From contig JANLFM010000009.1 in the NCBI GenBank assembly GCA_024655865.1, positions 1-64,000 of the forward strand: a DNA stretch of 64,000 nucleotides, read 5' to 3'. Position 1 is the first letter of the stretch; every line of letters starts with the position of its first letter. A model generated the notes under the pieces. That model made no database searches and was not told where the DNA came from. It saw nothing but the letters and a program-made list of their open reading frames with translations. The DNA comes from Caldisericota bacterium. Lineage in GTDB: Bacteria; Caldisericota; JANLFM01. Position numbers and translations under genes: made by a program. Of this stretch, positions 1-64,000 are shown one piece after another.

Positions 1-17
1 AACCAAGTTCTCAAACC

Positions 18-242
18 TTAATCTTTTTCCTTTTCCCCTTTGACACCACCTGCGCTGCCATTTCTGGCTCTCCAGGAGTTGGAGCTATCAAAGAAGGCGA
101 TCCGGGAGAGCAGCCTCTTTAAGTTACGAGATTGACACTTGGGACACACGAGCGACCGCTCTTGGAACCCTATGCCAGTAAGGTATTCGAACTTGTGATG
201 GCAGTTCAGGCACTGATACTCGTAAATAGGCATAGGTGTCAC
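18..242 (-). CDS. FmdB-family zinc-ribbon protein (likely start at 233, MPIYEYQC)
   Basis: MPIYEYQCLNCHHKFEYL...CPKCQS zinc ribbon typical of the FmdB family. Confidence 0.85.
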   Translation of the reverse strand: MTPMPIYEYQCLNCHHKFEYLTGIGFQERSLVCPKCQSRNLKRLLSRIAFFDSSNSWRARNGSAGGVKGEKEKD

Positions 243-1606
243 CTCCTTTTAATCCAGGTTCCATGGTTCTCTAAGGAAATTCCGTCCTCTTCAGAGTAAA
301 TTATTTTACCACGAAGCATGACCTTTTTGATCCTGGTGGAGATTCTCCTCCCCTCAAAGGGGGTATATTTCCCTTTGGAGGCAAAATCCTGTGCCCTGAT
401 AGTATAGGGATCATTTGGGTTTAAGATCACTAAATCGGCATCCGCTCCAATTTCCAAAGATCCTTTCCGGGGATAAAGGCCATAAAGCCTGGCTGCTTTT
501 CCCCCGGTGACCTCGAGGGTGCGGGAAAGCGAGAGCCTTCCCTTGACGTAGCCCTCCTCCCAGATTAAGGGGAGCATGGTCTGACATCCAGGAATTCCGG
601 CATAGGCCTCGAAGAAATCATCAACTTCTTTTTCCCGGGGATACTCACAGGAGGCGTGGTCCGTGGAGACGAAATCTACAACGCCGTACTTTAGCCCTTC
701 CCAGAGCTTCTCTTGATCCCACCTTTCCCTTACGGGAGGGGTGGTTTTGATTACGGTGCCCAACCTGTGAAAGTCCTCAGAGGTCAAAAGAAGGTAGTGA
801 GGGCAGGTTTCGCAGGTGATCAGAATCCCCCTGTTTTTGGCTTCAGCTACGATTTCTACTCCCATTCCTGTGGAGACGTGTACGATGTGCACACGGGCCC
901 CGGTGTCCTGGGAGAGGAAGACAGCGCAGGCGATGGCCAGGTGCTCGCTGACTGCAGGGCGGGAGGCGAGGTAGTCCAGAAAGGTACCTTTTCCTCTTCT
1001 TTTGATTTCCTCGGTGGCTTGAGTGACTACATCGAAATCCTCAGCGTGCACGGCTACAGGAACCCCAAGCCTTGCGGCCTCTTTCATTATCAGGTGCATC
1101 TCCCCGTACGTGACTCTGGGGTAAGTGGGCATTCCAGAAATAGTGTAAACCTTAAATCCCACCACTCCCAGCGTGGTCAGGGCTTGCATTTTTTCCTTGA
1201 AGGAACCGTCCCGAACCTCCTCGCCAGTGACTCCTCCCCAGAGAGCGAAGTCCACAAGAGCTTTTTTCTCAATTTGTGAGAGCTTGCTTAAAAGGCCCTC
1301 GGGAGTGCGGCAGTTGGGGATGGAGGTCTCGGGCATATCGATGACTGTGGTGACCCCGCCTCTCGCTGCAGAAGCTGTTCCGGTTTGGAAATCCTCCCTC
1401 CAGGTGAAGCCCGGATCGTCGAAGTGCACATGGGGATCGATGGCTCCCGGCAAGACGATCAAACCCTCAAGGTCGAGCTCGGTATCGGCCGGGAGATCCT
1501 CGAGCTCTCCCAGGGCAGCGATTTTACCGTCCTTTAAGAAAATATCTACCTGAATAAAGCTTTCTTTATAGGGGAGGCATCCCCTTCTCATCTTCAAAGT
1601 GGACAT
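239..1606 (-). CDS. Dihydroorotase/allantoinase/hydantoinase-family cyclic amidohydrolase
   Basis: GAIDPHVHFDDPG metal motif, GFKVY, VHAED, STDHA; full-length ORF. Confidence 0.85.
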   Translation of the reverse strand: MSTLKMRRGCLPYKESFIQVDIFLKDGKIAALGELEDLPADTELDLEGLIVLPGAIDPHVHFDDPGFTWREDFQTGTASAARGGVTTVIDMPETSIPNCRTPEGLLSKLSQIEKKALVDFALWGGVTGEEVRDGSFKEKMQALTTLGVVGFKVYTISGMPTYPRVTYGEMHLIMKEAARLGVPVAVHAEDFDVVTQATEEIKRRGKGTFLDYLASRPAVSEHLAIACAVFLSQDTGARVHIVHVSTGMGVEIVAEAKNRGILITCETCPHYLLLTSEDFHRLGTVIKTTPPVRERWDQEKLWEGLKYGVVDFVSTDHASCEYPREKEVDDFFEAYAGIPGCQTMLPLIWEEGYVKGRLSLSRTLEVTGGKAARLYGLYPRKGSLEIGADADLVILNPNDPYTIRAQDFASKGKYTPFEGRRISTRIKKVMLRGKIIYSEEDGISLENHGTWIKRR

Positions 1607-2474
1607 TGTTTTCCTCCTCCTTCTGCTCGCTTTTCCCCTCCCAGCTTACTTCCTCCAGGGGAAACTCCACAACCACCTGATTCTCCAACTGGACGAGCAA
1701 GGTTTCTTTAAGCGCGTTGAGTTCCACAACCTTTCCTTTGCCCTTAGGGGTTTCCACTAATGTACCTTCCCTGGGCATTCGGGAACGAGCTTCCCTGTAG
1801 GTCTCGTACTCGTACTTCAGGCAACACATTAACCTTCCGCAGACTCCAGAGATCTTCAAGGGATTCAGAGCCAAGGATTGTTCTTTAGCCATCTTGATGG
1901 TCACGGGGGAAAACTCTTTAAGAAAAGTGGCACAGCACAGGGGTCTGCCGCAGATCCCCAGGCCGCCAAAGACCTTGGTCTCATCCCGGGCACCGATCTG
2001 CCAGAGTTCCACCCTGTTATGGAGAACTGAAGCCAGGTCCTTGACCAGCTCCCGGAAATCCACGCGGGTCTCTGCGGTGAAGTAAAAGACGAACTTGGAA
2101 CGATCAAAGAGGTATTCCACGGAAACCAGGTTCATGGGCAGATTGTGTTCCTTAATTTTCTCCTCGCAGATACGAAAGGCCTTCTTCTCTTCTTCCCTGT
2201 TTTCCTCCATCCTCTCGATGTCTTTGCGAGTGGCCTTACGAAGCACTCGATTTACAGGCTGGGTGAGCTCGTGGGGCTGAACTTCCCTAGGCCCGTAAGC
2301 CACGACCCCAATTTCTAAACCCCTCGAGGTCTGCACGATTACGTAATCTCCTGGAGCGATGTGCAGGATTCCGGGATCAAAGGTATATATTCGCCCGCCT
2401 TCTCGAAAACGAACGCCAACGACTATCTTAGGTTGCAAAGGGCTCGCTCCTTTCTCTGGTTTTTCTCTGGCCAA
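1566..2474 (-). CDS. ricT: PSP1-domain protein (RicT/YaaT family)
   Basis: GVRFREGGRIYTFDPG..., GGLGICGRPLCCATFLKEF..., SGVCGRLMCCLKYE Cys motifs; synteny with holB and tmk. Confidence 0.88.
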   Translation of the reverse strand: MAREKPEKGASPLQPKIVVGVRFREGGRIYTFDPGILHIAPGDYVIVQTSRGLEIGVVAYGPREVQPHELTQPVNRVLRKATRKDIERMEENREEEKKAFRICEEKIKEHNLPMNLVSVEYLFDRSKFVFYFTAETRVDFRELVKDLASVLHNRVELWQIGARDETKVFGGLGICGRPLCCATFLKEFSPVTIKMAKEQSLALNPLKISGVCGRLMCCLKYEYETYREARSRMPREGTLVETPKGKGKVVELNALKETLLVQLENQVVVEFPLEEVSWEGKSEQKEEENNVHFEDEKGMPPL

Positions 2475-3417
2475 GCGATATCAATAAAGAAACAATGAGC
2501 ATACTCATATTTACAGTGGTATAGCTTAACTCCAGAACCTCCTCGATCTGAAAACACCCCTTAACCCAATCCTCGGCGGCTCTTTCCCCAGAGAGGCTAA
2601 GGAGATTTTTTTCCTGATCAATATTGGCAATTTCCTTCACGCCCGCGCTTAAAAGCGCCAGGTCGCGCCACAGGGAAAGGAGAACTTTCAGGAAATCCGT
2701 GACCGCCCTCTTCTCCTTTTCCTTGAGCAGAGCATCTGAGGCAGAGAGGGAAACGTTCCCGCTCGCTAATTGAAGCCCAGTTCCCAGGTACTTTCCCCTG
2801 CGCTTCCAGTTTTCCGGCCGAGCCCAGTAAAGGGCATCCCCCATCCTGCCTGAAGCTACGCGAGAAATAACCTCTGCGTCTTCCACCTTCTTTTCTGAAA
2901 GCTCCCTTAAAATCTCCTTCTGGCTGAGAAATCCAAAGGAAACGGGAAGGCAACGGGAGAGGATGGTGGGGGGTAAGAAGTGAGGGCGAGAAGTAATGAG
3001 GATGTTTACCACGGTGGAAGGCGGTTCCTCCAGGAGCTTAAGTAAAGAGTTGGCAGCCTCTGGTGTAAGGCGATCAGCCTCGTCCACGATATTCACCACC
3101 CAGGGAGAGGAAATGGGGTTCAGGGTACTGACCTCGATCATCGTTCTGGCTCCCCCTATTTTTATGCTCTCTCCCTCTGGAAGGATCAGGTGAAGATCAG
3201 GATGTACCCCAAACTCTGCTTGTTTGCAGGATGAGCATCCGCACCCATCAAGCTTGTTCGGGCAGGCCAACGCCTGGGCAAAATGCAGGGCAAGGAACTT
3301 TTTACCCACGCCTTCCGGGCCCCAAAAAAGGTAGGAGTGGAAAGGTCTTCCGGTCTCCAGGACCCGGGACAGCATCCTTTTAGGAGCATTGTGGCCAACT
3401 ATTCTCTCGAAAAGCAC
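2428..3417 (-). CDS. holB: DNA polymerase III delta' subunit
   Basis: LFWGPEGVGKKFLALHFAQALAC, Cys zinc module, VDEADRLTPEAANSLLKLLEEPP. Confidence 0.92.
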   Translation of the reverse strand: MLFERIVGHNAPKRMLSRVLETGRPFHSYLFWGPEGVGKKFLALHFAQALACPNKLDGCGCSSCKQAEFGVHPDLHLILPEGESIKIGGARTMIEVSTLNPISSPWVVNIVDEADRLTPEAANSLLKLLEEPPSTVVNILITSRPHFLPPTILSRCLPVSFGFLSQKEILRELSEKKVEDAEVISRVASGRMGDALYWARPENWKRRGKYLGTGLQLASGNVSLSASDALLKEKEKRAVTDFLKVLLSLWRDLALLSAGVKEIANIDQEKNLLSLSGERAAEDWVKGCFQIEEVLELSYTTVNMSMLIVSLLISLGQRKTRERSEPFAT

Positions 3418-3746
3418 TAAACGCGTTCCCAGCGATCTATTGGTATCACGAATATGGTGGCTCCTCCCACCTCCACCCTCATGGGATAGGGCATGAAGCT
3501 TCCCGGGGCGGCTGAAGTGTAAGGGGCAGGATTGATGTAATGTTCCCTGAGACTACAGCATCCCTTTATGATCTCGATTACTTCGTCCACCTTTTCGTCC
3601 TCAACCCCCAGGAAGATGGTGGAGTTTCCCTCCCGGAGAAATCCTCCGGTAGAGGCCATCTTCGTTGCCTTATGTCCTTTTTTGGTTAAACGGTAAAGGA
3701 GATTATCGACATCCTTGTCCTGAACTACAGCCATGACGAGCTTCAC
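3417..3746 (-). CDS. darA: Cyclic-di-AMP receptor (DarA/PstA family)
   Basis: MKLVMAVVQDKDVDNLLYRLTKKGHKATKMASTGGFLREGNSTIFLGVEDE; adjacent to tmk and holB. Confidence 0.9.
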   Translation of the reverse strand: MKLVMAVVQDKDVDNLLYRLTKKGHKATKMASTGGFLREGNSTIFLGVEDEKVDEVIEIIKGCCSLREHYINPAPYTSAAPGSFMPYPMRVEVGGATIFVIPIDRWERV

Positions 3747-3750
3747 TTTT

Positions 3751-4386
3751 TCACCTCCTTCCCTCCGGGAAAGGACGCTTCTCTATGAGGCGCAGAACCC
3801 AGTGCCAGATGCGTTCCAGAACCTCTTCTGGTTTTCCGTTTGCTGGAACCACCTTAATCCTTTCAGGATAACGGGCGGCAAGGGCGAGGTATCCCTGGCG
3901 CACCCGACGCAAAAGCTCCAGGCCTTCACTTTCCAGCCTATCGCCCTTCACTCTCTTTAAGGTAATCTCCGGATCTAAATCAAGAACGATAGTCAAGTCG
4001 GGCATGAGTTTTTCCGTGGCCACCAGCATCACAGATTCCACCTCCTCGAGAGGGAGGCCGTGGCCCCAGCACTGATATGCCAGGGTTGAGTCCAGGTAGC
4101 GGGAGGAGATGACTACGTGGCCCTTCTCGAGCATGGGCTTAATCAGCTCCTGAACATGCTGCGCCCTGTCAGCGGCGAAGAGGAGCATTTCGGCCTTGGG
4201 ACAAAGGGCGCGGTTTTCCTGAGAGAGGAGTATCCTGGCGATTTGGGAGCCGATCCCGGTTCCTCCAGGCTCCCTGGTAGTGACGACGTGATAGCCCAGA
4301 AGGCTTAAGCGTTCGGCAAGGAGCGCGGCCTGGGTACTTTTCCCAGTCCCATCGATACCCTCTAAGGTGATGAACATCCCGTTCAT
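3751..4386 (-). CDS. tmk: Thymidylate kinase
   Basis: FITLEGIDGTGKSTQAALLAERL, TREPGGT, SSRYLDSTLAYQ. Confidence 0.95.
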   Translation of the reverse strand: MNGMFITLEGIDGTGKSTQAALLAERLSLLGYHVVTTREPGGTGIGSQIARILLSQENRALCPKAEMLLFAADRAQHVQELIKPMLEKGHVVISSRYLDSTLAYQCWGHGLPLEEVESVMLVATEKLMPDLTIVLDLDPEITLKRVKGDRLESEGLELLRRVRQGYLALAARYPERIKVVPANGKPEEVLERIWHWVLRLIEKRPFPEGRR

Positions 4387-5903
4387 TTTTTTGAAGAAGA
4401 GGGGAAGATCACCACTCGCCGGAATGGTTCCTCCCCGCGGCTCTCGGAGTAAAGCCCGTATTTTTCCACCATTTCATGCTGCAGCCTGCGGATGGGAGGC
4501 GGTTCCGGTGGAAGTTCCACTGGTTGATGGGTCTTTAAGACCTTAAAAATCATCTCCTCGGTTTTTTCCATCACCCGGGAATCCCACTCCCTTTCGGGGA
4601 GGCCGTAGACTTTTCTCAGAAAGGTTCTGATCTGAGAGCTGGTATTATTCCTCAGGACGTACACGGGGACTTTCTGGGTCTCGGCTTGAATTAGAAGCTG
4701 GGGTTTGCGCTTTTCCTGGGACTTAATTGTCACTACGGCGTGAGCTTCCGACAGGTTTCTCGTGATGGTGGCAGAAAGATTCATGTCATGAATAGCCCTC
4801 TCCAAACGATCTCGGGAGACTCCATAAGGGAAGATATTGATCCGTTCAGGCTTTATAGGGCGCTGGACCGGGGCTTCAACTTCCATTTTAGGCTCCTCAG
4901 AGGGCTTTTGCTCTGCGGCCGCCTTTTTCCCTGAACGCGTGCGAATCTCCGGTTGAGGAGGGATATCCCGGAGGAGCTTGTCCACTGTCTCCGCTACATC
5001 GTGGTGAATTACTAAGGTTTCCCGATCCTTAATTTCTACAAGTACCTCGAAGGTAGGAGGCGCCCTGCGCTCCAGCACCGTTTTCTGGGTACCACGATAA
5101 CGGGCCTCCTCGTCTGAAAGGGTGACGGCCTGGATTCCACCCACCAGGTCGCAGAGTGTAGGGTTCTGAATCAGGTTTTCCAGCGTGTTCCCGTGGGCGG
5201 TAGCTACGAGTTGAACACCACGTTCGGCGATAGTGCGCGCAGCCATCACTTCCAGTTCGCGCCCGATCTCGTCGATAATGATCACTTCCGGCATATGGTT
5301 TTCCACGGCCTCGATCATCACCTCGTGCTGCAGTTCCGGAGTGGGCACCTGCATACGCCTCGCCCTGCCGATAGCCGGATGAGGAATATCCCCGTCCCCG
5401 GCGATTTCGTTGGAAGTGTCGACCACGATTACCCTTTTGTTCAGGTCGTCTGCCAGGACGCGCGCCACTTCCCTGAGCATGGTAGTCTTGCCCACCCCGG
5501 GTTTGCCCATAAGCAGGATGCTTTTTCCAGTCTCAATCACGTCCCTGATAATATCCACGGTTCCAAAAATAGCTCTACCCACGCGCAGGGTGAGGCCAAT
5601 TATCTCGCCTCTTCTGTTCACGAGAGAGGAAATTCTATGCAGGGTACGGGTAATGCCCGCACGGTGGTCTGGGCCAAAATCCCCAATCCTGGAAACCACG
5701 TAATTTATCTGCTCTTTGGTGACCGGTTCCTCGCTCAAATAGATATAGGAATTGGGAAAGCGAGCTTCGGGCTGCCTTCCAAGATCCAGAACCACTTCCA
5801 GGAGCTCGCTCAGTTGTTCCATACGCTCAAGTTTATCCCTGAGTTCAGGAGGAATTACCTTAAGGAGCTCGCCTAAATCATCAACGATATATTGTTTTCC
5901 CAT
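4383..5903 (-). CDS. R3H-domain AAA/SpoIIIAA-Ycf45-like ATPase
   Basis: GKPGVGKTTMLREVARVLAD, VVDTSNEIAGDGDIPHPAIGRARRMQVP, IIIDEIG; C-terminal R3H-like region. Confidence 0.85.
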   Translation of the reverse strand: MGKQYIVDDLGELLKVIPPELRDKLERMEQLSELLEVVLDLGRQPEARFPNSYIYLSEEPVTKEQINYVVSRIGDFGPDHRAGITRTLHRISSLVNRRGEIIGLTLRVGRAIFGTVDIIRDVIETGKSILLMGKPGVGKTTMLREVARVLADDLNKRVIVVDTSNEIAGDGDIPHPAIGRARRMQVPTPELQHEVMIEAVENHMPEVIIIDEIGRELEVMAARTIAERGVQLVATAHGNTLENLIQNPTLCDLVGGIQAVTLSDEEARYRGTQKTVLERRAPPTFEVLVEIKDRETLVIHHDVAETVDKLLRDIPPQPEIRTRSGKKAAAEQKPSEEPKMEVEAPVQRPIKPERINIFPYGVSRDRLERAIHDMNLSATITRNLSEAHAVVTIKSQEKRKPQLLIQAETQKVPVYVLRNNTSSQIRTFLRKVYGLPEREWDSRVMEKTEEMIFKVLKTHQPVELPPEPPPIRRLQHEMVEKYGLYSESRGEEPFRRVVIFPSSSKK

Positions 5904-5956
5904 TTATTTTCAGGAGATACCTCCGTATAAAATTCTATCGCAAATCGCACTGCATT

Positions 5957-6598
5957 TTAAGGGAAGAGGACCGCGCTCTCCTGAGCGTAAAGGGCCTCCT
6001 CGATCAAACTGACAATTTTTTCCAGGTCATTAAAGGAGCGCACAAAGTCCAGGCCATCCGTATCCACCTTCAGGAGGGGCGCCCTGCGGAAGGAGCTGGC
6101 CCATTCATCGTACCTCCTGTTCAGCATAGAAAGATAATCCAGGCTCACACTTTTCTCGTAGGATCTCCCTCTGATCTGAAGGCGGTGCATCAGCGTTTCT
6201 GGAGAGGCTCTCAGATAAACCACGAGCCTCGGGGGTTGGAGACGCCTTAAGGCCAGATTGTAGAAGTGACGATAGGTTTTCCAATCGCGGGAATCCAGGA
6301 GGAGGTAAGCGAAAACCTCAGCATCCTCATATATCGTGCGGTCCATCACAGCGGGGACGTTTTTCTCCTGTAAGCTCAGGTGGCCCTTATAGCGCTCCAG
6401 AAGGAAGAACATTTGAGAATGTATGGACCAGCGCTGAGGCTCCTTATAAAAATCAGGAAGGTAAGGGTTGGATACCTCCGGCTCTTTAAAAAGCAACCAG
6501 TTCCAGCGAGAAGCGAGGATCTCGGCCAGGGTGGATTTTCCCACGGAGATATTTCCTGCTAATGCCACAAGGGGGGCTCCCTGATGCTGGGGCCTCAT
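5957..6598 (-). CDS. Deoxynucleoside kinase family protein (copy 1)
   Basis: ALAGNISVGKSTLAEILA, VMDRTIYEDAEVFA, RLVVYLRASPETLMHRLQIRGR. Confidence 0.88.
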   Translation of the reverse strand: MRPQHQGAPLVALAGNISVGKSTLAEILASRWNWLLFKEPEVSNPYLPDFYKEPQRWSIHSQMFFLLERYKGHLSLQEKNVPAVMDRTIYEDAEVFAYLLLDSRDWKTYRHFYNLALRRLQPPRLVVYLRASPETLMHRLQIRGRSYEKSVSLDYLSMLNRRYDEWASSFRRAPLLKVDTDGLDFVRSFNDLEKIVSLIEEALYAQESAVLFP

Positions 6599-7209
6599 TT
6601 CAGGGCCTCCTTTACGATTTTGATCACGGTCTTCCTGTCCGCCTCGCGATTGACGAAATCCAAAAAAGTGGTGTCAATGGGCAAGAGAGGGGCATCCTGG
6701 AAATCCTGGAAGAATTTTTGGTAGGTGGTGGAAAGGAGTTCCTCATACTCCTCGGTGATTAACATTTCCCCGTGCCTTGCCCGGCGCCTGATCCTTTCCA
6801 TAAGGACACTCATGGGCGCATCCAAATAGATGATCAAATTTGGTTCTTCCACGAAGGGAAGCATCTCGGCGATGATCCTGTCGTAAAGGTCTTTATCCCT
6901 GCCATTTAAATTCAATGAAGCGAAGATCAGATCCTTTTTGAAGTAGAAATCCGAAACTACGGATCTTCCCCTTTTGATGTTCTGAAGCCTCAATTGCTTG
7001 CGAAAGCGGTGTACCAAAAAGTAAAGCTGAGTGGGGAAAGAAAGGCGGGGGATATCCGCGTAGAAATCTCCCAGATAGGGGTTATTATCGGCGGGCTCAA
7101 AAAAGGCCTTCATATTGAGCTCCCAGGCTAAAATCATAGCCAGGGAGGTCTTGCCTACGCCAATTGGTCCCTCAATCGCAATGTGGTAATGGGCATCTTC
7201 CATGGTCAC
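6595..7209 (-). CDS. Deoxynucleoside kinase family protein (copy 2)
   Basis: IAIEGPIGVGKTSLAMILA, VVSDFYFKKDLIFA, LIIYLDAPMSVLMERIRRRAR; overlaps copy 1 by 4 nt. Confidence 0.88.
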   Translation of the reverse strand: MTMEDAHYHIAIEGPIGVGKTSLAMILAWELNMKAFFEPADNNPYLGDFYADIPRLSFPTQLYFLVHRFRKQLRLQNIKRGRSVVSDFYFKKDLIFASLNLNGRDKDLYDRIIAEMLPFVEEPNLIIYLDAPMSVLMERIRRRARHGEMLITEEYEELLSTTYQKFFQDFQDAPLLPIDTTFLDFVNREADRKTVIKIVKEALK

Positions 7210-7251
7210 TGTAAGGAAAAACCCTAAGGGCAGGGTAATCGCTTTCGTTGA

Positions 7252-7707
7252 CTAAATCCAATAAAAGTTCTTCGAAATGGCCTCGTACTCTTCTTTCAGA
7301 CGCAGGTAGTGGTTATTTTCAAATTCGATTAACTTCTGCAATACCGACTTTAATTCCGGTTCCTCTTCCCTCTCCTTCCAGGAGGCATAGAAGTTTGCGG
7401 ATTCCCTTTCCAGCTGAATACCTACACTCACAGCTTCTAAAGCGGTACTCTGGTTGAAAATCGACCCTTCGGGAAATTGAAAGATGGGCTTTATGAGTTC
7501 GGGATCAGGTTGAAAGGACTGACCGGCCTCTTTCTCGTACCACTGGCCGACTGTCTCCCGGTGCTTCTCCTCCTCCTCCGAAAGATCCAGGAATTTCCTT
7601 TTTCCTCCCCTGTCCTGGATCCTTTGAGAGACCTGAAGATAGAAGTCGCGAGTAGCAATTTCCTGATAAATAGCCATCTCCAGGAGTTTCCTCTTACTGA
7701 GGTTCAT
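7252..7707 (-). CDS. Ferritin-like/rubrerythrin-type diiron domain protein
   Basis: Paired E...EEKHR and ERESANFY...EFENNHYLRL helices. Confidence 0.7.
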   Translation of the reverse strand: MNLSKRKLLEMAIYQEIATRDFYLQVSQRIQDRGGKRKFLDLSEEEEKHRETVGQWYEKEAGQSFQPDPELIKPIFQFPEGSIFNQSTALEAVSVGIQLERESANFYASWKEREEEPELKSVLQKLIEFENNHYLRLKEEYEAISKNFYWI

Positions 7708-7819
7708 CTTGTGGTTCCTCCTGCCCTTATTTTTACTTAAGATACCACATCCTGAAAAATTGCCAAGGGGGCGGTCTTGTCAGAGCTCAAATTTCTTGCT
7801 ATTTAAAGGAGGAAACGAG

Positions 7820-7990
7820 GTGACAATTTTGAGCGAAAAAATTGATACTGTTCATTTTAAATTAATCGAGACTCCCAAAAAGGATCTGAAGAAGGTCTGG
7901 GATTGCAGGGACTGCTCCTCATCCTGCCAGTCAGCCTGTAAGACCAGCTGCACCCTTGCCAACCAGGTCTGCCAGAGGGAAAACGAGTAA
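7820..7990 (+). CDS. SCIFF-type RiPP precursor (six cysteines), 56 aa, GTG start
   Basis: AAAGGAGG at 7805-7812, GTG at 7820; ...WDCRDCSSSCQSACKTSCTLANQVCQRENE with six Cys; immediately upstream of SPASM radical SAM gene. Confidence 0.9.
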   Translation: MTILSEKIDTVHFKLIETPKKDLKKVWDCRDCSSSCQSACKTSCTLANQVCQRENE

Positions 7991-8008
7991 ACAGGCATCC
8001 CATTTTAA

Positions 8009-9433
8009 ATGCTTGAGTTTCCCTGGAGAGAGGGCCAATTACACCTGTTCCAACTCGACGGCCACTTGCTTCTCTTTGATGTGGCTTCGTCTTCCCTTTT
8101 CCAAATAGATGAAGCAGCCTGGGCCATTCTGAAAGAAGGGAAAACCTCTCCCCTGGATGTCGCCCTGGCCAGGGCCCGGGAAAAATTCGGCCCAAAGGCG
8201 GAGGAAGCGTTTTATGAGCTGAAGCTTCTCTCTTTAAAAGGTCTGATACTGGCCCCTGATCCAGCTTTGAATGCTCAATATGCTCCATTTCCCTATCTCA
8301 AGGCCCTTTGCCTCAATTTAGCCCACGAATGTAACATGCGCTGTTCCTATTGCTTCGCAGGCCAGGGAACATATGGGGGCGAGAGAGGGCTTATGCCCCC
8401 GGAAGTGGCCAGGAAGGCAGTGGATTTCCTCCTGGAAAGATCTGGGCCCTTAAAGAGACTGGAAATCGATTTCTTTGGTGGCGAACCCCTATTGGATTTT
8501 TCCGTCCTTAAAGAGGCGGTGCTCTACGGAAAAGAGAGGGCGGAAAAGATGGGAAAGGAAATCAGGTTCACTGTAACCACAAACTGCCTCCTTCTGAGCG
8601 AACAGGTTGGGGAGTTCCTGAACAAGACGAACATGCGCGTGGTTTTGAGCATAGACGGTAGGAAAGAGGACCACGATAAAAATAGGCTCCTGATTAATGG
8701 GAAAGGGAGCCATGACCTGATCCTTTCCCGGATCAGGAAGTTTCTCTCCTCGCGCGGGGAAAAGCTCTACTACCTCAGGGGAACCTACACCGCCGAGACG
8801 TTGAATTTCCTGGACAATGCCCTTTACTTATTCGATCTGGGTTACTCTGAGGTCTCCATGGAACCCGTAGTAGCCTTACCCAATGAGCCTTACGCCATAA
8901 GAGCGGAGCACTTGCCGGAGATCTTCCGCCAATATGAGCTCCTGGCAAAGGAGATCGACCGTCGGGAAAGGGAGGGAAGGGAACTGCACTTCTTCCATTT
9001 TGAGGTGGATACCACGGGCCTGACCTGTGTCTCCAAAAGGCTTTCAGGTTGCGGGGCCGGTGTGGAATACCTGGCTGTTACTCCCTCGGGATCCCTCTAC
9101 CCCTGCCATCAATTTGTGGGGCGCTCTGATTTTAAGATGGGCACGGTCTGGGAAGGGATCACCAACCAGGAAAAGCTTGAGGAGTTCCGACACCTTAGCT
9201 TCCTGGAGAAAGAAAACTGCCGCACCTGCTGGGCGCGATACCTCTGCTCTGGAGGGTGTCACGCCAACCACCACCTTTTAAGCGGCAATTTGAAAAAGCC
9301 GGATTTCATAGGGTGCGAGATCACGAAAAAAAGGATGGAATGCGCCCTTTATCTGAAGCTCTTACGCAGGGAAAGGGGAAAGGGAAGTGCAAAGGAGCGA
9401 ACGGAAGGGCTTGAAAAGGAGTCTAATATTTAA
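8009..9433 (+). CDS. SCIFF radical SAM/SPASM maturase
   Basis: CNMRCSYCFAGQG radical SAM motif, GGEPLLDF, SPASM cysteines (CGAG...CHQF...CRTCWARYLCSGGCH); 18 nt after SCIFF stop. Confidence 0.93.
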   Translation: MLEFPWREGQLHLFQLDGHLLLFDVASSSLFQIDEAAWAILKEGKTSPLDVALARAREKFGPKAEEAFYELKLLSLKGLILAPDPALNAQYAPFPYLKALCLNLAHECNMRCSYCFAGQGTYGGERGLMPPEVARKAVDFLLERSGPLKRLEIDFFGGEPLLDFSVLKEAVLYGKERAEKMGKEIRFTVTTNCLLLSEQVGEFLNKTNMRVVLSIDGRKEDHDKNRLLINGKGSHDLILSRIRKFLSSRGEKLYYLRGTYTAETLNFLDNALYLFDLGYSEVSMEPVVALPNEPYAIRAEHLPEIFRQYELLAKEIDRREREGRELHFFHFEVDTTGLTCVSKRLSGCGAGVEYLAVTPSGSLYPCHQFVGRSDFKMGTVWEGITNQEKLEEFRHLSFLEKENCRTCWARYLCSGGCHANHHLLSGNLKKPDFIGCEITKKRMECALYLKLLRRERGKGSAKERTEGLEKESNI

Positions 9434-9462
9434 TCGCTTTTAACCCATTTAAAAAGAGTGTC

Positions 9463-10467
9463 ATGAATAAAGCTATTCAAACGATTGATCTTGTAAGAGA
9501 GTTCAGGGTAAAGGCAGGGAAAGACAGGGAGAATCGCGTAATTAGGGCTCTGGACGGAGTCAATTTAGAGGTAGAACAGGGGGAGCTATTTGGCCTCCTG
9601 GGACCCAACGGGGCGGGCAAGACCACCCTGATTAAGATCCTGGTTACCCTGCTTTATCCTACTTCGGGGCAAGCCTTTGTGGATGGATTGGATGTGACCA
9701 GAGATGTCCTTCCCATCCGCCAGAGGATTAATATGGTTTCGGGCGGGGAATACTCAGGATACGGCATCCTCACGGTTAGGGAGACCCTGTGGATGTTTTC
9801 CCAGTTTTACGGCATCCCTTATAAGGTAGCCTTTGAAAGAATCAACGAGCTGTTAGAGGTAGTAGGGTTAAAGTCCGAGGCCAACACCAGAGTTTCCAGA
9901 CTTTCCACCGGAATGCGTCAAAAGATGAATTTCTGCCGGGGTTTCGTCACTGGTCCAAAAATTCTTTTCCTTGACGAACCCACTCTGGGATTGGATGTGG
10001 AAGCAGCTCGAGACATCCGGGCCTACATCAAAACGTGGATGGAAAAACATCGGGACAGGACAATTCTTTTGACCACCCACTACATGGCTGAGGCAGATGA
10101 GCTCTGCGATCGGGTAGCGATCATCGACCACGGGAAGATTCTGGCCTGTGATACTCCTCAAGCCCTTAAAAAAAGGGTTTCCGGGGGCTCCATTCTGGAA
10201 ATGTCCCTCTCCGGCCTCGATGAGTTAAGCTGGCTTAAGGGAAAGCCCGGGGTGAAAGGACTAACTTCCAGCTCCTCCATAGAAAAGAACCGCACCGCCC
10301 TGAAACTGGTATTGGAAAGCGAGGAGTTCGTTCCTGAAGTCATCAGGGAATTGAATCAAAGGGAAATCCCCATCCTCAGCGTGCAGTCAGTAGAACCTAC
10401 GTTAGAGGACGTCTTCCTCACTTTAGTAGGAAGAGGGTTGAGCGATGAGAATTCCACCACCCCTTGA
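9463..10467 (+). CDS. ABC-2 type transporter ATP-binding protein
   Basis: GLLGPNGAGKTTLIKIL, LSTGMRQKMNFCRG, ILFLDEPTLGLD. Confidence 0.93.
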   Translation: MNKAIQTIDLVREFRVKAGKDRENRVIRALDGVNLEVEQGELFGLLGPNGAGKTTLIKILVTLLYPTSGQAFVDGLDVTRDVLPIRQRINMVSGGEYSGYGILTVRETLWMFSQFYGIPYKVAFERINELLEVVGLKSEANTRVSRLSTGMRQKMNFCRGFVTGPKILFLDEPTLGLDVEAARDIRAYIKTWMEKHRDRTILLTTHYMAEADELCDRVAIIDHGKILACDTPQALKKRVSGGSILEMSLSGLDELSWLKGKPGVKGLTSSSSIEKNRTALKLVLESEEFVPEVIRELNQREIPILSVQSVEPTLEDVFLTLVGRGLSDENSTTP

Positions 10468-11269
10468 GCTCTTTATCCGCTCCATAATCGGCAGGGCATA
10501 CCCCAGGGTCATTGGTGCCAACAGGGAGCTTTCCTGGCTTATTCCGGAAACCGTTCTCCCTCTTTTAGGGCTGGCAGCTTACGTTTATGTCTATCGGGCG
10601 ATGAAGGCACCGACGGAATTTGTGGGATACGTGGTCTTAGGAGGCGCCATGACGGCTTACTGGTTGAATATCCTCTGGAGCATGGCCTCACAATTCTACT
10701 GGGAGAAGGAGACAGCCAATCTGCAACTGTATATCATGGCCCCGGTTTCACCAATGGCCATCCTTTTAGGAATGGGAATCGGAGGTCTTGTCGCCAGCAC
10801 TATCCGAGCGGGAGCGGTAATTATAGTCGGAAGCCTACTTTTCGGCGTCACATACCAGGTGTCGAGCCTCGGCCTCATTCTCCTGGTTTTTTTCCTCTCC
10901 ATGGTGGCCCTCTACGGCATGGGAATGCTCCTTGCTTCCCTATTCCTACTTTCGGGCAGGGAAGCCTATAATCTTTCCAATGCCCTTCAGGAACCAGTTT
11001 ATCTTTTTTCCGGCTTTTATTTCCCGGTTAAGAGCCTGGGGTTCTGGGCAGCCGCCGTGGCTTCCATCATCCCCCTTACTTTAGGCCTGGACGCCATGAG
11101 ACAACTGATGTTCCCTGGTGATCCCACTTTGGGGTTTCTCTCGCCCTGGGTCGAATGCGGAATACTTCTACTTCTCTGCCCCCTGTTTCTCTACCTGGCG
11201 AAAGTCGCCCTGGTAAAAATGGAGCGCGCGGCAAGAATTAAGGGCACATTGAGCTTAAGATGGCAGTGA
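10445..11269 (+). CDS. ABC-2 type transporter permease
   Basis: Six-TM hydrophobic pattern, LSGREAYNLSNALQEPVYLFSGFYFPV; overlaps ATPase gene. Confidence 0.85.
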   Translation: MRIPPPLELFIRSIIGRAYPRVIGANRELSWLIPETVLPLLGLAAYVYVYRAMKAPTEFVGYVVLGGAMTAYWLNILWSMASQFYWEKETANLQLYIMAPVSPMAILLGMGIGGLVASTIRAGAVIIVGSLLFGVTYQVSSLGLILLVFFLSMVALYGMGMLLASLFLLSGREAYNLSNALQEPVYLFSGFYFPVKSLGFWAAAVASIIPLTLGLDAMRQLMFPGDPTLGFLSPWVECGILLLLCPLFLYLAKVALVKMERAARIKGTLSLRWQ

Positions 11270-12141
11270 GCTTTGAAGTCCCACGCAGGGGCTCAACACT
11301 TAAGGAAATCTGGATTCAGTTCAAGCAGGCTAGCCGCCTGGGCTGGCTGATTGAGAGCAACTGGGCTGATCCTTTCGTCTTTGCGGTTTACTCTTTGATT
11401 CGCCCCCTTTCCACAGCCCTGATTCTGGTCTTTATGTACCTCGTGGTGGTCAGGGGTTCAACCAGCAACCCCTTTTTTGTCCACCTTTACATCGGGAACG
11501 CCTTTTTCATGTACGCTGGAAGAGTAATGATGGGAATTTCCTACGCTATCATTGACGACCGGGAGCATTACGAGATGTTGAAGTACATTTACATTTCCCC
11601 TTTGAAGATCTTCGTCTTCCTTCTGGGTCGGGGAGTTGCCCAGGTAATTACTACCACGGTTTCCGTTCTCGTAATTTTACTATTAGGTCTCTGGCCCCTG
11701 GGCATCCGCATTCCCTGGAGTTCCCTGAATTGGCCGCTTTTCTTTATATCCTTCCCGTTAGGGATTATCGCCATTGCTTTTATGGGATACCTAATTGCTG
11801 GCCTCGCCCTGGTTATAGCTCGACACTCCTGGGCCATCGCGGACGGGGTGGGGGCGGTACTTTACGTGGTAAGCGGAGCTATTTTTCCCATAGATATTCT
11901 CCCTTCCTGGGTACAGGTTATTTCCAGGGCAATTCCTTTGACCTACTGGCTGGAGCTTCTGCGCCGCTCGCTTCTGGGCTCGTCCTTTTCTCCCTCTTTT
12001 AACACCATGCCGGATTGGGAACTCTTCCTCTGGCTTGTGGGTTTGACCGTGTTCTTTGGTTTTCTGGGCTATTTTGTTTTCCAGAGGATGAACATAGTGG
12101 CCCGAAGAAAAGGGCTCATTGACCAGACCTCGGGGTATTAA
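11260..12141 (+). CDS. ABC-2 type transporter permease
   Basis: ABC-2 membrane pattern, VVSGAIFPIDILPSWVQVISRAIPLTYWLELLRRSLLG; overlaps previous permease. Confidence 0.85.
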   Translation: MAVSFEVPRRGSTLKEIWIQFKQASRLGWLIESNWADPFVFAVYSLIRPLSTALILVFMYLVVVRGSTSNPFFVHLYIGNAFFMYAGRVMMGISYAIIDDREHYEMLKYIYISPLKIFVFLLGRGVAQVITTTVSVLVILLLGLWPLGIRIPWSSLNWPLFFISFPLGIIAIAFMGYLIAGLALVIARHSWAIADGVGAVLYVVSGAIFPIDILPSWVQVISRAIPLTYWLELLRRSLLGSSFSPSFNTMPDWELFLWLVGLTVFFGFLGYFVFQRMNIVARRKGLIDQTSGY

Positions 12142-12317
12142 GCACTGAATCTATCAATGGTGCTTGAGCGGGAAATCGGGTTCAATTAGCACCTTGGTTA
12201 GGTAAACGAGGAAGGCTATTATAGACGAACCAGTACTGCTAAAACGCCTATGATAAAATCGCTATGGTAAAGGCTAAGCCGCATTCAGCTTTAAAGCGCT
12301 GGAATAGTTCTTTGAAG

Positions 12318-12340
12318 CCCGCGGAAGAGCGGGGATTTTT
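12318..12340 (+). terminator. Putative intrinsic terminator downstream of the SCIFF/ABC operon
   Basis: CCCGC-GGAAGA-GCGGG followed by GATTTTT. Confidence 0.45.
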
Positions 12341-12448
12341 GCATTAGGTACCAAGGATGCAATTGCAGGATTCAGATCACTACTTTCCCCGGACCAATAA
12401 TTGGGTCGAGTGTCTTTCATTGTGGAAAGGCAATAAGAAGAATAGAGG

Positions 12449-13963
12449 CTAATCTTTAAAAGGTAAGATTGGAACCCTAATTCCTCGTGAGAATAACCAA
12501 AAGCTCAAACCCGTAACGACAACGCCCAAGCTAACCATAATTTCAGCCAAGGGTGAACCCACCAAAAGTGGTCCTATTCCAGCGACTCCCATTCCTGTTA
12601 AAGTAAGAATACAAAATTGAGTTCGAAGTCGCTGCGTCAAAGTTGCGGTTGATGGATATGATTGCTTTAAAGCGAGTCGCGGTTTTTTGAGGAGTATTTC
12701 TGCATAAGCAATTAGGGAATAGCAAACCCCTGTTACAAAAGCTGCTAAAAATAATGAATATGGATGTTTGACCAGAATTCCAACGCTGTATCCAATTCCT
12801 AAGCTGATCAGTCCCTCCCATTTTACTCCCGAAGACTCTTGCCATAATCGTTTGGAAAAAACGAAGTGGTCTAAAACGTAAAGCAAGCCAATTGCCGGAT
12901 ATACAAAAGCTTGAATTTCTAAAAATAAGCCGAAATGATCTAAAATCCCAGCTGTTGCCAATGCGGTGCCTGAGACAACTGTAATGATGGCGAACCACCT
13001 TCTCGCAACCATAGAGGTAAGTCCTGTTAAATTGGCAAGAGCTAGACCAACAGAATAAATGTTTACTACTCGGGCAGGATTCCACTGCGCAATAATCACT
13101 AAAATTAGCCCCCACGCAGGAAAACCTATTTTTAGAAAACCTTCAATTAGACCAACATCTGGCCCCATCGAGGCTACTAAAAAGGCTCCAAAAAGCGGTA
13201 ATGCAATAGCGATCGGAACAATGCTTATTAATGGGAATAAAAATGAATCAGGCGTGATACGCCTGCAAAACCTAGCGTAGTCAGATAGGAGGACAAACTG
13301 ACTCGCACAGCTTCCCAGAAGCCATAGTACACCCGTGGCAAGATCTGGTTTTGGGGCTTGAACCTGACGAATTTCCATAACACCACCGGGATTAAATAGA
13401 ACCAGTATACATCCCCAGATGCATAAAATAATTAACGCGCAGGCTGATACGTAATTTGTCCAGGTTAAAAATTTTCTGCCAACGATATTAGGAAAAGCAA
13501 AAAGAAAACCTATACAGGCTGTAATGAAAAACAAAACTAAACCATTTCCAGTTAGTGTAGGGGCCAAAGCCTCAAGTAATTCCATGAGGGCACGAGAAGC
13601 TACTGCAATGTGAATTCCGTACCAACCCAGACCTTGGAGAATAAGAAGAACACTAATAAAAAAACGCGATCCTGTTAGACCAAAACTCGATCGTGCAATT
13701 ACTGATGCTGGCAGTCCTAAATCGGCACCCACTGCTGCATTCATCCAGTCGAATACTAGAATAATTAGAGCAGTAAGCCCAATAATGACGATTGATTGTA
13801 AAAAAGAAAATAGCTGAGCAATCATTACGCCAACCATAATCAAAGGCACGCAAGCCATACAGCTCATATAAATTGGAACGAGCCTTACCCAGTGCAACCG
13901 ACTGTGCACTGGAATTTGACTTAAAGTAAAGCCCTCTTCATGGACTAAACCTACCTTTTTCAT
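12449..13963 (-). CDS. NCS1-family nucleobase/hydantoin-type permease
   Basis: Twelve-TM pattern; FDWMNAAVGADLGLPASVIARSSFGLTGSRF; WNPARVVNIYSVGLALANL. Confidence 0.82.
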   Translation of the reverse strand: MKKVGLVHEEGFTLSQIPVHSRLHWVRLVPIYMSCMACVPLIMVGVMIAQLFSFLQSIVIIGLTALIILVFDWMNAAVGADLGLPASVIARSSFGLTGSRFFISVLLILQGLGWYGIHIAVASRALMELLEALAPTLTGNGLVLFFITACIGFLFAFPNIVGRKFLTWTNYVSACALIILCIWGCILVLFNPGGVMEIRQVQAPKPDLATGVLWLLGSCASQFVLLSDYARFCRRITPDSFLFPLISIVPIAIALPLFGAFLVASMGPDVGLIEGFLKIGFPAWGLILVIIAQWNPARVVNIYSVGLALANLTGLTSMVARRWFAIITVVSGTALATAGILDHFGLFLEIQAFVYPAIGLLYVLDHFVFSKRLWQESSGVKWEGLISLGIGYSVGILVKHPYSLFLAAFVTGVCYSLIAYAEILLKKPRLALKQSYPSTATLTQRLRTQFCILTLTGMGVAGIGPLLVGSPLAEIMVSLGVVVTGLSFWLFSRGIRVPILPFKD

Positions 13964-14126
13964 TAAACGAAATATAAACGAAATTCATTGAAACGGCCAT
14001 CCCCTTGGTAAATTGGTGTAGATATTTGACTGAGAACACAAGTGTAAAATTTTGAGAAAAAAGGTTGAAAATTGAACAATTTTCTATTATTATGAAAAAA
14101 AACAGAAAAAATGAGCCTGAGGGGAT

Positions 14127-14519
14127 ATGTCAGAAAAGGAAAAAGAGTTGTTATCAAATATTGAATTAGGAGAAAGGCTAAAGCAGCTACTTTCAGAGCG
14201 GCGGGTTTCAATTACAGAGCTTGCCGAAAAGGTGGGAATATCTCGCCCTACGCTATATCGTATTTTGGATGGAAAAAGCGATCTGAAATTAAAAGATGCA
14301 ATCGCTATTGCCCGTTATCTAAATGTTCCTTTAGAGTCGTTATACGGACTCGAGGAAGAAGCTAACCCTATAGATTTGTCTAATTTAGCGGTTCACTATG
14401 GCTTGTTTAAAAGCGAGGAAAGCAAATTAATTCAAAAAATTTATAAAAGCCTGGCCAGGAAAGAGTTAGCAAAAATTTTGCGCGAAGCCGCTGATATGCT
14501 GGATATTACCGAACCGTGA
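14127..14519 (+). CDS. XRE-family HTH regulator
   Basis: ERLKQLLSERRVSITELAEKVGISRPTLYRILDGKSDLKLKDAIAIARYLNV. Confidence 0.9.
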   Translation: MSEKEKELLSNIELGERLKQLLSERRVSITELAEKVGISRPTLYRILDGKSDLKLKDAIAIARYLNVPLESLYGLEEEANPIDLSNLAVHYGLFKSEESKLIQKIYKSLARKELAKILREAADMLDITEP

Positions 14520-14556
14520 AATTTTGCAGTCGGTTTATCAACTTGAGGTGGGTTAA

Positions 14557-15021
14557 ATGAAAGGTCTGGGAGATTTGCTACAAGAGTTTTTCGCAAGGGG
14601 GGTAATTGTTGCTTTTAGGCCCATGCATTTTTGGGCTGGGCTTCTTTGCAATGTTAAGAACCATTGGTTTTGCTTTATTAATTCCAAAAACCCCTTAGAA
14701 AACCAGCGTTGGACTTTAGCCCACGAGCTTGGCCATTTTGTTTTACATAAAGAAGAAGGAGGGCACCTTTTCACTGATGGTATTTTTTGCGGTACAGAAG
14801 AAGACGCCGAGTGGCAGGCTAATTGCTTTGCAGCTGAAATATTAATGCCCCCTGAAGCAATCGAAGCCATAATTCCTTATTATTTTACAGCACAGGATAA
14901 AGTAAATCATGTAGCAATGGAGTTTAAGGTGCCCGTAAAAATGGCCGCATGGTGGTTGTTTGAGCTGGGCCATATAAATAAGAAATGCTATAGCCACCTC
15001 CAAAAATCCGTTTCCAATTAG
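14557..15021 (+). CDS. ImmA/IrrE-family metallopeptidase
   Basis: WTLAHELGHFVLH (HExxH-type), EWQANCFAAEILMP. Confidence 0.92.
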   Translation: MKGLGDLLQEFFARGVIVAFRPMHFWAGLLCNVKNHWFCFINSKNPLENQRWTLAHELGHFVLHKEEGGHLFTDGIFCGTEEDAEWQANCFAAEILMPPEAIEAIIPYYFTAQDKVNHVAMEFKVPVKMAAWWLFELGHINKKCYSHLQKSVSN

Positions 15022-15104
15022 AATCTTAAATTTCGTAATTTTAAACACTATATATTTTATCTTCTTAAAGTAGTAATAATAATTTAACACTTTTGTAAAA
15101 ACTA

Positions 15105-15132
15105 TTGACAAAATTTTAACTATTTTTATACA
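15105..15132 (+). promoter_or_regulatory. Putative sigma70-type promoter for the 15.2-25.5 kb operon
   Basis: TTGACA (15105-15110), 16-nt spacer, TATACA (15127-15132), in an AT-rich intergenic region. Confidence 0.5.
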
Positions 15133-15222
15133 ATTGATTATGGGTGATGCTTATGTGAAAGCGCAAATATAGAAAGACTTATTAATTAAGCCACGAAACA
15201 ACAAGAAGGAGGCTTTTAAAAC

Positions 15223-16269
15223 ATGTCTGAATTTCTGTATGAATATGAGCTCGGGAAAGCTGCAAAAATTCTTTGTGAGGAATTGTTCAAGTTAAAACCG
15301 GGGGAAACTTTCATAATCACTGCTGACACGGAAAGTGACAGAAGAGTTGTGGAAGCTACAGCCAGAGCCGCTTTTGCTTGTGATGCTAAACCCATGGTTG
15401 TTTATACCGCATCTCCCTTAGGAGTGGGGAAAGCAGCCGACCCAATGCTTCCTGTGCAAGCCCTCACAGCTGCCCTTATAGAGACCGATGCATGGATTGA
15501 ATATAATAATGAATGGCTTTTATATTCTACTCCTTATGATGTAGCCACGGCTAAGAACCCCAAGCTCCGATATCTAAACGCTTGTGGCATGAACGCGGAT
15601 ATGATGGTTAGGTTGCTTGGCAGGGTGGATTTCTCTACATTAGAGAAATTCATGATTCGTCTGGTAGAACTCACCAAGAACGCTAAACATATGCGAGTTA
15701 CCACTCCGGCCGGGACTGATGTTGAATTTGATAATGATCCAGGACACCCAGTGAATTTAGAATGTGGCAGATACGATACTCCCGGTTCCCATATGCAACC
15801 TGGACAAATTGCATGGGCTCCAGACTTAGAAACAATCAACGGTGTTATTGTATTCGATGGATCGATAGTGCCTCCCATTGTTGGCGTTTTACAGCAACCA
15901 GTTGCGCTTCATATCAAAAATGGCACAATTGTTAAAGTTGAGGGCGGTAAAGAAGCTGCGGAATACGAAAAATGGCTAAAAAGTTTTAATCACCCTCAAA
16001 TGCTTAAGCTTGCCCATATTTCCTATGGGGTTCATCCTAACGCGCGTTTGACCGGTGACATTGTGGAAGACGAGCGAATATGGGGAGCGACAGAATGGGG
16101 TATTGGTAACGTTGGACCAATACTGATCCCCGGTGGAATTTCAGGTCCTTCCCACTCCGATGGCATTTGCCTGAACAGTTCGGTTTGGCTTGATGGAGTC
16201 CAAATCTTAGATAAAGGTGTTTTCATCGAACCCGAACTGAAAGAGATGGCGAAGAAGTTAGGGAAGTAA
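15223..16269 (+). CDS. M29 aminopeptidase/NicX-like metalloprotein
   Basis: KLKPGETFIITADTESD..., GTDVEFD, GEITG-type region, ECGRYDTPGSHMQPGQ, GPSHSDGICLNSSVWLDG. Confidence 0.75.
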   Translation: MSEFLYEYELGKAAKILCEELFKLKPGETFIITADTESDRRVVEATARAAFACDAKPMVVYTASPLGVGKAADPMLPVQALTAALIETDAWIEYNNEWLLYSTPYDVATAKNPKLRYLNACGMNADMMVRLLGRVDFSTLEKFMIRLVELTKNAKHMRVTTPAGTDVEFDNDPGHPVNLECGRYDTPGSHMQPGQIAWAPDLETINGVIVFDGSIVPPIVGVLQQPVALHIKNGTIVKVEGGKEAAEYEKWLKSFNHPQMLKLAHISYGVHPNARLTGDIVEDERIWGATEWGIGNVGPILIPGGISGPSHSDGICLNSSVWLDGVQILDKGVFIEPELKEMAKKLGK

Positions 16270-16281
16270 TAAGGAGACGTC

Positions 16282-16992
16282 ATGAGGCGCATTAAAGTAA
16301 TTGTTCCTGTTGCAACCACGATATGGAATGAACCTAACCTTGCTGAGTTAAATAAGTACAAGGATGATTCCACTTCAATCGACCTTGTCAACATCGCGAA
16401 AGGCTCTGAATCCATCGAGAACGCATTTGATGAAGCCTGGTGTGCTTTGCCCACGCTCCAGGAGGTTATGAGAGCGGAACAGGAAGGCTACGATGGAGTG
16501 ATCATCTATTGCTTTGGCGACCCAAGTCTAAAAGCAGCTAAAGAAGGATTAAAAATTCCAGTCGTTGGGATCGGTGAGGCAAGCGTTTACATAGCCTCTT
16601 TAATTGGAAGAAAATTTGGTATTATTACAGCAGGTCCTCCAGAAGCAGGCCCTTACATCCTTGACAACCTGAAAGTCTACGAGTTAGATCATAAGTGCGT
16701 TGGGGTATGCTCTATAGGGATTCCAGTCCTAAGTTTGGTTGACTCCCAGGAAGAGGAGCTAAAAGCTCTACTTAAATTTGGATCCGAAATGATTGAAAAA
16801 GGTGCGGATGTACTCGTCTTGGGCTGTGGGAGTATGTATGGGGTCGCGGAAAAAGCCTCTCAGGAATTGGGTGTGCCCATTGTAGTTCCTGCTGCTGCTG
16901 CAATAAAACTATGTGAAAGCCTAATCTCGATGGGCTTGGCTCAGAGCAAAAAAGCCTACCCATTCCCGCCTCAAAAAAAGCGTTTCAGTTGA
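16282..16992 (+). CDS. Asp/Glu/hydantoin racemase family protein
   Basis: GYDGVIIYCFGDPSLKAAKE and DVLVLGCGSMYG, both catalytic-type Cys present. Confidence 0.85.
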   Translation: MRRIKVIVPVATTIWNEPNLAELNKYKDDSTSIDLVNIAKGSESIENAFDEAWCALPTLQEVMRAEQEGYDGVIIYCFGDPSLKAAKEGLKIPVVGIGEASVYIASLIGRKFGIITAGPPEAGPYILDNLKVYELDHKCVGVCSIGIPVLSLVDSQEEELKALLKFGSEMIEKGADVLVLGCGSMYGVAEKASQELGVPIVVPAAAAIKLCESLISMGLAQSKKAYPFPPQKKRFS

Positions 16993-17033
16993 AGATCAAG
17001 AACGAAAATTGAAATATAAGGAGGAGTTTTAAA

Positions 17034-18743
17034 GTGATCAATTGGAAGAAACATTTCGTATTGGTACTCAGTTTAGCCCTCTCATTAGTGCTTATAACAT
17101 CCTGTACTGCGCCCAGTCCTACCCCTACATCTTCATTACCAACACCAACTAGCGCAGCATCTCCCACTTCTTCCACCACTGCGCCACCGAGAGAGAAGAT
17201 GGTGCGCGTTGCGCAAGGTTTCCCGGTATACATTGACCCAGGAGTAGCTATTGATAACGTATCGAATGTTTGCGTTGTAAATTTCTATGACCCCCTGTTG
17301 ACTATCGATGAAAACGGTGATCCTCAACCAAAAGTGGCCGAAAGCTGGAAATTTGATCCCGATACACTTACTTATACTTTAAAGATAAGGAAGGGGATTA
17401 AGTTCCACAACGGAGATGAGCTAAAAGCCAGCGATGTTGTTTTTAGCTTAAAGCGATTGATTGATATGGGCGAGGGCTGGGGGTATTTGTTCCGTGGGGT
17501 AGTGAAAGAGGTTTCGGCCCCGGATGCAGAGACGGTAAAGATCGCTTTAGAGCGTCCAGTAGGGCCATTTTTGTTCTATCTTGAGCACGTGGCCGTGCTC
17601 AATGAGAAGCAGGTGATGGAGAACGCTCAAAAAGAAGGTCCCTATGGAGAGTTTGGCGATTACGGCAAGAGTTGGCTGCTCACGCATGATGCTGGTTCTG
17701 GGCCCTATATGGTTAAAGAGGTTAAGCTTGAGGAACATGTGATTGGCATTCGCAACCCAAATTATTGGCAGGAGATAGATAAGGATGCCCCTGATTCCTT
17801 CAAGATCATCGGCACTACAGAGCCGGTTACAGTACGCACCCTGATGGCTAAGAAGGAACTGGAGATCTCCGACGAATGGCAGCCTACAGAAAATTACGAT
17901 GCTATGAGCAAGCTGCCTGGCGTGAAAATAGCCAATTTAAGAACAGGGGCACCGTTAATGCTCATGTTTAACACATCAAAGCCGCCACTGGACGATGTGC
18001 ACTTCCGTCGGGCTGTAATGTACGTATTTGATTATGCTGTGTGTCAGGAGCAAATCCTGCCTACTGCGGAGCGTGCGCGGGGACCGATAAGCCCTATTAT
18101 CCCAGGCAGTGACCCAACATTGCCTCTGTTGGAAAGAAATGTTGAGAAGGCAAAAGCCGAGTTGGCACAATCTAAGTATGCGGGGCAACTGGATCAATAC
18201 CCTATCGAGTTCTGGTGGAATTCTGTAGTTCCTGATCAAGAAAAGATCGCTTTGCTCCTACAAAGCAACTGCGCGGAAATCGGTATCAAGGTGAATGTTG
18301 TAAAAAGTAGCTGGACCCAGTTCATAGATGCAGCTGCGAAACCAGATACTACTCCACACATATTTCCCGTGATCCACTCCTCTATTACATATCCTGAAGC
18401 TGGGTCACTCTTGTACCAAATTTATCATTCTAATACCCGGGGTACGTTCTTTAATATGCACTGGTTCGATGATACCACCCAAGCCGAAATTGACTCGATG
18501 CTCGAGGATGCTCTTGCCACTCTTGATAAAAATGAACGCTATGAGAAGTACAAAGCGATTATCAGGAAAATAATGGACCTGGCGCCGGATATCGTTGCCG
18601 TGGAGATGCCTCAGCGTCATGCTTACCAAGCAGAATACCTGATGTGGCCAACCGCGAAAGCGGCCGAGACAGGCGGAAAGATTTGCCTTTTGCCCGAATT
18701 ACGCATGCAATTCAAAGACATGAGGTTCATCGGTGGAGAATGA
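17034..18743 (+). CDS. ABC transporter substrate-binding lipoprotein, family 5 (peptide-type); GTG start
   Basis: Lipobox LITSC followed by T/P/S-rich linker; SBP_bac_5 pattern (AESWKFDPDTLTYTLKIRKGIKFHNGDELKASDVVFSLKR). Confidence 0.92.
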   Translation: MINWKKHFVLVLSLALSLVLITSCTAPSPTPTSSLPTPTSAASPTSSTTAPPREKMVRVAQGFPVYIDPGVAIDNVSNVCVVNFYDPLLTIDENGDPQPKVAESWKFDPDTLTYTLKIRKGIKFHNGDELKASDVVFSLKRLIDMGEGWGYLFRGVVKEVSAPDAETVKIALERPVGPFLFYLEHVAVLNEKQVMENAQKEGPYGEFGDYGKSWLLTHDAGSGPYMVKEVKLEEHVIGIRNPNYWQEIDKDAPDSFKIIGTTEPVTVRTLMAKKELEISDEWQPTENYDAMSKLPGVKIANLRTGAPLMLMFNTSKPPLDDVHFRRAVMYVFDYAVCQEQILPTAERARGPISPIIPGSDPTLPLLERNVEKAKAELAQSKYAGQLDQYPIEFWWNSVVPDQEKIALLLQSNCAEIGIKVNVVKSSWTQFIDAAAKPDTTPHIFPVIHSSITYPEAGSLLYQIYHSNTRGTFFNMHWFDDTTQAEIDSMLEDALATLDKNERYEKYKAIIRKIMDLAPDIVAVEMPQRHAYQAEYLMWPTAKAAETGGKICLLPELRMQFKDMRFIGGE

Positions 18744-18768
18744 AAAGTTAAATCAGGAATAATTCTGC

Positions 18769-18800
18769 GAGGAGGAGGAGGCCGTCGCCCCCTCCTCCTT
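18769..18800 (+). other. Stem-loop between SBP and M20 genes
   Basis: GAGGAGGAGG ... CCTCCTCCTT inverted repeat without a U-tract. Confidence 0.4.
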
Positions 18801-18826
18801 AAATTAGAACGAAAGGGGTTTAATGT

Positions 18827-19915
18827 ATGATCCAAATTGAACGAATGGTTCGCAACTTGTGTGAAATGGTTCAGATTCCAAGTGAATCTGGTGAAGAACA
18901 GGAGTTTATCAAGTACCTTGCCAGGAAGTTTGCTGATGATTTAGGCGCAAAATGCTATATCGATGACTACGGGAACCTTATTGCCAAGATTCCTGCTCGC
19001 TCATGTAGTAGCATGAGCCCTCTATTCTTCGCCATGCATGCAGATACTGTCAAACCCGGGAAGGGGATTCAACCTAAAGTGGTCAATGATTTTGTGTGCT
19101 CCAGTGGAGACACGATCTTAGGGGCAGACTGCAAGGCCGGAATTGCCGAGTTCATTGAGGCGGTTAAATCTGCTGATCGTTATCCTCCTTTAGAAGTTGT
19201 AATTACCAGAGAAGAGGAAATTGGTTTTGGGGGAGCTAAACATTTGGATTTTAACCAGATCACCGCCAAACAAGGTTTCCTATTAGACATGGATGCCCTT
19301 GATGCGATTGTTGTTGGTGGCCCTTCTCATATGCTCATCGATATCGAGATCACAGGCAAAGCCGCTCATGCCGGAATGGAACCAGAAAAGGGGATATCCG
19401 CAATAAAAGCGGCTGCTAACGCAATAGCTATTATCAAAGATGGGCGCATCGATGCGGAAACTACATCCAACATCGGCATCATTCAGGGCGGTCTAATCAG
19501 GAACGGAGTTCCGGAGAGAGTAACTATCAAGGCAGAAGCTCGTAGCTTAAACCACGAAAAGTGCCTCGCAGTGAGTCAGATCATAAAAGATGCTTTTGAA
19601 GTCTGCGCCAGAGCGATAGGAGCGAAGGCTGAGGTAGTCCTAAATCTTGCTTACAAGGCTACCCGCATTCCTGAGGACAGCCCAATGGTGAAAATCGCTC
19701 GTGAAGCTCTGGAAAGCGTGGGCATCCATCCGCGGACAATAGTAATTACCGGAGGATTAGAATCAGCAATTTACAACGAAAAAGGTATTCAAACTGTACC
19801 ACTGGGCAACGGGGTTAAAGACGAGCATTCCACGTCTGAAAGAGTAGCCATTTCTGATATGCAGACGGTGGTCCGGGTTTTGCATTATGTTTTCAATCAT
19901 TTTTGCAAAAGCTGA
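18827..19915 (+). CDS. M20-family peptidase (PepT-like)
   Basis: FFAMHADTVKPGKGIQP, GADCKAGIAEFIEA, TREEEIGFGGAKHLD, KAAHAGMEPEKGISAI. Confidence 0.9.
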   Translation: MIQIERMVRNLCEMVQIPSESGEEQEFIKYLARKFADDLGAKCYIDDYGNLIAKIPARSCSSMSPLFFAMHADTVKPGKGIQPKVVNDFVCSSGDTILGADCKAGIAEFIEAVKSADRYPPLEVVITREEEIGFGGAKHLDFNQITAKQGFLLDMDALDAIVVGGPSHMLIDIEITGKAAHAGMEPEKGISAIKAAANAIAIIKDGRIDAETTSNIGIIQGGLIRNGVPERVTIKAEARSLNHEKCLAVSQIIKDAFEVCARAIGAKAEVVLNLAYKATRIPEDSPMVKIAREALESVGIHPRTIVITGGLESAIYNEKGIQTVPLGNGVKDEHSTSERVAISDMQTVVRVLHYVFNHFCKS

Positions 19916-19924
19916 AATTTAAAA

Positions 19925-20440
19925 ATGGAAATCTTAAATGTCATTCAGGGTCGACGTAGCATAAGAAGATACCGGCCTGATCCCGTAAGTGTGGATCAAT
20001 TACAAGCCCTTGTTTCAGAAGCAGGGATCTGGGCACCTTCTGCTGGTAATACGCAAACATGGCGGTTTGCTGTAATTACAAACTCATTATTGCTGCATAA
20101 AATAAAATTGGTTAGCCCAGGGCTTTTAGGTTCCCCTCCCGCATTGATTGTAATTTGTCAAGATCTGGAAGAGGCCCAACTGAAAGGCGGATCATTAGGG
20201 CCCCAATTCTTAGCAATCGCAGATGCTGCTATGGCTGCGCAGAACATTATGCTCTACGCCCATGCTCTTGGTCTTGGAACCTGTGTAATTGCATCCTTTC
20301 ACCGAGAAGCATTGCAAGCAATCCTTGGTTTACCCCGTTCAATTGCTCCAATTTTTATAGTATCGGTTGGTTATCCAGAGTGTACACCAAGAACCCCAAT
20401 TCGAAAGAAGGACGTGATTTGGTTCAATGAATACAAATAG
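19925..20440 (+). CDS. Nitroreductase-family protein
   Basis: RRSIRRYRPDPVSVDQLQALVSEAGIWAPSAGNTQTWRF, AAQNIMLYAHALGLGTC. Confidence 0.92.
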   Translation: MEILNVIQGRRSIRRYRPDPVSVDQLQALVSEAGIWAPSAGNTQTWRFAVITNSLLLHKIKLVSPGLLGSPPALIVICQDLEEAQLKGGSLGPQFLAIADAAMAAQNIMLYAHALGLGTCVIASFHREALQAILGLPRSIAPIFIVSVGYPECTPRTPIRKKDVIWFNEYK

Positions 20441-20753
20441 GGATCAGCGGACAAAACAGATTTATCAGCAGCTTATTGAGTTAATTTGTTACATAATTGT
20501 TAGCGCTCGCAATTTAGTCCAGGAACCAAAACTATACGGGCCTTTACGGATGATTGATGTTGCGGGAAGACTAGTCGACATATTAAGTTGTGAAGACATC
20601 GAATTTCCTCTTTTACCAGTTTTCCGCAAACACATTGAAACCGCAAAGGATAGTATTATCGAAGGAGAAGCTTCTTTCGCTGCAAATTTAGAGTCTTTGG
20701 TATCTGATGTGATATCTGTTTTGGCTAACAGTCAAAAGGAGGGTACCCTGTGA
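20427..20753 (+). CDS. Uncharacterised small protein within the dpp-type operon (possibly a DUF6092-like family; not verified)
   Basis: Overlaps both neighbouring genes in the operon; no recognised catalytic motif. Confidence 0.7.
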   Translation: MNTNRDQRTKQIYQQLIELICYIIVSARNLVQEPKLYGPLRMIDVAGRLVDILSCEDIEFPLLPVFRKHIETAKDSIIEGEASFAANLESLVSDVISVLANSQKEGTL

Positions 20754-21775
20754 AACTTGGGCCATTTATTCTCCGTCGCCTTTTATTGAGCATTTTTGTT
20801 CTTATTGGCTTATCGATAGTTATCTTTATTTTAGCTCGCGTAGTTCCCGGTGATCCAGCCCGGCTAGCTTTAGGACCAAGAGCGCCAGAAGATGTGGTTG
20901 AACAACTCCGCAAGGAATTACACATGGACAAGTCTTTACCGGAACAATATTGGATTTGGTTGACAAATGCCCTTCGTGGCGACCTTGGTAAATCGCTGGT
21001 GACTAAGCGCCCAGTGATTGAGGATATAAAAGAATACCTTCCTGCTACCTTGGAATTAGTCTTCTTTACTGCTATTTTCATGGTTTTCTTTGCTATTCTC
21101 CTTGGTACTCTTGCGGCCAGATATAAAGACAGGTGGGTAGACGGCGTGATTCGCATTTTCTCTTACATTGGCGTTTCTATTCCTGCATTCGTTTTAGCAG
21201 TGTTCTTTATCCTGATTTTCGGTTATGCTTGGCCAATTTTGCCGGTACTTGGTCGTTTGGGCTCTCAGTTCACTGTGGCAAGGGTTACAGGATTTATGAT
21301 TTTGGACTCCATGCTTGCGGGAAATTGGACTGCAGCTTGGAATGCATTTACGCACTTGATTTTGCCCGCAATCGCCTTGGCACTCGGTGGCACATTTCAA
21401 GAAGCCAGAATTACTCGTTCCAGCATGGTTGATAACTTGTCCAAAGATTTCATTGCTGCAGAAAGAGGGTATGGAATTCCTGAAAGGAGAATCATGTTTA
21501 AATATCTGCTTAAGCCCTCATTGATTCCGACAGTTTCTGTAATGGGAATGGATATTGCAGCGACGATAGGCAACGCCTTTTTGGTCGAGATGATTTTCAA
21601 CTGGCCAGGCATTTCCCGTTACGGAATCAACGCTATGCTTTTTAAAGACTTGAACGCGATCTCGGGGGTAGTGCTGATAATAGGGTTAATCTTTGCACTC
21701 ACCAATATCGTCGTTGATATTATTGTTGCTTTTCTGGATCCTCGTGTCCGTTTGGGCGGAATAAGGGGGCAATAA
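20750..21775 (+). CDS. dppB: Dipeptide/oligopeptide-type ABC permease
   Basis: RRLLLSIFVLIGLSIVIFILARVVPGDPARLALGP; EARITRSSMVDNLSKDFIAAERGYG. Confidence 0.93.
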   Translation: MKLGPFILRRLLLSIFVLIGLSIVIFILARVVPGDPARLALGPRAPEDVVEQLRKELHMDKSLPEQYWIWLTNALRGDLGKSLVTKRPVIEDIKEYLPATLELVFFTAIFMVFFAILLGTLAARYKDRWVDGVIRIFSYIGVSIPAFVLAVFFILIFGYAWPILPVLGRLGSQFTVARVTGFMILDSMLAGNWTAAWNAFTHLILPAIALALGGTFQEARITRSSMVDNLSKDFIAAERGYGIPERRIMFKYLLKPSLIPTVSVMGMDIAATIGNAFLVEMIFNWPGISRYGINAMLFKDLNAISGVVLIIGLIFALTNIVVDIIVAFLDPRVRLGGIRGQ

Positions 21776-21776
21776 T

Positions 21777-22691
21777 ATGGCCAATAAAAATTTTCTGGCA
21801 GTAACTGTTGAAAAGCCTCGAGAAAAGGGAAAGTGGCACAGGTTTTGGGATAGGGTATCTCGATACTGGTACCACTTTTCTCGCAATAAACTTTCCGTCG
21901 TGGGATTGGCGATTGTCGTTTTGGTGATTATACTAGCCATTTTTGCTCCTTTGGTAACGCCTTACCCTGAACATGCAGGCCCATTTGTCGACTATAAAAA
22001 TGCTGGTCAGCCTCCTAGCGCTAAGTATTGGCTTGGAACTGATCCCATCGGCAGAGATATCTTTTCTCGGATAATCTTTGCCTTCCGTGGTGCCCTGGTT
22101 ATGTCAATTCTGGTTTTAGCAATCGCCGTACCAGTTGGTACTGTTTTTGGCCTTCTGGCTGGGTTTTATCATGGGACGATTATAGATACCGTTATTATGC
22201 GCATTTCAGACATATTCCTCTCCGTCCCCTCTCTTGTTCTTGCTCTGGCCATCGCTGCAGTGCTTAAGCCAAACCTAATGAATTCCATGATTGCGGTCAC
22301 AGTAATGTGGTGGCCATGGTATACGCGCCTTGTTTATGGTATGGCTTCCTCAATTCGAAACGATTATTTTGTAATTGCAGCAGAGTTGAGTGGAGCGAGC
22401 AAATTCCACATTATTTTCCGCGAAATTTTGCCCAATTGCCTTTCTCCTGTTTTCACGAAAATGGCCTTAGATGTGGGATGGGTGATTTTGATTGGTGCTT
22501 CGCTGAGCTTCGTAGGACTCGGGGAACAACCACCTACGCCAGCGTTAGGCCAGATGGTATCGGATGGCGCTAGGTATTTACCCCAGCTTTGGTGGATGAG
22601 CGTTTTTCCAGCTCTGGCTATAATCATCGTAATTTTAGGTTTTAATCTTTTTGGAGATGGAATTCGGGATATGTTGCAGTCTTCCCGTTAA
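21777..22691 (+). CDS. dppC: Dipeptide/oligopeptide-type ABC permease
   Basis: NKLSVVGLAIVVLVIILAIFAPLVTPY; WLGTDPIGRDIFSRIIFAFRGALVMSIL. Confidence 0.93.
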   Translation: MANKNFLAVTVEKPREKGKWHRFWDRVSRYWYHFSRNKLSVVGLAIVVLVIILAIFAPLVTPYPEHAGPFVDYKNAGQPPSAKYWLGTDPIGRDIFSRIIFAFRGALVMSILVLAIAVPVGTVFGLLAGFYHGTIIDTVIMRISDIFLSVPSLVLALAIAAVLKPNLMNSMIAVTVMWWPWYTRLVYGMASSIRNDYFVIAAELSGASKFHIIFREILPNCLSPVFTKMALDVGWVILIGASLSFVGLGEQPPTPALGQMVSDGARYLPQLWWMSVFPALAIIIVILGFNLFGDGIRDMLQSSR

Positions 22692-22714
22692 ATGGCCTAA
22701 AGAGAGGAGCGCTA

Positions 22715-23701
22715 ATGGACGATAAGACCTTACTCGAGATAAAGGATCTTCATGTTTGGTACAAAGTTTATGGAGGCTACCTAAAGGTTCTTCATGGAGT
22801 GAATTTTTTAGTGCGTAAAGGAGAGCGAGTGGGACTAGTAGGGGAAGCCGGGTGCGGCAAAACTACTACCATGAAATCGATCCTGCAAATTCTTCCGCCA
22901 GGTGACTCTCGCATTCCTAAGGGAGAAATAATTTATAAGGGGAAGGATATCTTGAAAATGAGCTTTGGCGAGCTTCAAAGGCTTCGCTCCAAAGAGGTTG
23001 CCATGATCTTTCAAGACCCGACTGCTGCCCTGAACCCAGTTTTCACAATAGGAGCTCAAATCGGGGACGTCGTCAGATATTCAATCGCCTTAGAAGAGAA
23101 GAGAGTTAAGAAAGAAAAAATTAAAACGCTGTCAGCTAGGGCTCTAAAAGAGGTTTACATGCCAGACCCTGAGAGAATCTTAACGAACTACCCCTTTCAG
23201 TTGAGTGGTGGCATGCGACAGAGGGTTTGTATTGCAATGTCCATTTCCTCTCCTCGAAACCTGCTCATCGCTGATGAACCCGGAACATCCCTGGACGTTA
23301 CAATTCAGGACCAGATCCTTCGCCTCCTAAAGGAGATTGTGGAGAAGCAAGGGACCTCTATCATTTTAATCACCCACTCTCTGGGCGTTGCCCGGGAAAT
23401 GACTGACAGGATATACGTGATGTATGCGGGGACAATCGTGGAAACCGCTCCCGCCAAAGACCTTTTTAAGAATCCGGTGCATCCATATACCAGAGGTCTA
23501 CTGGCCTCCGTTCCTAAAATATCCGGAGGGGGAATAGCCCGGGGCATTCCAGGAAGAATCCCGGATTACCTGAATCCTCCACCTGGCTGCCGATTCCAGC
23601 CAAGGTGCGAATACGCTACTCCTTCTTGCCAGGAGAAACCGCCTCAATTGTTCGAGATTGATAAAGACCACTTTGTAGCATGTTATTTGGCTCAGAGGTG
23701 A
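22715..23701 (+). CDS. dppD: Dipeptide-type ABC ATP-binding protein
   Basis: GLVGEAGCGKTTTMKSIL, QLSGGMRQRVCIAMSIS, C-terminal oligopeptide ABC Cys motif. Confidence 0.93.
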   Translation: MDDKTLLEIKDLHVWYKVYGGYLKVLHGVNFLVRKGERVGLVGEAGCGKTTTMKSILQILPPGDSRIPKGEIIYKGKDILKMSFGELQRLRSKEVAMIFQDPTAALNPVFTIGAQIGDVVRYSIALEEKRVKKEKIKTLSARALKEVYMPDPERILTNYPFQLSGGMRQRVCIAMSISSPRNLLIADEPGTSLDVTIQDQILRLLKEIVEKQGTSIILITHSLGVAREMTDRIYVMYAGTIVETAPAKDLFKNPVHPYTRGLLASVPKISGGGIARGIPGRIPDYLNPPPGCRFQPRCEYATPSCQEKPPQLFEIDKDHFVACYLAQR

Positions 23702-24705
23702 ATGCAATGACTCAACAGGGAAATAGTGAAATCTTGAAAGTCGTAAATTTGAAAAAGTACTTCCGCATTGGCAAGGATAAGAGGGGTCCGATTTACGTTC
23801 GTGCTGTCGATGGGGTAAGCTTCAATGTCAAATATGGTGAGACTCTGGGATTAGTAGGAGAATCTGGTTCTGGGAAGAGCACGATCGCTTATACAGTTGT
23901 GGGAATGTATCGCCCGACATCAGGACAAATTCTTTTTAAGAATCAGAATATCGGCATGGAAGCAGTGAGGAGGCCATTGTCCCTTAAAAAGGAAATCCAG
24001 ATCGTTTTTCAAGACCCGGGATCCTCTCTTAATCCAAGGCAAACAATTGAACAAATTTTAAGGCTGCCTCTTAAGCTTCACACCAACACGCCAAAGAAAC
24101 AACTTAAAGAAAAAATGATTGAGCTTCTGGAAAAGGTTGAACTTCCTGCGGATTATCTGTACAAATCACCCCCATCCATCGGTGGTGGGGAAAAACAAAT
24201 GGTGGCCATTGCCAGAGCTCTGGCCCCTAACCCCTCCCTGATTGTTCTTGACGAACCCACTTCCGCTTTGGATGTCTCAGTGCAGGCAAAGATCATCAAT
24301 AAACTAATGGATCTGCAAAAAGAACTGAACTTAACCTATTTGTTCATCACCCATGACCTGAGCCTGATGAGAAATGTAGCGAACAGAATCGCAATCATGT
24401 ATCTGGGAAAAATTTGCGAGGTTGCTGATGCCGCCACCTTCTTTGAAAAGCCTCTCCACCCCTATACCCAGATGCTCATCTCCTCGGTGCCTGTGGTTAC
24501 CGAAGAGGAGGAGAGACTAAAGCCCAAGAAGGTCGTGTCTATAGGGGAAATCCCCAGCCCTGTCAACATTCCACCGGGATGCAGTTTCCATCTGAGGTGC
24601 CCATATAAAATGCCGATCTGCTCGGAGGTTGATCCCGAGATGAAAGAGGTTGCTCCTGAACACATTGTTAGGTGTCATCTTTTCGGGAAACAGGCAAGTG
24701 GATAG
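23680..24705 (+). CDS. dppF: Dipeptide-type ABC ATP-binding protein (likely start 23707)
   Basis: [40 protein letters not shown]-terminal Cys motif. Confidence 0.93.
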
Positions 24706-24719
24706 GAGGCGGATAAATA

Positions 24720-25469
24720 GTGCAAAGGAAAATTCTCTACATAGAACCCGTTGTGAGCAATATGGCAGCTTCCTGGAAAGAGTATCTATCAAAATTTATT
24801 TCCCCGGAGACGGAACTTGAGGTAACTTCTCTGCCCGAAGGTCCCAGGCATCTGGAATATTATTCTTACGGATCGCTGGTCGTGCCTCAACTTTTAAAAA
24901 TTATAAGAAAAGCGGAAAGAGAAAATTTCGATGGGGCAATCATCGGGTGCTTTTACGATCCTGGTTTAAGGGAAGCCCGAGAAATCGCAGAGCAATTAGT
25001 GGTTACTGCTCCCGCTGAAGCTTCAATGCATATTGCTTCTACCTTGGGGCAGCGCTTTTCCATAATCGTTACAGAAAATAAAACTGTACCTCTCATGAGG
25101 GAGAATGTCATTAAATACGGGTTTTTGGATCATTTAGCATCCTTCCGGGCCCTTGGCATGGGGGTTCTGGAGCTCCAAGTTGATCCGGAGGAAACCAAAA
25201 GGAGAATCGTGCGGGCCGCGGAGCAAGCCATAGAGCAAGATGGAGCGGAAGTCATCATCCTCGGTTGTACTATTCAATTCGGGTTCTATCAGGAATTGCA
25301 GGGTACTTTAAGAGTTCCGGTAATAGACGTTGCCTGTGCTGCCTTGAATTATGCTGAATTCCTCATAGATTTGAAGGATAAACACGGCTGGTATTTTAAC
25401 AAGAAGAACGAGTATCTTCCACCTCCAAGAGAAGAAATAGAAGCCTGGAAACTTTCAGAGTTATTTTAA
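24720..25469 (+). CDS. Asp/Glu/hydantoin racemase family protein (second copy); GTG start
   Basis: NFDGAIIGCFYDPGLREARE and EVIILGCTIQFG. Confidence 0.85.
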   Translation: MQRKILYIEPVVSNMAASWKEYLSKFISPETELEVTSLPEGPRHLEYYSYGSLVVPQLLKIIRKAERENFDGAIIGCFYDPGLREAREIAEQLVVTAPAEASMHIASTLGQRFSIIVTENKTVPLMRENVIKYGFLDHLASFRALGMGVLELQVDPEETKRRIVRAAEQAIEQDGAEVIILGCTIQFGFYQELQGTLRVPVIDVACAALNYAEFLIDLKDKHGWYFNKKNEYLPPPREEIEAWKLSELF

Positions 25470-25589
25470 ATACTTTTGATGCAAAATTTTTTGCCCCACG
25501 GATTACTTCTGCTCCTGAGAAAAAAGACCCCTCGGTTAAATCTTGATCGAGACCTCATGATTATTGAAAACGGAGAAAAATAGGGCCCT

Positions 25590-26513
25590 TTGATAAGAGA
25601 AAATGGATCCTTGAGGTTTAAGATCTTAAAACCTTTTCCCAATTTAAAGAGTTTTCTCGGGGATTTATTGCTGCTTCTGGCGGCTATGATCTGGGGAATG
25701 GGTTATGTTGCAAGGAGGATTGGAAGCCTGGAAGCCCCGCCATTCACTTTTAATGGATTGCGGTTTTTGATCGGAGCGGTTGTCTTAATTCCTCCTCTTT
25801 TTATCAAAGGAATTAAAAATCAATTGAGAGCTCAGGAGATCTATGCCGGGATTATTACCGGTTTCTGCCTCTGTATCGGGACAAATTTGCAACAAATTGG
25901 CCTAAAGTGGACTGACGCGGGAAAGGCCGGCTTCATTACAGGTTTGTATGTTGTCTTGGTTCCCGTTATCGGGCTTTTCCTGGGAAGGAAAGTCAATCTT
26001 TTTAATTCAATTGGAATTCTTTTTGCGCTTTCTGGCCTTTTTTTCCTGAGTCCCTGGCAAGGGGGATCAATAAATCAGGGGGATTTAATCATGATCCTTT
26101 GTGCCCTAATTTACGCAATTTATATTATCATTGTTGGAAAATTCTCCCCGGAATGCAACCCTTTGGGTTTTTCCTTTGTTACCTTTTTATCCTGCGGGAT
26201 ACTGAGCCTCTTCCCAGGAGTTTTTGAAAGATCCCAGTGGGGGACCCTCCAGGAGGTAATTTGGCCCCTGTTATATTCCGGGCTTTTTGCGGTGGGAATT
26301 GCATATTCTTTGCAGGTTACGGCACAAAAATTGACCCTTCCCAACCATGCTGCGATTATAATGAGCCTTGAGGCGGTTTTTGCGGTCATATTTGGGGTTT
26401 TGATACTTCAGGAAAATCTGAGTCCACGGGAATTGATTGGGTGCTTTTTGATGCTTTCCAGTTTTGTCGTTGTCCAGGGGGACAAACTTAGAGGGAACTT
26501 TGAATTGAAGTAA
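25590..26513 (+). CDS. EamA/DMT-superfamily transporter
   Basis: Ten-TM drug/metabolite pattern: LLLLAAMIWGMGYVARRIGSLEAPPFTFNGLRFLIGA; LPNHAAIIMSLEAVFAVIFGVLILQENLSPRELIGCFLMLSSF. Confidence 0.88.
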   Translation: MIRENGSLRFKILKPFPNLKSFLGDLLLLLAAMIWGMGYVARRIGSLEAPPFTFNGLRFLIGAVVLIPPLFIKGIKNQLRAQEIYAGIITGFCLCIGTNLQQIGLKWTDAGKAGFITGLYVVLVPVIGLFLGRKVNLFNSIGILFALSGLFFLSPWQGGSINQGDLIMILCALIYAIYIIIVGKFSPECNPLGFSFVTFLSCGILSLFPGVFERSQWGTLQEVIWPLLYSGLFAVGIAYSLQVTAQKLTLPNHAAIIMSLEAVFAVIFGVLILQENLSPRELIGCFLMLSSFVVVQGDKLRGNFELK

Positions 26514-26636
26514 CTTTCAGGCCAACTTTCCTCTGAATTTTTTAAATTTTTTGCCCTTTGCATTTTTCCGGAGTGGGTTTACATTTACCAGACTTTACTT
26601 TATCTTAAATAAAATCTAAAATTTTAAACAAGAGAT

Positions 26637-27620
26637 ATGCTGCTCTTTATAAGAGGGCAAGAAATTTCTCAGATTCTGACGATGACAGAGGCCATCAAGG
26701 CAGTGGAGGATGGGTTTCTCTCACTTTATCAAGGCAAGGTGTTGATGCCTCAAAGGACGGTCCTGAATACCGGAATCAACGACGGTACCCTCCTCACTAT
26801 GCCAGTTTTAGTCGCAAGCGATTCCCCCTCTATGGCGGTCAAAGTGATCACAGTCTATCCTCAGAACCCCGTACTTTTCAGCCTCCCCGCAATTCAGGGT
26901 CTTGTTATTCTTTATGATCCGGAAAAGGGAAAGCCCCTTGCTATCATCGATGGTGCTGCCTTAACCGCTATCAGGACTGGATCTGCAGGAGGGGTAGCAG
27001 CCAAATATCTGGCACGGCAGGATTCCCGGACAGTTACCCTTTTCGGTGTGGGAGCCCAGGGGGAGACTCAGCTTGAGGCCGTTTGCACCGTTTGCCTCAT
27101 TAAGAAGGCTTTTATCATCACGAACAATGATCCTCGCGAGCGACCTTTCCTTGAAAAAATGAAAGAAAAATTAGGTATTGAGCTCATTCTCACCGGGGAT
27201 AAAAAATCAGCCCTGGAGCAGTCGGACATCGTAATCACGGCTACTAATTCTCGCATTCCCCTTTTCGATGGAAGGTGGGTAAGACCGGGGACGCATATCA
27301 CGGCCATTGGTTCTTACAAACCAGATTTCAGGGAGCTGGATACAGAAACCATTAAAAGAAGCCGGATCTTCGTTGACAGCCTGGATGCTGCAAAAGAAGA
27401 GGCGGGCGATTTAATTATCCCCGTCTCCGAAGGAGCAATTACCTGGGACTCCGTCGCTGGAGAAATTGGGGCGGTGATTGCAGGAGAGATTCCCGGAAGA
27501 AAGAGCGAGAAGGAGATAACCCTGTTCAAATCGGTAGGCCTGGCGGTACAGGATGCCGTTGTGGCCCAGGAGATATACCGGAGAGCACTAAAGGCTGGAC
27601 TGGGAACAAAATTAGATTAG
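26637..27620 (+). CDS. Ornithine cyclodeaminase/mu-crystallin family (candidate pyrroline-2-carboxylate reductase)
   Basis: AIIDGAALTAIRTGSAGGVAAKYLAR, VTLFGVGAQGETQLEAV, GTHITAIGSYKPDFRELD. Confidence 0.88.
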   Translation: MLLFIRGQEISQILTMTEAIKAVEDGFLSLYQGKVLMPQRTVLNTGINDGTLLTMPVLVASDSPSMAVKVITVYPQNPVLFSLPAIQGLVILYDPEKGKPLAIIDGAALTAIRTGSAGGVAAKYLARQDSRTVTLFGVGAQGETQLEAVCTVCLIKKAFIITNNDPRERPFLEKMKEKLGIELILTGDKKSALEQSDIVITATNSRIPLFDGRWVRPGTHITAIGSYKPDFRELDTETIKRSRIFVDSLDAAKEEAGDLIIPVSEGAITWDSVAGEIGAVIAGEIPGRKSEKEITLFKSVGLAVQDAVVAQEIYRRALKAGLGTKLD

Positions 27621-27631
27621 GAGGGAGAAAC

Positions 27632-28660
27632 TTGGAGATCACCTGGAAACCGCCGAAGGACTGGATGAAGATCAAGACCATAGACGCCCACGCAGCTGGG
27701 GAACCCCTGAGAGTTATAGTTGAGGGTTATCCCCCTATTCCGGGAAAGACCATCCTGGAAAAGAGGCGATATCTCAAAGAGAACCTGGATTTTCTGCGCA
27801 CTGCCTTGATGTGGGAACCTCGGGGGCACGCCGACATGTACGGCGCAATTATCACAGAACCCGTGAGCCGGGAAAGCGATGTAGGGGTGATTTTCTTGCA
27901 TAACGAAGGGTACAGCACAATGTGCGGACACGGGGTGATCGCCTTAGCCACCGTCCTCCTTGAGACCGGGATAATCGAAAAGGAAGGGGATAATCCGGTG
28001 ATCAAAATGGACACACCGGCTGGTCTGGTGACTGCGGTGGCACACAGGGAGGGAGGCGGGGTTAAAGAAGTTTCCTTCCAGAATGTTCCCTCCTTCCTCT
28101 ATTTGAGGGATCAGGTTGTGGAAGTCCCGGGAATTGGTAAAGTGAAATACGATGTGGCTTTCGGAGGAGCCTTTTACGCCTTTGTGAATGCTGAGGAAAT
28201 TGGGATCGGGTTGGGCCCGGAGGATTTCCGCCAGCTGATCGATAAAGGTATGCGCATAAAGCATGCGGTCATGGATTCCGTGCCCATCCGGCATCCCTTT
28301 GAGGATGATTTAAGCTTCCTCTACGGGACGATCATTGTGGGCAAAGCGCAGGAGCCTGAACACCACAGCAGGAACGTTTGCATTTTCGCTAACGGAGAAG
28401 TAGACCGCTCTCCCACCGGGACAGGGGTGAGCGCACGCGCAGCGATCCATCATTTCAAGGGAGAGTTAAAAATGAATGAGCCCTTTACCGTGGAAAGTAT
28501 TATCGGTACCTGTTTTACAGGGAAAGCAGTCGACAAAACCAAATTTGGTCCTTATGATGCGGTGATCCCCGAAGTAACCGGAAGTGCCTCCATCGTCGGG
28601 CTTTGTGAGTGGTGTATTGACCCACAGGACCCGTTGCGCCACGGCTTTATTCTCCGTTAA
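27632..28660 (+). CDS. Proline racemase family, trans-3-hydroxy-L-proline dehydratase type; TTG start
   Basis: IDAHAAGEPLRV, STMCGHGVIALATVLLETG, DRSPTGTGVSAR with Thr in place of the second catalytic Cys. Confidence 0.88.
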   Translation: MEITWKPPKDWMKIKTIDAHAAGEPLRVIVEGYPPIPGKTILEKRRYLKENLDFLRTALMWEPRGHADMYGAIITEPVSRESDVGVIFLHNEGYSTMCGHGVIALATVLLETGIIEKEGDNPVIKMDTPAGLVTAVAHREGGGVKEVSFQNVPSFLYLRDQVVEVPGIGKVKYDVAFGGAFYAFVNAEEIGIGLGPEDFRQLIDKGMRIKHAVMDSVPIRHPFEDDLSFLYGTIIVGKAQEPEHHSRNVCIFANGEVDRSPTGTGVSARAAIHHFKGELKMNEPFTVESIIGTCFTGKAVDKTKFGPYDAVIPEVTGSASIVGLCEWCIDPQDPLRHGFILR

Positions 28661-28799
28661 GCGGTTACAGAATAAATTGAAAATCGTGGTAAACTACTTT
28701 TGATTTCCTCATACCGGGATGAAAGGAGGGGAGAAAAGGCAACAAATTCTTGATGTCCTCTAAAAGTAACCTAAAAAAGGAGGTAAATGGAGGAAGGGC

Positions 28800-30008
28800 A
28801 TGAAGAAAACTATAGTTTGGTTGTTAATTAGTGTTTTGTCAGTGGCGCTTTTAATCACCGGGTGCGCACAGCCGAGCACTCCCACTCCAACTGCAACCAC
28901 AAGTGCTTCTCCCACCCCTACACCTGCGGAAACAATCAAGATCGGACTTCAGGCGCCATTAACCGGTAATTTTGCCGCTGAAGGCCAGTGGGCCAAGCAG
29001 TGCGTCGAGGTAGCTGCTGATCTGATCAACCAAAAAGGCGGCATTTTAGGAAAAAAGGTTGAGATTGTCATTGCAGATGACGGTTCCAACCCCAAGGATA
29101 GTGCTCTGGCCGCCCAGAAACTGATCTCCCAGGGCCTGAAGGAAGTGATCGCTTCCTACGGTTCCTCAGTTACCGCTCCTGCCGCTGACCTCTATGATGC
29201 CAATAAGGTCGTCTCCGTGGGTTACGGTTGCACTGCTGTCCGTCTGACCATGGAGAAGCAGCGTCCCTACTTCTTCCGCACAGCCGGGCGTGATGACACC
29301 CAGTCCGAATTCTTCGCCAAATTTGCGGTGGAAGTTCTTAAGGCCAAACGCATTGCCATCATGCACGACAACCAGGACTACGGAAAGGGAGTTGCGGAAG
29401 ACGCCAAAAAATACCTCCAACCATATATCGATAAAGGAGAGTGTGAAATCGTCTATTACGATGCCATAACTCCTGGGGAAAGTGACTACTCCGCAGTGGT
29501 CAGCCAGATAAAAGAGATCAACCCAGATGTCTGGTTCTTCACCGCCTACTACCCTGAAGCGGCTCTGCTGCTTAAGCAAGCGCGTCAAGCGGGAGTAACC
29601 TGCACCTTTGTGGGCAATAACTCCGTTCCTACTCCTGAGTTCGAGAAGATTGCGGGTGTGGATGTCATCAAGGGGTCTATCCACCTCAACGAGCCCATGC
29701 CCCAATTCTTGACCACCCCCGAAGCTAAGGAATTCATGGAGGCCTACAAAGCGAAATACAATGAACTTCCAGGGTCTATCTGGGCAGTTTACGCCGCTGA
29801 CGCCTTGAACGCCCTGGCAGCCGCTATTGAGAAGGCTGGAAGCACTGATCCCGATGCTGTTGCCAATGCTATGCGCACCATGACCGATGCCAAGGGTATT
29901 ACTGGACCCTTGATGTTTACCGAGCGCGGTGACCGCAAGAACATCCCTTACTATGCTTACATTTATAACGAAGAGGGTAAATTAGAGCTCTACTGGCCTA
30001 AAGATTAA
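28800..30008 (+). CDS. livK: Branched-chain amino-acid-type ABC substrate-binding lipoprotein
   Basis: Lipobox LITGC; IKIGLQAPLTGNFAAEGQWAKQCVEVAADLINQKGGILGKKVEIVIADD. Confidence 0.93.
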   Translation: MKKTIVWLLISVLSVALLITGCAQPSTPTPTATTSASPTPTPAETIKIGLQAPLTGNFAAEGQWAKQCVEVAADLINQKGGILGKKVEIVIADDGSNPKDSALAAQKLISQGLKEVIASYGSSVTAPAADLYDANKVVSVGYGCTAVRLTMEKQRPYFFRTAGRDDTQSEFFAKFAVEVLKAKRIAIMHDNQDYGKGVAEDAKKYLQPYIDKGECEIVYYDAITPGESDYSAVVSQIKEINPDVWFFTAYYPEAALLLKQARQAGVTCTFVGNNSVPTPEFEKIAGVDVIKGSIHLNEPMPQFLTTPEAKEFMEAYKAKYNELPGSIWAVYAADALNALAAAIEKAGSTDPDAVANAMRTMTDAKGITGPLMFTERGDRKNIPYYAYIYNEEGKLELYWPKD

Positions 30009-30031
30009 AGGTTAAAGAGGAAGGCCCGCGC

Positions 30032-30943
30032 ATGCGCATATTCCTTGAACAGTTCCTCAACGGCCTTACCATAGGCTCTTTTTACGCCCTCGTAGCTCTG
30101 GGCTATTCCATGGTTTACGGGGTGATGAAGCTGATTAACTTCGCACACGGCGACCTCTTCGCGCTTGGCAGTTACTTGGGCTACACAGTCCTTGTGATCG
30201 GTGCGGGCTGGATAACTCAAGTTTTGGGAGTCTGGGGCGGTGTGGCAGTAGCTCTCACTGCGGCGATGCTCGGAATTGGCATAGCCGGTTTGGTAGTGGA
30301 GCGGATTGCCTACCGCCCCGTCTATAAAGCAGGTCGCCTTCCCCTCGTGGTCTCAGCTCTGGGAATGTCCATTTTTATCTCCAACGGGATCATGGCTATC
30401 TGGGGCCCCCGCTTTCAGGCATATCCCCCCGATGCCATCCCTTCCGCTATCCTTTCCTTCGGTGATATCAAAATCACCGTGATTAAATTGGTTACCCTCA
30501 TTGTTTCTCTGGGATTGATGGCCCTAATCTACTGGATGGTAGAGAAAACCCTGTTTGGTGCCGCGGTGCGCGCCACAGCTCTGGACAGGGACACGGCCAC
30601 CCTGATGGGGATAGATTTCCGGAAGATCATCCTTTTTGTCTTCTTTGTAGGACCAGCTCTGGGTGCTATGGCGGGTGTGTTCGCTGGTTTGAACTACGGG
30701 CGCATCATCTTCAACCTGGGATGGACCTACGGCTTAAAAGCTTTTACCGCCACTATCCTGGGAGGAATTGGGAACATTCCCGGCGCAATGATCGGTGGAT
30801 TACTCCTGGGAGTAATGGAATCCCTATTTGAGGGATTTGTTTCTGGAGCCTGGAAAAGCGTTTTCGTTTTCCTGGTCTTAATTGCTATTTTGATCGTCAG
30901 GCCTACTGGCTTGATCGGCGAAAAGGTCGCGGAGAAAGTGTAA
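30032..30943 (+). CDS. livH: Branched-chain amino-acid-type ABC permease
   Basis: FLNGLTIGSFYALVALGYSMVYGVMKLINFAHGDLFALG. Confidence 0.95.
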   Translation: MRIFLEQFLNGLTIGSFYALVALGYSMVYGVMKLINFAHGDLFALGSYLGYTVLVIGAGWITQVLGVWGGVAVALTAAMLGIGIAGLVVERIAYRPVYKAGRLPLVVSALGMSIFISNGIMAIWGPRFQAYPPDAIPSAILSFGDIKITVIKLVTLIVSLGLMALIYWMVEKTLFGAAVRATALDRDTATLMGIDFRKIILFVFFVGPALGAMAGVFAGLNYGRIIFNLGWTYGLKAFTATILGGIGNIPGAMIGGLLLGVMESLFEGFVSGAWKSVFVFLVLIAILIVRPTGLIGEKVAEKV

Positions 30944-30946
30944 ACT

Positions 30947-32860
30947 ATGGCTGATGTAACCCGTAAAGTAACCCAGAGAATTCTGAACTCCCAAAAAAGC
31001 AGAAAAATGCCCGTCAAAATCGCACCGGTTCAGCTCGTTCTCCTGGCCGCGGTAATCGTTCTTCTGATCGCTTTTCCCTTTTTCCCTTTTGTGAACAATT
31101 ACTGGATCGACGTCGGCTTCTTTGTTGGTATATATGTTCTTCTGGGTTTGAGCTTGAACATCGTTTTAGGCGAGGTTGGACTCTTCGATTTAGGGCACGC
31201 AGCTTTTTATGCCATCGGGGCCTACACCACGGGTATTCTCTATGTGAAACTGCACGTTCCTATCCTGGCCCTGCTTCCCATTAGCGCCATTGTCGCTGGC
31301 GGTTTTGCTTATCTAGTGACCTCCCCCATTATCCATCTCAGAGGTGACTATCTCTGCATTGTAACCATTGGTATCGGAGAGATTGTGCGCATCACTGCTC
31401 TGAACAATCCTTTTGGATTGACCAATGGCCCAAACGGGGTCACAGGAATAGGTAATCCGGATTTGGGCCTTTTTGCCATTCGTACACCTACCCACTTTTA
31501 TTACTACATCTGGGTGATCATTGCCCTGGTGATCATTGGCCTTTTAAACCTCCAGAAGTCCAGGGTGGGCCGTGCCTGGAACTTTATCCGGGAGGACGAA
31601 ATTGCTGCTGAGGCCAATGGCATCGATGTCCGTTCTTACAAGTTATTGGCTTTCGTTTTAGGAGCTGCCTTGGCAGGTATTGCAGGAAACATCTACGCCT
31701 CCAAGATGATGGTCATCTCCCCTGATAACTTCACATTTATGGAATCGTGCTTGCTTTTCTGCATTGTGCTTTTGGGTGGATTAGGTTCAATTCCCGGAAA
31801 TATGTTAGGAGCAGCCGCGATTGTAATATTCCCGGAGATCTTCCGGCAGTTCGCCAGTTATAAGCTCCTCTTCTTCGGAGCGGCTCTGGTGGTAATGATG
31901 ATTTTCCGTCCGGGTGGAATCTGGCCAAGGAGGAGGGAGGGTGTAGGCTTCCGCGGTCTGGGCATTTCCGGCTTGCCCAAAGATGAAAACGAGTTTCTGC
32001 TGAAAATTCCCAAGGAAGCGGTGCTCGTTCCCCACGGAGCGGACCCTGCCCAGAGCACAACTGTAAAAGCCGAGGTAGCCCAGGAAAAAACAATCAATAA
32101 TATAGTGCTCGAGACCCAGAATGTGACCATGCAGTTCGGCGGTCTCGTGGCCGTTAATCACTTCGACCTGAAAATCAGGGAAGGAAAGATTACCTCCTTA
32201 ATTGGCCCGAACGGCGCCGGCAAGACCACTCTCTTCAACGTGATCACAGGAATCTACCGCCCTACTACCGGCAAGGTTATTTTTATGGGCAAGGATATTA
32301 CTGGACTTAAACCGCATACCATCATTGCCAAAGGAATCGCCCGTACCTTCCAGAACATTCGCCTCTTCCCCTCACTGACTTGCATCGAAAACGTAATGTC
32401 CGGTCCCCACTGCCATGCTCACAGCGGCACATGGTCCTCAATTTTACGCCTCCCGGTTCAGAAGAAAGAAGAGCGCAAGATCTTGGAGATCGCCTCTTAT
32501 CGTTTAAACCAGGTAGGCCTCTGGGAGTACAGGAATGAGCTGGCAAAAAACCTCCCCTACGGCAAGCAGAGACTTCTGGAAATTGCCCGAGCCCTGGCCA
32601 CAAGCCCTAAACTCCTTGTTTTGGACGAACCCTCCTCCGGTTTAAACGATAAGGAAACTGAGGAGTTAATGGAATTCCTGAAAAGTTTGATTACCGAAGG
32701 ATTCACCCTTCTTTTAATCGAGCACGATATGAACGTGGTGATGGGAATCTCTGATTGGGTGACCGTGATGGACATGGGCTCCAAAATTGCGGAAGGCCCA
32801 CCCTCAGAAATCTACAACAACCCCAGGGTTATTGAAGCTTACCTGGGGAAGGAGGAGTGA
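30947..32860 (+). CDS. Fused LivM permease-LivG ATPase
   Basis: N-terminal LivM pattern (LGLSLNIVLGEVGLFDLGHAAFYAIGAY), C-terminal ATPase (LIGPNGAGKTTLFNVITGIY, LPYGKQRLLEIARALA). Confidence 0.93.
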   Translation: MADVTRKVTQRILNSQKSRKMPVKIAPVQLVLLAAVIVLLIAFPFFPFVNNYWIDVGFFVGIYVLLGLSLNIVLGEVGLFDLGHAAFYAIGAYTTGILYVKLHVPILALLPISAIVAGGFAYLVTSPIIHLRGDYLCIVTIGIGEIVRITALNNPFGLTNGPNGVTGIGNPDLGLFAIRTPTHFYYYIWVIIALVIIGLLNLQKSRVGRAWNFIREDEIAAEANGIDVRSYKLLAFVLGAALAGIAGNIYASKMMVISPDNFTFMESCLLFCIVLLGGLGSIPGNMLGAAAIVIFPEIFRQFASYKLLFFGAALVVMMIFRPGGIWPRRREGVGFRGLGISGLPKDENEFLLKIPKEAVLVPHGADPAQSTTVKAEVAQEKTINNIVLETQNVTMQFGGLVAVNHFDLKIREGKITSLIGPNGAGKTTLFNVITGIYRPTTGKVIFMGKDITGLKPHTIIAKGIARTFQNIRLFPSLTCIENVMSGPHCHAHSGTWSSILRLPVQKKEERKILEIASYRLNQVGLWEYRNELAKNLPYGKQRLLEIARALATSPKLLVLDEPSSGLNDKETEELMEFLKSLITEGFTLLLIEHDMNVVMGISDWVTVMDMGSKIAEGPPSEIYNNPRVIEAYLGKEE

Positions 32861-32861
32861 A

Positions 32862-33608
32862 ATGGGCACACTCCTTTCCGTGGAAAACCTCGTCGTGAAC
32901 TATGGTGCGGTGGAAGCTTTAAAGGGAATTTCCCTGGAAATGCAAGAGGGAGACATTGTGGCTGTTCTGGGGGCAAACGGTGCCGGTAAGACTACCCTGC
33001 TTAAAGCTATCTCCCGCCTGGTTCACATTAGAAGCGGGACGATCAAATTAAGAGGTGAAGATTTAAGCAAGTTTCCTGCTCATCAGCTGGCAAGCATAGG
33101 GGTGGCTCACGTTCCTGAAGGGAGAAAAGTTTTCGCCACCCTGACAGTAGAAGAAAATTTAAACTTAGGTACCTGGGGGGTACGAAACCAGATCAATGCC
33201 CAGGAGATTCAGAAGACCAAGGAGTGGATTTTCCGCCTCTTCCCCGTTCTCAGGGAAAGAAGAAGGCAGCTTGCCGGAACCCTATCCGGTGGAGAACAGC
33301 AGATGCTGGCAATTGGTAGGGGGCTGATATCCAAGCCCAAAATTCTGCTTCTTGATGAGCCCTCATTGGGCCTGGCACCAATTTTAGTACAGGAGATATT
33401 CCGGGTGATCAGACAGATCCACGATGAGGAAGGAGTTTCCATACTGCTCGTGGAACAAAATGCCCGCAAAGCTCTTGGTGTGGCCCGGTACGGTTACATA
33501 CTGGAGACCGGGAAGATTGCCATTCACGGTCCCGCAGCACAACTTAAAGAGGACGAGCGCGTAAAAGCCGCTTATCTCGGTGGAACTCGCGTTCAACCAG
33601 CAAAATAG
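32862..33608 (+). CDS. livF: Branched-chain amino-acid-type ABC ATPase (ORF track start 32787 probably too early)
   Basis: VLGANGAGKTTLLKAISRL, LSGGEQQMLAIGRGL, LLLDEPSLGLAP; GGAGG before ATG 32862. Confidence 0.93.
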   Translation: MGTLLSVENLVVNYGAVEALKGISLEMQEGDIVAVLGANGAGKTTLLKAISRLVHIRSGTIKLRGEDLSKFPAHQLASIGVAHVPEGRKVFATLTVEENLNLGTWGVRNQINAQEIQKTKEWIFRLFPVLRERRRQLAGTLSGGEQQMLAIGRGLISKPKILLLDEPSLGLAPILVQEIFRVIRQIHDEEGVSILLVEQNARKALGVARYGYILETGKIAIHGPAAQLKEDERVKAAYLGGTRVQPAK

Positions 33609-33626
33609 TTGATTGGAATGCAAATG

Positions 33627-33664
33627 AACCAAAAAGGGCCAGCTTGAGCTGGCCCTTTTTGGTT
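33627..33664. terminator. Bidirectional intrinsic terminator between convergent livF and lipoprotein gene
   Basis: AACCAAAAAGGGCCAGCT-TG-AGCTGGCCCTTTTTGGTT, 18-bp perfect arms with A and T tracts. Confidence 0.92.
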
Positions 33665-33676
33665 TGCGGATTCAGG

Positions 33677-34540
33677 CTACTTCGTCCCGTAATTATGAGT
33701 GATTTCCACAGTCTTTTCCTCCAGGTTTTCCGTGATGTATATCGCATAGAACTGAGCCTGAGATGGAGACTGTAGCATCACCACGTAGGTTCTCGCCCCA
33801 TCCTCGTCGGTTTCCTCATGGTCAAAAACCTTGACGAACTCCGGAGGAGTGTTTACCTGATAATAAGTTTTGACTTTCTCATAAGAATCCGTGGTCGAAA
33901 GCCTAACCATGGTCCAGTTGGCCTCCTGACCATTGGGTCCGATTCCACTCCACTGGCCTGTATCCAGGACTTCCGCACCGGGATAGGGTTTCACTTTCCC
34001 GGTTTCTGGTGCACCAGTGGTGGGGGTTTCCCCAGCCTTGCCCACTGAGTGGTTGATGGAAACCACGTTTTCCTCAGACAAGGCAATGATGAAATTAACC
34101 CAGGTATCCTCAGAAGGGGACTGGGCGTAAACTACGAATGTTTTTTGGCCGTCTTCTCCCGTTGTTTCAGCACTGCTTATGGTTTTCCATTCAGCGGGGA
34201 CGATCCCCTGGTAATAACCCTTAACCTTCTCATAGGGATCGTTGGTGGTTAAAAAGTAAACGGTGACGGTGCCCTTTTGACCGGAGGGGCCGGTATCCGA
34301 AGTAACTACCTTGCTTACCTGGTTAGCTCCAGGATACGGAGGGAAGGCTTCCTCTCCTTGAGGTGGGGGCGTTAATGTAGGTTTCTGGGTGAGGGAGGGA
34401 GAGGTCGAAGGTGGAGGTGGTGGCGTAGCAGTCTCTGTTGCCGGGGGTGAAGAAGGGCTTGAAGGAGCTGGGCCACCGCATCCTATAAGCGTCAGGGCAA
34501 GAACCAAAATTCCCGCCAGTAAAAAAATTAACTTTTTCAT
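33677..34540 (-). CDS. Lipoprotein with two tandem homologous domains
   Basis: Lipobox LTLIGC, P/T/S linker, two PYPGA...PYEKVKGYYQ/SYEKVKTYYQ modules. Confidence 0.85.
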   Translation of the reverse strand: MKKLIFLLAGILVLALTLIGCGGPAPSSPSSPPATETATPPPPPSTSPSLTQKPTLTPPPQGEEAFPPYPGANQVSKVVTSDTGPSGQKGTVTVYFLTTNDPYEKVKGYYQGIVPAEWKTISSAETTGEDGQKTFVVYAQSPSEDTWVNFIIALSEENVVSINHSVGKAGETPTTGAPETGKVKPYPGAEVLDTGQWSGIGPNGQEANWTMVRLSTTDSYEKVKTYYQVNTPPEFVKVFDHEETDEDGARTYVVMLQSPSQAQFYAIYITENLEEKTVEITHNYGTK

Positions 34541-34632
34541 TTTTTTCCTCCTTGCCTGATATTATTTATTATTCTACTAAAGCCTTGGATTGTAAAATTT
34601 CTCAAGATAAGGATAAGGAAAGAGGGTCAAAA

Positions 34633-35997
34633 ATGAAAATTACGCCATTAGGGGCGGCAGGAGAGGTAACCGGTTCCTCCTTTCTTGTGGAATCCGGAGA
34701 AAAAAAATTTCTTGTTGATTGCGGTCTCTTCCAGGGAGATCCGGAGTCTGAGGAGCGCAACAGGAGCTTTTCCTTTGACCCCAGGGAAATTGAGACCGTT
34801 TTTTTGACCCACGCACACTTAGATCACTGTGGCCGTCTCCCATTGCTTTTCAAGAAAGGCTTCCGGGGAAAGATTTACAGCACGAAGGCCACCCGGGATT
34901 TAGCCCAGTTTATTCTCCTGGATGCTGCTAAGGTACAGGAAGAGGATTTCTTAAGACAATCCAGAAAGAAGAAAAGGGCAGGGGAGGAGGCTCTTCCCCC
35001 TTTGTATTCGGAAGGGGACGTGCTCTTCTCCCTGGCACTCTTTTCCTCTGTTCCCTACAATTCCCCGATTCCTTTAAGCAGCAATTTAAAGGTCACCTTC
35101 CGTCAGTCCGGACACGTTCTGGGTTCGGCTTTCCTCATTTTTGAGGAAAAGGGAAAAAGGGTAGTTTTCTCCGGTGACCTGGGCAACCCTCACCGTAACG
35201 TAGTACCTGATCCGGACCTTCCTCCGGAATGCGACCTGGTATTCTGCGAATCCACCTACGGGGATCGCTCGCACAAGACCCTGGAAGAATCCATCGAGGA
35301 GCTCAAGGAGGCCATTAACTGGGCTTACAACGCCGGAGGAAATGTGGCCATTCCTTCTTTCGCTCTGGAGCGAGCTCAGGATGTCCTCTACTACCTTCGT
35401 AATTTGAGAGAGGAAAAGCAGGTTCCCCAAAATCCAGTTTTCCTGGATAGTCCTCTTTCTATTAATCTCACGGAGGTCTATCAGCACTACATTGAGGAAC
35501 TGGACGAGGAGTTGCGCGCTCTGATTTCTCAAGGAAAGGATCCCTTTCATTTTCCCGGCTTAGAATTTACTCCCACTGTGGAACAATCCCGGGCGATCAA
35601 CCAGAAGAACAGGATAATTGTGATCGCCGGAAGCGGGATGTGTCAGGGAGGAAGGATCCTCCATCATCTAAAGCACAACCTCTGGCGAGAGGATTCGGCA
35701 ATTGTTTTCGTGGGCTATCAAGCCCGCTACACCCTGGGAAGGGCAATAGTGGACGGTGCTAAAAAGGTGCACATCTTTGGCGAGCCCATCGCCGTAAAAG
35801 CAAGGATCTATACCATTAACGGATTCAGCGCTCATGGAGATCAAAGAGTCCTGCTTGGCTGGCTTAAAAGCACGGGAAGGGCGGAAGTTATTTTAATTCA
35901 CGGGGAAGAGAATTCGGCCTTCTCTTTGGCCACAGAGCTCAAAGCCACGAACCGCTCAGTAAAAATTGCGGAGCAGGGAAGGGTTTATGAAATTTGA
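34633..35997 (+). CDS. MBL-fold/beta-CASP metallohydrolase (RNase-like)
   Basis: FLTHAHLDHCGRLPLL, GSAFLIFEEKGKRVVFSGDLG, IIVIAGSGMCQGGRILHHLKHNL. Confidence 0.92.
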   Translation: MKITPLGAAGEVTGSSFLVESGEKKFLVDCGLFQGDPESEERNRSFSFDPREIETVFLTHAHLDHCGRLPLLFKKGFRGKIYSTKATRDLAQFILLDAAKVQEEDFLRQSRKKKRAGEEALPPLYSEGDVLFSLALFSSVPYNSPIPLSSNLKVTFRQSGHVLGSAFLIFEEKGKRVVFSGDLGNPHRNVVPDPDLPPECDLVFCESTYGDRSHKTLEESIEELKEAINWAYNAGGNVAIPSFALERAQDVLYYLRNLREEKQVPQNPVFLDSPLSINLTEVYQHYIEELDEELRALISQGKDPFHFPGLEFTPTVEQSRAINQKNRIIVIAGSGMCQGGRILHHLKHNLWREDSAIVFVGYQARYTLGRAIVDGAKKVHIFGEPIAVKARIYTINGFSAHGDQRVLLGWLKSTGRAEVILIHGEENSAFSLATELKATNRSVKIAEQGRVYEI

Positions 35998-36487
35998 ATC
36001 CCTTAAAGGAAGGTTAATTGTGGGAGTGATTGGGGAGAGGGAAGCCTCGCGGAAAAACTACCTCCTTGCTTTGAGCCTGGGAAGGGGGTTGGCCCAAAAA
36101 GGAGCGATTTTGATCACCGGCGGCTTAGGAGGCGTAATGGAAGCCGCATCGAGAGGCGCCAAAGAAGAGGGAGGGGTCACTTTAGGAATTCTCCCGGGAG
36201 ATAATCCTGAAGAAGCCAACCCCTGGGTAGACGTGCCCATCGTTACAGGAATGGGAGAGGCGCGCAACCTGATTATCGTACGCACTGCCAGGGTGATCGT
36301 GGCCATAGGCGGGGAATTCGGGACGCTTTCGGAGATGGCCTTTGCCTTGAAGATGAGGAAGCCAGTGATTTCCCTGAATTCCTGGATTCCAGAAAGGGAG
36401 AGAGTAAAAGCGGAGACACTTTATCCTGTTTCTACTGTGGAAGAGGCAGTATCCCTGGTCTGGAAGTTGTCCGGCCTTACGGGGTAG
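35987..36487 (+). CDS. TIGR00725/LOG-like Rossmann-fold nucleotide-binding protein
   Basis: GLAQKGAILITGGLGGVMEAASRGAKEEGG, VIVAIGGEFGTLSEMAFALKMRKPVI. Confidence 0.88.
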   Translation: MKFESLKGRLIVGVIGEREASRKNYLLALSLGRGLAQKGAILITGGLGGVMEAASRGAKEEGGVTLGILPGDNPEEANPWVDVPIVTGMGEARNLIIVRTARVIVAIGGEFGTLSEMAFALKMRKPVISLNSWIPERERVKAETLYPVSTVEEAVSLVWKLSGLTG

Positions 36488-36489
36488 TT

Positions 36490-37911
36490 TTATTCTCTTA
36501 AGAGGAGTTCCTTAAGGATCCGGTTTAAAATCTCGGGATTGGCTTTACCCCCGGAGAGCTTCATTACTTTCCCCACGAAAAATCCGAAGAGCTGTTCTTT
36601 CCCCTGTCGATACTGGCTAACCTGATCGGGATTCTCCTTGATTACTTCCTCCGCCCATTTTTTAATCAGCACAGGATCGGAAATCTGAGCGAGACCCCTT
36701 CTCTCGATGATTTCCCGGGCACCATCACCGGTCTGGAGCATTTCCTCGATTACCATCTTTCCTATCTTGGAGGAGATAGTTCCCTCCTTGAGAACCGTCA
36801 GAAATTCCACCAACCCTTCTGGAGAAAGAGGGACCTCAATGATGCTCAGGTTTCTGGCGTTCAGGTATTTCATTACTTCGGAGAGGAGCCAGTTGGCTAC
36901 TTCTTTGCCCGGTGCCCCCAGAGAAAGGCAGGAATCGAAAAAGTTGGCCAGTTCGGGGTTATTGGCGATAGTAGCGGCCTCTTGTGGAAAAAGCCCCAGC
37001 TCCTTGTACCTTTTTCTTTTATCTTCGGGCAGCTCGGGCATGCGACTCCTTACCTCCTCTATCCAGGGAGGGTCAATTTTTAAAGGAACCAGGTCTGGTT
37101 CAGGGAAGTAGCGGTAGTCCTCGGCTTCCTCCTTGGTCCTCATAGAAAGGGTGACTCCGGCACGCTCGTCATAATGCCTGGTTTCCTGAATCACCTGCCC
37201 CTTTTCTTTGAGAACCTCCTCTTGCCTTTTTATTTCGTATTCCAGCGCTTTCCTAACGGAATGGAAGGAATTCAGGTTTTTGATCTCGGTTCTTGTTCCT
37301 CTCTCAAGGGAGATGTTTACATCACAGCGCAGCGCGCCCTCCTCCATATTAGCCGTGGATACCCCAAGGGTGCGCAGGATGGAGCGCAGTTCCATGAGAT
37401 AAAGGGTAGCTTCCTGGGGGGAGGAGATATCCGGCCGAGAGACGATCTCTAAAAGCGGTACCCCGGAACGGTTGAAGTCAATCAGGGAGTAGCCGCTAGT
37501 GCGCGATATGCTCTCGCCATGAATCATTTTGGCTGTATCCTCTTCCATGTGTACTCTCTGGATGCCGATTCTCTTTTCCCCCTCCTCGGTCTCAATGATT
37601 AAATAACCGTTCCGAGAGAATGGGAGATCGTACTGCGAAATTTGATAACCCTTGGGAAGGTCAGGGTAAAAGTAATTTTTCCTGTGAAACTGGGAAAAGG
37701 GCTGAATCTCGCAGTGCAGTGCTAAGGCCACAGCGATGGTGTATTCCACCGCCTGGCGATTCAAAACGGGAAGCGAACCGGGAAGCCCTAAACAGACCGG
37801 GCAGACTAGAGTGTTAGGTTCTGCTTTGAACTCCACGGGACAGGAGCAGAACATCTTGCTCCGGGTCTTCAGCTGGACATGAACTTCCAATCCGATCGTG
37901 GGCTTAAGCAC
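36490..37911 (-). CDS. gatB: Asp-tRNA(Asn)/Glu-tRNA(Gln) amidotransferase subunit B
   Basis: [44 protein letters not shown]. Confidence 0.97.
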
Positions 37912-39373
37912 TTAACTCCTCCACAATGGGCGGTTTGAGGTTTGAGAGCCCTGATTCCCTTTCAAAAAGGTAAGAGGCCTTAAATATCAGGGACTCCGAT
38001 AAGGCAGGGCCCACAATTTGCATCCCAACGGGCAAGCCGTTTTTCAAAGCAATAGGGATGGAGATGGCGGGCAGGCCGGCCAGGCTGATAGGAATGGTAT
38101 AAAGATCGGACATGTACATAGACAGGGGGTCCTGGACTTTTTCCCCTAATTTAAAGGGCAGAGTGGGGGACGTGGGTAGGGCAATCAGGTCTACTTTGCG
38201 GAAAGCCTTCTGGAAATCCTGGCTAATCAGGGTGCGCACTTTTTGCGCTTTCACGTAGAAGGCGTCCCGGTACCCCAAAGAAAGGGCGAAAGTTCCCAGC
38301 ATAATCCTCCTTTTGACCTCAGCTCCGAACCCCTCGCCCCTCGTTTTCTTGTAAAGGGAGATAAGGTTCTCTTCACCTTTGGCTCTCAACCCAAAGCGGA
38401 TGCCATCGTATCGGGCCAGGTTTGCAGAGGCCTCGGCGGGAGCAATCAGGTAATAGGTGGGAATCCCGTAGGAGGCGTGGGGCAAGGAGACCTCTTCAAT
38501 CGCGAAACCAGCGCGCTCAAAAATCTCGAGCGCATCCTCAAAGGCTTCTTTAACTTCAGGAGTCAATCCTTCCTGGAGCAGGTCCCAGGGAACGCCGATG
38601 CGCAGGGTTCCTACTGGGGAATCCAGTTCTTTTGAATAGGAGGGCACAGGCTCCGGTAACGAGGTAGAGTCGCGAGGATCGTGCCCAGAAATCACTTCCG
38701 TGAGCAGAGCAAGGTCAGGCACATTGCGGGCGAATGTGCCGATCTGATCAAGAGAAGAGGCGAAGGCCACCAGTCCGTAGCGAGAGACTCGGCCATAGGT
38801 GGGCTTCATTCCGAAAATGCCGCAGAAGCTCGCGGGCTGGCGCACGGAACCCCCCGTGTCTGATCCCAGGGCGAGAAAAACCTGGTAGGAGGCCACGCTT
38901 GTCGCAGATCCCCCAGATGATCCCCCGGGAACCCTCTCTATGTCCCAGGGATTTGCCGTTTTGAAGAAGGCTGAATTCTCAGTAGAGGAGCCCATGGCGA
39001 ACTCATCGCAGTTAGTTTTACCGATAATAATCGCACCCGCGCGCTCCAGCTTCTCCACCACAGTAGCGTCATAAGGAGGAAGAAAATTTTCCAGGATCCG
39101 GGACCCACAGGTGGTCGTCATCCTGCGCGTGCAGATGTTGTCTTTTACAGCAACGGGAATCCCGGCAAGGGGACCGACTTCCTCTCCCTTTTTGAGCTTT
39201 TCCTCGAGCATTAGAGCTTTTGCCAGTGCACCTTCGGGATCGAGTACAAGAAAGGAACGTAGCTTTCCCTCTAATTTCTGGGCCCATTCGAGCGTTGCTT
39301 GAATGACCTCGACAGGGGATAAATTTCTCTCCCGGATTTCCTTCAGGATCTTATGAGCTGGTTGGAAGATCAA
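37904..39373 (-). CDS. gatA: Asp-tRNA(Asn)/Glu-tRNA(Gln) amidotransferase subunit A
   Basis: Amidase signature [36 protein letters not shown]. Confidence 0.97.
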
Positions 39374-39662
39374 TCCTCTGCCTCCAGGATAGTGGGAATT
39401 TTGAAAAATCCTGATTCTTCTTCCGGGGCGTTCTTTAGAGCTTCCTCTCTGGGAAGCGTGGGACCAGGATTATCCTCACGCATCACGTTGTAGAGGGGAA
39501 GGATGCCGGAAGTGGGGGGGACGTTTTCCGTGTCCAGCTCGGAAATCCGGGCGAAATGATCGAGGAGCTCTACCATCTGCTGGTAAAATTGCTTTAACTC
39601 CTCCTCGGAAAATTCCAGACGGGCAAGGTGAGCGATGTGCTTTACGATTTCTAAAGTGATCT

Positions 39663-39666
<4 letters not shown>
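39370..39666 (-). CDS. gatC: Asp-tRNA(Asn)/Glu-tRNA(Gln) amidotransferase subunit C
   Basis: VKHIAHLARLEFSEEELKQFYQQMVELLDHFARISELDTENVPPTS. Confidence 0.95.
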
Positions 39667-43388
<3,722 letters not shown>

Positions 43389-43402
<14 letters not shown>

Positions 43403-45458
43403 GATTTCCTCCTCGTTTTTTGATTATCCTTGCGTCTCCTATTAAAACTCCTTTTTCCAGGAGGAATACCGGGTTTAAATCCATCTCCTCAATTTCGGGG
43501 TAAAGGAAGGGCATAAGGGAGACTTTTATAAGGAGATCGATTAAAGACTCCAGATCGCAGGGTTTCTGTCCTCTTGCCCCCCTCAGGATTTGGGAAAGTT
43601 TTGTTCCTTCGACCAGAGAGAAAGCATCTTCCCGGTCCAGCGGTGCTAATTTTAAGGAGAGATCCCGCACGATCTCGGTGAAAATTCCCCCCAGGCCGAA
43701 AGCGACCACGGGACCAAACTGTGGATCCCGGTAAATCCCTACTAAAGCCTCATGGAGCGGATGGATCATGGGGAAAAGGGTGACCCCTAAAAAACGCATT
43801 CCTGCGGCTACTTCCTTTAACCTGCGGAAACTATCTTGAGCACCAGCCTGATCCCTGATGTTGAGGATAACGCCTCCCAGGTCTGATTTATGGATAACGT
43901 CCGGCGAGACCACCTTCATCACCACGGGGTAACCTATTTCCTCTGCAGCCTCTGAGACTTCCTCCTCGTCCCTTGCGAAGCGAAACTCGGGAACAGGTAG
44001 GCTATTTTCTTTGAGAAATTGGAACACTTCGGGCTCCAGCTCGGGAAATTTCCAGCTTATCCCTTTTCTTTTAGGTTCAGGCGGGGGCAAGGGCTCCTTT
44101 ATTTTTGCCTTTCGCGCTTCGTACTCGCTCATCCAGTAAATTACCTTGATCGCTCTTTCCCCGGTGAGGAAATTGGGAATCCCGTTCTGCTTCAGGAAGC
44201 GCACTCCCTCTTCCACGGTTTTTCCCGCAAGGAAACTGGCCAGGATCGGTTTCCCGGTTTCCCGAAAGGCATCCACAATCCCGCGCGCCAGGGCTACGGA
44301 ATCCAGGAAAGGCGTACCTACGTTGATGGCAATCGCGGCATCATAGCCTGGAAACTCGCCGGTTTCTGTTAATCCCAAAATCAGGCTGCGGCGGAAGTTC
44401 TCCTCCGTCCCCTCAACGGTCAAATCCACAGGGTTTTTCAGGGAGCACCTCTCGGAAAGGATCTGTCCTAACTTTTCCTTCAGGGGAGGCGTTGGTTCTG
44501 AGACTTCCAGGCCAAGCTCTTCCGCTTTGTCCGCAGTGAGCACTCCCGGTCCTCCAGAGTTTGTGACGATAAAGACCCTCTTTCCTTTCACGGAGGGAAG
44601 GGTGGAGAATCCCTTGCAGAGGTCGAACATTTCCTCAATTCCTTCCACACGGATGGCACCGGTCTCTTTGATAGCAGCGTCGAAGACCTCATCCGATCCT
44701 GCCATGGAGCCCGTGTGAGACAGAGTAGCCCTTTGCCCGGCCTGTGATTTTCCAGATTTGATCACCACCAGAGGTTTACGCTGGGAAACCTTTCTCATGG
44801 CCTCAAGGAGTTTCCTCCCCCTCCTGGCGCTTTCCAGATAAAGGGCGACCACCCTGGTTTCAGGGTCCTCTCTCAAGTAGTCCAAAAGTTCAAGATCATC
44901 GATATCAGCACCGTTCCCGTAGCTCACGAATTTAGAAAAGCCCAGCCCCTGTTCCTCTGCCCAGGAAAGTACTGCTCCTCCTAAGGCTCCGCTTTGGGAG
45001 ATGAAAGCCGTGCATCCTGAAGGGGGTCTGGTTTCCAGGGTGGCGAAAAGTTTGTGGCTTGTATTCACGATTCCCGCGCAGTTGGGCCCCACAAAGCGTA
45101 GGGAGTACTTTTTGGCAATTCTGAGGAGCTCTTTTTCCCCCTCCACGTTCCCGATTTCCGAAAAGCCCGCGGAAATGATCACAGCATCTTTCACGCCGTT
45201 TTTGCCGCAATCCTCAAGCACTTCCTTCACAGTAAAAGCAGGGGAGGCGATGACCACTAAATCCAGCTCTTCCCCGATTTCCCCCGCGGAGCGAAAGCCG
45301 GGGACTGATAATGCTCCTTGGCCTTTAGGATTCAAGGCGTAGACTTTCTCAAAACCGCCCTCTAAGAGCTGCTTGATTAAAAAGTAACCCAATTTGCCCT
45401 CGGAGACCGAACCTGCTACAGCCACCGAGCGGGGGTAGAAAAGTTCTTTAAAGCTCAT
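43389..45458 (-). CDS. ADP-forming acyl-CoA synthetase, fused alpha-beta
   Basis: CoA-binding N-terminus, FVGPNCAGIVN, SQSGALGGAVLSWA; C-terminal ATP-grasp region (GYPVVMKVVSPDVIHKSDLGGVILNI). Confidence 0.93.
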
Positions 45459-46069
45459 AATTCCAGATTATAACCTGCTTTCAGGGCAAAGAGGTTCCTT
45501 GAGGTGAACCGCTTAAAGCGATTCTTCAGAGCTTCCTCCACAGCGGAAAAGGTTACCACTTTTCCCAGAGAGGTTCTCCTCAGGGCGATCCCTAAAAGGA
45601 AGATATTGTCAGGAGCCGGGTTTCCTTCAAAATCAGCGAGGAGGGAGGGAGAGACAACGATGAATTTCCCCTGAGCGGTTTGAACCTGTTCCTTAACCAC
45701 CTCTAATTCCGGATAGAAGGCCTGGCCGAGCATAACCGCGGTGGGCGCCCAGATATAGTCCCAGAGGAGGAAATCCCCTCCGGGCTTCAAATACCTGACA
45801 GCTTTCAGGGACTCCGAGCGCTCCATGGCCAATACCAGGTGGGCACCCTTTTCTGGAATGGCTGGCCCCACGAGGTCCTTTCCAATCCTGAGCTGGGCTT
45901 TTACGAAGCCTCCCCTCTGGGCCATGCCTTTTGTGGGGTAGAAATTCACGGGGATACCCTGAAGGTTAACGGCCTGGGAGACGATTTCCCCGATTGTCAG
46001 GATTCCCTGTCCACCCACTCCCACAAGATAGATGTTGTAGGGATATTCTGGATTCCCGATCGCTTGCAT
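45455..46069 (-). CDS. iorB: Indolepyruvate ferredoxin oxidoreductase beta subunit (start MQAIGN at 46069)
   Basis: NIYLVGVGGQGILTIGEIVSQAV; abuts iorA. Confidence 0.92.
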   Translation of the reverse strand: MQAIGNPEYPYNIYLVGVGGQGILTIGEIVSQAVNLQGIPVNFYPTKGMAQRGGFVKAQLRIGKDLVGPAIPEKGAHLVLAMERSESLKAVRYLKPGGDFLLWDYIWAPTAVMLGQAFYPELEVVKEQVQTAQGKFIVVSPSLLADFEGNPAPDNIFLLGIALRRTSLGKVVTFSAVEEALKNRFKRFTSRNLFALKAGYNLEL

Positions 46070-46071
46070 GA

Positions 46072-47949
46072 TCAGGCCTCCTCTCTTTCTAAGGCCTTGT
46101 ACCCGCAGGTGAAAAGGCACAACCCGCACCCGTTGCATAAAGTCTGGTCTATTTCCATAGCCTTTTCCCCGATGCTCAGGGCCGGGCACCCCGTAATCGT
46201 GAGACACGATTTGCAGAGGGTGCACTTTTCTGGATTTACCTGTACTTTTCCTGTCCTTTCCCCTCTCCTCATAGCCTGGATGGCGCACTCCCTGCGGGCA
46301 AGGATCACCTTCACTCCTTCTAACTTCAGGGCCTTTAAGATAATTTCGCTCATCTTCCGGTAATCGTAGGGATCCACCACCCAGAAATTCTCTACCCCTA
46401 ATCCGGGAATCAATTTCTCCAGATCTACCCTTCTTGATCCTTGAGGCAAAAATTTTTCACTGGTCCCGGGATTGAACTGCATTCCGGTCATGGCTGTCCA
46501 GCCGTTATCCATGACGATTAAGGTGAGGGGAACCTGATATTGGATGGCGTTGATTAAAGGGGGAATGCCCGCGTGGAAAAAGGTGGAATCGCCGATCGTG
46601 GCGATCACTGGTGAATTTATGCCCGCATGCACATAACCCTGGGCGATGCCAATGCTTGCTCCCATGGAGACCTCGTTCCAGACAGTGTTAAAAGGGGGGT
46701 TCATCCCCAGAATTGTGCACCCGATGTCTCCGGTAACCATTACCTGATCCTTTTTAAAACCGGCTTTTCTAATTCCGTTATTTATGGCCATGAAAGTTCC
46801 GCGATGAGGGCAACCTGCACAGACGGTGATCGGACGAGGAGCTGCCAGCTTTTCTGCCTGAATTCCGTAAAAAAGCTCAGGGGGAATCTTGAGGCCAAGG
46901 GCAGCGCTGATCCCGAATAATACCTCGCGCACGCTGTAATCCCCGATGCGCTCTAAAGTTCCGTCCAGTTTCCCCACGATCTTTCTTCTAAGCCCCAGTT
47001 TGTGGGCGAGGAGGATCAGGTTCTTCTCCATGTAAGGTTCCAGTTCCTCTAAGACCAGGATCAATTCGGAGTTTTCAAGAAGGAGCTTGGCCTCCTCTTC
47101 CGGGAAGGGATTGACCGAAACCACCTTCAAAATTGAGACCTCCTCAGGATCCAGCCCAAATTGAGAAGCCAGAAGAAGCCCCTCTTCCAGGTAAGAGTAG
47201 GAGACACCGCTAGCCAGAATTCCCAATTTGCCCCTTTTCTTGGAGAGCGAAAGTTCGTTCAGCCTCATTTCCCTGACGAGCTCTTTTGATTTTTCCAGGC
47301 GCTGGATCAGGTCCCTGTGCTGGGCCATGCAGATTAGAGCTCCGGCTTTGGTATACTTCTGGATATCCCTTTCGAGGAGAATCTCCCTTTCCAGGGGGAG
47401 GTAATATGGTAACTCCAGCTCCACCGGGGCATGGGATTGAGAAACTGCTGTGGTTAGCCTCAGAAAAACAGGGCTTTTTGTTTTCTCTGACAGTTCGAAG
47501 GCTTTGGGCACAAGTAGATAGGCTTCTTTAACGGAACACGCCTCGAGCATGGGGAGGTCGGACATAAAAGCGAAGCCCCTGGTATCCTGCTCGGCCATCC
47601 CCGCGCTCACTCCGGGGTCATCGGCCACATAAATCACCAGGCCCCCGTTGATTCCCGAGTAGGCTATGGAGATAACGGAATCGAAAGCCACATTCAAACC
47701 TGACATCTTCATGGTTACGAGAGCCCTCTGACCTGCCCAGGCTGCTCCCGCTGCGATCTCAAAGGCCACTTTTTCGTTTGTGCTCCACTCCACATGGACC
47801 CCTTTTTCCTTCCAGAGTTCCGGATGGGAAAGGAGGAAACCAATAGCTTCTGAGGATGGGGTTCCTGGATATCCTGTGATTACTTTCGCTCCGGCCCTGA
47901 GTGCTCCCAGCGCCAGAGCCTCATTCCCGGTGACGATTTCTTTGCTCAA
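46072..47949 (-). CDS. iorA: Indolepyruvate ferredoxin oxidoreductase alpha subunit
   Basis: GNEALALGALRAGAKVITGYPGTPSSE, TPP-binding MVTGDIGCTILGMNPPFNT, two C-terminal 4Fe-4S motifs. Confidence 0.95.
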   Translation of the reverse strand: MSKEIVTGNEALALGALRAGAKVITGYPGTPSSEAIGFLLSHPELWKEKGVHVEWSTNEKVAFEIAAGAAWAGQRALVTMKMSGLNVAFDSVISIAYSGINGGLVIYVADDPGVSAGMAEQDTRGFAFMSDLPMLEACSVKEAYLLVPKAFELSEKTKSPVFLRLTTAVSQSHAPVELELPYYLPLEREILLERDIQKYTKAGALICMAQHRDLIQRLEKSKELVREMRLNELSLSKKRGKLGILASGVSYSYLEEGLLLASQFGLDPEEVSILKVVSVNPFPEEEAKLLLENSELILVLEELEPYMEKNLILLAHKLGLRRKIVGKLDGTLERIGDYSVREVLFGISAALGLKIPPELFYGIQAEKLAAPRPITVCAGCPHRGTFMAINNGIRKAGFKKDQVMVTGDIGCTILGMNPPFNTVWNEVSMGASIGIAQGYVHAGINSPVIATIGDSTFFHAGIPPLINAIQYQVPLTLIVMDNGWTAMTGMQFNPGTSEKFLPQGSRRVDLEKLIPGLGVENFWVVDPYDYRKMSEIILKALKLEGVKVILARRECAIQAMRRGERTGKVQVNPEKCTLCKSCLTITGCPALSIGEKAMEIDQTLCNGCGLCLFTCGYKALEREEA

Positions 47950-48061
47950 GAAATGCCCTCCGAATTAAGGTTTCTATCGCTAACAGACTATTACAAGTCT
48001 AAGGATTTTTGGAATCAATAGTCAACACCCAGGGGCGCTACTTTAGGGGTATAAAAGGGGA

Positions 48062-48814
48062 TCAGCCTAAGGATAAACCTCCGTCGATGATAAAAACCTG
48101 CCCGGTGATATAGGATGCCCGTGAGGAAGCCAGGAAACAAACTAGATCGGCTACCTCCTGGGCCTGACAGGCCCGTGAGAGAGGAATTCGACCAAGGTAT
48201 TTTTCCCTTAGGGAGGAAGGAAGGCTGAAGGTCATTTCCGTTTCCACAAATCCAGGAGCTACAACATTGACCAGAATCTGGCGGCGGGCTAACTCCCTGG
48301 CCAGAGAGCGAGAAAACCCCACGATTCCTTGCTTACAAGCAGCGTAAATGCTTTGTCCCGCTGAACCGATAACACCAATAACGGAGGAAATATTGATGAT
48401 CCTTCCCTCCTGCTGGCGAAGGAGATATCTGAGTGAAGCGCGGGTAGTGTAAATTGTGCCAAGAAGGTTAACTTCAACCTGGCGAGCGATTTCCTCCTCC
48501 GGAGCTTTAAGGAGCAAGTTATCCAGGGAGAGGCCAGCATTGTTCACAAGAATGTCCAGGCGGCCAAAGTGATTCATCACTCCCTGGAGCATGACCTCCA
48601 CTTCCTTGGGTCGGGAGACATCGGCTCGGAAAGCCCGGGCTTCTTTGCTTTCTTTCAATAAAGAGGCTACCACCTCCTGGGCTTCTTTCTCGTGAGAACA
48701 AAAATTAATAGCAACCCGGGCTCCTTCTTTCCCTAAGGATAAAGCGATAGCTTTTCCGATCCCCCTTGAGGCACCTGTCACTAAGGCTACTTTTCCTTCA
48801 AGACCTAATTCCAT
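48062..48814 (-). CDS. fabG: 3-oxoacyl-ACP reductase
   Basis: ALVTGASRGIGKAIALSLGKEG, NNAG, SIYAACKQGIVGFSRSLA. Confidence 0.94.
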   Translation of the reverse strand: MELGLEGKVALVTGASRGIGKAIALSLGKEGARVAINFCSHEKEAQEVVASLLKESKEARAFRADVSRPKEVEVMLQGVMNHFGRLDILVNNAGLSLDNLLLKAPEEEIARQVEVNLLGTIYTTRASLRYLLRQQEGRIINISSVIGVIGSAGQSIYAACKQGIVGFSRSLARELARRQILVNVVAPGFVETEMTFSLPSSLREKYLGRIPLSRACQAQEVADLVCFLASSRASYITGQVFIIDGGLSLG

Positions 48815-50050
48815 TTAATCCTCGAATCTCCTTAAAATTAAGCAGGCATTATGCCCTCCGAAACCATAAGAAAGCTTCATGGCGCATTTGACCTCCTTAA
48901 AAATGGCTGTTTGGGGAACATAATTAAGGTCGCAATCTGGATCTGGATTCTCCAGGTTAATCGTGGGAGGGATGATGTTCTTTTCCAGGGGAAGAAGAGT
49001 GGCGATAGTCTCCACAGCCCCTGCGGCTCCCAGGAGGTGACCGATCATACTTTTAGTAGAGCTCACCGGTATGGCATAGGCCTGATCACGGAAGACCTCC
49101 TTTAAGACCATAGTCTCAATCTTGTCATTTAGAGGGGTCGAGGTACCATGGGCATTGATGTAGTCAATCTCCTCAATGGAGAGCGCCGCTTCTTTTAAAG
49201 CCTTTCTGATCATGCGAACCACCGCCTGTCCGGAAGGCTCCGGCGCGGTGATATGATAAGCATCTGTAGAGCAGGCATAACTGAGGATCTCAGCGTAGAT
49301 GTGAGCTCCCCTCTCTAATGCGCTCTCCAGGGACTCCAGGATGAGGATTCCTGCGCCCTCTCCCATGACGAAGCCGTCTCGGTAGAGGTCAAAAGGGCGG
49401 GAGGCTTTCTGGGGTTCCTCATTTCTGAAAGAGAGGGCCTTCATATTGGCAAAAGCTGCCATTGCTAAAGGAACGATGGGAGCTTCGGCCCCTCCGGTGA
49501 TGATCAGGCGTGCTTGTCCCCGCTTAATCGCCTGGTAGGCCTCTCCTAAAGCATGAAGGGAGCTGGCACAGGCGGTGACAGGGACGGAGGAGTAGCCTTG
49601 AGCCCGAAAGTGTATAGCGATCTGCGCGCAGGCGGCATTAACGATCATCATAGGAACCAGGAAAGGGCTCACCCGCTCTGAACCCCTCTGGGAAAGAATT
49701 TCCTGCTGAGCCACAAGGGTTCCTAATCCTCCCACACCGGAGCTTACAATCACCCCAACATCCTCTCCTCCTTCACGGAGATTAGCATCATGGGCTGCCT
49801 GGATCGCTGCAGCCAGGGCGAATTGGGTAAAACGATCCAGTCTATTAGCTTCCTTTGAAGAGAAATAGTCTTTCCAGCAAAAATCTTTCACCTCGGAGGC
49901 GATGCGCACCGGAAAGGAAGAGGGATCGAAGAGGGAGATCCGGGTAACGCCCGAGTGACCCCGGATCAGATTCTCCCAGAAATCTTCCTTGTTCTGGCCT
50001 ATGCTGGTGATGACCCCGATCCCGGTGATAACCACGCGCTTATAATCCAT
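48815..50050 (-). CDS. fabF: 3-oxoacyl-ACP synthase II
   Basis: VVITGIGVITSIGQNKEDFW, TACASSLHALGEAYQAI, NAHGTSTPLND, KSMIGHLLGAAGAVE. Confidence 0.96.
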   Translation of the reverse strand: MDYKRVVITGIGVITSIGQNKEDFWENLIRGHSGVTRISLFDPSSFPVRIASEVKDFCWKDYFSSKEANRLDRFTQFALAAAIQAAHDANLREGGEDVGVIVSSGVGGLGTLVAQQEILSQRGSERVSPFLVPMMIVNAACAQIAIHFRAQGYSSVPVTACASSLHALGEAYQAIKRGQARLIITGGAEAPIVPLAMAAFANMKALSFRNEEPQKASRPFDLYRDGFVMGEGAGILILESLESALERGAHIYAEILSYACSTDAYHITAPEPSGQAVVRMIRKALKEAALSIEEIDYINAHGTSTPLNDKIETMVLKEVFRDQAYAIPVSSTKSMIGHLLGAAGAVETIATLLPLEKNIIPPTINLENPDPDCDLNYVPQTAIFKEVKCAMKLSYGFGGHNACLILRRFED

Positions 50051-50301
50051 TAAGCCCTATCCTCTAAAGCCTTCTTCAAATAATCCACGGTCTCCTGGAC
50101 GGTTTTAATCTTTCCCGCATCGGAATCGGGGATTTTAATCTGAAAAGCGTCCTCAATGGCCATCACCAGATCCACCACATCCAGGGAGTCGGCGTTCAAG
50201 TCCTCCTGATAGCGAGCCTGAGGAGTTACCCTCTCGATTTCCACTCCCAAGCGTTCAGCCACAACTTCTTTTACCTTTTGTAAAATTTCTTGCTCTTGCA
50301 T
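50050..50301 (-). CDS. acpP: Acyl carrier protein
   Basis: YQEDLNADSLDVVDLVMAIEDAFQIKIPD. Confidence 0.96.
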   Translation of the reverse strand: MQEQEILQKVKEVVAERLGVEIERVTPQARYQEDLNADSLDVVDLVMAIEDAFQIKIPDSDAGKIKTVQETVDYLKKALEDRA

Positions 50302-50328
50302 TTTTTATCCTCCTTTGGCTGTTGATCT

Positions 50329-51249
50329 TTAGACCGGTACCGTTTCTTTTTGATAGACTTCTTCTACTGATAGGGCTCGAATCCCAGGCAGGGTCTTCTT
50401 GACCAGTCCTGTGAGAACGGCCTTCGGCCCTAATTCCCACATATCTTCTACCCCCAATAGGTGTAGTGTCCTTAAAATTCCTACCCAATTTACTGGATGA
50501 TCGATTTGGAAGGTGAGGGCTTCCCGAATAACCTCTTTGTCCCTGGTGGGTTGGAGGTTGGCGTTCAGCACCACAGGAAGGCGAGCATCTCTTAAGGAAA
50601 TTTTTTCCAGTTCCTTAGAGAACCGCTGGGCTACTTCAGCCATCATGGAGGAATGGAAAGGGGCGGAGACGGGAAGAAACTTAACGAATCGAGCTCCCTT
50701 TACCATGGCTATCTCCTGTGCCCTCTGTAATGCAGTTAATTCCCCGGAAAGGACTACCTGTTCTGGAGAGTTGATGTTGGCCAGCTCTATTTTCCCAAAA
50801 GAGCAAGCTTCCTCCACCACCTCTTCTGTTTTTTCTTTACAAAGACCTATAATTGCTAACATCCCTCCTGGTATTTCTGCCATTGCTTCCTTCATTAAAA
50901 GGCCCCGCCTGTGAACCAGCCATAAACCTTCCTCTAAATCCAGAGCCCCGCTTAAAACCAGAGCTGAAAACTCCCCTAAACTATGACCGCTGAGGAAGTC
51001 CGGTTGCACCCCTTCTTGCAGGAGGAACCGGGCCCAGGCCACAGAAACCATAAGGATAGCGGGCTGAGCGTTTTCAGTAGAAGTCAGTTCTTCTTCCTTT
51101 CCTTCTCCTGTTAAGGCATAAAGTGGAAAACCCAAGACTTCATCAGCTCTCTCGAAGATTTCCCGGGCCAAGGGGTAAACCCGCTCCACCTTTTTTGTCA
51201 TTCCAACATATTGGGAACCTTGTCCCGGGAAAAGAAATGCACAGGTCAT
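50329..51249 (-). CDS. fabD: Malonyl-CoA:ACP transacylase
   Basis: FLFPGQGSQYVGM, LSGHSLGEFSAL. Confidence 0.96.
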   Translation of the reverse strand: MTCAFLFPGQGSQYVGMTKKVERVYPLAREIFERADEVLGFPLYALTGEGKEEELTSTENAQPAILMVSVAWARFLLQEGVQPDFLSGHSLGEFSALVLSGALDLEEGLWLVHRRGLLMKEAMAEIPGGMLAIIGLCKEKTEEVVEEACSFGKIELANINSPEQVVLSGELTALQRAQEIAMVKGARFVKFLPVSAPFHSSMMAEVAQRFSKELEKISLRDARLPVVLNANLQPTRDKEVIREALTFQIDHPVNWVGILRTLHLLGVEDMWELGPKAVLTGLVKKTLPGIRALSVEEVYQKETVPV

Positions 51250-51250
51250 C

Positions 51251-52162
51251 TTACTCCTCCTCTCCTACAATTTCTAAGATAATTTCTCTTACTGGCTTGA
51301 TCTCCTTAATCAATCCCGCTATCGCTCCTGCCATCACGGAGCCGTTCTCTACATCTCCCTCCACAGTGGCCATCCTCAGCCTCCCTTGGCCCAAGAGGTC
51401 CAGTTCCTCAGGAGAAGCTCCTGCCCTTTCCTTTTCTGCGTAGATGCGCGAGAAAGCATTTTTGATTACGCGCACGGGGTGACCAGTGGAGTAGCCAGTG
51501 ACCACGGTATCCCGGTCTCCAGCTTTAAGGATTCTGGCCTTGTAAAGAGGATGCACCTCGCACTCTGCGGAACAGATGAAGCGCGTACCCACCTGTATGC
51601 CTGAGGCACCCAGGGCCAAAGCGGCCCGAAAACCTCTATTGTCAGCGATCCCTCCTGCGGCGATGACGGGGATTTTTACGGCGTCGACAACCTGGGGCAC
51701 TAAGCAGAAAGTACTAACGTCCCCTACGTGTCCACCAGATTCCCACCCCTCGGCTACCACTGCATCCACTCCCTGCCTCTCAAGCCTTCTGGCCAATGAA
51801 ACGGAGGCCAGAACAGGGATCACTTTAATTCCTCTGGTTTTGAGCTCCTCAATATACGGTGAGGGATTTCCTCCTCCGAAGAAAACAACCGGAACCCACT
51901 CTTCCAGGATGACCTTGATGGCTTCCTCAACAGTTGGAGAAAGAAGGACTATATTCGCCCCAAAAGGTTTGCTGGTAAGTTTTTTAGTCTCCTGGATCTG
52001 CTGACGAAAGAGCTCCGGGGGCATATTTCCTGCTGCCAGTACACCTAACCCTCCTGCTTCAGAAACGGCCGCTGCCAGACGGGGAGAGGAGACCCACGCC
52101 ATACCTCCCTGGATGACAGGATAAGTTATGTCAAGAAGATGACAAAGCTTATTCTCGCTCAT
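51251..52162 (-). CDS. fabK: FMN-dependent enoyl-ACP reductase (start MSENK at 52162)
   Basis: YPVIQGGMAWVSSPRLAAAVSEAGGLGVLAAG, IPVIAAGGIADNRGFRAALALGASGIQVGTRF; sits within the fab cluster. Confidence 0.9.
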   Translation of the reverse strand: MSENKLCHLLDITYPVIQGGMAWVSSPRLAAAVSEAGGLGVLAAGNMPPELFRQQIQETKKLTSKPFGANIVLLSPTVEEAIKVILEEWVPVVFFGGGNPSPYIEELKTRGIKVIPVLASVSLARRLERQGVDAVVAEGWESGGHVGDVSTFCLVPQVVDAVKIPVIAAGGIADNRGFRAALALGASGIQVGTRFICSAECEVHPLYKARILKAGDRDTVVTGYSTGHPVRVIKNAFSRIYAEKERAGASPEELDLLGQGRLRMATVEGDVENGSVMAGAIAGLIKEIKPVREIILEIVGEEE

Positions 52163-53156
52163 TTTTTCCTCCCGACCAGCGAAGAACTGCTCCGCCCCAG
52201 GTAAAGCCGGCTCCAAAACCTAAAAGGAGCAGAAGATCGCCATCCTTGATTTTTCCTTCCCTTAAACTCTGGGAAAGGGTGAGGGGAATAGAAGCCGCAG
52301 AGGTATTCCCGATCGTCTCCAAAGAAAGAAGAACTTTTTCCATGGGGAAGCCTAAACGGGAGGCCACGGATTGGATGATACGGATATTTGCCTGATGAGG
52401 AAGAAGCCAGTCGATCTCCTTTAAATCCAAACCCGCCCTGCGCGTTGCTTCGAGACCGGAGAGGACCATTTTCTCCACAGCCCATTTAAAAACCAGACTC
52501 CCGTCCATCTTGATGTAGTGGAGCTTCTTTTCCACTGTTTCCAGAGAAGCCGGGAGATGGGAACCACCAGCGGGAAGCTCTAAATATTGGCCTCCTGTCC
52601 CGTCCGCTCCCAGGTAGAAGGAGAGGAGTTGGCTTTCACCATCTGTTCTTTCCAGAACCATAGCACCTGCTCCATCTCCCATGAGAACGCAGGTGGTTCT
52701 GTCCTTCATGTCGATAAACTTAGAAAGAGTCTCTGCTCCGATAACCAGAGCTCTCTGGAAGAGGCCATTTTCGATAAACTGGGAAGCGCAAGCTAAAGCA
52801 TAGATAAAACCGGAACAACCGGCAGAGATATCGAAAGCAGCAGCTTTCTTTGCCCTGAGCTTCTCCTGCACGGTGCAAGCTGTGGATGGAAAAAGGCGAT
52901 CCGGGGTGGCGGTGGCAACGATAATAAGATCAATTTCATCTGCCTTTAGGTTACTCTTCTTTAAGGCTTCTTGAGCTGCGAGAGTAGCAATGTCAGAGGT
53001 AGCCATGCCGTCCCGCACGAAGCGCCGCTCCCTGATCCCGGTGCGAGTCCTGATCCATTCGTCTGTTGTCTCCACATACTGTTCGAAGTAAAAATTGTTA
53101 TAAACGTCCTCTGGCAAGTAAGAGCCGAGTCCTAAGACTGAAGTTCCGTAGCTCAT
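52149..53156 (-). CDS. fabH: 3-oxoacyl-ACP synthase III
   Basis: TTDEWIRTRTGIRERRFV, FDISAGCSGFIYALA, LLPHQANIRI, GNTSAASIPL. Confidence 0.96.
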   Translation of the reverse strand: MSYGTSVLGLGSYLPEDVYNNFYFEQYVETTDEWIRTRTGIRERRFVRDGMATSDIATLAAQEALKKSNLKADEIDLIIVATATPDRLFPSTACTVQEKLRAKKAAAFDISAGCSGFIYALACASQFIENGLFQRALVIGAETLSKFIDMKDRTTCVLMGDGAGAMVLERTDGESQLLSFYLGADGTGGQYLELPAGGSHLPASLETVEKKLHYIKMDGSLVFKWAVEKMVLSGLEATRRAGLDLKEIDWLLPHQANIRIIQSVASRLGFPMEKVLLSLETIGNTSAASIPLTLSQSLREGKIKDGDLLLLLGFGAGFTWGGAVLRWSGGKNERE

Positions 53157-53578
53157 TTAATCACCGCTAAAAGTTGGGCGGAGGCCACAAGCTCCCCCTG
53201 CACATGGATAGTGCTTTGACAGATCCCGGCATTTTCATGGTTGTGAGTCAAACGGCTCGTGATCACCAGCTGGTCTCCGGGGTACACGGGGCGGTGGAAG
53301 CGGGCTTTCTCCACTCCCCCCAAGAGGACCTCCTTTCCCTGGGATCCCTCCGCGCTCAGGAGGGCAATAGCCGCTACTTGAGCCATGGCCTCAAGGAGAA
53401 TGACACCGGGTACAATGGGGTGTCCCGGAAAGTGACCATTAAGGAAAGACTCGTTAATGGTCACGTTTTTAATCCCCTGGGCGTATTTTCCAGGCTCTAT
53501 TTCCACTATCCTATCCACGAAGAGAAAGGGAGGACGGTGGGGTAAAATTTTCATAATCTCTACTACATTCAGGGCCAT
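53153..53578 (-). CDS. fabZ: 3-hydroxyacyl-ACP dehydratase
   Basis: IMKILPHRPPFLFVDRIVEIEPG, FLNGHFPGHPIVPGVILLEAMAQVA. Confidence 0.96.
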   Translation of the reverse strand: MALNVVEIMKILPHRPPFLFVDRIVEIEPGKYAQGIKNVTINESFLNGHFPGHPIVPGVILLEAMAQVAAIALLSAEGSQGKEVLLGGVEKARFHRPVYPGDQLVITSRLTHNHENAGICQSTIHVQGELVASAQLLAVIK

Positions 53579-53744
53579 GGGTTCCTCCTGTTCTTTTAAT
53601 TTTTTTGACGCCAACGAACAGGTAGAAAGTTTCTCTTTAGAGGGGATTTCAATGATGACTTATCTCTTCGCCATGCTGGGAAAAGAGCCGAGATTCGCTT
53701 GGAGCTTATTCCATGGTGATCAATGGGGATAAGTTAAAGAATTT

Positions 53745-54641
53745 TTAAGGGTTCAACTTATCCAGGATTTCCTGGTGACTTCTGTGCACTAAATAAATTC
53801 CCACAAGCACGCAAATCCCAGCAAAGACCTGCTTGAAGGAGAGAGGCTCCCCTAATAAAGGCCAGGCCAGGATGCCGGTGAGCAATGGCTGTCCTAACAT
53901 GGTAGGGGAAACAAGGGAGGCAGGAAGGTGTCCTAAAGCGTAATTCAGAGACATCCAGCCAATCACCTGAGTGAAAACGCCGAAGCCCAGGAAGGAGAGG
54001 TAACTCTTTAAAGGATAACCAGTGAAGGATTGCCCGGAGATTAAAACCACCAGGGTTAAAAGGACTGTGGAACTCAAGGCCGCGATCCAGAAGTAGCTCA
54101 AGGAGTCCAGATATTCCCTTCCTTTTTGAGTGAGGAGCCAGTAAGCAGCGTAGAAGAAACCGGCAAGAAGTCCTAAAAAGGAGCCTATGCCAATGGCGCT
54201 ACTCCTTTTAAGGTCTATCCCCAAGAGGAAAGCTGCTCCTGAAAGGGCGAGGATTACTCCTATCCAGAATCGGGGTTTTAGCCTGCGGCGGAAAATGAGC
54301 ACCGTACCCAGTCCTACCCAGAGGGGAGCCGTGTTCGCCAGCAGCGTAGGGTTAACTACTTCCCCCATCATCACACCAGTAGTCCATAATCCGAGATCAC
54401 AGGCAAAAGCCAAACCGCCAAGGAGCGCAAGGATAACCCCTTTCCGGGAAGGCCTGGTATGAGAGTTCACTCTTTTTAAAAAGGGAAGGGCCATAAGGAC
54501 TGTGGCGATAGCCATGCGGTAAAAGCCGGTGACAATCCCAGGAGCATTGGCCCAGCGTACAAAGAAGGCCGCCATACTGAGCGCTAAAACCCCGACGATC
54601 AGGGAGGTATAAATCAGGGTTTTGGATGAATTCCTACCCAT
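53745..54641 (-). CDS. EamA/DMT-superfamily transporter; native start probably MGRNSSK at 54641 (the 54692 ATG appears to be in transposase relic)
   Basis: DMT repeats; N-terminal residues of the longer ORF read continuously with an IS481-like C-terminus. Confidence 0.85.
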   Translation of the reverse strand: MGRNSSKTLIYTSLIVGVLALSMAAFFVRWANAPGIVTGFYRMAIATVLMALPFLKRVNSHTRPSRKGVILALLGGLAFACDLGLWTTGVMMGEVVNPTLLANTAPLWVGLGTVLIFRRRLKPRFWIGVILALSGAAFLLGIDLKRSSAIGIGSFLGLLAGFFYAAYWLLTQKGREYLDSLSYFWIAALSSTVLLTLVVLISGQSFTGYPLKSYLSFLGFGVFTQVIGWMSLNYALGHLPASLVSPTMLGQPLLTGILAWPLLGEPLSFKQVFAGICVLVGIYLVHRSHQEILDKLNP

Positions 54642-55060
54642 ATCGTGTCTAAACGCTTTCCAGGTGCTCTTCAATAGTTCCATCGGCCTCATACCCTGAT
54701 TACGGTATCCCTGATGTGGTTTCTCTGTATTATAGTAGATCGGTCACTGATTCCACTACCTCCTCTTATGCCCTCCACTTCGCCTGTGGGAAGAACTCAT
54801 CCAGGATGGCCCTGTTGAAGTACTCGATGAATCCATTGGTCTGGGGATAGGCACATGGGTGTTACGATGCTCTATTCCATTTAAGACCAGATAGGGTTAG
54901 TGAGGGTGGGCGTCCTTTCTTTCAGAACTCCTTGCCGTTGTCCGTTAGGATAGCGGATACCAGGATCCTCGCCCCTTAAAGAAAGGCAGTACCTGACTGT
55001 GGAAGAGAAAAATAGCGGCTTCCGAAGCACACTTCACGAAAACTGCGGAAGCCGATGAAT
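54642..55060 (-). pseudogene. Degraded IS481-like DDE transposase (C-terminal part)
   Basis: Frame-jumping reverse translation gives EAAIFLFHSQVLPFFKG / ILTDNGKEF / LNGIEHRNTHV / YPQTNGFIEYFNRAILDEFFPQAKWRA* / EEVVESVTDLL / YYNTEKPHQGYRNQGMRP. Confidence 0.88.
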
Positions 55061-55180
55061 TCTCTTCTAATTCCTATTTTGCAAGAGATACCATCTATCG
55101 GCGGGAAGGACTTTCTGAAGAATTATCTTCGAGCTTCTCAGCAAGAGGGCAATCGGGAAAAGAAAGGTCAGGCCCGCATT

Positions 55181-56698
55181 TTACCTGCTTGTCTGGACGT
55201 ACAACTCGAACACCCGCCGAAAATGAAAACCGTAGATCGCCAATGTAATAGCTGTGGCGAAAGCCCGCGGTCGATGAAATAGGGTCCAGCGAGCGATCCG
55301 CCAGAACTGCATCCGTTCCACGCCGCGAATGCCCAGCCTGTAGATAGCGCGGAGGAAAGCTTGAATGTACTGCGGGGCAGACCTCCAGTCAATGAGCGTC
55401 TTGAGCCCCGGCACTTGATAATCTTGCAGGAACGTGCGAATTCGCTCGTAATACGCTTTTGGAGCATAGATCTGTTGCAAAATGTAATGGTAACCACGCA
55501 GAAGTACCGAGAGATTCATCACGGGAACAATGTTCGTGGTACCATCCACGTTATCTCCGGATGACCCACCCGCCAAACGGTTCTCCCCCTTTAACCGTTG
55601 GTACAGACGAGTGCCTGGCAGAGCCTGCAAAAGTCCTACCATCGCCGTTACGATGCCGCTCTTCTGGATTAATTCCACCTGCCGCTGAAAAATGGAAGGG
55701 GGATCGTTGTCGAACCCTACAATAAATCCTCCTTGTACCTGCATACCCGCTCGGTGAATGCGCTTTACGCTCTCCACCAGATCCCGGCCTCTGTTCTGAA
55801 GCTTTCCACACTCGATCAGGCTATGTTCCTCCGGTGTTTCAATACCGATAAAGACCATATGAAACCCGGCCTCCACCATCATACGCATCAAATCGTCGTC
55901 ATCTGCCAAATCGATCGTGGCCTGAGTGTAAAAGGACATCATCCTCTTTTTCTCCTTGCGCCACCGAATTAAAGCAGGAAGCAGATCATTCTTCACCTGC
56001 TGCCGAGCACCGATAAAGTTATCATCGACAAAAAATACGCTACCGCGCCACCCCAGGGAATAAAGAGCATCCAGCTCGGCGATGACCTGGGCCGTAGTCT
56101 TTGTCCGTGATTTACGACCAAACATAGCGGTAACGTTGCAAAACTCACAATTGTATGGGCAGCCGCGAGAGAATTGAACGCTCATGGAGTTATATTGATG
56201 GAGGTCAAGCAATTGCCAGAGAGGGATGGGCGACTGGCGAATGTCCGGGAATTCTCCACTGGTATACACTCGCCGAGTCTCCCCACTTTCGAGATCCTTG
56301 AGAAATTCAGGCAGGGTTGACTCAGCCTCATTCAATACGAAGGTATCGACCTTATCAAACTGCTCCCAATCTCCCATGAACAAAGGACCTCCAGCCACCA
56401 CCTTGACCCCGGCGGCATGACAGCGGTCGATGACCTGAGCGGCGGATTCCCTTTGCACGACCATGGCACTGATCATAACCAGATCCGCCCAGGCCAGATC
56501 CTCATCGTTTAAAGCACGAACATTGAGATCCACCAATTTTTTGGGCCAATCTGCTGGCATCAGGGCGGCAACGGTGAGAAGACCCAATGGGGGCGATGCG
56601 GCTTTCTTTCCGATGAAATGAAGAGCGTGCTTGAAACTCCAGAAAGTGTCAGGAAACTCAGGGTATACCAGCAGGACATTAAAACGCTTTTTTCCCAA
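55181..56698 (-). CDS. B12-binding domain radical SAM protein
   Basis: N-terminal cobalamin-type domain (LLTVAALMP...), FSRGCPYNCEFCNVTAMFGRKSR radical SAM motif, FFVDDNFIG. Confidence 0.92.
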   Translation of the reverse strand: MGKKRFNVLLVYPEFPDTFWSFKHALHFIGKKAASPPLGLLTVAALMPADWPKKLVDLNVRALNDEDLAWADLVMISAMVVQRESAAQVIDRCHAAGVKVVAGGPLFMGDWEQFDKVDTFVLNEAESTLPEFLKDLESGETRRVYTSGEFPDIRQSPIPLWQLLDLHQYNSMSVQFSRGCPYNCEFCNVTAMFGRKSRTKTTAQVIAELDALYSLGWRGSVFFVDDNFIGARQQVKNDLLPALIRWRKEKKRMMSFYTQATIDLADDDDLMRMMVEAGFHMVFIGIETPEEHSLIECGKLQNRGRDLVESVKRIHRAGMQVQGGFIVGFDNDPPSIFQRQVELIQKSGIVTAMVGLLQALPGTRLYQRLKGENRLAGGSSGDNVDGTTNIVPVMNLSVLLRGYHYILQQIYAPKAYYERIRTFLQDYQVPGLKTLIDWRSAPQYIQAFLRAIYRLGIRGVERMQFWRIARWTLFHRPRAFATAITLAIYGFHFRRVFELYVQTSR

Positions 56699-56716
56699 TT
56701 ATCAATGCCTCCAGTC

Positions 56717-56743
56717 GTCTAGTTGATACAGTATTAACTAGAC
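56717..56743. promoter_or_regulatory. 27-bp near-perfect palindromic operator upstream of the B12-binding radical SAM gene
   Basis: GTCTAGTTGATAC-A-GTATTAACTAGAC; 12 of 13 arm positions pair. Confidence 0.75.
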
Positions 56744-56758
56744 AAGTGAAAGTGTCAA
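56731..56758 (-). promoter_or_regulatory. Putative promoter TTGACA-16-TAATAC overlapping the palindrome
   Basis: -35 TTGACA = complement of 56753-56758; -10-like TAATAC = complement of 56731-56736. Confidence 0.45.
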
Positions 56759-56826
56759 ACATTCCCCTGCTGAACTATTTTCATTTCGAATTTTATGTGA
56801 GACAACACGGGGTTTTTAAAATTTCC

Positions 56827-57240
56827 CTACTTGAAGTCCAGAGCCCGGAGCATTTTGGCGTAATTCAAGGTGCGGTTCAACTTCCCGCCGGGGATTCTTG
56901 CTCTTGTTTTTACCAGGTAGTAGTAGAGCCCGCTTTCGTTTGTTTCTCCAATCAAAGTGGCGCCAATCAGTCGCTCTTTCTCATCCAGAAACACTCGTCG
57001 GTAAATGCCGGTTTTGGGGTTGAAGTAGGCATAGGTCAAAGGAGCGTCCTCCCGGTTATAACCTACTACGGCTACTTCGCTCCCGAAAATGTTGGTGATA
57101 TTGTGCTTCAAGCTTCCCTCGTACTTGAAATCCAGCCCCAGTATGCTTTTGGCGGCAGCCTCTCCCTGCTCCACAGCGGTGAACCAGTTCCCCCGAATCA
57201 CGGATTTCCCGGTGATAAAGTCCTTCCCCCGGGTGCACTA
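56827..57240 (-). pseudogene. C-terminal fragment of an FAD-dependent NAD(P)H/disulfide oxidoreductase (NirB/rubredoxin reductase-like)
   Basis: GKDFITGKSVIRGNWFTAVEQGEAAAKSILGLDFKYEGSL...; no Rossmann GxGxxG domain upstream. Confidence 0.75.
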
Positions 57241-57352
57241 TTATAGAATATGAGCTTGGAGAGTTTGTCCGTTTTGGGACTTCTCTTTGCGCCACCTCTT
57301 GGAAAAGTTGAAGAAGCCTCACTCTAAAAGTGGAGGTTGTCCTTGAGCCATC

Positions 57353-58036
57353 TTAAGGCCACCATTGCGGTTCAGGGACGATCAAATAACCTTCCGGCTC
57401 CACCTTGAACCCAGCCCTTTTAATCCCTAAGACGAACTCCTGGGCATTCTCTTTCACGTCGAATACTGCAGTGGACTGGTATGGTGGTGCGGAGGGGTCG
57501 ATAAGCGTCTTGATCCGCTCGGGGTCAAGTAAGGAGAGAAAAAAACCATGGGAGGCAACAGGGTAGTAGACGTTTTTGTTCTGATCCAGGAGCACGAGCT
57601 GCCTCCAGTCTGGAGGTCGTGCGTCCCAGGAGAGGGAGCGGGTTGAAAGCTCCAGGATGAGGTATTTTCCTCTGGGAACGGAAGGGGCGTTATAGCCTTT
57701 TGGTAGATCCTTGGTGAAAGTGGCTTTTTCTACTTTCCAGACCAGACGGTTCACCTCTAATTCAGGCTTAGCGTTATAGGTTTGCTCGAGTGGTGTGAGT
57801 GTAGGGGAGGGAAGAACGAAAGGTGGTTGAGTTGGCGAAGGCGTGGGACTGGGAGAGAAGGAGGGTAAGGGCGAAGCCGTAGACCCGGGCGGCGTGAGAG
57901 TAGGAAAGATAGTGGGTGACCCTGGTTCCGTGCAGGAAGAGATAAGAAGCACCAAAAGGAGTATCAGGGCTAAAAGCCCTCTTTTTACCGTTTTATTTGT
58001 TTTCTTGAACTCTTTTTTGACCATTCTGACCCTCAT
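57353..58036 (-). CDS. Lipoprotein with DUF4352-like C-terminal domain
   Basis: Lipobox LISSC, T/P/S-rich linker, beta-rich domain (VWKVEKATFTKDL...GKYLILELST...LVLLDQNKNVY). Confidence 0.7.
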   Translation of the reverse strand: MRVRMVKKEFKKTNKTVKRGLLALILLLVLLISSCTEPGSPTIFPTLTPPGSTASPLPSFSPSPTPSPTQPPFVLPSPTLTPLEQTYNAKPELEVNRLVWKVEKATFTKDLPKGYNAPSVPRGKYLILELSTRSLSWDARPPDWRQLVLLDQNKNVYYPVASHGFFLSLLDPERIKTLIDPSAPPYQSTAVFDVKENAQEFVLGIKRAGFKVEPEGYLIVPEPQWWP

Positions 58037-58256
58037 TGCTTTCTCACCTCCATGTTATAAGGAGCTCGTTACAGTTGAATAGTGCCGTCGTTTTGAAATA
58101 ATTGTACCTTAAAATTAAGTTTTGATTCTCGTGCTCCTTCTCCTGCGTTCTTGGTTGCGATTATTCAAATGAGCATCGCAGAGAATTCCAGAAACCACAG
58201 AGTCGCAATTGTGGCTTATACAAGATCATAATGAACCATGATTGCTCTCTGGTTCC

Positions 58257-58514
58257 CTATCCCTGAAGGACAAAGAAAAGAGCCAGGAAACAGTAACGCC
58301 AAGAACCATAACCAAAAAGCGGGCAAGCCAGATGTGAATTGTGCACAGTTTTCTCCTGAGGGCCCTTTTTCCTCAAGGTGAGGAATCCCAGGATAAGGAG
58401 TAATCCGCCTACCAGAGCAAAGGATTTGTGGGGAGCCACAAATCCGGTCATCCTCCTCCTGGAAAGCATAGGGAAAAGAGCATATAAGAGAGCCAGGGAA
58501 CCAAGAACCATCAA
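58257..58514 (-). CDS. Small putative membrane protein
   Basis: Two hydrophobic segments; no homology recognised. Confidence 0.25.
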   Translation of the reverse strand: MMVLGSLALLYALFPMLSRRRMTGFVAPHKSFALVGGLLLILGFLTLRKKGPQEKTVHNSHLACPLFGYGSWRYCFLALFFVLQG

Positions 58515-58567
58515 TGACGCCTGAAAAGGCCTTTTTCATCTTCAGCTCCTTAATAAAGTTTAGAACC

Positions 58568-59686
58568 TCAGGATTTTCTCTTTTTCTGCAGAGCGTTTAT
58601 CTCTTGAAGCACGCGGGGGACAATTTCCTGAGCCCTTACCTTTCTGAAAACGCCAGAGGCTCTTGAAGGGTCAATCCGCCACAGGCTCCAGAGGGCGTGC
58701 TGGCGCAGGAGGGATGGGGAATCGTAGGCGAAGGGTTCAATCAATTCAAAAAGAGATCGATCCCTCAGGTTGCCCGCTACCACGATAGCGTTCCTTTTTA
58801 AGAGAGTGAGGGCTTTCCCCTTGAAGGTGTGTCCGGAAAAAATCCTGCGGAACTTTTCCTCGTCCATAAGGAGCACTTCCTCAATAGGAATAAACAATCC
58901 AGGTCCAGATTCTGGTTGCAGCTTGACCTTTTTCCATTCCCTGTTGTAAGGGCAAACGTCCTGGCATGTGGAACACCCGAAAAGGCGCGCCCCCATAAGC
59001 TCGCGCACCCTCATGGGAAGGATACCGTCATAATGGAGGGAGAAGTAATCCAGACAGAGGTCAGGCCGGATCTGATAGGGCTTCCTGATAGCGCCTGTGG
59101 GGCAGGCATCCAGGCAGAGCCTGCAATCTCCACACATGCTTTCTTTCTCCTCCTTAAATTCCCCAACCTCAGCGCTAATTAGCAGTTCTCCCAGAAGGAA
59201 ATGGGATCCCCATTTTTCAGAGTAAAGCAAGCTGTTCTTGCCCCTCCATCCAATCCCCGCAAGTTCCGCCCAGGTCTTTTCCAGAAGTCTCCCTTCCACA
59301 AAGACCTTCGCTTTTAATTGGGGGAAGGTTACTACAAGCTCGGCCTTGATCTTCCTTAATTTGTCCTTAAGCAGTCCGTACCAGTCGAGGGCGCAGAAGG
59401 GGGCGATTACCCCGGAAGGGAGTTCCGGTTTTTCTTGGGCGGGCAGGGAATATGGTTGGGCGAAGCAGAGGACACTTTTGGCCCAGGGATAAATAGTGCG
59501 GGGATCCTGAAGAGCGGGAAGGTCCTTTTCTGACCAACTCAGGGCGCTCGGGAAATGGCCCTTTCGGAAGAGCTCTCTTAAAATTAAAACCTTTTCCCCA
59601 AGATCTCTTAAAGGAAGAGCCTTCAGGGCCAGACCATATTTTTCGGCGAGTTCGCTCGCTCTCTCAAGGATTTCTACTTCTGACAG
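58568..59686 (-). CDS. queG: Epoxyqueuosine reductase; frame open to at least 59686 with no ATG/GTG/TTG before 59299
   Basis: CGDCRLCLDACPTGAI, CSTCQDVCPYN, GWRGKNSLL; upstream in-frame residues WAKSVLCFAQPYSLPAQ...CALDWYGLLKDKL fit the QueG N-terminus. Confidence 0.85.
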   Translation of the reverse strand: MSEVEILERASELAEKYGLALKALPLRDLGEKVLILRELFRKGHFPSALSWSEKDLPALQDPRTIYPWAKSVLCFAQPYSLPAQEKPELPSGVIAPFCALDWYGLLKDKLRKIKAELVVTFPQLKAKVFVEGRLLEKTWAELAGIGWRGKNSLLYSEKWGSHFLLGELLISAEVGEFKEEKESMCGDCRLCLDACPTGAIRKPYQIRPDLCLDYFSLHYDGILPMRVRELMGARLFGCSTCQDVCPYNREWKKVKLQPESGPGLFIPIEEVLLMDEEKFRRIFSGHTFKGKALTLLKRNAIVVAGNLRDRSLFELIEPFAYDSPSLLRQHALWSLWRIDPSRASGVFRKVRAQEIVPRVLQEINALQKKRKS

Positions 59687-60480
59687 CGGGGACAGAAGTA
59701 GGTCCCCCTTCCTTCAATTTCAATTCTTACGATTTTTGTTCCGCAGCGGGGGCAGGGCTCTCCCTCCTTGCCGTGAACGTTGAGGAATTCCCTGATTTCG
59801 CCGCGTACCCTATCTCCCATTCTTTTCCGGGCTTCCTCCGTCCCCCAGCGCAGGGTGTCCAGGATGCACTTGTAAAGGAAATCCTTTTCCCTCTCTGAGA
59901 GCTCCCTCGCAGGTCTTGAGGGAGAAATCCTGGCGCAGAAAAGGATCTCATCGGAATAGGCATTACCGATCCCGGCAAGGAACTTCTGCTCCATAAGAGC
60001 GAACTTCACGGTGCCCCGAAACTTCTGGAGCACCTCGCTTAAATATTCTGGTGTAAAAGCTGGGTCGAAAGGCTCAGGCCCTAATTCCTTGAGCTCTTTG
60101 GTTTTCTCAAGTTCTCCCGGAGGAATGAAGTAGAGCTTCATCCACCCCCTCTGGTCAATGAAGTGGATCTCCTGCCCTTCCTTAAAGGAAAGCACAGCGC
60201 AGGTTCCCTTCTCGACCGGTGCCCCGGCAGGTTTTAAGTCCAGCTCCCCTTCGAGCATCAAATGGATCAAAAGAGCCGCCCCGCTTTCAAAGTGGAGCAC
60301 GGTATACTTTCCCCTCCGCGCTATGGCGCTCACTTTCTCTCCCTTGAGGGCCTCCTCCACAAGTTCCGGGGAGGGCTTGCCCACGGATCTCTTTAAAAAC
60401 TTGAGATCAGCGACCTCAAAACCCAGGATTCTCTTTTCCAGGTTGGATTTTACAACTTCTAAATCAGGGAGCTCCGGCAT
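59674..60480 (-). CDS. mutM: Formamidopyrimidine-DNA glycosylase family
   Basis: MPELPDLEVVKSNLEKRI, ALMEQKFLAGIGNAYSDEILF, zinc finger CPRCGTKI...GTYFCPRCQK. Confidence 0.94.
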   Translation of the reverse strand: MPELPDLEVVKSNLEKRILGFEVADLKFLKRSVGKPSPELVEEALKGEKVSAIARRGKYTVLHFESGAALLIHLMLEGELDLKPAGAPVEKGTCAVLSFKEGQEIHFIDQRGWMKLYFIPPGELEKTKELKELGPEPFDPAFTPEYLSEVLQKFRGTVKFALMEQKFLAGIGNAYSDEILFCARISPSRPARELSEREKDFLYKCILDTLRWGTEEARKRMGDRVRGEIREFLNVHGKEGEPCPRCGTKIVRIEIEGRGTYFCPRCQK

Positions 60481-60488
60481 ATCTCCTC

Positions 60489-61736
60489 CTAAAACAGGCT
60501 AATTTGAGTGGGTTCAGGAGGGGTCTTTTCCTCCTCCGCATCCAGGAAGATTTCGATTTTGCCGTAGTTACCATCGTATCCCGGGATGATTTTCACCTTG
60601 CCCTCACGCATTGAGGCAATAGCCCTGGCCAGCGAGAGGGAGGTCATTTTCTCCAAATAAGAGACGGGAGCATCGAGGAGCACGGCGAGCTCGTTGGAAA
60701 AGGTCTGCACCAATTTCAGGTATTCGTTCTGGACGGCCACGCTTTCCGGGGCCTTTTTTAGTACCTGGGCGATAATCTCATCTAAGGGAATCAACCTTTT
60801 ATAGGGAATGGCGTTCTCCGGCTCAAAGCCGTCCTTGCGGTCTGCCAGGTCCTCGACCCTGTGCATCACTCCCACGGTCAGGGGCTTCCTGCATACCGGA
60901 CAGATCAGGTTATGCTTGCGCGCTTCCTCCGGGGACATGAGCACGTTGCAGAAGCGATGGCCGTCGAAATGATATTTCCCTTCCTCCGGGAAGAACTCAA
61001 TCGTGAAGAGGAATTTCGACCGATCTTTATTCTGGAGAACCCTTCTGATTTCATAAAAGTCCATTTTCTCAGAAAAGACGTTGGCCTCCCGTCCCAGCTT
61101 AGAAGGAGAATGAGCGTCGGAGTTGGAAATAAGGGTTACCCTGTCCAGAGCACTGAGCCTCCAGTTCATGGGAGGGTCTGAGGAGAGACCGGTCTCAATG
61201 GCGAAGACCTCGGAAGAAGCCTCCCCGAAACACTCCTCAATGGAGTCAAATCCTGAGCGGGAGCCAAAAAGGGAGAACCAGGGAGTCCAGGCGTGAGCGG
61301 GCACAATATAAGCATCGGAGGAAATATCCTTCACTATTTTCAAAAGATCCAGGGCGGAAATGGAGAGAGCCGGGCGCCCATCCACGGAAAGGGAATTGAA
61401 GCGCCTGAGGCGCTGATTTATGCGCAGGGAGACCTCAAGCGAAGGGGAGAAAATCAAGTTATGCATTTTGTGGGCTTTGCCATCCACCTGGAAGAAATTG
61501 GCCACCTCTGCTGTGAGCATGAAGTAGACTCCCTGGAACTCGTAAAGGCCATTCAGGTCCGAGGGTTTGAGCTTCTCTTTGAGTTCCAGAAACCAGGCAG
61601 GGTGAGTGAAATCCCCGGTGCCTAAAAGGCTAATCCCTTTAAGCTTCGCCCAGCGAGCCATGTGTTCCAGGCCCATATCGCTGGACGTGCCCCGGCTGTA
61701 TCTGGAATGAAGATGGAAGTCACAAACAAAACGCAC
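60489..61736 (-). CDS. EndoQ-like PHP-domain endonuclease
   Basis: DFHLHSRYSRGTS, GTGDFTHPAW, VPAHAWTPWFSLFGSRSGFDSIEECFG, ISNSDAHSPSKLGREAN, zinc-type CPVCRKPLTVGVMHRV. Confidence 0.88.
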   Translation of the reverse strand: MRFVCDFHLHSRYSRGTSSDMGLEHMARWAKLKGISLLGTGDFTHPAWFLELKEKLKPSDLNGLYEFQGVYFMLTAEVANFFQVDGKAHKMHNLIFSPSLEVSLRINQRLRRFNSLSVDGRPALSISALDLLKIVKDISSDAYIVPAHAWTPWFSLFGSRSGFDSIEECFGEASSEVFAIETGLSSDPPMNWRLSALDRVTLISNSDAHSPSKLGREANVFSEKMDFYEIRRVLQNKDRSKFLFTIEFFPEEGKYHFDGHRFCNVLMSPEEARKHNLICPVCRKPLTVGVMHRVEDLADRKDGFEPENAIPYKRLIPLDEIIAQVLKKAPESVAVQNEYLKLVQTFSNELAVLLDAPVSYLEKMTSLSLARAIASMREGKVKIIPGYDGNYGKIEIFLDAEEEKTPPEPTQISLF

Positions 61737-61992
61737 AATAAAAGTTTATCACGGTTTGAATTATTGGTGAAAATTTCCCCGAAAATTAGATTCCTGAAAG
61801 TGGTGGCTCAGGCACTGCTTCCTTTCCGCCCTTTTTTATTTTAATTTTTTAAACTTTCATTTCCTTGTCCGAGAAAACTCTGCCCTTGTTTGAGTTTGCG
61901 CTCTGGTCCTCTTCTTTCCTTACGGTTCACTTTATCCTTTTTCCTTCTCCTTGAAGTAAGCCCGGAACTAATTTATAATCGAAAGCGCTTCC

Positions 61993-62088
61993 GGAGAGGT
62001 GGCTGAGTTGGCTGAAGGCACTCGCCTGGAAAGCGAGTAGACGGGGTTAAAACTCGTCTCGCGGGTTCGAATCCCGCCCTCTCCGCCA
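61993..62088 (+). tRNA. tRNA-Ser (anticodon GGA), long variable arm, encoded CCA
   Basis: Acceptor GGAGAGG/CCTCTCC, anticodon stem CTCGC..GCGAG with loop CT-GGA-AA, T arm GCGGGTTCGAATCCCGC, G+CCA end. Confidence 0.96.
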
Positions 62089-62339
62089 GTTTCATCCCTT
62101 TTATAAAAGAGAACACGACAACTTCGTGCTCCCTCTCCGATTTTCATCCACATTCCCTGTATTTATGGTCTTCCTTTTTAATAATTAACGAAAAAGCCGA
62201 GCTATCCTCTATTTTACGGAGCGAGTGAGGAAACCGGGCGCAGAGGAATTCTCCGGGAGGTTTTAATTCTTTTAAGGAGAGAGAGGCTTTTTCAGTCCCT
62301 TTGAATGCTAAAATTATAAAAAACATCTGGAGGTGCAGC

Positions 62340-63107
62340 GTGGAGTTAGAAAAGGAGTTTCGCTCGCTCAGGCGTTTTAACCTCGTGATGTTCTTTCTGC
62401 ATTTGATCCAGGGCGTTGCCATGCTCTTTATCAGCCGTGATTTCAGACTTCCTATAACCACAAACTACCTGAGCTATGATGTTGGAGCAAAGAGGCTGAT
62501 CACGGCAACTATGCCCCTGTTTCAGGTTCCTTTTGTCTGGCTGGTAGTCATCTTTCTTTTTCTCTCCGCCCTTGCCCATTTGCTTATCGCCACTGTGTAC
62601 AACAGGCGTTACAACGAGGATTTAACCCGGGGGATGAACAGGATGCGCTGGTTCGAGTACGCTCTTTCCGCTTCCACAATGATGGTGGCCATCGCCATGC
62701 TCGTGGGAATTTACGACCTCGGCAGCCTGATCATGGTCTTTTCCCTGGTGGCGCTGATGAACCTAATGGGCCTGATGATGGAAATCCACAATCAGACCAC
62801 TCAGAGGACGAACTGGACCAGTTTCTACATCGGGTCGTTTGCCGGCCTTATCCCCTGGGTGGTAGTGGCCATTTTCTTCTGGGCAGCTAATTACTACGGT
62901 TTTGGGAAAATCCCTGCCTTTGTTTACGCCATTTACGGCTCGATCTTCGTCTTCTTTAACTGCTTCGCCATAAATATGGTCTTGCAGTACAAAAAAGTGG
63001 GCAAATGGAGGGACTACCTTTTCGGGGAGAAGGTTTATGTGATCTTGAGTTTGGTGGCCAAATCGGCTCTGGCCTGGCAGGTCTTTGCGGGAGCCCTGCG
63101 GCCATAA
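62340..63107 (+). CDS. Heliorhodopsin (GTG start; ORF track TTG start at 62301 probably too early)
   Basis: RWFEYALSASTMMVAIAMLVGIYDL (TM3) and SLVAKSALAWQVFAGALRP (TM7 with Schiff-base Lys); GGAGG 62329-62333, GTG at 62340. Confidence 0.93.
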   Translation: MELEKEFRSLRRFNLVMFFLHLIQGVAMLFISRDFRLPITTNYLSYDVGAKRLITATMPLFQVPFVWLVVIFLFLSALAHLLIATVYNRRYNEDLTRGMNRMRWFEYALSASTMMVAIAMLVGIYDLGSLIMVFSLVALMNLMGLMMEIHNQTTQRTNWTSFYIGSFAGLIPWVVVAIFFWAANYYGFGKIPAFVYAIYGSIFVFFNCFAINMVLQYKKVGKWRDYLFGEKVYVILSLVAKSALAWQVFAGALRP

Positions 63108-63180
63108 AAGGAAGAAGAGAACCGTCTACCTTTTCGTTCTTCAATTCCCCATTTGCCAAGAACCAGCCTGTCCCTCATTT

Positions 63181-63909
63181 TTACTCGAACTTTCTTCGCA
63201 GGAGCCCGAAGGCGGGATAAATGAAGATCAGGGAGAAGCCGACTAGCACCAGGGCGTCTATCAGCACGGAATAAATTGAGCCACCGGTGAAAGAATACCT
63301 CAATCCCTCAACCGTATATGTGAGAGGCATGAGATAAGCGATATACTGTAAGGCTTTAGGCATTGCGGAAACAGGGTAAACAACGCCACAGAGGAAAATC
63401 ATCACGAACCGGGGCAAGTTGAGTAAAGTTTGAGCTTCGAACACCTCCTTCACGGAAACGCAGAGCAAAGCCCCTAATGCGGCGAAAGTAAAAAGAGAGG
63501 GGAGTACGATCAAAATCAGGTAGAGTACCTGAGGATGGGCTCCCAGGATAATAGCTGATCCTGTAGTAACCACCGTTGTCATCAACAGTCCGAAGAGCGC
63601 ACCTCCCAGTATCTTTCCTAAGAGAACGGCGGGCAAGCTAACAGGAGCAAGAAGCAGCCTTTCCAAGGAACCCAACCTGAGCTCGAAATTGATCACCACG
63701 GCTTCAGCGGCCGTGGTGCTGAAGAGAATAGTCATCGCTACCAATCCGGGCAGTAACTCCTCGAAACTCTTTGGATTTCTCAGGTAGAAAGCAAGGATCC
63801 AGACAACAGGAAAGGCAATCCCCCAGCTGATAGCGGGAGGCTTGAGGTAGTAGGTCCTCATGTCCTTTAAAACGATGTAAAAGATGGCCCTGAGATTATC
63901 CCGACGCAT
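63181..63909 (-). CDS. ABC-2 type transporter permease
   Basis: Six-TM ABC-2 pattern; VVINFELRLGSLERLLLAPVSLPAVLLGKILGG. Confidence 0.88.
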   Translation of the reverse strand: MRRDNLRAIFYIVLKDMRTYYLKPPAISWGIAFPVVWILAFYLRNPKSFEELLPGLVAMTILFSTTAAEAVVINFELRLGSLERLLLAPVSLPAVLLGKILGGALFGLLMTTVVTTGSAIILGAHPQVLYLILIVLPSLFTFAALGALLCVSVKEVFEAQTLLNLPRFVMIFLCGVVYPVSAMPKALQYIAYLMPLTYTVEGLRYSFTGGSIYSVLIDALVLVGFSLIFIYPAFGLLRRKFE

Positions 63910-64000
63910 TTGTTCTTTTTTCCTTTTCCACCCTCATCACCGTGGGGCTCAAGCCAGTGATCTTGATGAAGGCGTCCTCGAGGGTGGGCTTAATGCTGTT
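63896..64000 (-). CDS. C-terminus of ABC transporter ATPase, truncated by the window edge
   Basis: Reverse translation ...NSIKPTLEDAFIKITGLSPTVMRVEKEKRTNASG*; overlaps permease start. Confidence 0.8.
   Translation of the reverse strand, partial: NSIKPTLEDAFIKITGLSPTVMRVEKEKRTNASG

Follow-up and report, generated by a model that had tools for sequence, protein, structure and literature searches.

A SCIFF peptide locus outside Clostridia, most likely in a deep-branching family of Caldisericota, with adjoining ABC-2 exporter genes

SCIFF peptides have previously been described mainly from Clostridia, as a clostridial trait, and their function is unsettled. In CteA/CteB, the thermocellin system of Clostridium thermocellum (PDB 5WGG, 5WHY), a precursor with an RRE-binding leader strand is paired with a radical SAM maturase bearing a SPASM domain, and the crystal structure of CteB shows the open site of Aux I occupied by a cysteine ligand from the CteA fragment (PMC6231123). 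A second SCIFF pair with a clostridial host, Tte1186a/Tte1186 of Caldanaerobacter subterraneus, has a mapped Cys-Thr thioether, as recounted in a review (PMC8172795). The freyrasin system PapA/PapB of Paenibacillus likewise relies on radical SAM/SPASM maturation to yield non-alpha thioethers, there in connection with CX3D motifs.

The gene pair described here, scfA-scfB, lies in a 64,000-nucleotide stretch of DNA (the window) from genome G000 (1.82 Mb, 96% complete), the family and genus of which are denoted f1 and g1. It has the same leader strand and maturase architecture as CteA/CteB, and the core of ScfA matches the clostridial consensus, CQSACKTSCT.ANQ.C. In contrast to CteA/CteB, its host belongs to another phylum, its leader is longer, the first loop of its core reads CRDCSSSC rather than the clostridial CGECQTSC, and ABC-2 exporter genes lie directly 3' of scfB. 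We consider it very probable that the locus is a SCIFF ranthipeptide system of a deep-branching Caldisericota family, most likely of vertical descent, in which ScfB forms a Cys-Thr thioether and the ABC-2 genes possibly serve in export.

The scfA and scfB genes

The precursor gene scfA (7820–7990, forward strand) has a GTG start, preceded by 7 nt by a ribosome-binding site read from the sequence (AAAGGAGG; 7805–7812, forward strand), and encodes 56 residues (MTILSEKIDTVHFKLIETPKKDLKKVWDCRDCSSSCQSACKTSCTLANQVCQRENE). Its TAA stop ends at 7990 and the ATG of scfB follows at 8009 on the same strand, leaving a gap of 18 nt; the initial annotation had placed the six-cysteine peptide and the radical SAM enzyme at exactly these positions. 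Its 56-residue reading frame likewise holds, although not the C-terminus given there, as the peptide reads to NQVCQRENE and does not stop at CQ. The product passes the cut-offs of TIGR03973 (54.5 bits, cut-off 50) and PF13165 (55.2 bits, cut-off 27), scfA occurs as a single copy in G000, and the pair recurs in a second species of g1 and in two further genera of f1; on these sequence grounds, scfA is not a chance open reading frame. The core (Cys29 to Cys51; 7904–7972, forward strand), delimited from the sequence and 124 tabulated homologues, has cysteines at 29, 32, 36, 40, 44, and 51, giving the pattern CX2CX3CX3CX3CX6C. The tabulated set comprises 49 peptides from the host phylum and 75 clostridial peptides, the latter being the matches listed in a pattern scan, so that clostridial frequencies are those of that sample.

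The maturase gene scfB (8009–9433, forward strand) encodes 474 residues and scores 511.5 bits against TIGR03974 (cut-off 425), with CteB as the closest solved structure by sequence (PDB 5WGG/5WHY, 418 bits), which together with the TIGR03973 match bears out the proposed SCIFF identity of both genes. In the PDB sequence search, the alignment with CteB begins at residue 10 and spans the N-terminal domain. The radical SAM motif CX3CX2C (Cys108, Cys112, and Cys115; 8330–8353, forward strand) and the seven-cysteine motif of SPASM ligands (Cys348, 366, 404, 407, 413, 417, and 436; 9050–9316, forward strand; TIGR04085 match) do not vary across an alignment of 18 phylum and clostridial maturases, nor do Cys101 and Cys340. 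ScfB would carry one [4Fe-4S] cluster that cleaves SAM, along with two auxiliary clusters in its SPASM domain. The CteA fragment in the crystal ends at its only cysteine, which is the first of the precursor, and this cysteine (Cys1) is present in every tabulated SCIFF peptide (n = 124).

ScfB also scores 448 bits against the not_ScfB model and 271 bits against PapB, which might suggest an enzyme of a related but different class, either of the PapB/freyrasin type or an orphan ScfB-like protein. However, both scores fall below their cut-offs (855 and 340 bits respectively), as does that of the Nif11-type model, whereas TIGR03974 is passed and ScfA lacks CX3D repeats, making such an assignment highly improbable.

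Elsewhere in the window, two adjacent deoxynucleoside kinase genes (PF01712; 5957–7209, reverse strand) overlap by 4 nt and are conserved in G001, and a B12-binding radical SAM protein with a DUF4070 domain (55181–56698, reverse strand) is apparently unrelated to the SCIFF locus.

Leader strand, cross-link and cysteine loss

The leader had been thought unlike that of clostridial peptides, a description that does not hold for its RRE-binding strand. Alignment with the CteA leader of 5WGG (MKHIKILNGSTLKDSLKKGGC) and with family leaders identifies the strand TVHFKLI (residues 10–16; 7847–7867, forward strand) as the predicted binder of the RRE domain. Aligned to CteA, the ScfA leader reads TVHFKLI-ETPKKDLKK-VWDC, nearly retaining the His-to-Cys1 spacing seen in 5WGG, and other f1 leaders read ATHIELIDTPKEDL, MKHVQLIDAPRQDL, and ACHVELIDSPLVNL. 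The difference lies instead in an N-terminal extension of ~9 residues and in the loss of the Gly-Gly before Cys1; 28 residues precede Cys1 in ScfA, compared with 20 in 64 of the 70 clostridial peptides with a callable start among the matches listed. The conserved strand is a putative ligand of the N-terminal domain of ScfB, to the RRE beta-sheet of which it would add a strand. No C39 (Gly-Gly) peptidase was found, either in G000 or on searching 25 good-quality genomes; this fits the loss of the Gly-Gly, and export by way of a C39 peptidase was dropped as a candidate on this account.

Two positions have been assigned to the SCIFF thioether. In the accounts given by two reviews (PMC8326336, PMC8172795), two in vitro studies, of Tte1186a and CteA, placed it between Cys32 and Thr37, and later co-expression placed it between Cys32 and Thr34, through a C-gamma link. 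These assignments map onto Cys40-Thr45 and Cys40-Thr42 of ScfA, respectively. The initial annotation had adopted the former, the earlier of the two, which came from the in vitro work; all 49 tabulated phylum peptides have threonine at the Thr45 position. Among the clostridial matches listed, however, 42 of the 75 peptides carry Thr at this position, 30 carry Gly, and 3 carry Ser (Gly or Ser in 33), whilst the Thr42 position is Thr in 75 of 75. Because co-expression gave Cys32-Thr34, and because Thr42 is invariant where Thr45 is often replaced by glycine in clostridial peptides, Cys40-Thr42 is favoured and a Cys40-Thr45 bond appears quite unlikely. Cys40-Lys41-Thr42 (7937–7945, forward strand), corresponding to Cys32/Thr34 of CteA, would then hold the most likely donor and acceptor, with Thr42 rather than Thr45 the likely acceptor. 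L089, a clostridial locus outside the tabulated pattern, has a frame that opens just past Cys1 and alanine at the Thr42 position.

By homology to CteA/CteB, ScfB would generate a 5'-deoxyadenosyl radical that takes a side-chain hydrogen from a threonine, most likely Thr42, which would then be joined to the sulfur of a cysteine, most likely Cys40, forming a non-alpha thioether with the loss of 2 Da.

Cys1, Cys2, Cys3, and Cys6, along with the threonine of the CKT motif, are invariant in all 124 tabulated peptides across the two phyla. SCIFF loci in other families of the phylum (for example G008) have the same gene pair, Cys1-Cys2-Cys3 spacing, and CKT motif as ScfA, but most of these peptides lack Cys5, and most end in an aromatic tail (KRWIW, RFIW, and similar). 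Of the 49 phylum peptides, 39 have Val, Ser, Met, or Asn in place of Cys5, with five-cysteine SCIFFs carrying Val, Ser, or Met at this position in f2 (L002-L010), f4 (L018-L024), and f5 (L154, L188, L189). Cys4, the mapped donor, gives way to alanine in f6 (five species, two genera) and to serine in three clostridial peptides among the matches listed. The f6 loci (L157, L158, L185-L187) encode four-cysteine SCIFF-like peptides, CRECQTPCKSAAKTANT..NQ.C, that lack both Cys4 and Cys5 and adjoin a maturase. One f6 peptide scores 44.8 bits against a cut-off of 50, and the maturases of f6 retain every cluster ligand but score 359–387 bits on TIGR03974, below its cut-off of 425. To our knowledge, the loss of Cys5, or of Cys4 and Cys5 together, elsewhere in the phylum has no earlier account.

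Given the loss of Cys4 in five f6 and three clostridial peptides, in each case next to a maturase that retains its ligands, the mapped bond is not a universal product, and the persistence of the four-cysteine pair without the mapped donor implies either that another donor is used or that the conserved function is not the Cys4-Thr bond. It is conceivable, although we lean against it, that the conserved job of SCIFF is independent of the mapped Cys4-Thr thioether, with the essential product being some other cross-link, or else a site formed by Cys1, Cys2, Cys3, and Cys6 for a metal or a cluster. L050, a clostridial locus, encodes two tandem SCIFF units in one frame (an open reading frame from position 959 on the forward strand), and a similar pair of adjacent matches occurs in G067.

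Host, distribution and descent

The suggestion that the host might lie outside Clostridia is upheld, since its own phylum differs and f1 stands apart from the clostridial rows in RpoB; the host most likely belongs to Caldisericota in the GTDB sense. In the RpoB tree, read without L214 (which looks like a wrong open reading frame) and L225 (partial), both unreliable, f1 takes a position intermediate between the rows of Clostridia and those of the remaining phylum families; rRNA identities differed too little for f1 to be placed by them. RpoB frames span 1145–1200 residues in most of f1 and in f5, compared with about 1380–1440 residues in f2, f3, f4, f6, and f7 (L215-L224), where profile matches split near position 700, probably reflecting a large insertion. 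L034 (JAMCVT010000088.1), a clostridial-type SCIFF locus titled Actinobacteria bacterium, appears to be mislabelled, as the RpoB of its genome groups with Thermincola and Bacillota rows.

SCIFF is present in 50 of the 54 species sampled from the seven families of the phylum, several of these relatives being fragmented metagenome assemblies, and likewise in 101 of the 118 genomes sampled from the class to which Faecalibacterium prausnitzii belongs, so that it is about equally universal in the phylum and in Clostridia. One negative species, G019 (96% complete), is missing the maturase as well, and the other three (G004, G034, and G062; 75–86% complete) match the maturase model only weakly. A literature search found no paper joining Caldiseri* with SCIFF or ranthipeptide; Caldisericota members are probably listed in public family databases, and this gap is no proof that they are unreported.

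The maturase trees recover each multi-member family as a single clade and group f3 and f7 with f6, as does the RpoB tree. Acquisition of the f1 genes from a Clostridia-like donor, apart from the rest of the phylum, would account for the identity of the f1 maturase to the best clostridial enzymes among the matches listed (47–48%, versus 37–42% to other phylum families), for the placement of f1 and Clostridia on one side of a branch with 100/100 support, the strongest inner branch of the tree without outgroups, and for the CQSACKTSCT.ANQ core common to both. However, by RpoB f1 is likewise intermediate between Clostridia and the remaining families, the AU test does not reject (p 0.42) a tree in which Clostridia form one clade that excludes f1, and the longer branches of the other families lower identity without any transfer. 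Rooting of the maturase tree gave no direction, with both outgroup rows on very long branches and not grouping. Such a transfer therefore seems fairly unlikely, and as the maturase tree broadly follows RpoB, vertical inheritance of SCIFF within the phylum is the simpler and most likely reading.

ABC-2 exporter genes and the role of SCIFF

Downstream of scfB, and on the same forward strand, lie genes for a DrrA-like ABC-2 exporter ATPase (9463–10467; PF00005, PF13732), which begins 29 nt after scfB, and for two permeases, permease 1 (10445–11269; PF01061) and permease 2 (11260–12141; PF01061), found in the same place in G001 with 92% and 85% identity respectively. The ATPase scores 300.7 bits against TIGR01188, the model of daunorubicin-type DrrA, below its cut-off of 312.45, and is for this reason termed DrrA-like rather than DrrA. 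The order scfA-scfB-ATPase is kept in G001 and in every SCIFF-bearing genus of f1 (three in all), with a junction between scfB and the ATPase gene of about 30 nt in g1, 1 nt in G003, and a 17-nt overlap in G002. Scans for promoters and terminators performed no better than chance. We know of no earlier account of this linkage in f1. Among the clostridial matches listed, none of the 63 loci with at least 3 kb of downstream sequence has an ABC-2 ATPase directly 3' of scfB, and three of them have DrrA-like matches 0.8–4.5 kb away. Neither is such an exporter adjacent to SCIFF in the other families of the phylum, where the permease orthologue lies elsewhere or is absent. The exporter is not obligate for SCIFF, since G019 has the permease orthologue but no SCIFF, and f3, f6, and f7 have SCIFF but no close orthologue of the permease.

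Whether the ABC-2 genes handle the SCIFF product, or are ordinary neighbours with a separate job, we regard as evenly poised. The permease orthologues of other families are 41–54% identical and sit far from SCIFF (in G008 at 214 kb, with SCIFF at 1376 kb), they persist in G019 in the absence of both SCIFF and its maturase, and, between the two g1 species, conservation is higher for the ATPase and permease 1 (89–92%) than for scfB (74%), all of which would suit a separate job. In favour of a functional link, the arrangement is kept across three genera with maturases only about 60% identical, whilst the neighbours upstream of scfA differ between g1 and g2, and the scfB and ATPase genes of G002 overlap. 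The scfAB and ABC-2 genes appear to form one operon in f1 and would be co-transcribed. Export of the peptide, or of a product of it, by the ATPase and two permeases (9463–12141) is a reasonable candidate role, special to f1.

Disruption of SCIFF in Clostridium beijerinckii lowered the expression of sporulation genes and raised that of agr (PMC8102284), and by analogy the Caldisericota peptides may have a signalling or regulatory role. The exporter-linked SCIFF of f1 offers a candidate answer to how the peptide leaves the cell. Additionally, the phylum provides a natural series of six-, five-, and four-cysteine precursors, each with its own maturase, making directly testable the question of which cysteines matter. 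That a second phylum has retained SCIFF near-universally, and apparently by vertical descent, suggests a core role in physiology and not one that is antimicrobial or purely clostridial.
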